From Desulfotomaculaceae bacterium (GTDB lineage Bacteria; Bacillota; Desulfotomaculia; Desulfotomaculales; Pelotomaculaceae), in the NCBI GenBank assembly GCA_028702695.1, contig JAQVOH010000004.1, positions 24,565 to 75,032 on the forward strand: 50,468 bases of DNA, written 5' to 3'. Position numbers and translations under genes: made by a program. The notes under the pieces are model-generated. The model did no database searches. It was given only the letters and a program-made list of their open reading frames with translations, and had not been told where the DNA came from. Positions 1 through 50,468 of the stretch are shown in pieces; the stretch's first letter is position 1; each line of letters begins with the position of its first letter.

Positions 1-1949
<1,949 letters not shown>

Positions 1950-2006
1950 TTAAGAACACCTTAATCTTTAATGATAATATCTTTTCTTTCCGGGTTTAAA
2001 CCATAG

Positions 2007-3055
<1,049 letters not shown>

Positions 3056-3076
3056 CCAATTCATCATTGGCAAGTA

Positions 3077-3946
3077 TTACGCCAGCAGCGACGCCATATA
3101 CTTAATAAAATAGGCCGCTGGGACGAATATCAACTGGGCGAAACCAGTACCCAAAAGCCTGGTGATGGCCAGGTAGAGAGCCATCTGCTTGACGTCGTCC
3201 TCGCTGCGTTCACCACGTAAAGCCTGGTCGGTGATAGCCGCCGCGGTAGGATCCACCACCGTTGCTGCCAGAATAGTGGCGATACCGTTCACTACAGCCG
3301 AAAGCGTAGCTGCGGCAGCCCGGAAATCAGGGAAAAGCGCCCCGGCAAAGAGCGCGGAGAGAACCCCTGTGGTATAAATACCGGTTACAAAGAAATTGAG
3401 GATTAAAAAGGTTTTTGGAATGGCCAAGCGCCGGACCATCGCCAGCTTAAAAGTTTTTTTCCCGGGTAGGCGCATCTCTTTGGTCAGTCCTAAGATTCGG
3501 CGGGGAGAAAAGATGACCCTCCCCAGCAGCCTGGGCACCGAACCTGTTTCCTCAAAAAGATAGATAGCCCTGGTAAATATATTTACGAAAGGCGGGATTA
3601 AGGCTGCTCCTATTAATGTACCCAGGGTCGCGGCAGCTATGATCAGGCGGATATTGTGATCAAGAATGGATAGTTGGGCCTGATAGGCAGGGTGGGGAAC
3701 CAACTGTTCAAGGACAGAAATACCTGCTTGTGTTTGGGCGAGCTTGATCGCTTTTTCCACTATGGACGCCAGTAAAAAACCCTGAATGCTGTTGGCGGTG
3801 CTGGCCAACAGAAAGATTACGTTGAAAAGGGAAAAAGCGGTGGCCAACCGTTGGGTGCGAACTCCCGAGATGCGAACCGCATAAATTAGTGTATTTATCA
3901 GGTGAATAATCGCCGTCAACGCGGCAACAGCCAGGAGTCGCTCCAT
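3077..3946 (-). CDS. amj: Amj-family lipid II flippase
   Basis: A 289-residue polytopic membrane protein. The N-terminus (IIHLINTLIYAVRISGVRTQ, then LATAFSLFNVIFLLASTANS) is characteristic of the Amj/YdaH family, known in Bacillus subtilis as an alternative to MurJ that moves the peptidoglycan precursor lipid II across the cytoplasmic membrane. Several hydrophobic segments are visible, including residues 1-25, 40-60, 100-125, 185-210 and 215-240. Length is normal for the family. A GGAGG ribosome site lies just before the ATG at 3946. It sits between pcrA and the truncated ligA on the same strand and may be co-transcribed with them. In B. subtilis amj is induced by envelope stress; no matching promoter is evident here. 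Confidence 0.85.
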   Translation of the reverse strand: MERLLAVAALTAIIHLINTLIYAVRISGVRTQRLATAFSLFNVIFLLASTANSIQGFLLASIVEKAIKLAQTQAGISVLEQLVPHPAYQAQLSILDHNIRLIIAAATLGTLIGAALIPPFVNIFTRAIYLFEETGSVPRLLGRVIFSPRRILGLTKEMRLPGKKTFKLAMVRRLAIPKTFLILNFFVTGIYTTGVLSALFAGALFPDFRAAAATLSAVVNGIATILAATVVDPTAAAITDQALRGERSEDDVKQMALYLAITRLLGTGFAQLIFVPAAYFIKYMASLLA

Positions 3947-4122
3947 ACTGCCTCCATCAGGTGCTTATCTTTATTATCTCCCTAAAATGGACTGGTTTAA
4001 CTCTTAACACTTCTCCAGTGTGCATTATTATTGATATTATTTGATTGAAAAATCATGGCTGGTTTAGCATTTTAACCTATCGAAAAGCAATATAATAAGG
4101 ATTAGCAATATGCAAGGCTTAA

Positions 4123-6291
4123 CTAGTTGGCCCGCTCAAGCGGGGCATACTTGGCCAGCAACAGCTTGATGCCCTGGTCCGGGAAGGCCACTTTGAACTC
4201 TGCATTTACACCCTCCCCCTGGATACCAACAATAACACCGACGCCCCACTTACTGTGCTTCACTTTGTCCCCCAGCACAAATGCTTCCAGCGACTGGGGG
4301 CTCCGTTCACGGAAATCCCTTACCGGGGATGGTCTGGAGGATTTACTTTTAGCTGACCCGGACAGGGCATCGTCACCCTCCATGAGGTTGGGAGGGATCT
4401 CATCCAGAAAGCGGGAAGGCTTGTTATACCGCTCCGCCCCGTACAAAGTCCTCTTCCAGCAGTGGGTAAGATAGAGTCTTTCCCTGGCCCTGGTTAAGCC
4501 CACATAGCACAGCCTGCGCTCTTCCTCCATTTCACCAGGCTCCAGGAGCGAACGGCTGTGGGGAAACACTCCTTCCTCCAGACCGGTTACGAATACCACT
4601 GGAAACTCCAGTCCCTTGGCGCTGTGCAGCGTCATCAAAGAAACGCGGTCGATTTCCTCGTTCAAGTTATCCATGTCCGTGGCTAGAGTGATGTTTTCCA
4701 GGAAACTTCTCAGGTCTTTTTCCTCGGCCAAGCGGTCAAACTCTCCGGTAACGGAGAGGAATTCATCCAGGTATTCCAACCTGGTGCGGGACTCCACCGT
4801 GTCTTCGGTCACAAGCTCCTGGCGGTAACCGGTCTGCTCCATGACAGCCTGAGCCAGTTCGGTAACTGTTAAGTTCAAAGACTCCCCCGCCAGGCCCTGG
4901 ATTAACTCTCCCAAGGCGGCGCCGGCTGTCTTGGCTTTGCTCGTCAGGCCTGCTATCCCTGCCGCACCCGCCATAGACTCAAGCGGGCTGATACCCTTTT
5001 CTTCGGCAAATCCAATTATTTTGCTTAAGGAGACCTGACCGATACCCCGCTTGGGCACATTGATAATCCTGGAGAGGCTTATCGCATCGAACTGATTGAG
5101 GATTAGCCTCAGGTAAGCCAGGATATCTTTAATTTCTTTGCGTTCGTAGAATTTCTGGCCGCCAATGATGATATAGGGAATAGCCGCCCTGACGAGGATA
5201 TCTTCAAATACACGCGACTGGGCATGGGTACGGTAAAAGACAGCAAAGTCACCGTACTTACGTTTTTCCATTTCCTTTAAGCGTATGATGCGGCTGACAA
5301 CAAAATCCGCCTCGGCATGCTCATGTTCCCCAAAATAGTTTACCAGAGGAGTCCCCGGTCCGGCTGCTGTCCAAAGCCGCTTGTCCTTACGGTTGGAGTT
5401 ATTCCGGATCAGGTGGTTGGCGGCGTCCAGGATGGCGCCGGTGGAACGGTAATTTTGCTCCAACTTGATTACCTGGGCCTCGGGGTAGTCACGCTCAAAG
5501 CTCATGATATTTTTAATATCAGCCCCCCGCCAACTGTAAATACCCTGGTCGGGGTCGCCCACCACGAGTAAATTCCGGTTGGTTTTAGCCAGTAAGTTGA
5601 CCAGGACATATTGGGCATGATTGGTATCCTGGTACTCGTCCACCAGGATGTAGCGGAAGCGGTCCTGATAGTAGGCTAGGATTTGAGGATAGTCTTTAAA
5701 AAGCCGCACGGTCAAAAATATCAGGTCGTCGAAATCAACAGCGTTGTATTGTCGGATTTTTTCCTGGTAGCGATGATAAACGCTGGCGGCAGTACGACTT
5801 AAGATATCGTAGGCATGCTGTTCAAAGTCAACGGGGTTGGATAGCTGGTTCTTCGCCTGGGATATCACTGCGGCAACCGCCCTGGGCGGGAACTTTTTGT
5901 CATCCAAGGACAGTTCTTTCATGCAATCTTTAACCAGGGTTAGCTGGTCATCCGTGTCGTAGATAACAAAATTGCGATCACGCCCGTAAAACTCGACCTG
6001 CCGCCGTAGTATGCGCAGACAGGCGGCATGAAAGGTGCAAAGCCAAAGGTCGCGAGCAGCCTCCGGCGCGAGTTCCGCAACGCGGTTCTTCATCTCCTGG
6101 GCCGCCTTGTTGGTGAAGGTGATAGCTAAAATCTGGTGTGGAGATACCCTCATCTCCTGTAAAAGGTAGGCGATCCGGCTGGTCAATACTTTGGTCTTGC
6201 CGCTGCCTGCCCCGGCCAGTACCAACTGCGGACCGTCACCATACACCACGGCCTTAAGCTGATCGGGGTTGAGCTGGGATAATAAATCCAT
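4123..6291 (-). CDS. pcrA: ATP-dependent DNA helicase PcrA (UvrD family)
   Basis: A 722-residue superfamily 1A 3'-5' helicase acting in repair, plasmid replication and removal of protein roadblocks. Motifs seen in order: Q motif LNPDQLKAV, Walker A GAGSGKTKVLTSRI, TFTNKAAQEM, Walker B DEYQDTN, motif III VGDPDQGIYSWRGAD, motif IV QNYRS, motif V TLHSAKGLEFPVVFVTGLEE and motif VI VGLTRARERLYL. The C-terminal segment (VLGDKVKHSKWGVGVIVGIQ) is the Tudor-like RNA-polymerase-interacting region typical of PcrA, which separates it from other UvrD-like proteins. Start chosen at the ATG with GGAGG five bases upstream. It heads the leftward group pcrA-amj-ligA. Confidence 0.97.
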   Translation of the reverse strand: MDLLSQLNPDQLKAVVYGDGPQLVLAGAGSGKTKVLTSRIAYLLQEMRVSPHQILAITFTNKAAQEMKNRVAELAPEAARDLWLCTFHAACLRILRRQVEFYGRDRNFVIYDTDDQLTLVKDCMKELSLDDKKFPPRAVAAVISQAKNQLSNPVDFEQHAYDILSRTAASVYHRYQEKIRQYNAVDFDDLIFLTVRLFKDYPQILAYYQDRFRYILVDEYQDTNHAQYVLVNLLAKTNRNLLVVGDPDQGIYSWRGADIKNIMSFERDYPEAQVIKLEQNYRSTGAILDAANHLIRNNSNRKDKRLWTAAGPGTPLVNYFGEHEHAEADFVVSRIIRLKEMEKRKYGDFAVFYRTHAQSRVFEDILVRAAIPYIIIGGQKFYERKEIKDILAYLRLILNQFDAISLSRIINVPKRGIGQVSLSKIIGFAEEKGISPLESMAGAAGIAGLTSKAKTAGAALGELIQGLAGESLNLTVTELAQAVMEQTGYRQELVTEDTVESRTRLEYLDEFLSVTGEFDRLAEEKDLRSFLENITLATDMDNLNEEIDRVSLMTLHSAKGLEFPVVFVTGLEEGVFPHSRSLLEPGEMEEERRLCYVGLTRARERLYLTHCWKRTLYGAERYNKPSRFLDEIPPNLMEGDDALSGSAKSKSSRPSPVRDFRERSPQSLEAFVLGDKVKHSKWGVGVIVGIQGEGVNAEFKVAFPDQGIKLLLAKYAPLERAN

Positions 6292-6330
6292 TAAGTCCTC
6301 CGCTTAATCTTTTCAATTTGATCTCTATTA

Positions 6331-6359
6331 ATAATAAAGATTCTAATAAAGAAGTGCAA
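6331..6359 (-). promoter_or_regulatory. Promoter for pcrA
   Basis: On the minus strand TTGCAC (6359-6354), a 17-base spacer and TATTAT (6336-6331) form a good sigma-A promoter about 40 bases before the pcrA start. It is divergent from the aromatic operon promoter about 65 bases away. Confidence 0.6.
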
Positions 6360-6424
6360 ATCCTTCATTCCTGGCAACACCAGGGAAAAGTCTCTTTCAC
6401 GCAAAAACCTGGCACACTTTTCTA

Positions 6425-6453
6425 TTGACAAACGCACTTCATTGTGCTAGTAT
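6425..6453 (+). promoter_or_regulatory. Promoter of the aromatic amino acid operon
   Basis: A perfect -35 TTGACA (6425-6430), a 17-base spacer and a -10 TAGTAT (6448-6453). Transcription would start near 6460, leaving about 22 bases before the leader peptide ATG and about 230 bases before aroF. Confidence 0.8.
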
Positions 6454-6481
6454 CAGACTCAATATTCGAGGAGTGTTGAGA

Positions 6482-6589
6482 ATGACTAAGCTATTGTTTG
6501 CAGCAGAATACTTTTATTTTTACTTTACTTGCTTTTGGGGTAAGGTTAATTTAAGTTTCACTGCAAGCAGGTATCGATATTTAATTTAG
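6482..6589 (+). CDS. Aromatic operon leader peptide (35 aa)
   Basis: A short frame with ATG at 6482, stop TAG at 6587-6589 and a good GAGGAG site ten bases upstream (around 6470). Codons 10-15 alternate Tyr and Phe (TAC TTT TAT TTT TAC TTT) and codons 18-19 are Phe-Trp. Twelve of the 35 residues are aromatic. It lies between a strong promoter and a rho-independent terminator in front of the aro/tyr/phe operon. The peptide is probably not functional itself: its translation senses charged tRNA-Tyr, tRNA-Phe and perhaps tRNA-Trp. Stalling in the 6509-6538 codon run would leave the downstream antiterminator arm (6548-6564) free. The codon run and pairings are read directly from the sequence; the regulatory role is inferred from trp/phe-type attenuators. 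Confidence 0.88.
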   Translation: MTKLLFAAEYFYFYFTCFWGKVNLSFTASRYRYLI

Positions 6590-6645
6590 AACGAAACGAG
6601 AGTGTCTAAATGGATATCAAAGGGTTCAGCAGTGAAATTGAAATT
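6498..6645 (+). promoter_or_regulatory. Attenuator: protector and antiterminator pairings
   Basis: Three alternative pairings follow the classic 1:2, 2:3, 3:4 scheme. TTGCAG at 6498-6503 can pair with CTGCAA at 6561-6566 (1:2). Bases 6548-6564 can pair with 6629-6645 over 17 positions with one mismatch and one G-U (2:3, antiterminator). The second arm overlaps the 5' arm and loop of the terminator at 6619-6664 (3:4), so the two cannot coexist. A ribosome reaching the leader stop at 6587 would cover 6561-6566 and favour termination. Confidence 0.8.
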
Positions 6646-6664
6646 CACGCTGAGTCCTTTTTTT
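6619..6664 (+). terminator. Rho-independent terminator of the aro attenuator
   Basis: The stem 6619-6630 plus 6632-6636 pairs with 6644-6660 (17 pairs, two wobbles, one bulged A at 6631) around a seven-base loop and runs into seven Ts at 6658-6664. It lies 24 bases before the aroF start, after the leader peptide stop. Confidence 0.88.
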
Positions 6665-6688
6665 ATTAAGAAATGAGGAGAGAAAACC

Positions 6689-7693
6689 ATGATTGTCATA
6701 CTGAAGAAGAACAACCCGGATCAAAAGCAGCTGACGCCTCTTGTTTCCTGGCTGAAAAGCTTGGGCATCAGTACCCATTTCTCCGTTGGAAAACACCAGA
6801 CAATCATCGGCTTGATCGGGGATACCAGTGTCGTTGACATTGGTCTGATTCAATCGCTTGAAATCGTTGAGGATGTTAAAAGGATTCTGGAGCCGTACAA
6901 AAAAGCAAACCGCAAGTTTCACACCGATGATACTGTGGTTGATGTCAACGGCGTCAAAATCGGCGGAGGCCATTTTCAAATCATTGCAGGCCCGTGCTCA
7001 GTAGAGTCGCGTGAACAAATATGTGCCATTGCGCAAAGGGTCAAAGCATCCGGCGCATCCCTGCTGCGCGGTGGTGCTTTTAAGCCCCGCACCTCACCCT
7101 ACTCTTTCCAGGGTATGCATGCTGAGGGAATTGAATTGCTGCTCGAAGCAAAAGAGCTGACAGGACTGCCAATTGTGACAGAAATTATGAATATTTCACA
7201 CTTGCCGCTCTTTGAAGAGGTAGATGTGATTCAGGTTGGCGCCAGAAACATGCAAAACTTTGAATTGCTAAAAGAACTCGGCATGCTTCAAAGACCAATC
7301 CTTTTGAAGCGCGGCTTGGCAAATACACTGGAAGAACTGCTGATGAGTGCGGAATATATCATGGCCGGCGGCAATGGAAATGTTATTCTTTGTGAAAGGG
7401 GCATCCGCACCTTTGAAACTGCAACAAGAAACACTCTTGATATTTCAGCAATCCCTGTGCTTCGCAGCAAGACACATCTGCCCATTATTGTTGATCCGAG
7501 TCATGCCGCAGGTATCTCTGCACTGGTAAAGCCACTGTCACTCGCTTCAACCGTCGTGGGGGCGAACGGACTCATGATTGAAGTCCATAATGATCCAAGT
7601 AAAGCCCTTTGCGACGGAGCGCAATCGCTGACACCGGATGCATTTGATAATTTGGCCAATGAAGTTCGCAATGTTTTACCTTTTGCGCAGTGA
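6689..7693 (+). CDS. aroF: 3-deoxy-7-phosphoheptulonate (DAHP) synthase
   Basis: Condenses phosphoenolpyruvate and erythrose-4-phosphate to DAHP, the first step of the shikimate pathway. The 334 residues have an N-terminal ferredoxin-like (ACT-like) regulatory domain, about 1-72, and a type I-beta catalytic barrel with AGPCSVES near residue 101, RGGAFKPRTSPYSFQG, and VDPSHAAG near the end. The N-terminal domain is the one that gives feedback inhibition by Tyr or Phe in Thermotoga-type enzymes. GAGGAG precedes the ATG at 6689. It is the first structural gene after the attenuator, so the flux-controlling step is under both transcriptional and probably allosteric control. Confidence 0.95.
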   Translation: MIVILKKNNPDQKQLTPLVSWLKSLGISTHFSVGKHQTIIGLIGDTSVVDIGLIQSLEIVEDVKRILEPYKKANRKFHTDDTVVDVNGVKIGGGHFQIIAGPCSVESREQICAIAQRVKASGASLLRGGAFKPRTSPYSFQGMHAEGIELLLEAKELTGLPIVTEIMNISHLPLFEEVDVIQVGARNMQNFELLKELGMLQRPILLKRGLANTLEELLMSAEYIMAGGNGNVILCERGIRTFETATRNTLDISAIPVLRSKTHLPIIVDPSHAAGISALVKPLSLASTVVGANGLMIEVHNDPSKALCDGAQSLTPDAFDNLANEVRNVLPFAQ

Positions 7694-7726
7694 AAAGTCC
7701 GCTTTTGATGAGGAGGGTTGAAAAAA

Positions 7727-8563
7727 ATGAATATCGGGATTGTCGGTCTTGGCTTGATTGGCGGCTCAATCGCTAAAGCAATCAAACAAAACACCAAGCA
7801 CAAAGTATTTGGCACAGATATCCAGGAGTCGGTTGTTTGCCTGGCAAAGCTGCTTGAGGCCATTGACGATGTCCTCAGCGACGAGTTTCTGCCGCTATGC
7901 GACATAGTAATTGTGGCGCTTTATCCAACTGACACAATCAATTATGTACAAGCGCGTGCTGGTAGCTTTAAAAAGGGGAGTGTTGTTGCCGACAGCTGCG
8001 GGGTTAAGCAAATGGTTTGTGACGCCCTGCAGGCTACCGCAGCCAACAATGATTTTGTTTTTATCGGTTGCCACCCAATGGCCGGCGTGGAATTTTCCGG
8101 ATTTAAACATTCCAGCACTCAATTATTTCATAATGCCTCCATGATTATGACTCCTTACTACAGCGCAACGCCACTGGGACTGCTTGAAGCCATGAAACAA
8201 TTTTGGCTGAGCTTAGGATTTGCAAACATCACCCTTTGCTCTCCCGCAGAACATGACCGGATGATCGCATACACCTCCCAATTGGCACATGTGGTTTCCA
8301 ATGCCTATGTCAAAAGCAACCTGGCGCCCAAACACAAAGGGTTCTCAGCAGGAAGCTATCACGATATGACCAGAGTGGCAAAGCTGCACGAAAAAATGTG
8401 GACCGAACTTTTCTTTGAAAATAAGCAAAACCTCATGAACGAGCTTGACAGTTTAATCGAACGGCTTGTTGAATATAGTGATGCTTTAAAATCCGGCAAC
8501 CGTGGGGACGTTGAAAAACTTTTGCAGGCTGGAAGAATAATCAAAGAGTCTATCGACTGTTAA
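7727..8563 (+). CDS. tyrA: Prephenate dehydrogenase TyrA
   Basis: Oxidises and decarboxylates prephenate to 4-hydroxyphenylpyruvate for tyrosine synthesis. The NAD-binding fingerprint GLGLIGGSIAKAIK is at the N-terminus, followed by the conserved HPMAG motif with a catalytic histidine and the helical dimerisation domain (MIAYTSQLAHVVSNAY). At 278 residues it is the short form without an ACT domain. The ATG at 7727 was chosen over the in-frame TTG at 7718 because AGGAGG at 7711-7716 directly abuts that TTG but is well spaced for the ATG. It follows aroF by 33 bases in the operon. Confidence 0.93.
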   Translation: MNIGIVGLGLIGGSIAKAIKQNTKHKVFGTDIQESVVCLAKLLEAIDDVLSDEFLPLCDIVIVALYPTDTINYVQARAGSFKKGSVVADSCGVKQMVCDALQATAANNDFVFIGCHPMAGVEFSGFKHSSTQLFHNASMIMTPYYSATPLGLLEAMKQFWLSLGFANITLCSPAEHDRMIAYTSQLAHVVSNAYVKSNLAPKHKGFSAGSYHDMTRVAKLHEKMWTELFFENKQNLMNELDSLIERLVEYSDALKSGNRGDVEKLLQAGRIIKESIDC

Positions 8564-8583
8564 ATACGGGATAGGGAGCTTTT

Positions 8584-9648
8584 ATGAAAACAGTGACCGT
8601 TAACGCCTCAAGAAGTTATGACATTCTCATCGAAAACAAAAGCCTGCATAAGGCAGGAAAGGAAATATTAAAAAGGGTCTCCGCCTGCACGGCTGCAGTT
8701 GTGACCGACAATATTGTCGATGCACTATACTCAGAAGTGCTCTGCGCATCCTTGCGGCAGGCTGGCTTTGCTGTCGTGAAATTTGTATTTAATAACGGAG
8801 AAAGCTCGAAAAATCTTGCTGTTTTTGGCCAGATTCTTGAATTTTTGGCGCAGCAGCAGCTGACCAAATCTGATCTTGTGGTGGCTTTGGGGGGCGGGGT
8901 GACCGGGGATATGGCTGGCTTTGCTGCTTCCGTTTACCTGCGCGGGATTCGTCTTGTGCAAATTCCGACCACCTTGTTGGCGGCAATTGATGCCTCGGTT
9001 GGTGGTAAAACGGCAATAAATCTCACCGCAGGCAAAAATCTTGCGGGCGCCTTCTACCAACCTAGCTTCGTGCTTTGCGACCCCGCAAGCTTTTCAACCT
9101 TACCGGAGACAGTTTTCGCCGATGGCGTAGCCGAAGCAATAAAATACGGTGTACTCGCGTCTATAAAGCTGTTTGAGAAATTGGCGACTGGAAATGCACA
9201 TTGTTACATAGAAGATAGCATTGAACAATGTATCAGCATTAAGCGTGATTTAGTAATGCGGGATGAATTCGATAACGGGGATCGCCAACTGCTCAATTTC
9301 GGACACACCATAGGCCACGCCGTTGAGCATTGCAGCGGCTATTCCATCACGCATGGCCATGCCGTCGCCATCGGCATGGCGTTGATTAGCACTGCGGCCT
9401 GGCGGCTGGGGCTATCCGAAACAGACTGTGCCGAGCCGATTAAAGCCGCCCTGGCAGCCAATGATCTGCCTGTTTCCTCTCCTTTTACGGCCGGGCAATT
9501 GGCCGAGGTTGCTTTGCGTGATAAAAAACGTCGCCAAGACAGTATTACCCTTGTTATTCCCAAAAAAATCGGCATATGTGTTCTCTATCAAATACCCGTT
9601 CCTGCTCTGCCTGATTTCATCCGCCAGGGTATTGGAAAGGGGTCATAA
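8584..9648 (+). CDS. aroB: 3-dehydroquinate synthase
   Basis: Converts DAHP to 3-dehydroquinate, using catalytic NAD+ and a divalent metal. The 354 residues show NNGESSKN, GGGVTGDMAGFAASVYLRGI, PTTLLAAIDASVGGKTAIN, GKNLAGAFYQP, and the metal-binding histidines in LNFGHTIGHAVEH and SITHGHAVAIGM. Full length. It starts 20 bases after tyrA and ends one base before aroA, so it is tightly coupled in the operon. Confidence 0.96.
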   Translation: MKTVTVNASRSYDILIENKSLHKAGKEILKRVSACTAAVVTDNIVDALYSEVLCASLRQAGFAVVKFVFNNGESSKNLAVFGQILEFLAQQQLTKSDLVVALGGGVTGDMAGFAASVYLRGIRLVQIPTTLLAAIDASVGGKTAINLTAGKNLAGAFYQPSFVLCDPASFSTLPETVFADGVAEAIKYGVLASIKLFEKLATGNAHCYIEDSIEQCISIKRDLVMRDEFDNGDRQLLNFGHTIGHAVEHCSGYSITHGHAVAIGMALISTAAWRLGLSETDCAEPIKAALAANDLPVSSPFTAGQLAEVALRDKKRRQDSITLVIPKKIGICVLYQIPVPALPDFIRQGIGKGS

Positions 9649-9649
9649 A

Positions 9650-10915
9650 ATGAACATTCGTATCACGCCGTCAGCTTTGCAGGGCAGGATTGAAGCAATC
9701 CCCTCAAAATCAGACGCCCATCGCATTTTGATTGCAGCTGCTCTATCAGATCAGCCGACAGTTGTCCGGCTTGGCTCCTCCTCCCAAGATATCCAGGCTA
9801 CAATGGAATGTTTGAGGTCGCTTGGAGCGAAGATATATAACGATTCACCGGGATTTTTAAATATCTCGCCCGTTTGGCAAAATACTGTTGCTTTTCCCAA
9901 ACTTGATTGCGGCGAAAGTGGAGCGACACTGCGTTTTCTGCTGCCTGTTGCAGCGGCACTGGGTGTCCCTGTAACTTTCTCGGGACAGGGCAGACTGCCG
10001 CAGCGCCCGCTCCAACCGCTGGTGGAGCAACTGGAAAGCCACGGCTGCCACTTCGACCGGGCAAGGCTGCCGCTGACAGTTTCCGGAAGCATGACTGGAG
10101 GGCATTATACTCTGCCCGGCGATGTCAGCTCACAGTTTATCACCGGACTGCTGTTTGCGTTGCCGCTGTTAGAAAAAGACAGCCACATTGTTCTCTCATC
10201 ACAGTTAGAATCAAAAGGGTATGTCCAAATGACAATTGCAACTCTCAAAAAATTCGGCATCGCCATAGAAGAGCAAACGCGCGGCTATCAAATCAAAGGT
10301 GGACAAAAATACCTTTCGCCTCAACAGCTTAGTGTCGAGGGGGATTGGTCCAACGCCGCATTTTGGATTTGCGCAGGCGCCTTGCAAGGCAGTGAGATTC
10401 TATGTGGGGGCCTTGCTCAAGACTCAGTGCAAGGGGATAAAGAGATCATCAACTTGCTGGGCGCTTTTGACGCAAATGTGTCTTTTTTCAAAGATACCGC
10501 CCATACAGCCGGAAAACCGCTCCAGGCTCAGCGTATTAACGCGGCTGAAATACCCGATTTAATTCCTATTATTGCAGTGGTGGCGACAGCGGCAGCCGGA
10601 ACAACACTCATATACAACGCCAGACGCCTGCGGATTAAAGAAAGCGACCGACTTGCGGCAATTGCGCAAGGTCTAGCACAGCTTGGCGCCGATGTCACCG
10701 AGAGGGAGGATGCACTGCTTATCCGCGGCGGCAAACCTTTACGCGGCGGAGTTGTTCAGGGTTTTGGAGACCATCGCATCGTAATGTCAATGGCGATCGC
10801 TGGAGCACTTTGCACAAACGAGCTGATCATTGAGGGTGCAGAGGCGGTCGATAAATCCTATCCACAATTCTTTAATCATTTCAAAAGGCTTGGAGGGATT
10901 GCAGATGTCATTTAA
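9650..10915 (+). CDS. aroA: EPSP synthase (3-phosphoshikimate 1-carboxyvinyltransferase)
   Basis: Transfers the enolpyruvyl group of PEP to shikimate-3-phosphate. Of its 421 residues the N-terminal PSKSDAHRILIAAAL holds the conserved lysine, CGESGATLRFLLP is the glycine-rich PEP/glyphosate loop, and RIKESDRLAAI and GDHRIVMSMAIAG follow near the C-terminus, ending SYPQFF. The ATG at 9650 lies one base after the aroB stop with GGAAAGGGG upstream; the same frame stays open further 5' but that part overlaps aroB and carries no EPSPS homology. It overlaps aroC by 11 bases. Confidence 0.96.
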   Translation: MNIRITPSALQGRIEAIPSKSDAHRILIAAALSDQPTVVRLGSSSQDIQATMECLRSLGAKIYNDSPGFLNISPVWQNTVAFPKLDCGESGATLRFLLPVAAALGVPVTFSGQGRLPQRPLQPLVEQLESHGCHFDRARLPLTVSGSMTGGHYTLPGDVSSQFITGLLFALPLLEKDSHIVLSSQLESKGYVQMTIATLKKFGIAIEEQTRGYQIKGGQKYLSPQQLSVEGDWSNAAFWICAGALQGSEILCGGLAQDSVQGDKEIINLLGAFDANVSFFKDTAHTAGKPLQAQRINAAEIPDLIPIIAVVATAAAGTTLIYNARRLRIKESDRLAAIAQGLAQLGADVTEREDALLIRGGKPLRGGVVQGFGDHRIVMSMAIAGALCTNELIIEGAEAVDKSYPQFFNHFKRLGGIADVI

Positions 10916-11981
10916 TTTCGGGGAAAATATCAAAATTTCGCTGTTTGGGCAGTCGCATTCCGAAGCTATCGGAGTGGTGATTGACGGCTTGCCTCCCGGC
11001 GAAGAAATAGACTTGGAACGGGTACAAAGATTTATGGCCCGCCGTGCACCCGGCAATAAAGTATTTTCTACTGCACGCCGGGAAACAGATGAGGCCAAAG
11101 TCATCTGCGGTCTTTTGGAGGGCAAGACCTGCGGCTCTCCTCTTTGCGCCGTGATTAAAAACACGGATTGCAAACCGGGGGACTATGCAGCCATATTGGA
11201 TGTACCCCGGCCTTCTCATGCCGATTATTGTGCACACATCAAATATAAAGGCGCCAACGACATCCGTGGTGGCGGCCATTTTTCCGGACGGCTTACTGCT
11301 CCAATTTGCTTTGCTGGCGCAGTTTGTCTCCAAATTCTGGAGCGTCTTGGCGTCTTTATCGGTGCGCATATTCAATCAATCGGCGAAATTGAAGACCGCC
11401 GCTTCGACCCTGTAACGGTTGATGCGACTCAGCTCACAACCGTTACCAAGAAGGCCTTTGCCGTGCTTGACGATGAGCTAGGTCAACACATGGTTGACCT
11501 CATTGAGATGGTCAAGGGTCAATCCGACTCGCTGGGTGGCGTCATTGAATGCTGCGCGATCGGGGTTCCTGTCGGAGTCGGAGAACCCATGTTCAGCGGC
11601 CTGGAAAACAGACTGGCAGCAGCCGCCTTCGCCATTCCGGCCGTCAAAGGAGTGGAATTTGGCGCTGGGTTCGCTTCAGCAAAGCTGCGTGGCTCACAAA
11701 ATAATGATGAATTTTACTATGATCACAAAGGCCAGGTGAAAACAAAGACCAATCATCATGGCGGCATTTTGGGCGGCATCGCCTCGGGGATGCCTTTGCT
11801 GATGAACGTCGCTTTTAAGCCTACGCCATCAATTGCCATGCAACAAAATTCCATCAGTCTTTCCAAAAAAACCAATACCACGATTTCCATTAAAGGAAGA
11901 CACGATCCTTGTATCGTGCCACGTGCAGTTCCCTGTGTAGAAGCAACAATGGCAATCTCTTTGCTTGACCTGATGGTTTAA
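10905..11981 (+). CDS. aroC: Chorismate synthase
   Basis: Makes chorismate from EPSP with reduced FMN. The 358-residue product starts MSFNFGENIKISLFGQSHSE, with GQSHSEAIG as the N-terminal signature, RRAPGNKVFSTARRE as the arginine-rich substrate region, GGGHFSGRLTA, and HHGGILGGIASGMPL as the FMN-binding signature. GGAGGG stands seven bases before the ATG at 10905; longer in-frame starts lie inside aroA. The short overlap with aroA implies translational coupling. Confidence 0.96.
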   Translation: MSFNFGENIKISLFGQSHSEAIGVVIDGLPPGEEIDLERVQRFMARRAPGNKVFSTARRETDEAKVICGLLEGKTCGSPLCAVIKNTDCKPGDYAAILDVPRPSHADYCAHIKYKGANDIRGGGHFSGRLTAPICFAGAVCLQILERLGVFIGAHIQSIGEIEDRRFDPVTVDATQLTTVTKKAFAVLDDELGQHMVDLIEMVKGQSDSLGGVIECCAIGVPVGVGEPMFSGLENRLAAAAFAIPAVKGVEFGAGFASAKLRGSQNNDEFYYDHKGQVKTKTNHHGGILGGIASGMPLLMNVAFKPTPSIAMQQNSISLSKKTNTTISIKGRHDPCIVPRAVPCVEATMAISLLDLMV

Positions 11982-12002
11982 AACATGTTGGGAGGCCAAA
12001 GA

Positions 12003-13145
12003 ATGGATATCAAAGCACTGAGAGAAGAACTCAATCAAATTGATTTAGAGTTGCTTCAATTGTTTACTAAACGGATGGATACAGTCGCTAGCATTTCAAA
12101 GTATAAAATACAAAATAATTTGCCTGTTTTAGATCATGAGCGGGAACGTGAGGTTTTAAACCGCGCTGCAGAAATCTCCGGAGAGAAAATGGAAACATAT
12201 GCAAAGAGGCTGTTTAATACCTTGTTCGACCTGAGCAAAAGCTATCAAAATCAGCTTATCTCGCACAACTCTGAGCTTGCCCGAGACATTAAAGCAGCGA
12301 CCTGTGAGCTGACCAGGCAATTTCCTTCAAAAGCAAATATTGCCTGCCAGGGAACAGAGGGTTCCTATTCCCAACAAGCCTGCGAAAAACTTTTTTCACT
12401 GCCAAATCCGATGTTTTTTAACGATTTCGACTCTGTTTTCCAAGCAGTAGAAAAAGGTATGTGCGATTACGGTTTATTACCGGTTGAAAATAGTTTGGCA
12501 GGTACGGTTATCACCGTATATGACTTGATGGAGAAACATAAATTTCACATTGTGCGTAGTATTAGACTGAGAATAAATCACACCTTGCTCGCCAAAAAAA
12601 GCGTATTTTTTGATGATATTAAGGAAATTGTTTCGCATGAACAGGCCATCGGCCAATGCAGCGAATTCTTGAAAGCTCACTCACAAATCAAGGTTACCGT
12701 GTTCAGCAACACGGCAGCCGCAGCAAAATATGTCGCTGAGTCAAACCGCTGTGATCTTGCTGCGATATCATCTGAGACCTGTGCAGAGCTTTATAACCTT
12801 GACATTTTGAAAGACAACATCCAAAACCGGGATAACAACTATACCCGTTTTATCTGTATCTCCAAAGAAATGAGAATCTATCCCGGAGCAAACAAAATCA
12901 GCATTTTGCTCTCGCTCCCCCATAAGCCGGGCTCGCTTTGCACACTGCTTTCAAAATTTTCATCGCTCGGGTTCAATCTGACCAAGCTTGAAAGCCGTCC
13001 GATTATCGGAAAGGATTTTGAGTTCATGTTTTACTTCGATTTCGATGCTTCCATTTACTTGACCGAAACAGTGCATTTGCTATGTGAGCTGGAAAACAGT
13101 CTGGGTAAATTTATTTTCTTGGGAAGTTACAGCGAAATATTTTAG
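12003..13145 (+). CDS. pheA: Bifunctional chorismate mutase / prephenate dehydratase (P-protein)
   Basis: Converts chorismate to prephenate and prephenate to phenylpyruvate, committing flux to phenylalanine. The 380 residues divide into an AroQ-type chorismate mutase helix domain (about 1-85: LREELNQIDLELLQLFTKR), a prephenate dehydratase domain (about 115-295: CQGTEGSYSQQAC, LLPVENSLAGTV, NYTRFICIS) and a C-terminal ACT domain with GSLCTLLSKF and the Phe-binding ESRP motif. Start chosen at the ATG after GGGAGG. Because it also supplies prephenate, this mutase may serve TyrA, which has no mutase domain. Feedback by Phe through the ACT domain is expected from the family. Confidence 0.95.
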   Translation: MDIKALREELNQIDLELLQLFTKRMDTVASISKYKIQNNLPVLDHEREREVLNRAAEISGEKMETYAKRLFNTLFDLSKSYQNQLISHNSELARDIKAATCELTRQFPSKANIACQGTEGSYSQQACEKLFSLPNPMFFNDFDSVFQAVEKGMCDYGLLPVENSLAGTVITVYDLMEKHKFHIVRSIRLRINHTLLAKKSVFFDDIKEIVSHEQAIGQCSEFLKAHSQIKVTVFSNTAAAAKYVAESNRCDLAAISSETCAELYNLDILKDNIQNRDNNYTRFICISKEMRIYPGANKISILLSLPHKPGSLCTLLSKFSSLGFNLTKLESRPIIGKDFEFMFYFDFDASIYLTETVHLLCELENSLGKFIFLGSYSEIF

Positions 13146-13183
13146 GAAGTTAGGTTGATAGAGATAAATGAGGAGATAACTTC

Positions 13184-14032
13184 ATGATGCAAAGCTATAA
13201 ATATGCTGTTCTTGGCAATCCAATAGAGCACTCGCTTTCTCCAGTATTGCATGAAGCAGGATATCGCGCGATCGGTTTAGATGCTTCATATGAGCGGATC
13301 AAGGTGACGAAAGAAACGCTGCCTGCGACAGTTCAAAATCTAGTGGAGCAAAAGTTTAATGGTTGGAATGTAACCTATCCTCTCAAAGGCGAAATCATTC
13401 AATACCTTGATGAAATAGATCCCAGGGCGAGACTTTTAGGGGCGGTGAACACTGTCAAAGTATCCGGGAAGCGACTTCTGGGTTATAATACCGACGGCCC
13501 TGGGCTTATCCGGGGTTTAACCAGCCAGGGTTTTTCGACAAAAGATAAAAAGGTAACGATTTTTGGGGCTGGCGGGGCAGCGAAAGCGGTAGCTTTAGCC
13601 TTGGCAGAGACTGGCGCCAAAGTGACAGTTATTAACCGTAGCTTTGAGAAAGCTCAGAATCTAGTCGAGCTTTTGTTAGCTCAAGGCTATGAGGCAGCAA
13701 CGCTAGCTATTGGGCAAACCACGGGTAATAGGCTGCTTACCCAATGTCTGGCAGGCACAGACATTGTCGTGCAAGCTACTTCAGTTGGTTTAGAAAAGGA
13801 AAAATACCCATACCCACTGCATGGACTGAGAGCCGGTACAGTAGCTATTGATCTGATTTATAATCCTCCAAAAACAGATTTTATGATTAAATCTCATCTT
13901 CAAGGTTGTGAAGTTTTGAATGGGCTAAGCATGTTGCTCTATCAGGGAGTCCTGGCATGGGAGATCTGGTTGGATGCTTGCGCCCCTGTTTCAGAAATGA
14001 AAACAGCTTTATACCAAAGCTCTATCCCTTAA
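13184..14032 (+). CDS. aroE: Shikimate dehydrogenase
   Basis: NADPH-dependent reduction of 3-dehydroshikimate to shikimate. The 282 residues contain the substrate motif NPIEHSLSP, the catalytic lysine in NVTYPLKGEII, NTDGPGL, and the NADP-binding GAGGAAKAVALAL. GAGGAG lies before adjacent ATGs at 13184 and 13187. It is the last gene of the operon. No dehydroquinase (aroD/aroQ) or shikimate kinase (aroK) follows; the next gene is convergent hisI. Confidence 0.94.
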   Translation: MMQSYKYAVLGNPIEHSLSPVLHEAGYRAIGLDASYERIKVTKETLPATVQNLVEQKFNGWNVTYPLKGEIIQYLDEIDPRARLLGAVNTVKVSGKRLLGYNTDGPGLIRGLTSQGFSTKDKKVTIFGAGGAAKAVALALAETGAKVTVINRSFEKAQNLVELLLAQGYEAATLAIGQTTGNRLLTQCLAGTDIVVQATSVGLEKEKYPYPLHGLRAGTVAIDLIYNPPKTDFMIKSHLQGCEVLNGLSMLLYQGVLAWEIWLDACAPVSEMKTALYQSSIP

Positions 14033-14114
14033 TACTGAAGAAAGGCATTGAAATTGAAACCGCAGCACGCTCACACCAACATTTGCCGGGGCATTGCTCA
14101 GTATGCGAACCCTG

Positions 14115-14519
14115 CTATTTCTTGCCGTAAACCTGATCCGGGTCGAACATTTTTTCCCCAACTACTGTTACATTACCGTCCTGCTCTACCCGGTAGTGGA
14201 AGCAGGTGAGATAGCCCTCGTGACAGGCGGCGCCCTTTTGTTCCACTTTCACCAGCAAGGTATCCTGGTCGCAATCGTACAAAATTTCCTGCACCCTCTG
14301 GACGTTGCCCGAGGTTTCCCCCTTGTGCCAGAATTCCTGTCGGCTCCTGCTCCAAAACCAGGTCTCCCCTGTGGCCAGGGTCTTGGCAACCGCTTCACTG
14401 TTCATATAGGCCATCATTAAGACCACTCCGGTGGCTGTATCCTGGACAATGGCTGGAATCAGTCCAGCCTGGTCGTATTTTAAGTTACTTACGTCAAATG
14501 ACAATCTATATTCCTCCAT
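14115..14519 (-). CDS. hisI: Phosphoribosyl-AMP cyclohydrolase HisI
   Basis: Hydrolyses the adenine ring of phosphoribosyl-AMP in histidine synthesis, using Zn and Mg. The 134-residue product starts [16 protein letters not shown] and shows [39 protein letters not shown] and the zinc-binding [15 protein letters not shown]...CHEGYLTCF. It is monofunctional: the HisE pyrophosphohydrolase domain fused in many bacteria is absent. The upstream ribosome site is weak. It is the last gene of the his cluster, convergent with aroE. Confidence 0.93.
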
Positions 14520-14592
14520 TGCAATAGAAATTTTGTACCTATAGTTCATATATTCTGGGTGTAGGTATCTACCATTTACCCACATCTTACGT

Positions 14593-15351
14593 CTAGATCC
14601 GCACGGGGATGCTGTGGGAATGCAGGTATTGCTTGGTTTCCCAGATGGAATACTCGCCAAAATGGAAAATTGAAGCGGCCAGGGCAGCGTCGGCTTCCCC
14701 TTCGGTCAACCCTGCGGCTACATGTTCCAGGTTGCCAACCCCGCCTGAGGCGATAACCGGGATATTCAGCGCCCTGACAATGGTCCTGGTCAGGGGCAGG
14801 TCATAACCGTCCTTGGTCCCATCCCGGTCCATGCTGGTTAGCATGATTTCCCCGGCGCCCAGCGCTTCCACCTGCCGGGCCCAGGCCACGGCATCAATGC
14901 CGGTTGGCGTACGACCGCCATGTATGTAAACTTCCCAGCTTGCTGGCCCACACTGCCGCGCGTCGATAGCTACCACGATGCACTGACTGCCGAACCGGGA
15001 GGCAGCTTCGGCTACTAATTCGGGTTTTTTGACCGCTGCCGTATTCATCGAGACCTTGTCGGCTCCGGCACTGAGCATGGACCGGATATCCTCCAGGGAC
15101 CTAATCCCGCCTCCGACAGTGAAAGGAATAAAAACCTCCCCGGCGGTGCGGTAAACCATGTCCAGGGTAGTCTTCCGCCCATCAGAGGAAGCGGTGATGT
15201 CGAGGAAGATCAGTTCATCAGCCCCTTCACGGTCGTAAAAAGCAGCAAGCTCGACGGGATCACCTGCATCCCGAAGGTTGACGAAATTGGTACCTTTAAC
15301 CACCCTGCCTCCGGTGACATCCAGACAGGGGATGATCCTTTTGAGAAGCAT
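14593..15351 (-). CDS. hisF: Imidazole glycerol phosphate synthase, cyclase subunit HisF
   Basis: With HisH converts PRFAR and ammonia into imidazole glycerol phosphate and AICAR; the AICAR joins purine synthesis at PurH, encoded in the neighbouring cluster. The 252-residue TIM barrel starts [12 protein letters not shown], then [20 protein letters not shown], the phosphate-binding VGGGIRS and SGGVGN, and catalytic aspartates in CLDV and [13 protein letters not shown]. Start at the ATG four bases after the hisA stop. Confidence 0.96.
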
Positions 15352-15355
15352 TGTT

Positions 15356-16093
15356 CTACCCCACTTCCTCACCGGCAGCTACGGCCAGGGCCCGCCTTAA
15401 GTCAATAGCCCCGGAGTAAAGGGCTTTGCCCATAATCGCTGCATCAACACCCAGGTGCTCCATATCTCTAATTGCCCTCAGGTCGTCCAGAGTGGCAACA
15501 CCACCGGAGGCGACCACCTTTAAACCAGTTTTTTTCGCCAACTGTCCGGTTGCCTCGAGGTTGGGTCCCTGCAGCCTTCCATCCCGCCTGATATCGGTAA
15601 AAACCACTCTTTTGACACCCAAATTTTTCATCTCCAGGGCAAGTTCAACCGTTCCTTTTTCTGCCGTCAACCCCCAACCTTCAATAGCCACCTGCCCATT
15701 GCGCCCGTCGATACCCACCAGGACGGCTTCTCCGTATCTACTGCAGGCCTCTGCTACCAGCTCCGGGTTCAGGATGGCGACCGTACCCAGGATGACCCGG
15801 GCTACGCCCAAGCCCAAAAGGCTTTCGATCGTCTCCATACTGCGAATGCCCCCTCCTACCTGGACGGGAATTTCAACGGCGGCCAGAATCTCCTTTAACA
15901 CGTCAAGGTTTTTGGGAGCCCCGGCAAAAGCTCCGTCTAAGTCCACTACGTGCAGCATGCGGGCGCCCTGGAGCTGCCAGAGGGCAGCCATCGCGGCCGG
16001 CTCATCTGAATAAACAGTTTCCTTATCGAGTCGTCCCTCCACCAGGCGAACGCACTTCCCTTCCCGCAGGTCAATAGCTGGGATCAGCAACAT
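15356..16093 (-). CDS. hisA: ProFAR isomerase HisA
   Basis: Isomerises N'-formimino phosphoribosyl AICAR ribonucleotide to PRFAR. A 245-residue barrel beginning [20 protein letters not shown], with the catalytic aspartate in [30 protein letters not shown] and [11 protein letters not shown]. Overlaps the end of hisH by 10 bases. Confidence 0.96.
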
Positions 16094-16698
16094 TTTTCAA
16101 CCATCCTCCCGAAATTTTCTAGGATCTTAAGGCCCATCCCGCTACTTTTTTCGGGGTGAAACTGGATCCCGTAAACGTTTTTCCTCCCCACAATGGAAGC
16201 AAAGTGAACCCCGTATTCGGTCCTGGTCAAGACAACATCTTGCTCCTCCGGATCGACATAATAGGAGTGCACAAAGTAGAAGGAAGAAGCTTGGGGCACT
16301 CCCTCAAGAAGCGGGTCGGGTCGCTGGATTTCGGCCTGGTTCCACCCCATGTGGGGCACCTTCAGCCCGCCCGGCAGGCGTCGGACCCGACCCCGGAAAA
16401 TTCCCAACCCCCTGGTCAAACCCCATTCCTCACTGGCGTCAAAGAGCAGTTGCTGCCCCAGACAGATACCCAAAAAGGGTTTCCCGGCTTCAACCGCCCG
16501 GTGGACGGCTTCGTCCATCCCTGACGAACGCAAATTAGTCATAGCGTCGGCAAAGGCCCCCACTCCAGGCAAGACCACCCCGCGGGCCTGGAGCACCTGT
16601 TCCGGTTTTCCGACCACGTTAGCTTCAACGCCCATTTTTTCAAAGCCCTTCTGGACGCTCCTTAAGTTTCCCATCCCGTAATCAATAATAGCAATCAT
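16084..16698 (-). CDS. hisH: Imidazole glycerol phosphate synthase, glutaminase subunit HisH
   Basis: Hydrolyses glutamine and channels ammonia to HisF. The 204-residue class I amidotransferase starts MIAIIDYGMGNLRSVQKGF and carries the oxyanion region LPGVGAFADAM, the nucleophile elbow GICLGQQLLF with the catalytic cysteine, and the His-x-Glu of the triad in QFHPEKS. AGGGGGAAACC precedes the ATG at 16698; a longer in-frame extension upstream lacks homology. Confidence 0.96.
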   Translation of the reverse strand: MIAIIDYGMGNLRSVQKGFEKMGVEANVVGKPEQVLQARGVVLPGVGAFADAMTNLRSSGMDEAVHRAVEAGKPFLGICLGQQLLFDASEEWGLTRGLGIFRGRVRRLPGGLKVPHMGWNQAEIQRPDPLLEGVPQASSFYFVHSYYVDPEEQDVVLTRTEYGVHFASIVGRKNVYGIQFHPEKSSGMGLKILENFGRMVEKCC

Positions 16699-16851
16699 GG
16701 TTTCCCCCTGCAATTCTTCCCGGTAGAGGACACAGAAATATAAGACCTTAACCAATCGAAAATGGCGGTCATACTAGATCCATTGCGGCCAAGCATTTTT
16801 ATTTCATAATACCCTGATTAACGACACTTTTATGTCTTGGGGCAATCCGTA

Positions 16852-17439
16852 TTAAAGCGCGCCCTTGGTAGAGGGAATGCCCCCACCGACATAGGCTGTG
16901 GCGTCCTTTAGAACACGTGCCAAACCCTTGAAAATAGCCTCAATGATGTGGTGGGTGTTGGTCCCGGCCAGCAGGCGGATATGCAGGGTGAATTCACCAC
17001 TGACGGTCAGAGCCCTAAAAAACTCCTGCACCAGCTCGGTTTCAAATTCCCCTACCCGCGCCGCAGGCATAGGTGCGTCAAAGACCAGAAAACCACGACC
17101 TGAAAGGTCCACGGCAACCATGGCCAGCGCCTCATCCATGGGGATTATGGCATGCCCGAAGCGGTTTATGCCATATTTTTCGCCCAGAGCCCGCTTGATA
17201 GCCAAACCCAGACACAGACCCACATCCTCAACGGTATGATGGCCGTCTACCGCCAGGTCCCCACGTGCGGTCAACTCCATGTTGAAAGATGAGTGCTTGC
17301 AGAAAAGCTCCAGCATGTGGTCAAAGAACGGCTGTCCCGTCTTGACGAAGTAAACCCCTTCGCCGTCCAGGCTAAAAGTAACGTTGACTTCTGTTTCCAG
17401 TGTTTTGCGGTTGACTAAACTCTCGCGTGGTTCTGACAT
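16852..17439 (-). CDS. hisB: Imidazoleglycerol-phosphate dehydratase HisB
   Basis: Dehydrates imidazole glycerol phosphate to imidazole acetol phosphate. The 195 residues have the metal-binding motifs FDHMLELFCKHS, DGHHTVEDVG and GTNTHHIIEA typical of the manganese-dependent enzyme. Monofunctional: the HisN phosphatase domain seen in enterics is absent, as in other Firmicutes. About 150 bases separate it from hisH. Confidence 0.96.
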   Translation of the reverse strand: MSEPRESLVNRKTLETEVNVTFSLDGEGVYFVKTGQPFFDHMLELFCKHSSFNMELTARGDLAVDGHHTVEDVGLCLGLAIKRALGEKYGINRFGHAIIPMDEALAMVAVDLSGRGFLVFDAPMPAARVGEFETELVQEFFRALTVSGEFTLHIRLLAGTNTHHIIEAIFKGLARVLKDATAYVGGGIPSTKGAL

Positions 17440-17512
17440 TTAAATCACCCCTTTATGTTATTTACAGCCCCTTTATGGAAAAATTTCATTATGTTCATAT
17501 TAATTAAGCGAA

Positions 17513-18583
17513 TCATGCCAGGATTTCCCGCATACTGGCAAGGAAGGTTGTGTTCTCCTCTGACGTACCCACGGAAACCCTGAGACAACGTGAAAGACTT
17601 GGACTGTCCACACTGCGCACCAGAACACCTCGCTCAAGCAGTCCCTGATAAACTTGGGCCGCCGGCAGGGCAGTCCTGAATAAAATAAAGTTGGCCTCGG
17701 TGGGAAAGGTCTCCACGCCCTGAACAGCCGAAAGCTCGGCGAACAAGCGGTCTCTTTCCTTTAAGATAGTCCCGACCCTTTCCCGGAAAGGAGCGAGGTT
17801 TTCCATGACCACCCTGGCGGCAATCTGGGAAAAGGCGTTTAAATTAAAAGGTTGTTTTACCCTTAATAACTCATTAATAATGGAAGCTCCGGCCAAGAGG
17901 TAACCCACCCTCAACCCGGCCAGGCCAAAGGCCTTGGAAAAAGTCTTAAGTATAATTAAATTTGGATAGCTCTCCAAAAGTGGTACACAGGACTCCCCGC
18001 CAAACTCCCCGTAAGCCTCGTCAACTACCACCAACGCGCTGGTGTTTCCCAGGATAGCCTCAATCTCACACCGTGGTGTGGCTGTCCCGGTCGGGTTGTT
18101 CGGGGTGCAGATCACAACCAGTTTTACCCCCGGCTCAGCCGCAGCCTTTTGCATCTCCGCCACGTCAAGGTGGAAGTCACTTAGCCGGGGAACGTCCAGC
18201 CTGGTCGAGGAGGCAATTTGGCCCTGTATCCCGTACATCACAAAGGAAGGGGAGGCCACGACAAACTTTGCCCCGGTACCGAAAGTCAGCATCAAGTCCA
18301 GAATAAGCTCATCTGAACCATTGCCCAGCATGATGTTTTCCGGACTTACCCCGGTGTAAGCAGCCAGGCTCTCCCGCAATTGCACGGCCATTGGATCGGG
18401 GTAGCGGTTGAAGCCGGACGATGCCGTTTCCCGGTAAATCTTCTCCATTACTTCTTTCGGAAACGGGTAAGGGTTTTCATTGGCATCAAGTTTAAGCACC
18501 GACGGGTAGTAAGGAGCATGATAGGGAAGCAGACCTTTCAATTCTTCCCTTACCAGGGATGCTGCGTTAAATATAGTAGTCAT
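17513..18583 (-). CDS. hisC: Histidinol-phosphate aminotransferase HisC
   Basis: PLP enzyme transferring the amino group of glutamate to imidazole acetol phosphate. The 356-residue fold type I aminotransferase shows [35 protein letters not shown] and the PLP lysine in [15 protein letters not shown]. The ATG at 18583 is one base from the hisD stop. Such enzymes sometimes also transaminate aromatic keto acids. No dedicated Tyr/Phe aminotransferase accompanies the aro operon, so HisC could contribute there (inference). Confidence 0.95.
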
Positions 18584-18584
18584 T

Positions 18585-19910
18585 CTATGAGCAGTCTCCT
18601 TTCCCTCTTTCTTTCGAACAATTTTTCAACCTGATCCTTACCGCGTTGGCATGGGCGGAGAATCCTTCCACACCGGCGAGATTGATCACATCAGCCCCAA
18701 CCTGTTCCAGGGCCGGACCATTATAGGCAATCAAGCTGGTCCTTTTCATAAAAGCATCGACACCCAGAGGAGAGTAAAACCTTGCCGTACCACCTGTCGG
18801 CAGAATATGGTTGGGGCCGGCCAGGTAATCACCCACCGGCTCGGGTGAGTAATGCCCCAGGAAAACAGCGCCAGCATTTTCTACCCTGAAAAGCCAGCGA
18901 AAGGGTTCGGCCAGCATTAATTCCAGGTGTTCCGGCGCAGCCTGGTTGGCCAGTTCAAAAGCCTGGTCAATATCACCCGTAATCACAATCGCCCCATAGC
19001 CAGCCAGGGAACGCTTGATGATTTCGCAGCGTTCAAGCTTGGCGGCCTGACTGGCAACCTGCTCCTGGACCTGGCCTGCCAGTTCACGGCATGGGGTCAG
19101 CAGCATGGCAGAGGCCATTTCATCGTGTTCCGCCTGTGATAGCAGGTCCGCGGCGATAAAAGCGGGATCCGCCGTTTCATCGGCAATAATCAGCACCTCG
19201 CTGGGCCCGGCCAGCATATCAATGTCCACCTGGCCATAGACCTGCTGCTTGGCCAATGTGACGTAAATGCTGCCGGGGCCGGTGATCTTGTCAACTCTCG
19301 GGATGGACGCCGTACCATAAGCCAGGGCTGCCACTGCCTGGGCGCCACCGGCTTTGTAGATTTCAGTTACGCCCACCTCGGCGGCAGCCACCAGAGTGTA
19401 AGGGCTCAGGGAACCATCGACAGCCGGGGGTGTAATCATGGCAATCTCCCGCACTCCGGCAACCTTGGCCGGTATTGCATTCATCAGCACCGAGGAAGGG
19501 TAGGAGGCCTTACCGCCTGGTACGTAAATCCCGACCCGGCGCAACGGCCTGACCAACTGCCCCAGAATAGCCCCATTTTCATCCGTTTTGAACCAGGAAT
19601 TGGCCTGCTGTTTTTGGTGGTAGTCGGTAATGTTTTTGATGGCCAGGCGGAGCGAACCCAGATAGTTTTCCTCCACCAGGCCGTATGCAGCCTTAATTTC
19701 TTCACCGGTAACCCTGAGCTGGTCCGGTCGCAGTTCAGGCCCGCCAAAGCGGGCCGTAAACGCACAGACTGCCTCATCGCCACCGCCCCGAACAGCAGCC
19801 AGGATCTCTGCGACTAAAGCCCCTGTTTCGCTTTGGTCAAGGGCTTTTCTGTGCACTATTTTTTCGAGAACCAGTTCATCAGTTTCAAAAATTTTAATCA
19901 ATGGTTCCAA
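18585..19910 (-). CDS. hisD: Histidinol dehydrogenase HisD
   Basis: Zinc- and NAD-dependent four-electron oxidation of histidinol to histidine. The 441 residues have [58 protein letters not shown], the catalytic [14 protein letters not shown], and [12 protein letters not shown]. It starts with TTG at 19910 after a GGGAGTG site. It follows yerC by 147 bases; hisZ and hisG, which usually precede hisD in this group, are not there. Confidence 0.95.
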
Positions 19911-20023
19911 CTTTTTTCACTCCCAGATAAAAAGCACATATTTTAATGGCCTACAAAAAGGCCACTATCTTGTTAAAACAATCAGCATACATGATCGATC
20001 CCTTTAACTGCTTCATCGTGCAA

Positions 20024-20041
20024 GTGCGATTGAAATCGCAC
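20024..20041. promoter_or_regulatory. 18-bp palindrome between yerC and hisD
   Basis: GTGCGATT and AATCGCAC are perfect inverted arms separated by GA. It lies 16 bases beyond the yerC stop and about 115 bases before hisD, without a T tract. It could be an operator for the adjacent YerC-type regulator or a processing hairpin; neither is proven. Confidence 0.4.
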
Positions 20042-20057
20042 CTAACCAATGCTCCAA

Positions 20058-20363
20058 TCAGACTTCGCCGGAGGTTGAGGCAATTCTTTCCAGAATCAGT
20101 TTATAACCGTCCGCACCGTAGTTGAGGGATCTTTTGACCCTGCTGATAGTGGCCGTACTGGCCCCGGTGTAGCTGGCTATATCACCGTAAGTATGGTTAT
20201 CCTGCAGCATTTTGGCAACTTCCAGCCGCTGGGCCAACGACCTGAGTTCTGCCACCGTGCAAACATCTTCGAAAAATTGATAACATTCATCCGTGCTTTG
20301 TAAAAGCAGCACTGCCTCAAAAAGCCTGTCCAAAAGCTCGTCTTTAAGTCTTCCTGAGTACAC
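20058..20363 (-). CDS. yerC: YerC/HisR-type TrpR-like regulator
   Basis: A 101-residue helical DNA-binding protein of the TrpR-like YerC/YecD family. The helix-turn-helix is visible as LAQRLEVAKMLQDNHTYGDI then SYTGASTATISRVKRSLNYG. In Gram-positive bacteria this family has been linked to control of histidine genes (HisR), and its place as first gene before hisD supports that role here. Starts at a GTG (20363) after AAGGGGGTGG. Probably co-transcribed with the his genes and self-regulating. Confidence 0.88.
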   Translation of the reverse strand: MYSGRLKDELLDRLFEAVLLLQSTDECYQFFEDVCTVAELRSLAQRLEVAKMLQDNHTYGDIASYTGASTATISRVKRSLNYGADGYKLILERIASTSGEV

Positions 20364-20401
20364 AGGTCCACCCCCTTGGGTCAGTAATCTGTTGCTTTAC
20401 C

Positions 20402-20430
20402 ATTTTAATACGTTAAAGAGGAAAAATCAA
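20402..20430 (-). promoter_or_regulatory. Promoter of yerC-his operon
   Basis: On the minus strand TTGATT (20430-20425), 17 bases, TAAAAT (20407-20402), about 40 bases before the yerC GTG. The -35 box abuts the inverted-repeat element at 20431-20513. No T-box or His leader peptide was seen. Confidence 0.5.
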
Positions 20431-20513
20431 GACAAAAAAGGCACTTTTGGTTAACCAACGAGTAGGAATTGCCACCTGAGACGCAGATAGGTTTCCGGGG
20501 TGCCATTTTTGTC
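20431..20513. terminator. 83-base inverted-repeat element, probable terminator after purD
   Basis: The ends GACAAAAAAGGCAC and GTGCCATTTTTGTC are inverted copies with one mismatch, so either strand gives a G-C stem followed by a T run: a bidirectional terminator shape. Inside on the minus strand lie a smaller hairpin (ACCT...AGGT) and the perfect palindrome TTGGTTAACCAA, giving a potential three-way junction. It separates purD from the yerC promoter. Confidence 0.6.
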
Positions 20514-20526
20514 GAATTATTAACAA

Positions 20527-21798
20527 TTATTTAATCCGCTCCAGCGCCTTGCGCCCCACATCATGCCGGTAGTGCATGCCGTCGAAGTGAATCTTTTCCA
20601 CTGCCGCGTAAGCCCGTTCAATCGCTGAAGGGATGTCCGGACCGGTTGCTGTCACACCCAGCACCCGTCCCCCGGCTGTGACAATTTCATCGTCCTGCGC
20701 GGCGGTACCGGCGTGGAAGACGACAACATGCTCACCTGGCTCTTCCAGCCCGTAGATGACTTTCCCCTTCCCATAAGAACCGGGATAACCTCCTGAGGCC
20801 AGCACCACACACACTGCAGCCTGGTCCTTCCACTTGATTTCAATTTGCTCCAGGCGACTGTCCAGGATGGCCTCGATGATATCAACCAGGTCGGTTTCCA
20901 ACAGCATCAGCACCGGCTGAGCTTCCGGGTCGCCAAAGCGCGCGTTGAATTCCAGTACTTTCGGCCCACTTTCATCAACCATCAGCCCGGCGTAGATAAC
21001 ACCGCGATAGGTCCGGCCCTCATCGTTCATCGCCCGGACCATCGGAATTAATATTTCTTCCATGGTTCGCCTGTGCACCTCGGCAGTATAGACCGGTGCC
21101 GGAGCATAGGCTCCCATGCCGCCGGTGTTCGGTCCCTGATCATGGTCATAGGCGCGCTTGTGGTCCTGGGAGGAAATCATAGGGACTACACTGACACCAT
21201 CAGTGAAGGCCAGGATGCTGACCTCCTCGCCCACCAGACACTCTTCAACAACCAAGCGTTCACCGGACACTCCAAAATCTTTATCCACCATAATTGAACG
21301 TACCGCCTCGAGCGCGCTCTCCTCATCCAGTGCTACGATTACCCCTTTTCCCGCAGCCAGCCCATCAGCCTTGACCACACAAGGAGCACCAATTCGTTTG
21401 ATGTAGGAAGTGGCCTCAGCAGGGTCGGTAAACACAGCATAGGATGCTGTGGGAATACCATACTTGGCCATGATCTCTTTGGACAGCACCTTGCTGCCCT
21501 CAATCTCTGCCGCCAACCGGGAAGGACCAAAAATTTTCAGCCCGGCCTCCTCAAACCTATCAACGATGCCCGCGTTAAGGGGCACTTCCGGTCCTACCAC
21601 AGTAAGGTCAATTTTGTTTTTGAGAGCAAAATCCAACAACCCCTGGATATCCCCCGCACTTATATTGATGCAGTCAGCGTCCCTGGCAATGCCTGCATTG
21701 CCAGGGGCACAGTAAATCTTAGTGACGCGGGGGCTTAGCTTCAGCTTCCACACCAGGGCATGTTCACGCCCACCGCCACCTACAACCAAAACCTTCAT
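20527..21798 (-). CDS. purD: Phosphoribosylamine-glycine ligase PurD (GARS)
   Basis: ATP-dependent joining of glycine to phosphoribosylamine. The 423-residue ATP-grasp enzyme starts MKVLVVGGGGREHALVWKL and shows CAPGNAGI, VVGPEVPL, VVKADGLAAGKGV, DQGPNTGGMGAYAPAP and EFNARFGDPEAQ. GGAGGG sits ten bases before the ATG at 21798. Last gene of the pur cluster; a strong hairpin lies between it and purH. Confidence 0.96.
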   Translation of the reverse strand: MKVLVVGGGGREHALVWKLKLSPRVTKIYCAPGNAGIARDADCINISAGDIQGLLDFALKNKIDLTVVGPEVPLNAGIVDRFEEAGLKIFGPSRLAAEIEGSKVLSKEIMAKYGIPTASYAVFTDPAEATSYIKRIGAPCVVKADGLAAGKGVIVALDEESALEAVRSIMVDKDFGVSGERLVVEECLVGEEVSILAFTDGVSVVPMISSQDHKRAYDHDQGPNTGGMGAYAPAPVYTAEVHRRTMEEILIPMVRAMNDEGRTYRGVIYAGLMVDESGPKVLEFNARFGDPEAQPVLMLLETDLVDIIEAILDSRLEQIEIKWKDQAAVCVVLASGGYPGSYGKGKVIYGLEEPGEHVVVFHAGTAAQDDEIVTAGGRVLGVTATGPDIPSAIERAYAAVEKIHFDGMHYRHDVGRKALERIK

Positions 21799-21827
21799 GA
21801 ACGAACCCTCCAATTTTTAAGAAGCAA

Positions 21828-21863
21828 GGGTGGAAGCAGGAGAACCGTCCCCTGCTTCCACCC
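21828..21863. repeat. REP-like perfect hairpin between purH and purD
   Basis: GGGTGGAAGCAGG and CCTGCTTCCACCC form a perfect 13-bp stem around a ten-base loop. The loop region contains GAGAACCGTCC (21840-21850), whose complement GGACGGTTCTC recurs at 36837-36847 upstream of hpt. No T tract follows on the minus strand, so it is more likely an intergenic palindromic repeat than a terminator, though it could lower purD expression. Confidence 0.6.
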
Positions 21864-21872
21864 CTGACTAGG

Positions 21873-23414
21873 TTAGTGTTTAAAGTGCCTCATTCCTGTG
21901 AAGACCATAGCCATCCCGGCTTCATCACATGCTTTAATCGACTCCTCATCGCGGATGGAGCCGCCCGGCTGGATGATGGCGGTGATGCCGGCGCCGGCTG
22001 CTTCAAGCACAGTATCGTTGAAGGGGAAGAAGGCATCTGAACCCATGACAGCCCCGGCTGCTTTTTCCCCGGCTTGGCTTATGGCAATCCTGGCCGAACC
22101 CACGCGGTTCATCTGGCCCGCTCCCACACCAATGAGCTGGCGATCCTTGGTGAATACAATGGCATTGGACTTGACATGCTTGACCAGGGTCATGGCAAAA
22201 ATAAGTTCTTCCATTTCCTTTTGGGTCGGGGTTCTCTTGGTCACCACTTTCAACTCAGGCAGCTTTAGTACCTCACGGTCGAATTCCTGCACCAAAAGGC
22301 CGCCGTTTACCCTTCTCATATCCACGCGGTCGTTGGTTTGGCCGGTTATCTCACCGGTTACCAGCAACCTTAATTTCGTTTTCTTCTTCAATATTTCAAG
22401 GGCGTCATCCTGATAGCCCGGTGCAATAATAGCTTCCACGAAGAGTTTGGCCATTTCCTGTGCGGAAGCGGCGTCCACCACCCGGTTTAGCGCCACAATA
22501 CCGCCATAAGCTGACACCGGGTCGCCTTCCAGAGCCTTAAGGTAAGCGTCGACCAATTGTGCCGAAGCAGCACAGCCGCAGGGGTTGTTATGCTTGACGA
22601 TGACCACAGCCGGCTCAATAAATTCTCTCACCAGTTCAAAAGCCGAGTTGATGTCCAGGATGTTGTTATACGACAGTTCCTTGCCCGCAAGCTGAGTAGC
22701 ATTGCCGACGCAAGGCCCTGCCACCGCCGGGTCGCGGTAGAAGGCAGCCTGCTGGTGGGGGTTCTCTCCGTAGCGCAGGACTTGCGCCCGCTTGAATGAG
22801 AGATCCATGGTTGGCGGAAATAGTTCCGCACTTTCGCCGCTCCCGGACAGGTAAGCCGTGATGGCGGTGTCGTAAGAGGCGGTATGGGCAAATGCCTCCC
22901 GGGCCAGAGCCATCCTCAGCTCCCGCCCATCTTCACCCTTGCGCAGGGCATCCAGCACCTCGCCGTAGCGCTCCGGATTGACGATGACCAGCACATTTTC
23001 ATAGTTCTTGGCCGCCGAACGGACCATGGTGGGACCGCCGATGTCAATATTTTCGATGGCCTCCGCCAGGGTTACCCCGGGCTTGGCGATGGTCTCGCGG
23101 AAAGGATACAGGTTCACCACTACCAGGTCGATGGGGGTGATGTTGTGCTTTGCTAACTGGCCTAGGTGGTCAGGATTTCTCAGGGCCAGGATGCCGCCGT
23201 GCACGGTGGGGTGCAGGGTCTTAACCCGGCCGTCCAATATTTCCGGGAAACCGGTGACGTCGGAGATATATGTAACCGGCACACCCGCCTCCCGCAGGGC
23301 TTTAGCCGTACCCCCGGTGGAAACAATCTCAACTCCCAGTTCCGCCAGCCCGCGTGAAAACCCAATTACACCAGCTTTGTTTGATACGCTGATTAAAGCA
23401 CGTTTAAGAGCCAA
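21873..23414 (-). CDS. purH: Bifunctional AICAR transformylase / IMP cyclohydrolase PurH
   Basis: Catalyses the last two steps to IMP. The 513 residues comprise an MGS-like IMP cyclohydrolase domain (about 1-195: [59 protein letters not shown]) and an AICAR transformylase domain with [13 protein letters not shown], the catalytic [19 protein letters not shown] and [15 protein letters not shown]. Full length. It also takes up AICAR released by HisF/HisH. ATG at 23414, 15 bases after purN. Confidence 0.97.
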
Positions 23415-23429
23415 GCTTATTACCTCCTG

Positions 23430-24047
23430 TTATTTATTTTTGTTAACGTATACTTTTCTGCCTTCAACCTTCAGCCGTCCCTCTGCATAAAGCCGGATAG
23501 CTTCCGGGTAAATCTTATGTTCCTGCTCTAAAATACGGGCAGACAATTCATCGGCAGTATCTTCGTCATAAACCGGAACCACAGCCTGGAGGATAATCGG
23601 CCCGGTATCCATGCCCTCGTCAACAAAATGCACGGTACAGCCGCTGAATTTGACCCCGTAGGCCCAGGCCTGTTCCTGGCCATGCAATCCCGGAAAGGAC
23701 GGCAGGAGCGCCGGGTGGATATTCACAACTCTGCCCGGGAAGGCTGCCAGGAGTACCTTGCCCACAATTCTCATATAGCCAGCGAGGCAGACAAGTTCCA
23801 CCCCGTGCTGTTTTAAGCGGTCAACAATCGAGCTTTCGTACGCGTCCTTGGATGGGAAATCCCTGTAATTAAAGTGTCCGGCCGGGAGGCCCGCCATCCT
23901 CGCCCGCTCCAGCGCGAAAGCCTCTTTTTTGTCACTGATGACCACGGCTACCTCAGCGTTGATCCTGCCGGCAGTTATCTGATCCAGGATGGACTGGAGG
24001 TTTGAGCCCCGGCCGGAGGCCAAAATACCCAGGCGTAGCTTGCTCAC
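23430..24047 (-). CDS. purN: Glycinamide ribonucleotide formyltransferase PurN
   Basis: Uses 10-formyl-tetrahydrofolate to formylate GAR. The product of 205 residues has LGILASGRGSNLQSI, SLAGYMRI-type CLAGYMRIVG, and the catalytic Asn-His-Asp set in VVNIHPALLPSFPG and HFVDEGMDTGPII. The GTG at 24047 with AGGAAGG upstream was preferred over an earlier in-frame start lacking homology. Confidence 0.95.
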   Translation of the reverse strand: MSKLRLGILASGRGSNLQSILDQITAGRINAEVAVVISDKKEAFALERARMAGLPAGHFNYRDFPSKDAYESSIVDRLKQHGVELVCLAGYMRIVGKVLLAAFPGRVVNIHPALLPSFPGLHGQEQAWAYGVKFSGCTVHFVDEGMDTGPIILQAVVPVYDEDTADELSARILEQEHKIYPEAIRLYAEGRLKVEGRKVYVNKNK

Positions 24048-24217
24048 TTGTTCCTTCCTCTCCTTAGCAAAGACCAATTTTTACATATTAATACTTGGTC
24101 CCCATGAAAACAAGAGTCCCGCATACGGAGCAATACCCCAATAAATGCTTACGAAGCTCATCCTACATCAAAACCAACCCAGAGTATGCTCAATGCTTTG
24201 CAGACTTCTCAAAAGGG

Positions 24218-25261
24218 CTACACATAGCTTACTTCCCGCTTGCCTTCCACCACTTCGCCCACCAGGTAGCTTGCCTCACCCCTGGCAGACAGATCAGCCA
24301 TCACCGCACCGGCTTCCTCGCGGGGAACCACTGCGACAATGCCTATACCCATGTTAAAAGTCCGCAGCATTTCTTCTACTGCAATATTACCAGTCTCTTT
24401 AATCAGGTCAAACACCGGAGGTACTGTCCAGGACCCCAAACGAAACTCAACCCCGGTCCCTTCCGGCAGCACGCGTGGCACGTTTTCCGTGAGGCCGCCT
24501 CCGGTAATGTGGGCCAAGCCTTTAATTCTAAACCGGTTCAATAAAGGGAGGACGGCTTTTACGTAAATTTTGGTGGGCGCGAGCATTTCTTCGCCCACGG
24601 TCCGCCCCAGCTGTTCCAGATATGTATCAGCGCCGTACCCGGCGACCTCCAGCAGGACTTTACGGGCCAGAGAGTAGCCGTTGCTGTGCAGCCCCGTTGA
24701 AGGCAGGCCGATTACTAGGTCCCCCGGCGCTATAGCCCGGCCGTCAATAATCTTGCTGCGTTCCACCACGCCTACGGCGAAACCAGCTATGTCGTATTCC
24801 TCCGGTCCATAAAAACCAGGCATTTCAGCAGTCTCCCCGCCTATTAAAGCACAACCTGCCTGGCGGCAGCCCTCAGCCACGCCGCTCACGATGGCGGCTA
24901 CTTGTTCCGGCACCAGACGCCCGACTGCCAGGTAATCGAGGAAAAAGAGCGGCTCTGCCCCCTGCACCAGGATATCGTTGACACACATGGCCACCGCATC
25001 TATACCTACTGTATCATGCCGGTCTGTCAGCATGGCCACGCGCAGCTTGGTACCGACACCATCCGTACCGGAAACCAGAACCGGCTCCCGGTACTTGTCC
25101 TTATTGAGGGCAAAAAACCCGCCAAAGCCACCGATATCGGTCAAGACCTCAGGCCTGAACGTGCTGCGCACGGCGTCTTTCATCAGGTGGACAGCCTTAT
25201 TGCCGGCTGCAATATCCACCCCGGCGTCAGCATAAGTGAGGCTCTTCTTCTTTTCGGTCAT
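24218..25261 (-). CDS. purM: Phosphoribosylaminoimidazole synthetase PurM (AIRS)
   Basis: ATP-dependent ring closure of FGAM to AIR. The 347 residues begin with [17 protein letters not shown] and show [48 protein letters not shown] and [22 protein letters not shown] precedes the ATG. About 170 bases lie between it and purN and 212 before purF, wider than elsewhere in the cluster. Confidence 0.96.
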
Positions 25262-25473
25262 GTAAACCCTCCGTATTTAGACGTAAGTCGTTGGTCGTGA
25301 TTGTAAACATACGTTGTCTGAAGTAAGTGATTGGTTGTATATTTGTCACAGTTCATAAGGCGTTGGCCAAAAGGTTGCATATAAACAATCTGTTACAACC
25401 AGTTTTCTCAGAATAACGTTTGGATAAACTTCGCCATCAAGCTGGCCCTCACATCGCTATATTTTCAAAAACT

Positions 25474-26931
25474 TTAGCTGAACCCGTTTCCTTCTTCAAA
25501 TACCAGCTTGCCCTGCAAGTGGGGATTGGGCACATAGGTCGGATAGTCACCGCTGAAGCAGGCTGTGCAGAAGTTGCCCCGCGCCTCCCCGAATATCCCC
25601 AGCAGGCCTCCCAGACTCAGGTAGTGCAGCCCGTCCGCGCCGATATGCTCTCTGATCTCCTCAACCGTTTTGTGAGCGGCGATCAGTTCGCCTTCGGAGG
25701 TGTCGATGCCGTAATAGCAGGGCAAGATGGTAGGAGGTGAGCTCAAGCAAAAATGGACTTCCTTGGCCCCGCATTCCCGTACCATGCTCACGATTTTAGC
25801 ACTGGTGGTGCCCCGTACGATGGAGTCATCCACCAGGAGCACCCTTTTACCCTGCAGCAAATCCCGGACCGGGTTTAGCTTTAGCCGTACCCCTAACTCG
25901 CGGATATCCTGCGAAGGCTGAATAAAGGTACGGCCAACATAGCGGTTCTTCATCAGCCCCTCCTCAAAGGGTATGCCGGATTCCTCGGCAAAGCCCCTGG
26001 CGGAGATCGTCCCCGAATCGGGTACCGGTATCACCAGATCGGCATCAACCGGATATTCCCTGGCCAATTGGCGCCCCATCTCACGCCGGACGCGGTTCAC
26101 ATTAAACCCATCAATACGGCTGTCGGGACGAGCGAAGTAAATATATTCAAAGATACAGTGGGCCTTGGGGCGGCGGACCTGCAGGGACTTCAGCGATTGC
26201 AGGCCATCCTCGTCAATCACGACGATTTCGCCCGGTTCCAGATCTCGTACGAGTTCAGCTCCAATGATATCCAGCGCGCAGGATTCCGAGGCCACAACAT
26301 AAGCGTCACCCTTGCGGCCCAGGCACAACGGTCGGAAGCCAAAAGGATCGCGTATGGCAATCAGTTTGTTTTCGGTCAGGACCAGGAGCGAGTAGGCCCC
26401 CTTTAGATCAATCATAGACTTGACGATGGCCTCAACCAGGCTGTTCTGACTGTAACGGGCAATCAGATTGACAATAACCTCGCTGTCAGTGGTGGATTGA
26501 AAAACCGAACCGCTTGAGGACAGTTGCTGGCGCAGTTCGTTAATATTAGAGATGTTGCCGTTATGAGACAGGCCAATCATCCCCCGTGAATAGTTAAAAA
26601 CCAGAGGCTGGGCGTTAGCCGGGTTGTTGGAGCCGGTAGTGGAGTAGCGTACGTGTCCGATCGCCAGGTGCCCCTGGAAGCTGCCCAGCTTCTCGTCGTT
26701 GAAGACCTCTGAAACCAGCCCTACACCTTTAACCAATTGAAGCTTGCTGCCGTTTCCAACAGCTATCCCGGCGCTCTCCTGTCCCCGGTGCTGCAGGGCA
26801 TATAGGCCGTAGTAGGTAAGCCTGGCTACGTCAAGGCCTGGTCCGTAGATGCCAAAAATACCGCATTCCTCCCGCGGCTTATCCAGCGTAGGTAAGAGCT
26901 CATCGAGCTCATTTCCAAAATCTCCGCCCAT
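25474..26931 (-). CDS. purF: Amidophosphoribosyltransferase PurF, Fe-S type
   Basis: First committed step of purine synthesis: PRPP plus glutamine to phosphoribosylamine. The 485 residues start with a propeptide followed by ECGIFGIYG, whose cysteine becomes the N-terminal nucleophile after cleavage. The glutaminase domain has RYSTTGSNN; the PRTase domain has VLLVDDSIVRGTT. Cysteines at AHCIFEY, HFCLSSPPTILPCYYG and NFCTACFSG match the [4Fe-4S] cluster ligands of the B. subtilis enzyme, which make it oxygen-labile. It follows purC directly; purS, purQ and purL, usually here, are missing. Confidence 0.95.
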   Translation of the reverse strand: MGGDFGNELDELLPTLDKPREECGIFGIYGPGLDVARLTYYGLYALQHRGQESAGIAVGNGSKLQLVKGVGLVSEVFNDEKLGSFQGHLAIGHVRYSTTGSNNPANAQPLVFNYSRGMIGLSHNGNISNINELRQQLSSSGSVFQSTTDSEVIVNLIARYSQNSLVEAIVKSMIDLKGAYSLLVLTENKLIAIRDPFGFRPLCLGRKGDAYVVASESCALDIIGAELVRDLEPGEIVVIDEDGLQSLKSLQVRRPKAHCIFEYIYFARPDSRIDGFNVNRVRREMGRQLAREYPVDADLVIPVPDSGTISARGFAEESGIPFEEGLMKNRYVGRTFIQPSQDIRELGVRLKLNPVRDLLQGKRVLLVDDSIVRGTTSAKIVSMVRECGAKEVHFCLSSPPTILPCYYGIDTSEGELIAAHKTVEEIREHIGADGLHYLSLGGLLGIFGEARGNFCTACFSGDYPTYVPNPHLQGKLVFEEGNGFS

Positions 26932-26963
26932 TTTGCCCCTCCTTAAGATCCTTTCATTCTGAG

Positions 26964-27683
26964 TTAACTAAAACTCTTCCCGGTCAGCCGTTTATACACT
27001 TCTTCATAAGCCTCTTCAACATTGCCCAGGTCACGGCGGAAACGGTCCTTGTCCAGCTTTTCGTGAGTGTGTTTATCCCAAAAACGGCAGGTGTCCGGAG
27101 AGATCTCGTCGCCCAGAATAACCTCGCCCTTGTGTATACCAAATTCAAGCTTAAAGTCCACCAGGTCGATATTTTTGTCTGACAGGTATTCGAGCATAAT
27201 GTTGTTTATAGCCAGGGCAATGTCCCGAATACGCTCCATTTGTTCAGGCGAAGCCAGGTCAAGCGCCCTGATATGATAGTCGTTAATCATGGGGTCGCCC
27301 AGTTCGTCGTCCTTGTAGTAATACTCAAGGATTGGTGAGGACAAGGCGGCGCCTTCCGCCAAGCCCAGGCGCTTGGCCAGGCTGCCGGCAGCAATATTGC
27401 GAACCACAACCTCTACCTGTATGATTTTCAGTGTTTTAACCAGCATCTCCCGGTCGCTCACCAGCTCCACAAAGTGGGTAGGTATCCCCCGCTCTTCCAG
27501 TAGACGGAAAAACACTCCCGAGATTTGGTTGTTCAGCACACCTTTGTTCTGGATGGTGCCTCTTTTGGCGCCGTTCAAGGCCGTGGCATCGTCCTTGTAC
27601 ACTACCAAGTACAAATCAGGATCATCTGTGCGGTAAACCCGCTTAGCCTTTCCTTCGTAAATCTGTTCAAATTGACGAGGCAA
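26964..27683 (-). CDS. purC: SAICAR synthetase PurC
   Basis: Adds aspartate to CAIR with ATP. The 239 residues show the family start [55 protein letters not shown] and [13 protein letters not shown]. The TTG at 27683 is preferred because GGGAGG lies seven bases upstream; an earlier GTG overlaps that ribosome site. Confidence 0.95.
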
Positions 27684-27737
27684 TCTTAAACCTCCCACAT
27701 CTTATTTTATAATTTACAATTTTTTTAATTTACAATG

Positions 27738-29033
27738 TTACAGGCCAAACCTGCTGTATATTTCATCAATGTTTTTCAGGTGGTAGTTATAGTCAAAGAG
27801 TTCATTGACCTCCTGGGGACTGAGCAGCGAGGTCACCTCGTTATCTGCCAGTAGCAGGTCGCGGAAGCTCTCTCCGGTGCGCCAGGACTGCATGGCGTTG
27901 CGCTGCACCAGTTCGTAGGCACGCTCCCTGGTCAGACCTTTTTCTTCCACCAGGGACAACAGCACCCGCTGGGAGAAAATAAGGCCGTGCGTGCGTTCCA
28001 CATTCTTGAGCATGTTTTCCGGGTAAACTTGCAGGTTAACGATAACGTTGATGAGCTTGGCCAGCATGTAGTCCAGGGTGATCGTAGAGTCAGGGACAAT
28101 CACTCGCTCTACCGAGGAATGTGAGATATCACGTTCATTCCACAGCGCCACGTTTTCCATGGCGGCCAAAGCATTGCCGCGCAGGAGGCGGGCCAGCCCG
28201 GAGATGCGCTCGCCGGTGATGGGGTTGCGTTTGTGTGGCATAGCCGAGGAACCTTTTTGGCCTTTCTTGAACTGCTCCTCAACCTCGAGGATATCAGTAC
28301 GCTGGAGGCTGCGCAGCTCGGTGGCAAACTTGTCCAGAGAACTGCCGATAACCGCTATCGTGGTCAAATACTCGGCGTGACGGTCCCGTTGTAGTATCTG
28401 GGTGCTCACTGTGGCAGGCTTCAAGCCAAGCCTGCCACAGACATGCGCCTCGACGTGCGGGTTAATATTGGCGTAGGTCCCGACTGCTCCGGAGATCTTC
28501 CCTACGCTAATAGTTTCCACCGCCCGCTTCATTCTCTGGATACTGCGTTGTGTCTCATCTACCCAGAGCAGCATCTTTAGACCAAAGGTGATGGGCTCGG
28601 CGTGGATGCCGTGGGTACGACCGATCATCACGGTGTTGCGGTGCTCCATAGCTTTTTCCAACAGGGCTTCCTTCAGCCTTTCCAGCCTCACCAGCAGCTG
28701 GCGTCCAGCCTCTTTCATCAATGTAGCCATAGCCGTGTCCAAAACGTCCGAGGAGGTCAGGCCAAGGTGGATGTACTTGCCGGCTTCTCCCACGTACTCA
28801 GATACGTTGGTGGTAAAAGCAATGATATCATGGTTGGTCACTGCTTCAATTTCAGCAATGCGCTGCACGTCAAAATTGGCCTTTTCCTTGATTTCAGCTA
28901 GCGCTGCCGGTGGTACCTGCCCCAGTTCGGTCAGTGCCTCGCAGGCATAAATCTCAACATCCAGCCACTTGCGGAACTTGTTTTCCTCGGACCAGACAGC
29001 TTTCATTTCAGGTAGAGTGTACCTATCAATCAT
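27738..29033 (-). CDS. purB: Adenylosuccinate lyase PurB
   Basis: Releases fumarate from SAICAR and from adenylosuccinate, so serves both IMP and AMP synthesis. The 431-residue fumarase/aspartase-superfamily protein has HDIIAFTTNVSEYVG, LGLTSSDVLDTA, RTHGIHAEPITFG and the flexible catalytic loop GSSAMPHKRNPITGERI. GGGAGG before the ATG. Second gene of the pur operon. Confidence 0.96.
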   Translation of the reverse strand: MIDRYTLPEMKAVWSEENKFRKWLDVEIYACEALTELGQVPPAALAEIKEKANFDVQRIAEIEAVTNHDIIAFTTNVSEYVGEAGKYIHLGLTSSDVLDTAMATLMKEAGRQLLVRLERLKEALLEKAMEHRNTVMIGRTHGIHAEPITFGLKMLLWVDETQRSIQRMKRAVETISVGKISGAVGTYANINPHVEAHVCGRLGLKPATVSTQILQRDRHAEYLTTIAVIGSSLDKFATELRSLQRTDILEVEEQFKKGQKGSSAMPHKRNPITGERISGLARLLRGNALAAMENVALWNERDISHSSVERVIVPDSTITLDYMLAKLINVIVNLQVYPENMLKNVERTHGLIFSQRVLLSLVEEKGLTRERAYELVQRNAMQSWRTGESFRDLLLADNEVTSLLSPQEVNELFDYNYHLKNIDEIYSRFGL

Positions 29034-29102
29034 TGGTTAACCTCCCGCTACATTTAAAACTTACTTTTATGAATAACACTATCGACTATTCAGTAATAAA
29101 CC

Positions 29103-29627
29103 TTATTTTTTCAACCGGGCCAGATACACGTCGATGCCCAGTTCATTCAAAAGAGCGTCCTTTTCAGCAACCTGCCTGGCCAGCTTGGCTTTCAAAGCCG
29201 CAACCTTGGCCCTGACCTCAAGGTCCGTGGCGCCAATGATTTGGGCGGCCAGAATGCCGGCGTTTTTGGCCCCGTTAATAGCCACGGTGGCTACCGGTAT
29301 ACCGGATGGCATTTGGACAGTGGCATAAAGAGCGTCAACCCCATTGAGAGGCCCCGACTGCAGGGGAACGCCGATAACCGGTAGAGGAGTGTGCGCCGCT
29401 ATTACACCTGCCAGGTGGGCAGCCTGGCCGGCTCCGGCGATAATTACCGCAAGGCCCCGCTCCACAGCAGTTCTAGCGTATGTGGCGGTTTTGTCCGGGA
29501 TCCGGTGGGCGGAGGATATGACCACTTCACAGGGTATCCCCAGTTCCCCCAGCACGTCAGAGGCTGCTCTCATTACCGGAAGATCAGAATCGCTGCCCAT
29601 GACTATGCCAACTAGAATTTTTGACAT
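29103..29627 (-). CDS. purE: N5-carboxyaminoimidazole ribonucleotide mutase PurE
   Basis: Class I PurE: converts N5-CAIR to CAIR. The 174 residues carry VGIVMGSDSDLPVM, SAHRIPDKTATYA, IAGAGQAAHLAGVIAAHT and GVPLQSGPLNGVDAL. The usual partner PurK is not next to it. GGGAGAG upstream of the ATG. First gene after the riboswitch-terminator leader. Confidence 0.94.
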   Translation of the reverse strand: MSKILVGIVMGSDSDLPVMRAASDVLGELGIPCEVVISSAHRIPDKTATYARTAVERGLAVIIAGAGQAAHLAGVIAAHTPLPVIGVPLQSGPLNGVDALYATVQMPSGIPVATVAINGAKNAGILAAQIIGATDLEVRAKVAALKAKLARQVAEKDALLNELGIDVYLARLKK

Positions 29628-29695
29628 TTTTAGTATCTCTCCCTTTGGTAATGCATTTGTACCAAAATATATATCATTTAAGAAATACTGTTTCT

Positions 29696-29753
29696 AAAAA
29701 AGCATAAGCCCGGACGAATAGGATTTCGAGTGAAACCTACCCGCCTGGGCTTT
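29696..29753 (-). terminator. Riboswitch expression-platform terminator before purE
   Basis: On the minus strand AAGCCC pairs with GGGCTT and the stem continues with small bulges (GGCGGGTAGG with CCTATTCGTCC, then TTTC with GAAA) to an ACTC loop. After the stem comes ATG followed by CTTTTTT. The 5' arm shares AAAAGCCC with the 3' end of the ykkC aptamer, so ligand binding should prevent termination. Confidence 0.85.
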
Positions 29754-29900
29754 TCTCCCTGATCGGTGTAACCTTAAAGGAAATGGCTGTAGACTGAAAA
29801 CCGAATACCGGCCATCTTCCATCAGGCCTGTGCCGCTTGGACCGAACCGCCCTCCCCTTAAGGCTGAAGACATGGAACCCTAGGCACACTTTCTCTCCGT
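29746..29900 (-). ncRNA. ykkC-class riboswitch, PRPP type
   Basis: Minus-strand sequence shows the ykkC core: GUGUGCCUAGGGUUCC (29892-29877 region), GGUCCAAGCGGCACAGGCC (around 29842-29824), UUACACCGAUCAGGGAG (around 29770), and the closing AAAAGCCC. The AAGCGGCACAGG form and the place directly before purE fit the subtype reported to sense phosphoribosyl pyrophosphate (ykkC-2b), an ON switch for purine genes. The guanidine and ppGpp subtypes are less likely from context. No guanine aptamer was found in tandem. Confidence 0.82.
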
Positions 29901-29911
29901 TTGTGGTTTAA

Positions 29912-29940
29912 GTTATACAAAACAACATGCCCGTATTCAA
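29912..29940 (-). promoter_or_regulatory. Promoter of the pur operon with palindrome around -35
   Basis: Minus strand TTGAAT (29940-29935), 17 bases, TATAAC (29917-29912); start near 29905, just before the riboswitch. The -35 hexamer is exactly the six-base centre between GCCCGT and ACGGGC (29929-29946), an inverted repeat that could be an operator or a chance hairpin. Confidence 0.7.
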
Positions 29941-30085
29941 ACGGGCTGGATTTGTACAGACTTATATTAACAATTTTCTAGAATAATTTCAACATCAAAA
30001 GACTTTTAATTTAAAGTTTATGTACATTTTATACTGTATTTCTATCGGTTGGTTGTCCAAATAGCGGGATAAAGGTATTGGCAAT

Positions 30086-30219
30086 TTACTTTGATTGACC
30101 GTCATGTCCCTTCATATCCATTCCCTTTAACGACTTCTGGGTTTCCACCAGTTCGTTAAAGCGGGTAGCAAGTTCAGGGCATTCTTTCTGTAAGAGTTCA
30201 AACGGATTTTGGTTTCCAT
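30086..30219 (-). pseudogene. Frameshifted 44-residue gene, carboxymuconolactone-decarboxylase-like N-terminus
   Basis: A strong GGAGGTG site precedes an ATG at 30219, but the frame it opens reads MET-K and then non-protein-like sequence with a stop after 30 codons. If the four-A run after codon 3 had one more A, the frame would read METKNPFELLQKECPEL and continue to the stop at 30086, a 44-residue product. NPFELL-KECPEL-RFNELV resembles the N-terminus of carboxymuconolactone decarboxylase (AhpD-like) proteins but the catalytic CxxC part is absent. It may be a remnant, a genuine small protein with a homopolymer error, or a slippage-dependent gene. Confidence 0.5.
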
Positions 30220-30367
30220 TTTAACACCTCCTTAGTATTGATTGTTAACCTTATTTTATCTCAAACAACTGTTTAATAACATACAATAGTATCGGCTGTT
30301 AGTGTCTTGAAATGTTTAAGCAGGTACGTAAAAATAATTTGCCAATAAATTATGTGAGGTATGATGT

Positions 30368-31984
30368 ATGTCCCGTCCACCGTACAGTTATGCCAACCTG
30401 GCCAATCCGGCCGAACCTTTTTGGTCGGAGCAAGCCGGCCCACCTCAAGAGGTAACCCTAAAACCTTACCCCAATGTCCCCCAAAACACCCTGGATGCTG
30501 AAATCCTTGGAGAAATGCACAGGAGTCAAATCGCCGGGATTTCCGCGGCATTTGTCAAGGACAACAGGGTAGTATGGGCCAATGGCTATGGTTGGGCCGA
30601 TTTAGAGAAAAGCCGCCCTGTAGGCCCCGATACTATTTACAGGATTGCCTCAATTTCCAAAACAATTACTGCTACCGCACTGATGCAGCTCTGGGAGTTG
30701 GGACTCTTCCGCCTCGACAGTGATATCAGCAGTTACCTGGGCTACCCGGTTAGAAACCCGCATTACCCGGACGATAAAATTACGTTCCACATGCTTTTGA
30801 CCCACACCTCCAGCATCCTGGATAGCGGCGGATATGCGGCAGCTTTAAGTTCACCCCACCCACCGCTCTTAAGTGAACTCCTGGTTCCCGGCAGCGAGGC
30901 TTACAGCAGTTTGACCTGGGGCGACTACCGTCCGGGCACCCAGTTCAACTACTCCAATTTCGGCGTCGGCATCATAGGGGCCCTGGTGGAAATACTGTCA
31001 GGGGAACGTTTCGAGCAGTATGCTATCAACCACATCTTCGGGCCGCTGGGGATGGATGCCAGCTATGTGCCGGCCGACATCGTCAATTACGAAAAAATAG
31101 CCATACTTTATAAGACCAGCGGCAACAGCAAGTTTTACCCGGCCTGCGACTACTATCCTGAGGGACAGAGGCCAGCCAGGAGAGCCTATCAATATCCTTT
31201 GGGAAATTACTATATCGGCCCGGCAGGGGCGGTCAGAGCAAATGCACTCGACCTGGCCAAATTCATGCTCGCTCACATGAACGGGGGGAGTTATGACGGT
31301 GTCCGTATTCTCAGGAGGGATACTGTTGATCTGATACAGCAGATCCACTGGTATGGTTTCGGGTTGGAAGGCTTGTTTAGACAGATGGGTCTGATATTCC
31401 ACATTACCGACACACTGGCGGGCAGGAGGCTGACCGGGCACGCCGGAGAAGCCTGTGGTCTGGTCAGTGACATGTATTTTAACCGTGGCGAGAATAACGG
31501 GATTATTTTAATGACCAACGGTGGGTATTACCAATTTTTAAGGAGTGGATATACCAATATTGAAGAAGCTGTGTTTAACCGGATATATGCACAGTTAGCT
31601 GGCCCAACCAGACCGCTCCCCAGGGTTGTAACTGCGGTGCCAGGTGTCAGCAAACTTGTGGTGAATGGCAGACAAATCTTTTATCCCGTTACCCCGGACG
31701 TGCAAGCAGGTGATTTCTTCATCCCGGCCCTTTCACTGGCCGACGCGTTGAAAACAACTATTGAGTTTGAACGTGACACCCTCACTTTATCCAAAGGCTT
31801 TAATACATTAACAGCCCTGGTCGGCGAGCCGTACCTCTTTATTAATGACAACCCGATTAAATTGGAGTCACCTATCTATACCAAGGAAGGGTATATAATG
31901 CTTCCACTCATCAAAGTTTCTGAAGCGTTCGGAGCCAGTGTCTCTTATACTCCGGCAGGAAATATCATCGTGAAGTTGGCATAA
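30368..31984 (+). CDS. Serine beta-lactamase/penicillin-binding family protein with copper-amine-oxidase-like C-terminal domain
   Basis: A 538-residue protein of the class C beta-lactamase/esterase family. The catalytic SxxK is S95-I-S-K98 in YRIASISKT, the second motif is YSN in QFNYSNFGVG near residue 198, and HAGEACG near 357 takes the KTG-like place. Residues about 425-538 form a second domain (VVNGRQIFYP, YLFINDNPI, GYIMLPLIKVSEAFGASV) matching copper amine oxidase N-terminal-like stalk domains that are common on clostridial exported proteins. No signal peptide or membrane anchor is visible at the N-terminus, which is unusual for both domains. GAGGT precedes the ATG. Substrate unknown: peptidase, esterase or peptidoglycan hydrolase are possible. 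Confidence 0.82.
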   Translation: MSRPPYSYANLANPAEPFWSEQAGPPQEVTLKPYPNVPQNTLDAEILGEMHRSQIAGISAAFVKDNRVVWANGYGWADLEKSRPVGPDTIYRIASISKTITATALMQLWELGLFRLDSDISSYLGYPVRNPHYPDDKITFHMLLTHTSSILDSGGYAAALSSPHPPLLSELLVPGSEAYSSLTWGDYRPGTQFNYSNFGVGIIGALVEILSGERFEQYAINHIFGPLGMDASYVPADIVNYEKIAILYKTSGNSKFYPACDYYPEGQRPARRAYQYPLGNYYIGPAGAVRANALDLAKFMLAHMNGGSYDGVRILRRDTVDLIQQIHWYGFGLEGLFRQMGLIFHITDTLAGRRLTGHAGEACGLVSDMYFNRGENNGIILMTNGGYYQFLRSGYTNIEEAVFNRIYAQLAGPTRPLPRVVTAVPGVSKLVVNGRQIFYPVTPDVQAGDFFIPALSLADALKTTIEFERDTLTLSKGFNTLTALVGEPYLFINDNPIKLESPIYTKEGYIMLPLIKVSEAFGASVSYTPAGNIIVKLA

Positions 31985-32018
31985 ACAATAATAATTGCTT
32001 CTCTTAAATTATTCATTA

Positions 32019-34307
32019 TTAAGCCTTAAACCTGACGTAAAACGTTGTCCCCTTAGAATCAGTCTTTATATCGATCCTGGCATTATGCCTTTGAGCAATA
32101 CTGTAGCATATAGCCACTCCCAGTCCAGTACCGTTATCTTTGGTTGTAAAGAAAGGTGTGCCTATTTTCTCAAGAACTTCCGGAGAAATCCCTGTCCCCT
32201 GGTCTTGCACTGCAAGGACTACTTGCCCACGTTCCTTGAACGTCTTGATGGTGATATAACCTCCTGCCGACATTGCTTCGAGACCGTTTAGAACAAGGTT
32301 AAGGATAAGCTGATGCATCTCATTTTTATCAAAGATAATATATGGTATATCGCCAAGTTCCAGTTCAAGATTTTTATCCTGTTTCATGGCTTCAGCCTGA
32401 AGCAAAGGAACGAGGTTCTCTATTACCTTATTTAGATTTTGGCTCTTCAATTCAACAGCCTTATTTTTCGCAAGTGAAAGAAACTCTGTGATAATCGAAT
32501 TAGCCCTATCCAGCTCTTCTATCATTAATAACATATATTCTTTGTCTTCTGTGTACCTATCCCTTTTTAAAAATAACTGCAGGAAGCCCCTGACAGTGGT
32601 CATTGGATTTCTTATTTCATGAGAAATACTGGCTGACATTTCTCCAATCAAGTTTAAACGTTCTAAACGTGCAATTTCACTCTGGTACCGTCTTAGTTCT
32701 GTAATATCATTAGCAATTGCCAGGGTGCATTCTTCATTCTTCCACATAATGACAACCCCTGATAGCAAAGCTGTCCATATCTCACCTGTTTTTTTACGAA
32801 ACTTAACATCGTAATTATTGATAGAACCTTCTTTCTTGATATCTTCAATAAACTTAAAATGCTCATTAATGTCTAGCCAATGATTGATATCAGTTATCCT
32901 GACACCCATTAATTCCTCTTTGTCGTAACCGTTTCTTTTGATAAAAGCTTCGTTAACTTCCACAAATGCTCCATGTTTCATTGAGACTATTATCATTGGA
33001 AGTGGGTTAGTATTAAAAGCGGTAAAAAACAATTCTTCAGATATACGTAAATCATCTTCAATTTTCTTACGATCAGTTATATCTATAAAGGAAGAAAGTA
33101 AACACTTATCACCATCTAAATCAAAAAAATTAAAAGAAGAAATTGCATAAACGCTCTCTCCCGACCTTTTCTTGAACATAATTTCAAGGTTTTTGACAAA
33201 TTCATTTTCAGATAGCTGTCTGAGCATGTCTTGCCGTTCTCTCAGGTCTGCCCAGATTTTCAAATCAAAAATTCTTTTACCTATAAGCTCTTTTCGGTTA
33301 TAACCCAACGCTTCCGCAAAGGTCTTATTCACATTAATTAATTGGTTATCACTAAGCCTCGTAATAGACATCATTGCTTGACTATTATAAAAGGCTTTGG
33401 AAAATTTTTCTTCAGATAAACGAAGTGCCTCTTCCGATTTTTTACGCTTGGTGATATCTCTAATAATTGTACTGGCTAAAATACGGCCATTCTGATCCTT
33501 GAATAGATTTGAAGTAACTTCGCCAGGAAATTTAGTACCGTCTTTACGCAACAGCGTCATCTCACTGTTATAGCTTCCTGTCCTGTCTCTTTCCTTAACT
33601 GCTATCATAATATTTGGGTCTTCCAAATCAAAGATGCCTTCCCTGCCGGCAGCGCACAACTCCTCTTCCGTTCCGCCAAACATACGACAAACTGCGGGAT
33701 TGGCTGATATTATTGGACCTTCTACATGACTCAGGATAATACCGTCGTGGCCGTTATCATAAATGGAACGGTAACGTTCTTCACTGGCAGATAGCTTTTC
33801 TTTAAACCTGACATGTTCAGTAATATCGTATAGAGTGAGAACCAATAAATCGACCTCGCCGGACGAATCAAGAACAGGAGCTAGTGCCCAATCACAATAC
33901 GTAAGCCCTCGTTCGGGCTGGTCGTGGTAGGTGCAAGGTCTTGCAGAAACCTTATAGATTTCTTTTGTCCGCACAACACTGTCAAAGATTTCTTTAGCAT
34001 CGGATGGGTAGAATTCAAAGTGATTATGGCCGGGGAAATCACAGATATTACGCTGCCCAGCTTTTGCATACGCTTCGTTAACACGCAAAAAATTATAATT
34101 TTTATCAAGGATAGCTACTGAGCAGATTGTATGTTTTAACAATACGTCCAAAACTTCTTCGCACCTTTTTCTTTTTTCAATATCCTCTTTAAGCTGCAAA
34201 TTGACTGTTTCAAGCTCTTTAATATCTGGAGTATTTCCCTTGGTCAATCCGGTAATGTCATTGCATTTTATCAATAACTCAGAAGCTGCCTCTTTTATGA
34301 TGCTCAA
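32019..34307 (-). CDS. Multi-PAS sensor histidine kinase
   Basis: About 762 residues with no membrane segment. After a short coiled region come four PAS domains (about 50-160, 165-285, 295-410 and 415-530), several ending in the typical DIT(E/K/D) motif. Next are a HisKA domain with the phospho-accepting histidine near 561 in SASISHEIRNPMTT and a HATPase with N-box NLVLNGLEAM, G1 DQGTGIS, F-box TPFFTTK and G2 NGTGLG. No response regulator is adjacent, so it is an orphan kinase resembling the sporulation kinases of the KinA/KinE type that feed Spo0F. The start is uncertain: a TTG at 34307 with GAGAGGA eight bases upstream is preferred over one eight codons earlier. A TATAAT at 34352-34347 may be its -10. 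Confidence 0.88.
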   Translation of the reverse strand: MSIIKEAASELLIKCNDITGLTKGNTPDIKELETVNLQLKEDIEKRKRCEEVLDVLLKHTICSVAILDKNYNFLRVNEAYAKAGQRNICDFPGHNHFEFYPSDAKEIFDSVVRTKEIYKVSARPCTYHDQPERGLTYCDWALAPVLDSSGEVDLLVLTLYDITEHVRFKEKLSASEERYRSIYDNGHDGIILSHVEGPIISANPAVCRMFGGTEEELCAAGREGIFDLEDPNIMIAVKERDRTGSYNSEMTLLRKDGTKFPGEVTSNLFKDQNGRILASTIIRDITKRKKSEEALRLSEEKFSKAFYNSQAMMSITRLSDNQLINVNKTFAEALGYNRKELIGKRIFDLKIWADLRERQDMLRQLSENEFVKNLEIMFKKRSGESVYAISSFNFFDLDGDKCLLSSFIDITDRKKIEDDLRISEELFFTAFNTNPLPMIIVSMKHGAFVEVNEAFIKRNGYDKEELMGVRITDINHWLDINEHFKFIEDIKKEGSINNYDVKFRKKTGEIWTALLSGVVIMWKNEECTLAIANDITELRRYQSEIARLERLNLIGEMSASISHEIRNPMTTVRGFLQLFLKRDRYTEDKEYMLLMIEELDRANSIITEFLSLAKNKAVELKSQNLNKVIENLVPLLQAEAMKQDKNLELELGDIPYIIFDKNEMHQLILNLVLNGLEAMSAGGYITIKTFKERGQVVLAVQDQGTGISPEVLEKIGTPFFTTKDNGTGLGVAICYSIAQRHNARIDIKTDSKGTTFYVRFKA

Positions 34308-34595
34308 ATGACATCGTCCTCTCGCCAACAATTTATAGCTTTTGCTATTATACTAAAGTATGTTTTTACCTTCATGAAACAAGTAATTGCTTGTCATAAT
34401 AGAAATATTCTTGCCTCCATTTTACAAAATCCTGTTAATAATTTGCAAGCTGTAAAACAAAATCTGGTGGCTGCGATATTACCAAAACAATTTTTCTTGT
34501 TGATAATCACTTATAAATTACATTAAAGCTATTCTTCTAAATAGCCTATGTCTCCACCTTTTATCCTGCTGTTTGCCAGACCGGAAAAGAAAAGA
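34308..34595. other. Intergenic region upstream of the histidine kinase
   Basis: AT-rich spacer between guaA's terminator and the kinase. Apart from the TATAAT-like -10 on the minus strand at 34352-34347, whose -35 is poor, no gene, repeat or RNA structure stands out. Confidence 0.5.
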
Positions 34596-34635
34596 GGTTT
34601 ACGATGTCCCGTAAAACAGCCGGGAATCGTAAACC
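34596..34635 (-). terminator. Terminator downstream of guaA
   Basis: GGTTTACGAT and ATCGTAAACC form a perfect 10-bp stem, continued inside by CCCG/CGGG. On the minus strand it is followed by CTCTTTTCTTTT. It lies 28 bases after the guaA stop. Confidence 0.75.
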
Positions 34636-34662
34636 CCAAAAAACAGTGTTCTATTAGCTTCT

Positions 34663-36204
34663 TTATTCCCACTCAATCGTCGCCGGGGGTTTCGATGTAA
34701 TATCATAGACGACCCGGTTGACTTCTTTAAGTTCACTGACGATGCGGGAGGAGATGGCCTCCAGTACCTCATAGGGCAGGCGCACCCAGTCGGCGGTCAT
34801 GGCATCATTGCTCATTACGGCACGGATGGCGACAGTATAGGAATAGGTACGCTCGTCCCCCATCACACCGACGCTGCGCATATCCGGCAGAATGGCAAAG
34901 GACTGCCAGATCTGGCGGTAGAGTCCGGCTTTACGGATTTCCTCCTCCACGATGGCGTCCGCTGCCTGCACCACTGCCACCTTCTCAGCGGTGACCTCGC
35001 CCAATACCCGTACGGCCATACCTGGGCCGGGGAAAGGCTGCCGCCATACCACCTCTTCCGGCAGATCCATCTCTTCGCCGAGCGCCCTCACTTCGTCTTT
35101 GAACAGCCAGCGCAGGGGTTCCACCAGTTTAAACTTCATGTCTTCGGGAAGGCCGCCCACGTTATGGTGGCTTTTGATCACCGCCGCTGTGGTCGTGCCG
35201 CTCTCCACCACGTCCGGGTAAAGGGTGCCCTGGACCAGAAAATCGATATCACCAAGCTTGGCAGCCTCATCTTCAAAAACGCGGATGAACTCCTCGCCAA
35301 TTATCTTTCTCTTGCGCTCGGGGTCGGTAACCCCGGCTAGTTTGGACAAAAATCGCTCCTCAGCGTCTACATAAACCATATTGATCTTGAATTCTTCCCG
35401 AAAAGTCTTCTGAACTTGCTCCGCTTCCCCTTTGCGCAGGAGGCCCTGGTTGACAAAAACACAGGTGAGCTGGTCTCCCACCGCACGCTGCACCAGTACG
35501 GCCGCAACCGAGGAGTCGACCCCGCCGCTCAATGCGCAGAGCACCTTTTTATCGCCCACCTGCTGCTTTATGTCCACTACAGCGCGCTCCAAAAAGGAAC
35601 CCATAGTCCAGGAGCCACCGCAGCCGCATATGTCGTAGAGGAAGGCCTTCAATACCTCCTGGCCTTTGGGCGTATGCACGACTTCCGGGTGGAACTGCAC
35701 GGCATAGAGCTTGCGCTCCAGACACGCCATAGCCGCTACCGGAGCGTGATCCGTTCTTGCAGTAACGGTAAACCCGGCGGGCGCTCGTTCAACGCGGTCA
35801 CCGTGGCTCATCCAGCACTGTTCCACCGGTTCCATACAACACAACAGCTTGTCCTGCGCCAGGACGCTCAGACCGGTCTTACCGTATTCACGCTGGACGG
35901 AACGTGATACACCACCGCCAAGCTGCTGGGCCATCAACTGCATCCCGTAGCAGATACCCAGAATGGGGATACCTGTTTCATATATGGCAGGGTCGCAGGT
36001 GGGCGTCTGCTCCTGGTAAACACTGGAGGGGCCACCGGAAAAGACGATGCCTTTCGGCTTTTTAGCAACGATTTCCGCCACCGGGGTGGAAAAGGGCAGC
36101 ATCTCGCAGAAGACCTTCAGTTCGCGGATGCGCCTGGCAATTAAATGGCTGTACTGGCCACCAAAATCGAGGACGATTACCAATTCCTGCTCGGGCAGAT
36201 TCAT
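34663..36204 (-). CDS. guaA: GMP synthase (glutamine-hydrolysing)
   Basis: Aminates XMP to GMP with ATP and glutamine. The 513 residues have an N-terminal class I glutaminase ([19 protein letters not shown], the catalytic cysteine in [15 protein letters not shown], and QFHPEVVHT), an ATP pyrophosphatase domain with the P-loop [15 protein letters not shown], and the C-terminal dimerisation domain ending [11 protein letters not shown]. Full length. Its start overlaps the end of hpt by four bases, so de novo and salvage routes to GMP are translationally linked. Confidence 0.97.
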
Positions 36205-36752
36205 GCTTTTTTTCCCCCTTTGTATACGTTCGGGCTTAAAACCATGATGCAGGGGAGGTTACGGTAGCGCTCGTTATAGTCAAGCCCGTAACCCACTACA
36301 AAATGGTCCTCTATTTGGAAACCGTTATAGTGAACAGCAACATCCACCATGCGCCTGGAAGGTTTGTCCAACAGAGTGCAGACTTTAATACTGACCGGAC
36401 CGCGGGTTTTAAGGTTATCCACCAGATAGCTGAGAGTGAGACCGGTATCAACAATATCTTCTACGATCAGGATATGCCTGCCCTCGATGCCCTGATTCAG
36501 ATCCTTCAAAATCCGCACCACCCCGGAAGATTTGGAGGAGGCCCCGTAGCTGGACACCGCCATAAAGTCAAAGCGGGTGGGAACGGTGATATTGCGCACC
36601 AGGTCAGCCAGGAAAATAACCGACCCCTTCAGGATACCGACCACCAGCAGTTCCCTGTCTGAATAGTCGCGAGATATCTGCGCGGCCAGTTCCTTTACTT
36701 TTAAATGTATTTCTTCCTCCGTCAGGAGAATCCTTTCACAGTCCGGATGCAT
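36201..36752 (-). CDS. hpt: Hypoxanthine phosphoribosyltransferase
   Basis: Salvages hypoxanthine and guanine to IMP and GMP with PRPP. The 183 residues show the flexible-loop [11 protein letters not shown], the PRPP motif [17 protein letters not shown], and the base-recognition lysine/valine region near [19 protein letters not shown] at 36752 after GGGGGG; a TTG one codon earlier is an alternative. First gene of the hpt-guaA pair. Confidence 0.95.
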
Positions 36753-36800
36753 CAACTAAATCCCCCCGTTAATAAATCTCTTCTATATTTAACATATTAA

Positions 36801-36830
36801 TATATAACAGTTTTAATGAACTTATGTCAA
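36801..36830 (-). promoter_or_regulatory. Promoter of hpt-guaA
   Basis: Minus strand TTGACA (36830-36825), 18-base spacer, TATATA (36806-36801), about 50 bases before hpt. A GGACGGTTCTC repeat copy sits just upstream at 36837-36847. No purine riboswitch was recognised in this short leader. Confidence 0.65.
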
Positions 36831-36879
36831 TGCATCGGACGGTTCTCTGTTAGCTGCCTTGAACTTTTGCATCATGCAC

Positions 36880-39800
36880 CTAAACCAAGCTTGTAGCGGA
36901 ACATGAAATAGAGACTTCCCGCCTGACGGATTCCGGGATCAGATCACCGATCCGGCCGGTCGCAAGACACACATGGGTATCCGCAGCGCCGTAATAAACC
37001 AGAACTTCGTCCGTCGCATCCAGAACTTCCTTGTCGCTAGCCGGTACAGCACCGCAGGTGAAAACAACGTTTGGCACCCAACTTTCCCCTTTATGGCCGA
37101 TTTCGTATTCGGTTTCGGGAGATAGCACCGGATTGGGCGAACGATAAAGCAGACGCTCAGGATTTTCCAGGTCGGCCAGGATTACGCCCAGGCGGTACAC
37201 CCTGTTCCGGTCGACGCCGTGGTAGATCAGCAGCCAGCCATATATGGTCTTGATCGGCTGGGAGCCCGCTCCTATCTTCAAGGAATCCCACATCTGTCCA
37301 GAGCGCGGCCCCAGGATGATCGCGTGCTTATCTTTGGGGGCTGGAAATTCGAGCTTATCCAGGTGCGATACCCATATACTGGGCTCTATCCGGTGGTAGA
37401 TAACATATTTCCCCTTTATTCTATCCGGGAACATAATGGCATCCTTATCCCAGATATCCTGAAAAGCCATGCCTTTTCTTTCCCATTGATCAAATCTTTT
37501 ATTTAAAAAATCCTCCAAACTAATGGCAGCGGCCGAAATCTGCGCGATGACTCCATCGTAAGCAGTATAAAGCATATATATTTTGTTGCCGATGATGATT
37601 GTCCGCGGGTCTTCTACCCCTTTTTTTTCTTCCCTGTCCTGTGGTACGAACACAGGCTCCGGCAGCCTTTCCAGTACGTTATAGCCATCCGTCACAGCCA
37701 GCCCGATCCGTGACACCTCGTCATCTCCATAAGCCCGGTAAAGCAGGTAGACCTTGTCTTTGATCCGTAAGGCCGCTGTATTTAAAACATACTTACTTTC
37801 CCAAGCATGCTCTTTGATAGGACTGAGCACCGGATTGCCGGCATACCTGACCAGTGGCTCCGCCAGTGGGTAATCTTGTGTCTCTTGCACCACTACAGTC
37901 ACATCTTTGGGCTTGATGCCCAAAAGGACATCCAGTAAGTTTTCACTGGCCCGCCCTTCCCCGATGAGTTGGATCACCATTTTCATGATCTCGTCAGGAT
38001 CGTACCCCAGTTCTTGATATATTGCCTCAAGCAAATCGTGGTTAAACCACTTCAATTCAACATGGCTGAACAGCGGGGTCGGAGTACCCTTGCCGCCCTT
38101 GTAGCTGTAGCTGGCCCAACTCCAAACCGAACACGGCAGAAAAGTCCCATCAGCCAACACCTGACTCAAGCCGTAAGCATCACACATCATTTTGATCATC
38201 CGGGCCTGATCGATATGACCGTCATCCAGAAGCCTCTGTGACAGCGCCCGGAACTGGCTGACTAGTGTGCGATGGTGGAGGTTTTCAAATATATTGTGCG
38301 CGGAGAAGGCATTCGTTTCGTAACGTCCGATCAAGGAGTTGCGGACCTTAATACCTAGATTCTTCCTTTCTTTGGCGTAAGTTCTCCAGAGGATGTCATA
38401 ATTTTCAGCGATCATGATGTGTCTGGCGACGAAGAGGACGAAGCGCAGCTTCAAGAATTCCCCTTTTGTATCCTCGCTTAGGTGTCTGACCACAATTCTG
38501 GAAGTGAGCTTGTTGAGGTCGGAGATGTTACCCTGTTTCGCCGTGCCACCAAGCACTTTATCACCCAGTACAATCGGCCTAATCTCCACCTCGCCCATAC
38601 CATCTGGCCTCAAATTGTCCAGCATCCACATCAGCGACGTATCCCCATATTTCCTGGTTTCAAGCAGGTTGGCCAAGCTGACGGCATCCCTGATATCCAT
38701 CTTATTAATGAGCTCTCTGGGAGTCTTGTAGCCAGCCGGGATCATGACATTGAGCGGCGGGAAGCGGAGCAACATCTCCCGCAAGACCTCGTTTCTTACG
38801 GAAAAAGTCTTAGGAGAATAGAACATTTGGAAAAGACCGTCTATTACCTGCCTGGTGCCTTCCTCTGTATACAGGTCTCCTGGCAGCAGGGAGTCCATCG
38901 TTTTTTCCAATTCGCTGACGAACTCTTTCATGAACCCGATGATCGTTTTGGAATCGGCGTTTACCGGCGCTCCCAGACCATCATGGATAAAGCGGTTAAA
39001 TGCTTCCTGGTAGCGGGACTGGAGACGGGTGAACAATTCCTCTGAAAGTACCACCTGATCTAGCTGTCCCTCTATTTTTTTGGGCAGGAGGATGGGTGTG
39101 CCAGGTATAAATTCCAGGTAATCGAACGGAATGAGGGGCGGTTTCATTTCCAACTTCTTCCGTTCCCACAACTTCATAAACTGCTCCCGTAACCTGAGAA
39201 AATCTTTTCTTTGCTCTGCTTTTGCCGCATCGACCTCACTTGAGATGATGGACTCTTTTTGCTCTGACTGAGTCTTAAAAGTACTAATTTCCTCCAAATC
39301 TCCCGCCAGGGTCTGAATATATTCAATAGCATTTGCCACCCGTCCGATGAAGGCATACGTGAGTGCGTTGAGGACATCTTCCTTGCATACACTAGCGACA
39401 AACCGGTACTCAAACAGCAGGCGGTATACCATCCCGGTCCAAGTCTTCCCGGTAATATGATAATCCTTTTTATAATCCTTAAGTGGCGCCAACTCAAGGT
39501 CTCCGATACCTGCACAGAGGTAGTCATCATAGATAGAGTTATAAAGGTGGTGGTAATAGTTCTTAAGATAAGCGGGTTCAAGGAGCGCATAGGCAGGTTG
39601 CGAGGGCACATCAAGCGTCCTGTAGTTGCAGATGTCGGGCGTTTTGATGATGAACTTATTGCCAAGCCAATGGTCTTCATCCCTCTTGATGCATTCAAAC
39701 AAGGACCTGGCGCTAGCCATAAAAATATCGCTTAATTTTTCGACCGGGATTACTTTCAGCCTGACGTCTAGTTCTACTTCGCAAATCTTTTTGTCCCACA

Positions 39801-40482
39801 GTATAGCCCGGCTTACCATCCAGGGGTCGATGCCATATTCCCGTATGCTCCCGGTCCAAAACTTAATTTCAATGCATAAGTCCTCTACCGTGTCGTGAGA
39901 TAACGCGTAAATCCCGCTTAAAAAACCCTTTAAGTGATACCCATAAAAAACCTCCAAGAGCGGGGTCGTGAACAGGCTTCCGATAAGGTCCTCCATATGA
40001 TCACCATGAAAAGACGTCACTACCAGGTCATAATCTTTCCGGATGGGCTCTATCAGACGCCTGATCCAGTCAGGCTGCGGCACGCTCCCTTCATCTTCCA
40101 GCTCAGCCGCACAGATAACCAGGTCAGCTTCAAGCACATTGGCTATCTCCATCATTGACCTAATGCTGTCACTCCTGCCATTGTTCCCGGGCCTCACCAG
40201 AAATTCAAGGTGGGGAGACTTCAGATTCAGACACTTGACATCTTCCAACATTCCGGCCGCCAGGGAATCACTCGTACAAATTACCAGAGCATGACGTAGT
40301 TCTTGAAGGCCAGTCAGGCCCTCCTCCAATACTCCCAGCGCTGCCGACAGGTTTTTGTGCTTCCGATCAAAAGGGAACCCGATGACCAGATCTATTCCTT
40401 CAAAAGCTTTTGCCTGCTCAACAGCATTTTTGATGCTCTCATAAAAAAGCATCTCTGTATCTTTTAACCGGTCGTCACTCAT
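36880..40482 (-). CDS. Three-part fusion: GT-A glycosyltransferase, helical region, GH130 phosphorylase
   Basis: A 1200-residue cytoplasmic protein. Residues about 30-280 look like a GT-A fold related to GT81/mannosylglycerate-synthase-like enzymes (NNGRSDSIRSM near 100, PDWIRRLIEPIRKDYDLV near 137). The usual acidic DxD site reads AAELED at 125-130, so metal binding may be altered. Residues about 400-860 are mostly helical and match nothing I recognise. Residues about 875-1190 form a GH130 five-bladed propeller: YAGNPVLSP, GVEDPRT, LKIGAGSQPIKT, WLLIYHGVDRNRVYRLGV and NVVFTCGAV. GH130 enzymes phosphorolyse beta-mannosides to mannose-1-phosphate, or make them in reverse. A transferase and a phosphorylase in one chain suggests synthesis and recovery of the same glycan. 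Last gene of the minus-strand operon. GGGGGTA precedes the ATG. Confidence 0.8.
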   Translation of the reverse strand: MSDDRLKDTEMLFYESIKNAVEQAKAFEGIDLVIGFPFDRKHKNLSAALGVLEEGLTGLQELRHALVICTSDSLAAGMLEDVKCLNLKSPHLEFLVRPGNNGRSDSIRSMMEIANVLEADLVICAAELEDEGSVPQPDWIRRLIEPIRKDYDLVVTSFHGDHMEDLIGSLFTTPLLEVFYGYHLKGFLSGIYALSHDTVEDLCIEIKFWTGSIREYGIDPWMVSRAILWDKKICEVELDVRLKVIPVEKLSDIFMASARSLFECIKRDEDHWLGNKFIIKTPDICNYRTLDVPSQPAYALLEPAYLKNYYHHLYNSIYDDYLCAGIGDLELAPLKDYKKDYHITGKTWTGMVYRLLFEYRFVASVCKEDVLNALTYAFIGRVANAIEYIQTLAGDLEEISTFKTQSEQKESIISSEVDAAKAEQRKDFLRLREQFMKLWERKKLEMKPPLIPFDYLEFIPGTPILLPKKIEGQLDQVVLSEELFTRLQSRYQEAFNRFIHDGLGAPVNADSKTIIGFMKEFVSELEKTMDSLLPGDLYTEEGTRQVIDGLFQMFYSPKTFSVRNEVLREMLLRFPPLNVMIPAGYKTPRELINKMDIRDAVSLANLLETRKYGDTSLMWMLDNLRPDGMGEVEIRPIVLGDKVLGGTAKQGNISDLNKLTSRIVVRHLSEDTKGEFLKLRFVLFVARHIMIAENYDILWRTYAKERKNLGIKVRNSLIGRYETNAFSAHNIFENLHHRTLVSQFRALSQRLLDDGHIDQARMIKMMCDAYGLSQVLADGTFLPCSVWSWASYSYKGGKGTPTPLFSHVELKWFNHDLLEAIYQELGYDPDEIMKMVIQLIGEGRASENLLDVLLGIKPKDVTVVVQETQDYPLAEPLVRYAGNPVLSPIKEHAWESKYVLNTAALRIKDKVYLLYRAYGDDEVSRIGLAVTDGYNVLERLPEPVFVPQDREEKKGVEDPRTIIIGNKIYMLYTAYDGVIAQISAAAISLEDFLNKRFDQWERKGMAFQDIWDKDAIMFPDRIKGKYVIYHRIEPSIWVSHLDKLEFPAPKDKHAIILGPRSGQMWDSLKIGAGSQPIKTIYGWLLIYHGVDRNRVYRLGVILADLENPERLLYRSPNPVLSPETEYEIGHKGESWVPNVVFTCGAVPASDKEVLDATDEVLVYYGAADTHVCLATGRIGDLIPESVRREVSISCSATSLV

Positions 40483-40561
40483 GCCTATACCCCCGTTAAG
40501 TAATCATACCTAATCAACATCAACCGGTTCTTTTTTACCCAATGCTAAGACTCCAATTCTA

Positions 40562-40639
40562 TAAGTGAGAGTTCCACTTTTATGCTTCGGTGGGGGTAGA
40601 GTCTCCTACCGAAGTCTCGATGTCCAGCTTTAGCTGGAC
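40562..40639. repeat. Cluster of three hairpins in the glycosyltransferase operon
   Basis: Three consecutive inverted repeats: AAGTG/CACTT (40563-40579), CTTCGGTGGGGG pairing with the complementary arm ending CTACCGAAG (40585-40614), and GTCCAGCT-TT-AGCTGGAC (40622-40639, perfect). They fill the gap between two co-directional genes, with no T tract, and resemble a small palindromic or IS200/IS605-end-like element. Confidence 0.55.
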
Positions 40640-40643
40640 GAGT

Positions 40644-42923
40644 TCACGCTCGCTCAGGTTTGCCTTTACGGCCCAGTGCTTTGCGCTTGCTGACATCTTT
40701 CATGCACGTGATGGCCAGGGCAAACGACAAGACCGATTCAGCGCCGCTGTTCTCGTTGCTTCCCGTCTCGGTGAGGCCATCTAGAGGATAGTCTTCCTTT
40801 AGATTATATACCGGCACGCCCCGACAGTTATTGCCAAAAAACCAACTGAAGGCCTTTTTCGCCAGTTCCCGGTAGTTTTCGTCACGAGTCAGTCGCAGCG
40901 CTTCGCAGTAAGCTTCTATCAAACAACCAATCTCTATGGGCTGCTGATCAAAGAAAGCCCTCGTCTCGCCGTTTACCAACCAGTTTTTATTTCCCACGAT
41001 ATCAAAGTAAGTTCCGTTATATTGTATGCTGGTTAGGAAGTTCATGGTAATCAATGCCGTATTAAGATAAACCTCGTCTTTAAGGATGCTATATGCCAGC
41101 ATCAGAGCAAAGGGCAGCTTGGCGTTCGCGTAGGTAACAGTAGATTCAAACCATTCCCAGTCAGGCCTTTTATTGTCCTGGTAGCGTTTGATCAGGTCGT
41201 CCGCTCCTGCTCTGAGTAATTCACGCGTCTTTGGTGATTCAGGATATTTTTTTAGATAATCAACTAATCCACAAATGCTGTAAGCCATTGCTTTGGGGTA
41301 GCTGGACCAGGGAAGTCCTGGTTGCAGGCCGGCGATAGCCCGATCAAATATTTCCTTTGCCAAAATGGTCACAGACGGGTCCTCGCTCAGGGCGACCGCG
41401 CTGCCCAAACCGGTCAATACCCGGCCAAAGGTATCATCACCACCATCTTCGTCCAAAATCCGCCGGTCATAGCCAACAAAATTATGAAACCGCCCGTCCT
41501 CCTTCTGCACATAAAGGAGGAAGGCCAGGTATTTCTTGGCCAGTTGATAATACCCTGGCTCTTGTTCATAGCGGGCCAGCTTCATAATGATGCCCAGCGC
41601 CCTTCCCACATCATCTGCAGAATAGCCGTGCCTTAGGTCTGGAATGCCATATTTGGTGTGCTGGAAAATACCGGTATCATCAGTCAGGCGTTCAATCATC
41701 TTATATAAATAGCGTTTTCGCAGATAATCCTGGCTGCTCTTATAGACCACGCTGATTTTTTGTAGTTTTTCCAGCTTAAATTCCCTGTTAACTTCCTGGA
41801 AAAGGTCGTGGTATAGTTCGGCTACTCTGGACCAGATCATTGAACGACCGTATTCGTAAGCGGCCCGGCGCGTATCCTGCATGTCCTCCCGGTGGGATAA
41901 AATCCCGCTCAGGGTTTCGGCCAGCGCTTTCGGGTTGTTGAAGGGTACCAGATAGCCCCTGTTTTCGGCAAGCACTTCCTTGGCGTAATGGTAAGGGGTT
42001 GAGACTACAACCTTGCCCAGCGCCACAGCGTAAGCCAGAGTCCCGCTCGTAATCTGCTCCTGCGAGAGATAGGGGGTTAAATACACATCAGAGGCGCTGA
42101 TGTAATTATAGAGCTCTTCGTTTGTCACAAATTTATCTATAAACAGCACGTTGTTTTCCAGTTTGTTTTCACGAACTAATTTTTGGAGGCTCTCACGGTA
42201 CCTTTCCCCATGAATCTTAGCTACCTCCGGATGGGTCTTGCCGAGTATAATATACAGCACATCTGGGTGGTCGCCGATAACTTTGGGCAGGGCTTCCAGA
42301 ACTTGCTCAAAACCCTTACCGGGGCTCAATAGGCCAAAGGACAGGAGTATAAAACGACCGGAAAAACCCAACTCTTTTTTGAAATAAGACGTCCCGACAA
42401 AAGGAAGGTCGGGCACACCGTGCGGGATCATTACAATTTTTTCCTGTGGCACATAGTAAATTTCCCTGAGGATCTCAATCGCTTTGTTGCTCATCACGAC
42501 TACCCGCTGGGAATGCTGGATCACCTCGAGCAGTGAGGTATAATAACCCAGGGTGGGTTCTTGCAGTACTGTGTGGACCGTCGTAATAACCGGTTTTTTC
42601 AGCTTTTCCAGCAACCGTGCAATGTGGCGGCCTTCCGGACCACCAAATAGGCCAAATTCATGCTGCAGGTTGACCACCTGCAGCGCATTTGAATTGATAT
42701 GATCGGCGGCTGCGGTGTAATCAGACAGTTTGTTTTTGTCAAAGACAAAATCAACTTCCGGGGGATAATTTGCCTGCAGAAGGCTATCAACCGCCACAAC
42801 CTTCCCCGTTGAAGCATACAGGTTGTGGTAGGAAGTGAATAAATTGTGTGTAAAAGTAGCAATCCCGCACTCTTTAGGTACATACGAACTAACAAAACAA
42901 GGGTTAATCTCTTTTATGTACAC
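40644..42923 (-). CDS. GT4 glycosyltransferase fused to a helical (alpha/alpha) domain
   Basis: A 759-residue protein. Residues 1 to about 385 form a GT-B fold of family GT4: SSYVPKECGIATFTHNL at the N-terminus, QHEFGLFGG at 87-95, SFGLLSPGKGFEQVLEALP in the nucleotide-sugar domain and GTLAYAVALGKVVVSTPYHYAKEVL where the EX7E region lies, its first glutamate not obvious. Residues about 400-745 are a repeat-like helical domain (DDVGRALGI, HNFVGYDRR, WFESTVTYANAKLP, QPIEIGCLIEAYCEAL) like an (alpha/alpha)6 toroid of glycoside hydrolases or lyases. The donor may be GDP-mannose given the neighbours. GTG start at 42923 with AGGAGG upstream. It lies between the GH130 gene and the 1200-residue fusion. 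Confidence 0.82.
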   Translation of the reverse strand: MYIKEINPCFVSSYVPKECGIATFTHNLFTSYHNLYASTGKVVAVDSLLQANYPPEVDFVFDKNKLSDYTAAADHINSNALQVVNLQHEFGLFGGPEGRHIARLLEKLKKPVITTVHTVLQEPTLGYYTSLLEVIQHSQRVVVMSNKAIEILREIYYVPQEKIVMIPHGVPDLPFVGTSYFKKELGFSGRFILLSFGLLSPGKGFEQVLEALPKVIGDHPDVLYIILGKTHPEVAKIHGERYRESLQKLVRENKLENNVLFIDKFVTNEELYNYISASDVYLTPYLSQEQITSGTLAYAVALGKVVVSTPYHYAKEVLAENRGYLVPFNNPKALAETLSGILSHREDMQDTRRAAYEYGRSMIWSRVAELYHDLFQEVNREFKLEKLQKISVVYKSSQDYLRKRYLYKMIERLTDDTGIFQHTKYGIPDLRHGYSADDVGRALGIIMKLARYEQEPGYYQLAKKYLAFLLYVQKEDGRFHNFVGYDRRILDEDGGDDTFGRVLTGLGSAVALSEDPSVTILAKEIFDRAIAGLQPGLPWSSYPKAMAYSICGLVDYLKKYPESPKTRELLRAGADDLIKRYQDNKRPDWEWFESTVTYANAKLPFALMLAYSILKDEVYLNTALITMNFLTSIQYNGTYFDIVGNKNWLVNGETRAFFDQQPIEIGCLIEAYCEALRLTRDENYRELAKKAFSWFFGNNCRGVPVYNLKEDYPLDGLTETGSNENSGAESVLSFALAITCMKDVSKRKALGRKGKPERA

Positions 42924-43046
42924 TAATTATTCGCCTCCTGATCTTGAAATGATTTATCCATGCGTCATTCGTTTTTTTGTCGATAAAAGGACCAAACCTA
43001 TAATTGTAATTATATAATAAAACAAAAAAAGATACAATTAAGCAGT

Positions 43047-43994
43047 TTACATGGGGTTCCTTGGGTTTTTCAAGCACATAGCGACAAGATCGCTAATGCA
43101 GGCAGTCCCAACACACATCACTTTATCCGCGCCTCCCCAGTAAATCTTTACTGTACCATCCTCTTCGGGTACAGCCCCGCAAGTAAAGACCACGTTGTGC
43201 ACATAACCTGTAACTTCCCAGGGGGCTTCAGGCTGGAGAATCCACTCATCGGCCACACCCAGGATCTTCGACGGGTCGTACAGGTCGTGCAAGATCACGC
43301 CCAGTCTATAAACAGCCCCGTCCATCGTACGAAAGACCCCGTGATATATATTTAGCCAGCCGCTTTCCGTCTTGAAAGGTGTGGCGCCGGGGCCTATCTT
43401 CATTTCATCCCAGTGGTAGCCGGCCGGCTTTACCAGGACCTTTGAGTCGCCCCAGTGCACAAGGTCGGGGGAGTAGGATATCCACATGGACCAGGGGCTA
43501 ATCTCGGAATGTGGGCGATCCAGCCGGACATAACGCCCTCCGAACTTCTGAGGGAAAAGCACTACATTGCGCAGATCCGCCTGTGTGATCAGGGAAATTC
43601 TTTCTACAGCTGCAAAGTCCCTGGTCCTGGCCAGGCCGATTCTCACACCGTGCCTGGAATAGGCGCTGTAGGTGATCAGAAAATCATCGTTCATGCGGCA
43701 GATGCGCGGGTCCTCGACACCATACTCCTCGTACTCCCCAAAAACCCCGTCCCGCGATGCGATCATGAAAGGTTCGGAACGCACTTTAAATGAATACCCG
43801 TCAACACTTTCAGCCAGCCCCAGGATGGAGCGGCCGTTTAAGAGGTGCGAGCGAAAGATCATATAATAACAGCCATTTGCTTTCACAACCCCCGCATTGT
43901 GCACCGTGGCCACGGGGTAGGGTACATCGTCTCTAGTCAGAATCGGGTTCCCGGCATACCGTTTAACAACAGGCTCCCACTTGGCTGGAATCAT
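43047..43994 (-). CDS. GH130 mannoside phosphorylase
   Basis: A 315-residue single-domain GH130 protein: YAGNPILTRDDVP at the N-terminus, the family signature YGVEDPRI at 91-98 with the catalytic aspartate, VLFPQKFGGRYVRLDRPH and KIGPGATPFKTESGWLNIYHGV with the phosphate-binding Arg/His/Lys residues, and VVFTCGAV near the end. Members phosphorolyse beta-1,2- or beta-1,4-mannosides. The compact form without N-terminal extension is like the beta-1,2-oligomannan type, but linkage cannot be fixed here. Its ATG overlaps the stop of the upstream GT4 gene as ATGA, so the two are translationally coupled. Confidence 0.88.
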   Translation of the reverse strand: MIPAKWEPVVKRYAGNPILTRDDVPYPVATVHNAGVVKANGCYYMIFRSHLLNGRSILGLAESVDGYSFKVRSEPFMIASRDGVFGEYEEYGVEDPRICRMNDDFLITYSAYSRHGVRIGLARTRDFAAVERISLITQADLRNVVLFPQKFGGRYVRLDRPHSEISPWSMWISYSPDLVHWGDSKVLVKPAGYHWDEMKIGPGATPFKTESGWLNIYHGVFRTMDGAVYRLGVILHDLYDPSKILGVADEWILQPEAPWEVTGYVHNVVFTCGAVPEEDGTVKIYWGGADKVMCVGTACISDLVAMCLKNPRNPM

Positions 43995-45031
43995 GGCAAA
44001 GCCTCCCCGCACTTAACCTTTTTTTGATCTATGATTTTATGATAAACGTCCAAATAATCCTCCACCATGCGTTCTCTTGAGAATCTTTCTTCCACAAGCT
44101 GCCTGCACTTTAAGCGCGATACCAAGCTCAGGCTGCGTACCGCCTCAGCCGCGGCAGGGACGTCATCCACCAGGAAACCGTTGACCCCGTTTTCAAGGAG
44201 CTCCGGCATGGAACCTTTATTGAAAGCCACAACAGGCGTTCCGCAGGCGCCCGCCTCCACCACAGAAAGCCCGAAGGGCTCCTTAAAATGGATCGGGTGC
44301 AAAAGCGCCCTGGCGCCGCCAAGAAGCTTATCTCTTAGCTCAGGTCCTGCAACGCCCACATAGTCGAGCATGACGCCGTCAAGGTGTGGCTCAACCGCCG
44401 CCTTGTAATAATCCATGTCCTGGATAACACCCGCCAGAATCAGCTTCATCCCTGTTTGCCTGGCAATCTGAACAGCCTCAGCGGCTCCCTTGTCGTGGTG
44501 AATGCGACCGAAGAAAAGTAAGTAGTCCTCCGGAGTCTCCCGAAAGGTAAAGTTCTCCAGATCGATGCCGTGGTAGACAGTGGCAATGTAGTCAAGCTCC
44601 GACGAGCGGTCAGCGTTGCTGATAGCTACGTAGTGGGTCCTGCTGTTGTATTTTTTGTAGACAGGGAGGATCTTGGGTGATGAAAACCCGTGAATAGTGG
44701 TAAGCACCGGGGTGTCCGTCAGCCCTGAATAGGTGAGGGGCAGAAAATCAAAATGATTGTGAATCAAATCGAAATCCCCTGCCCTTTCAAACAGCTCGGA
44801 AATGTGCAGACACTCCCAGACTTTTGCGTCAAGGGTCTTATCCTCCTCATAAGGATGCGGCACGCATGCGTGGAGTTTCGCCTGTGTTAGGGAGTCGGCC
44901 GTGGCGAATAGCGTTACATCAATCCCCCTGACGGCAAGCCCCTCGGTTAAAAGCGACACCACCCGCTCCCAGGGGCCATATCCTCGCGGAGGTGTCCTCC
45001 AGGCGATGGGAGCAAGCATGGCTATCTTCAT
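43991..45031 (-). CDS. GT4 family glycosyltransferase
   Basis: A 346-residue GT-B glycosyltransferase starting MKIAMLAPIAWRTPPRGYGP, with the glycine-rich acceptor loop, FFGRIHHDKGAAEAVQIARQ in the donor domain, and the EX7E element EPFGLSVVEAGACGTPVVAF. Such proteins use NDP- or GDP-sugars to extend polysaccharides or glycolipids. GGAGG before the ATG at 45031. First gene of the operon GT4-GH130-GT4 fusion-GT/GH130 fusion and divergent from the superoxide dismutase gene. Confidence 0.88.
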   Translation of the reverse strand: MKIAMLAPIAWRTPPRGYGPWERVVSLLTEGLAVRGIDVTLFATADSLTQAKLHACVPHPYEEDKTLDAKVWECLHISELFERAGDFDLIHNHFDFLPLTYSGLTDTPVLTTIHGFSSPKILPVYKKYNSRTHYVAISNADRSSELDYIATVYHGIDLENFTFRETPEDYLLFFGRIHHDKGAAEAVQIARQTGMKLILAGVIQDMDYYKAAVEPHLDGVMLDYVGVAGPELRDKLLGGARALLHPIHFKEPFGLSVVEAGACGTPVVAFNKGSMPELLENGVNGFLVDDVPAAAEAVRSLSLVSRLKCRQLVEERFSRERMVEDYLDVYHKIIDQKKVKCGEALP

Positions 45032-45185
45032 CGTTATAAAGCCTCCACCTAAGCTATTTAAATCCCTGTAATTATTTTTTTTCAATACCCATAATAAGTA
45101 ATTCTATTAATAACAGCAGATACCTCCGTCCTGTATGGTATAAATATAAGCGCCTGTTGTTAATAAATAATTAAGCTTTTTGTAA

Positions 45186-45213
45186 TTAACACATAAGCTA
45201 TGTAAACTATAAT
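45186..45213 (+). promoter_or_regulatory. Promoter of the superoxide dismutase gene
   Basis: TTAACA (45186-45191), 16 bases, TATAAT (45208-45213), followed by AAGGGGGG and the ATG at 45243. Confidence 0.55.
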
Positions 45214-45242
45214 GGGGGGATATCAAGGGGGGTCGAACAAAC

Positions 45243-45845
45243 ATGGATAAAGACAACGTGCAAAAAAACCTTCCCGTATTTTCCAAGGAGTTTTTGGAGG
45301 AACATTACAGACTTTACCCGGCGGCTCATCAAAACAAGATAAAAGAGATCGAAGCCAGGCTGATCAAGGCTGATACGACTATGGTTAATCCAACCTATTG
45401 TCCCCTCCGGTCCCTGAAAAAGGAGCATACTTATGCTCTTAATTCAGTAAAACTACATGAATACTTTTTTGGTAATATAGAGATAGAAAAAAATTCACTA
45501 CCATCGCCAGAATTATTGAGCATGCTGGATCGTCATTTTGGTTCCGTTCAAGAGTGGGAAAAAGAATTTTTCGCGCTGGCAATGTGCTCAAGGGGCTGGG
45601 TACTCTTGGGTTTTGATTTAGATGAAGGGGTGCTCAGGAATTTCTTTTCCGATAATCACCCGGAAGGTGTGTGGTCAGTGCTGCCGTTACTGGTACTTGA
45701 CGTGTTTGAACATGCCTATTGTGCCGATTTTCCAACCCGGAGCGTGTATATCCAGGAGTTTTTAAAGTGTGTGAAGTGGGAAGCAGTAAACCAGAGACTA
45801 GTTGTTGCCAATGAGGTGTATAAAAAAATTAACGAAATTAAGTAG
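45243..45845 (+). CDS. sod: Fe/Mn superoxide dismutase family protein
   Basis: A 200-residue protein with the four metal-ligand positions of Fe/Mn-SOD: H21 (FLEEHYRLY), H72 (NSVKLHEYFFGN), D153 and H157 (VLDVFEHAYCADF). It would convert superoxide to hydrogen peroxide and oxygen in the cytoplasm. The N-terminal helical hairpin is divergent (EEHYRLYPAAHQNKI instead of the usual HHDKHH type), as in the short SOD-like proteins of anaerobic Firmicutes. A strong AAGGGGGG site precedes the ATG. Metal specificity and activity cannot be read from sequence. Confidence 0.82.
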   Translation: MDKDNVQKNLPVFSKEFLEEHYRLYPAAHQNKIKEIEARLIKADTTMVNPTYCPLRSLKKEHTYALNSVKLHEYFFGNIEIEKNSLPSPELLSMLDRHFGSVQEWEKEFFALAMCSRGWVLLGFDLDEGVLRNFFSDNHPEGVWSVLPLLVLDVFEHAYCADFPTRSVYIQEFLKCVKWEAVNQRLVVANEVYKKINEIK

Positions 45846-46040
45846 GAGGTAACGGACGATCTATTGTGGATGTAAAGCAGGTGGATCAGATTTACCTTTA
45901 ACCCGTCGTTGCCTTTTTTTAATATTTGGCCAAAGAGCGTGTCTGGAAATGTGCATTGCGAGGAAGTTATCTCATTTATCCAGTCATTTTTATGTTTACA
46001 GGTGAACGTGGTTTTTATACACTACTGGAAATTTTACAAT

Positions 46041-46066
46041 AAAAACACCCGAGAGAGTGTTTTTTT
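46041..46066 (+). terminator. Terminator after the superoxide dismutase gene
   Basis: AAAAACAC and GTGTTTTTTT form a stem with an eight-base loop and a T run. It lies about 200 bases after the sod stop. The intervening stretch (45846-46040) shows no convincing gene. Confidence 0.75.
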
Positions 46067-46099
46067 CTATTTAAAGGTTTTACAGGAAGGATTGTCGGC

Positions 46100-46972
46100 A
46101 TGCCCGACTTCATTACGCCTAACTCTGTTAACAAGGCTTCACTATTTTTCATTGTTACCAAGTTATTCCTGGTCGCCGGCTTGCTAACCGCAGTTTTCAG
46201 AGGTGACAAGATAAAAATAATACGCAGGTCGGCCATACTACCCGTTTTTTCAGCTCTTGCGAGCGCCTTTGTAATTGTGCTTGTCACCTTTTCCCTTTCC
46301 TATCTGCCGGCTATGTATGATCCCTTGTCCGGCAGCCAGACCAGTCTGAGAGTCTTTTTGGGTTACCTGGTTATAGTAATGGAAGGGATTGCTGCAGTCT
46401 GGCTTTTGATGAAAAAAAAGGCTGGAAAGCAGGATTATTACTTGGGCATGGCCTTTATGATTCGTATAATTTACTCGGGCATATCTACCAGATTATTTCT
46501 TTCTCCTTTATTTTCAAAACTATAATAGACGATGCGATGGGTTTAATTTACGAGAATAATAGAACATTAGAAATTCAGTGGGAAATAATATCAGGAAAAA
46601 ACCGCCAGTTGCAGGAGGCAGACGTGTTAAAAGATGAGTTTCTGGCCAATACCAACCATGAACTGCGCACCCCGCTTACAGCGATTATCGCTTTTACTGA
46701 AATGCTGCTAGACGAGAGTACGGGAAAATTAAATGTGCTCCAAAAAGACTACCTGGGTGAAATTGCTGACAGCGGCAAAGAACTGCTGGGAAGGATCAAC
46801 GGGTTTCTGGACCTTTCCAAGATTGTCGCTTTGAAAGACCGTTTTATTTAAAGAAGAATTTGGGGTTGATGAGCTGATAGAAGCCGTATCCAACAAGATG
46901 AGGCCGCTTTTTAACCAGAAAGAGATCACCCTTGATGTCCCCCGAAAAACCAGAAATACCTTTGAACTGTAG
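46100..46972 (+). pseudogene. Decayed MASE3-type sensor histidine kinase
   Basis: Three pieces in different frames together resemble one membrane sensor kinase. Residues from 46100 give four hydrophobic segments like a MASE3 sensory domain (LFFIVTKLFLVAGLLTAVF onward). Near 46480 a shift is needed to continue as HIYQIISFSFIFKTIIDDAM and then a HisKA domain with the phospho-accepting histidine in NTNHELRTPLTAII. Near 46845 a second shift is needed to continue FKEEFGVDELIEAV, ending at a stop at 46970-46972. The HATPase domain and probably the first membrane helices are absent. Two frameshifts plus truncation mark it as inactive. Confidence 0.82.
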
Positions 46973-46976
46973 AGTA

Positions 46977-46985
46977 TGGTATAAT
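46977..46985 (+). promoter_or_regulatory. Extended -10 promoter of manA
   Basis: TGGTATAAT is a perfect extended -10 ending eight bases before the manA ATG at 46993. No good -35 and no ribosome site are present, so the transcript would be leaderless or nearly so. Confidence 0.5.
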
Positions 46986-46992
46986 TATTTCC

Positions 46993-47925
46993 ATGATGAA
47001 AGAATATACGCTTATGTTTAAACCCGTATTTAAAGAAAGAATATGGGGTGGTTCAAGATTACATCCAAAAGGACATATTGGGGAAGCCTGGATTGTATCA
47101 GATCATCCTGAAGGTAAAACTCCGATCATAAATGGTGTACTTTCCGGCAAATATCTGAATGAAGTAATGCAAACACACCAGGAATGGTTTTCTACATTAC
47201 CTTTGGCAAAATTCCCGCTCTTAGTTAAGTTATTGGATGCAGATGATGATTTGTCTGTTCAGGTTCATCCTAGTGATGAATACGCTATGATCAATGAGCA
47301 TGGCGTAACTGGTAAAACAGAATGCTGGTATATTATTGATGCAAAGCCTGGTGCTGAGATAATACTTGGTCATAATGCAAAAAACAGGAGAGAGTTTTTA
47401 GCCTTAGCAAGGGCGCAAAGATGGGATGAATTGTTGGTACGAGTGCCTGTTAAAGCAGGGGATTTTTTCTTTATTCCCAGTGGTACAGTACATGCCTTGG
47501 GCAAAGGAATATTTTTGCTTGAAGTTCAACAAAACTCAGATACAACTTATCGAATTTATGATTATGATCGGGTTGGACTAGACGGTCATAAGAGAGCATT
47601 GCATATTGAAAAAGCTCTAGACGTTATTGATTTCAACACAGAAAAATGTCATATTGAGCCTTGTGTTGTTAGTAAAGATAATTTTGTAAAAACATTATTA
47701 ATATCATCTAATTACTTTACTGTTGAAAAATGGCTGGTCGACAGCATGCATATCTTTCATTCGTTAAAGGTGTTTGTGCTCATATATATAGTTGCTGGAA
47801 AAGGACAGCTCATCTATGAGGATGGATTCATCCAGTTAACCGAAGGCCTCAGCCTGATGATTCCGGCCAACATGGGTGAATACAGCATTCAGGGTAGCAT
47901 TGAAGCAATCGTATGCCACATATAA
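46993..47925 (+). CDS. manA: Mannose-6-phosphate isomerase, class I
   Basis: Interconverts mannose-6-phosphate and fructose-6-phosphate. A 310-residue zinc cupin of the Bacillus ManA type: KERIWGGSRL, the zinc ligands in VQVHPSDEYA, KTECWYIIDA and IPSGTVHALG, and QQNSDTTYRIYDYDR. Start at adjacent ATGs 46993/46996 without a clear ribosome site. It is AT-rich compared with manC and manB. It links the mannose branch to glycolysis. Confidence 0.93.
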   Translation: MMKEYTLMFKPVFKERIWGGSRLHPKGHIGEAWIVSDHPEGKTPIINGVLSGKYLNEVMQTHQEWFSTLPLAKFPLLVKLLDADDDLSVQVHPSDEYAMINEHGVTGKTECWYIIDAKPGAEIILGHNAKNRREFLALARAQRWDELLVRVPVKAGDFFFIPSGTVHALGKGIFLLEVQQNSDTTYRIYDYDRVGLDGHKRALHIEKALDVIDFNTEKCHIEPCVVSKDNFVKTLLISSNYFTVEKWLVDSMHIFHSLKVFVLIYIVAGKGQLIYEDGFIQLTEGLSLMIPANMGEYSIQGSIEAIVCHI

Positions 47926-47967
47926 AGTGATACCATTATTATCTTTATTGGCAGGAGGAGGATTACA

Positions 47968-49041
47968 GTGCCTTTCGTAGTGATCATGGCCGGTGGCAGG
48001 GGAGAAAGGTTTTGGCCGCTGAGCAGAATGGCCAAGCCGAAGCAATTTTTGAGCCTTATCGGCGGAAAGACCATGCTGCAGTTAACTGTTGAAAGAATCA
48101 GGGATCTGGCCGGCATAACAGATACCTATATTGTGGCCGGTGCGGAATTTAAAGACCTCATCTTAGAGCAGCTCCCGCAACTGCCCGAAGAAAATATTAT
48201 TATTGAGCCATTTGGCCGCAATACTGCCGCTGCCATAGGACTTGCCGCCCTAGTTTTGGGACAGAAAAACCCCCGGGAGGTCATGCTTGTTCTGCCGGCC
48301 GACCATTATATCAGCAACGTGCGCAATTTTCATGAAGTCCTGAGAAGCGCTATAGTCGCTGCAAGCCGTGGCGAAAAAATTGTCACCCTGGGCATCACTC
48401 CCCACAGCCCTGAGACCGGGTACGGCTACATCCACCGTGGTGAGCAATTTGACACCAATGCCGGAATACCAGCCTACCAAGCCGTACAGTTCCTGGAAAA
48501 GCCGGACTACACCCGCGCCCTGGAACTCCTCGCCAGTGGGGAATACTTATGGAACAGCGGCATGTTTATTTGGCGAAATGATGTGATCCGTGCCATGATA
48601 GGAAAACATATCCCCTCACTGGCAGAGGGACTTGTGGAAATCGAAGACAGCCTGGGCACTGAACATTACCCCCAAAAGGTTGAGGAAGTCTACGAAAAAC
48701 TACCAAAAGTCTCCATAGATTATGGAGTCATGGAACAGGCCGACAACGTTTTAGTCATCCCCTGCGATTTCGGGTGGGATGACATCGGGTGTTGGACTGC
48801 TCTGGATAGATACATGGAAAAAGACGAAGACGGTAACATCCTGCAAGGCCAGGGGGTCTTGCTGAATACAACAAATACCTCTATTGTCTCACCCGACAGG
48901 CCCGTGGCGCTAATCGGAGTCGAAGACCTGATCGTGGTGAACTCTCATGACAGCCTGCTGATCTGCCACAAAAGCCAGGCCCAGGAGATCAAAAAGGTGG
49001 TACAGGCTTTAAGGGATAACGGGTTTGACGATGTGCTCTAA
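47968..49041 (+). CDS. manC: Mannose-1-phosphate guanylyltransferase
   Basis: Forms GDP-mannose from GTP and mannose-1-phosphate. The 357 residues show the nucleotidyltransferase signature VVIMAGGRGERFWPLSR and KPKQFL, then PFGRNTAAAIGLAAL, LPADHYI, FLEKPD, WNSGMFIWR, and DYGVMEQ. It lacks the C-terminal isomerase cupin of bifunctional enzymes, consistent with a separate manA. GTG start after GGAGGAGG. 33 bases before manB. Confidence 0.95.
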   Translation: MPFVVIMAGGRGERFWPLSRMAKPKQFLSLIGGKTMLQLTVERIRDLAGITDTYIVAGAEFKDLILEQLPQLPEENIIIEPFGRNTAAAIGLAALVLGQKNPREVMLVLPADHYISNVRNFHEVLRSAIVAASRGEKIVTLGITPHSPETGYGYIHRGEQFDTNAGIPAYQAVQFLEKPDYTRALELLASGEYLWNSGMFIWRNDVIRAMIGKHIPSLAEGLVEIEDSLGTEHYPQKVEEVYEKLPKVSIDYGVMEQADNVLVIPCDFGWDDIGCWTALDRYMEKDEDGNILQGQGVLLNTTNTSIVSPDRPVALIGVEDLIVVNSHDSLLICHKSQAQEIKKVVQALRDNGFDDVL

Positions 49042-49074
49042 GCAATCAGTAAACATGAACAAGGAGGCCCGCCA

Positions 49075-50457
49075 ATGACATTTATTAACCCGCAAATTTT
49101 TCGCCAGTACGATATCCGCGGCGTTGCTGCCCGGGACTTGACCGACGCAACGATAGAACTGTTGGGAAAGGCCTTTGGTACTTACGTTAGAAATTCAGGC
49201 TCACGCAAGGTTATTGTAGGCAGAGACAACCGGCTCAGTTCCGCCCGGCTGCAAGACGCCCTGACCAGAGGCCTGCTGGCTGTGGGCTGTGACGTCGCCG
49301 ACATCGGTCTAGTTGTCACGCCCTTGCTTTATTACGCCCGGGTTAACTACGGCATTGACGGGGGCGTGATGATTACCGGCAGCCATAACCCGCCTGACGA
49401 GAACGGCTTCAAACTCGCCCTGGGGAATGGGACCATTTACGGGGAAGAAATTCAAAAGCTGAGAGACCTCATGATGGCGGGTAGCTTTTCTTCAGGCCAG
49501 GGACGGCTAGAAGAACTGGACGCCACCCCCCCCTATTTGGCCATGCTCAAAGATAAAATCCGGCTCGGCCCGCGTAAGTTAAAAGTTGCGGTGGACTGCG
49601 GCAACGGTACGGCCTCGCTGTTTGCCCAGCAAATCCTGGAGACGTGGGGCTGTGAAGTGCTCCCCTTGTATTGCGAGTCAGACGGCTCTTTCCCCAACCA
49701 CCAGCCGGACCCGGTCAAAACGGCAAACCTGGCTGAGCTAAGAGAAGCCGTCACAGAAAAACACGCAGACGTAGGCCTTGCCTTTGACGGCGACGCCGAC
49801 AGGATCGGTGTCGTCGATGAGCTGGGCGGTATCATCTGGGGAGATATGCTAATGTGCTTGTACTGGCGGGAGATCATGGCCAAACACGCGGGGGCGCAGG
49901 CTATTATTGAGGTAAAATGCTCTCAGGGGTTGGTGGACGAGGTCGTCCGGCTGGGGGGCAGGCCATTCTTTTACAAGACCGGTCACTCGCTGATCAAGGC
50001 CAAGATGAAGGAAATAGACGCAGTGTTTACCGGGGAAATGTCTGGACACATGTTCTTTGCCGACGAATACTACGGCTTTGACGATGCCTTTTACGCCGCC
50101 GGACGGCTCCTGAGGTTGCTCTCAAACTCACAGGAGCCACTCTCAAAAATGATGGCCCAGATACCCAAATATTACTCCACAGCCGAAACCAGGATCCCCT
50201 GCCCTGACCAGGATAAGTTCAAGGTGGTCAATGGGCTGGTGGAGCAGTTCAAGCGAGATTATGAGGTCATCGACGTGGACGGGGTACGAGTACTCTTTGG
50301 CGACGGTTGGGGACTGGTCCGGGCCTCCAACACCCAGCCTGTTCTGGTTGCCCGCTGCGAGGCTAAAACCCCGGAAGGGCTCAACCGGATCTGCAACACC
50401 ATGCAGGAAGCCCTGGCCGGTTTCCCCGAGGTTGAAGCGTTTGAGTGGGCATATTAG
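49075..50457 (+). CDS. manB: Phosphomannomutase/phosphoglucomutase
   Basis: Interconverts mannose-6-phosphate and mannose-1-phosphate (often also the glucose phosphates). The 460 residues carry the four family sites: FRQYDIRG, the active serine loop GVMITGSHNPPDENGFK, metal-binding FDGDADRIGVVDE, sugar-binding GEMSGHMFFADEY, and the phosphate-binding RASNTQPVLVARCEA near the C-terminus. AAGGAGG before the ATG. Ends 11 bases before the window edge. Confidence 0.95.
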   Translation: MTFINPQIFRQYDIRGVAARDLTDATIELLGKAFGTYVRNSGSRKVIVGRDNRLSSARLQDALTRGLLAVGCDVADIGLVVTPLLYYARVNYGIDGGVMITGSHNPPDENGFKLALGNGTIYGEEIQKLRDLMMAGSFSSGQGRLEELDATPPYLAMLKDKIRLGPRKLKVAVDCGNGTASLFAQQILETWGCEVLPLYCESDGSFPNHQPDPVKTANLAELREAVTEKHADVGLAFDGDADRIGVVDELGGIIWGDMLMCLYWREIMAKHAGAQAIIEVKCSQGLVDEVVRLGGRPFFYKTGHSLIKAKMKEIDAVFTGEMSGHMFFADEYYGFDDAFYAAGRLLRLLSNSQEPLSKMMAQIPKYYSTAETRIPCPDQDKFKVVNGLVEQFKRDYEVIDVDGVRVLFGDGWGLVRASNTQPVLVARCEAKTPEGLNRICNTMQEALAGFPEVEAFEWAY

Positions 50458-50468
50458 AAAGCTCATCC

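Follow-up and report, generated by a model that had tools for sequence, protein, structure and literature searches.

Positions 6425-6688 on the forward strand of the window, the 50,468-nucleotide stretch of Desulfotomaculaceae DNA analyzed here, very probably form a ribosome-mediated transcription attenuator in which one leader reads the charging of both tRNA-Tyr and tRNA-Phe. Ahead of aroF, the first gene of an aromatic operon, lie a promoter, a leader of 35 codons and three pairings (1:2, 2:3 and the terminator, 3:4) that cannot coexist. Computation established these parts and showed that they are conserved, that the pairing arms co-evolve and that a parked ribosome changes the fold. Four features by which attenuators are recognized are present: a translatable leader ORF with a start codon, a Shine-Dalgarno sequence and regulatory codons for products of the pathway; an intrinsic terminator between this leader and the first gene; a protector, an antiterminator and a terminator that exclude one another and are preserved by co-evolution; and, in computed folds, an antiterminator favored by a stall at the regulatory codons but not by a ribosome at the stop codon. 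Ribosome-mediated attenuation had been proposed in a preliminary description of this DNA, and conserved leaders, a leader-linked terminator, co-evolving arms and folds with the leader blocked all argue for it.

The leader unit and the operon downstream

The following features were located:

6425..6453 (+): sigma-70-type promoter, TTGACA-N17-TAGTAT, with an extended -10 (TG); 10/12 matches
6468..6473 (+): Shine-Dalgarno sequence of the leader peptide, GAGGAG, 8 nt before the ATG (sequence)
6482..6589 (+): leader peptide gene, 35 codons, MTKLLFAAEYFYFYFTCFWGKVNLSFTASRYRYLI, from ATG at 6482 to TAG at 6587-6589
6490..6512 (+): segment 1, protector 5' arm, pairing with 6554-6572 in the free transcript; its core, 6495-6503, encodes FAAEY
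6509-6526 (+): sensor codons 10-15, Tyr-Phe-Tyr-Phe-Tyr-Phe (sequence)
6548..6564 (+): segment 2, antiterminator 5' arm and protector 3' side; 16/17 pairs with 6629-6645
6629..6645 (+): segment 3, antiterminator 3' arm, which is also the terminator 5' arm and loop (pairing with segment 2; swapped-arm test)
6619..6665 (+): intrinsic terminator (3:4), stem 6619-6660, U-tract from 6658 (folding; equivalents in relatives)
6675..6680 (+): Shine-Dalgarno sequence of aroF (sequence)
6689..7693 (+): aroF, DAHP synthase type I with ferredoxin-like domain (Pfam PF00793, PF18152)
7718..8563 (+): tyrA, prephenate dehydrogenase (Pfam PF02153, PF20463)
8584..9648 (+): aroB, 3-dehydroquinate synthase (Pfam PF01761)
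9650..10915 (+): aroA, EPSP synthase (Pfam PF00275)
10905..11981 (+): aroC, chorismate synthase (Pfam PF01264)
12003..13145 (+): pheA, chorismate mutase-prephenate dehydratase (Pfam PF01817, PF00800)
13184..14032 (+): aroE, shikimate dehydrogenase (Pfam PF08501, PF01488)

All parts named in the preliminary description were recovered where it had placed them. The promoter beginning with TTGACA at 6425 is there, although a promoter scan finds 2 sites where shuffles predict 1.8, and the match by itself is not significant. The 35-codon leader carries its six alternating Tyr/Phe codons as well as the Phe-Trp pair (codons 18-19), and the strong terminator, overlapping segment 3, has both its stem and its U-tract. 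The arms of the 2:3 antiterminator had also been placed correctly; the pairing, described as 17 bases, contains one mismatch. The fold of the whole leader reaches -59 kcal/mol (z = -4.6), and 0/200 shuffles were equally stable. By Pfam, the gene order is aroF-tyrA-aroB-aroA-aroC-pheA-aroE, as had been claimed; shikimate kinase (aroK) and dehydroquinase (aroD/aroQ) are absent from this gene run, and the operon is therefore not the complete pathway it had been called.

The unit is closely preserved in a genome of the same genus (G002), at 90% identity over 281 bases. The promoter hexamers and their spacing are retained there (TTGACA-N17-TACTAT), the leader differs by a single change, Cys17 to Ser, with all aromatic codons kept, and the terminator stem, at -23.1 kcal/mol, is no weaker and perhaps stronger.

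An extra hairpin occupies 6576-6617 of the window, between leader and terminator, and encloses the leader stop codon; it would fall inside the loop that the 2:3 antiterminator forms, where it might make the polymerase pause. A small 5' hairpin at 6460-6478 buries the leader Shine-Dalgarno sequence and is weakened in the same-genus copy, in which one pair becomes A-C.

Tyr/Phe-rich leaders precede aroF in most of the nearest relatives

Homologous aroF leaders, which the preliminary description had suggested searching, were compared at the 80 loci whose AroF is nearest to the window's among GTDB genomes. Most belong to Clostridia, including Oscillospiraceae and Lachnospiraceae; many come from gut Clostridia, and a few from metagenome-assembled genomes labelled Spirochaetota, Lentisphaerota and Planctomycetota. 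A Tyr/Phe-rich leader ORF precedes aroF in 62/80 loci, and no leader was recognized in the other 18. Cultured bacteria that carry the element include Sporobacter termitidis and Anaerotignum neopropionicum. Under a strict test (ATG, Shine-Dalgarno sequence, a length of 12-60 codons and six or more aromatics within 12 residues), 47/80 loci passed, compared with 0.10/80 in shuffles. The same test found 0 on the reverse strand and 0/28 among ordinary DAHP synthases of the window's relatives, and any other residue class tried gave at most 1. A lack of conservation of the leader codons or of the pairings among relatives was checked for and did not emerge.

Per leader, the mean codon counts are 5.4 for Phe, 4.0 for Tyr and 0.06 for Trp. 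Two or more Phe codons together with two or more Tyr codons occur in 61/63 leaders, and any Trp codon in only 4/63. From species to species, Tyr and Phe change freely in order and number without altering the composition, a FAA(E)Y motif recurs before the run, and outside the aromatic run the peptides diverge widely. A terminator at E<=-11 stands before aroF in 59/64 leader-bearing loci, compared with 20/128 shuffles and just 1/18 leaderless loci.

Short ORFs are common, and the leader might be a real small protein or a chance ORF in front of a terminator that is unregulated or controlled by a protein. Chance is excluded by the shuffles, the reverse strand, the other residue classes and the 28 control DAHP synthases; a small protein sits poorly with peptides that differ so widely beyond the aromatic run, and leader and terminator occur together, with arms that co-evolve with the terminator (see below). 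We regard either version as highly improbable. A second regulon with the same leader was sought and did not turn up: when 20 leader-bearing genomes were searched for YFYFY patterns, aroF was the only gene with a convincing leader in front of it. Scanning 398 genomes of the phylum with 18-mers, and following up only about 30 of the places, yielded no new leader-operon pair.

The pairing arms co-evolve

Taken one locus at a time, 2:3 often falls short of significance (p<=0.05 in 26/60, with 3 expected). As the per-locus z-scores are modest, a swapped-arm test was used instead, in which the region after the Tyr/Phe run was paired, at 54 loci, with the terminator 5' arm of its own locus and with those of all other loci. 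For 2:3, where the whole region was taken, own arms gave -14.6 kcal/mol versus -11.6 +- 0.34 kcal/mol for swapped ones, a gain of 3.0 that was matched in 0/20,000 permutations. The 1:2 protector, a further element of the preliminary description, showed a gain of 4.4 (-16.8 versus -12.4 +- 0.43 kcal/mol; 0/20,000 permutations), a test that rests on a chosen stretch because the segment 2 of each locus was picked by its pairing with segment 3. A control stretch upstream of the leader gained 0.7 (-10.35 versus -9.68 +- 0.30 kcal/mol; 297/20,000). Complementary arms are kept despite quite different sequences, for example at L079, L097, L104 and L106, which indicates that the arms co-evolved and are not simply conserved in sequence.

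In computed folds, a ribosome at the Tyr/Phe codons favors the antiterminator

The window's leader was folded with and without a ribosome, as had been proposed. In the ribosome-free transcript, the 1:2 pairing has a probability of 0.69-0.88 and 2:3 of at most 0.19, and the terminator then forms at up to 0.93. With the A site on any of codons 10-15, 2:3 rises to 0.98-1.0 at transcript ends 6640-6650 (0.99-1.0 at 6650 itself) and stands at 0.44-0.98 at 6655. A ribosome at the stop codon leaves no 2:3 pairing, and the terminator forms. The same response is seen across 58 loci, where the expected number of 2:3 pairs is 7.2 in the free transcript, 12.8 with a ribosome stalled in the run and 4.5 with one at the stop codon (Wilcoxon p ~2e-10); stalling gains 5.6 pairs in native leaders versus 0.4 in shuffled ones.

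These folds suggest the following mechanism. When Tyr and Phe are both plentiful, or when the leader is untranslated, segment 1 would pair with segment 2, leaving segment 3 free for segment 4, and RNA polymerase would terminate at about 6665. When Tyr or Phe is short, the ribosome would stall on the alternating codons 10-15 and cover segment 1, so that segment 2 could pair with segment 3 as the latter emerges; the terminator would then come too late, and aroF-tyrA-aroB-aroA-aroC-pheA-aroE would be transcribed. In the full-length transcript at equilibrium, 3:4 is favored (0.83-0.93) even with a stalled ribosome. The switch would therefore have to be kinetic, with the choice presumably made as RNA polymerase crosses about 6645-6660.

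The preliminary description had also spoken of a Tyr/Phe/Trp leader peptide, in which Trp would be a third signal. The Phe-Trp pair at codons 18-19, kept in the window and in its same-genus relative, would be the basis for an attenuator that reads all three aromatics. With a ribosome at Phe18 or Trp19, however, the antiterminator effect is gone by 6655: a stall at Trp19 gives 2:3 only 0.27 at 6650 and 0 at 6655, far below codons 10-15. Together with the rarity of Trp codons among the leaders, this makes a three-amino-acid sensor unlikely, and Trp is probably not sensed.

The leader could also act as a nascent-chain arrest peptide, responding to a small molecule (free Tyr, free Phe or a shikimate intermediate) rather than to uncharged tRNA. 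The recurrent FAA(E)Y motif is in keeping with this, and a stall anywhere on codons 9-17 of the window has the same structural effect. FAAEY, however, overlaps RNA segment 1, where it is conserved for pairing, and a run whose order is free while its composition is kept is what codon sensing predicts and not what a specific arrest sequence would show. We therefore consider arrest by a small molecule improbable and sensing of tRNA charging the better account.

Relation to known leaders

Aromatic operons of Firmicutes are usually assigned to T-box or TRAP control; in most of the nearest relatives, aroF is preceded by what appears to be a classical leader-peptide attenuator reading two amino acids at once. 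The enterobacterial pheL-pheA and trpL-trpE attenuators share the mechanism and the four-segment architecture, but each reads one amino acid and neither stands ahead of the first gene of a joint aro-tyr-phe operon. The window has no sequence match to the Phe and Trp leader families of Rfam, and a scan of 40 leader-bearing loci with Rfam 15 returned one tRNA gene match and no leader family (Phe, Trp, His or others). With no matching Rfam family, genome annotation misses the element.

Leaders that read two or more amino acids made by one joint pathway are exemplified by that of E. coli ilvGMEDA. The attenuator peptide of Staphylococcus aureus ilv-leu is a multi-amino-acid leader as well (PMC5794164), which supports the working of such leaders in Firmicutes, although for branched-chain and not aromatic amino acids. 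Leader attenuators predicted to replace T-boxes in Bacillus, Eubacteriales and Erysipelotrichales (PMC2965389, PMC9413887) differ in carrying His codons and in preceding his and hisS genes. The uORFC-13-1 motif (PMC8632094, 2021) is a Phe uORF directly upstream of aroF and an intrinsic terminator for which attenuation was proposed; it comprises 24 sequences whose known hosts are Acholeplasma only, with at least one Phe codon and Tyr codons unmentioned. In a study of five genomes including Clostridium novyi, Stav et al. 2019 (PMC6429828) present, in Fig. 6b, two candidate uORFs with notable Phe and Tyr codons before shikimate genes, proposed as cis-regulatory. These may be this very element; the figure legend gives no four-segment pairing test. 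The element had been thought possibly undescribed. This was right only in part: candidate Phe/Tyr uORFs ahead of shikimate genes had been listed earlier, and the element is not undescribed in principle. It is best classified as a well-supported predicted member of a known mechanism.

A sister operon carries a T-box

A T-box or another known riboswitch might control the operon, with the leader incidental. T-boxes are usual in the window's genome, with 16 matches at E<=0.001, 12 of them above the cut-off, including ones before genes that by eye resemble tyrS, hisS, metG and ilvE. T-boxes are thus available to this genome yet not used for the aroF operon: at gathering score, no Rfam family, the T-box (RF00230) included, matched the window, and a laxer scan of 6400-6720 gave matches all far below the cut-off, none of them a T-box. 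A T-box or other described riboswitch in the window is ruled out by these scans, and we give such control next to no probability compared with the leader-peptide attenuator.

The homologous operon of G042, a genome of the same order but another family with the closest AroF outside the genus (81%), does have a T-box, which reads tRNA directly without translation. That operon, aroK-aroF-tyrA-aroB-aroA-aroC-pheA, has the window's gene order after an apparent aroK. Its T-box lies at L141 8100-8344 (-) and scores 119.8 bits; UUC is the sole aromatic triplet in the specifier region, which makes Phe the likely specificity. The window and G042 allow two charging sensors to be compared cleanly on one set of genes.

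In an AroF tree built from chosen nearest hits, the window groups with G002 and G042 (99%) in a clade that lies among leader-bearing Clostridia and apart from the DAHP synthases that were sampled elsewhere in the window's family. This topology is compatible with an operon acquired by transfer in which one sensor took the other's place, in either direction. On balance, we lean towards a broader reading: that the Tyr/Phe dual-codon attenuator is widespread as the usual control of this AroF lineage in Clostridia and moves with the operon between lineages; that its alternating codons make a shortage of either amino acid enough; and that in a sister lineage it was swapped for a T-box, likely for Phe, on the same genes, a natural exchange of unrelated tRNA-charging sensors.

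Among the other T-boxes, one at G000:C70:5167-5422 (L144; 129.6 bits) precedes what by eye is a phenylacetate-CoA ligase-like gene, an unusual T-box target, and those at L146 and L154 likewise precede genes that look acyl-CoA synthetase-like. A second lineage of DAHP synthases, 60-62% identical to that of the window, was found without an aromatic leader at L114-L121 (G049, G020, G016, G017, G013, G023, G015 and G003). The L114 member follows directly after a trpF-like reading frame and therefore probably lies within a trp operon.
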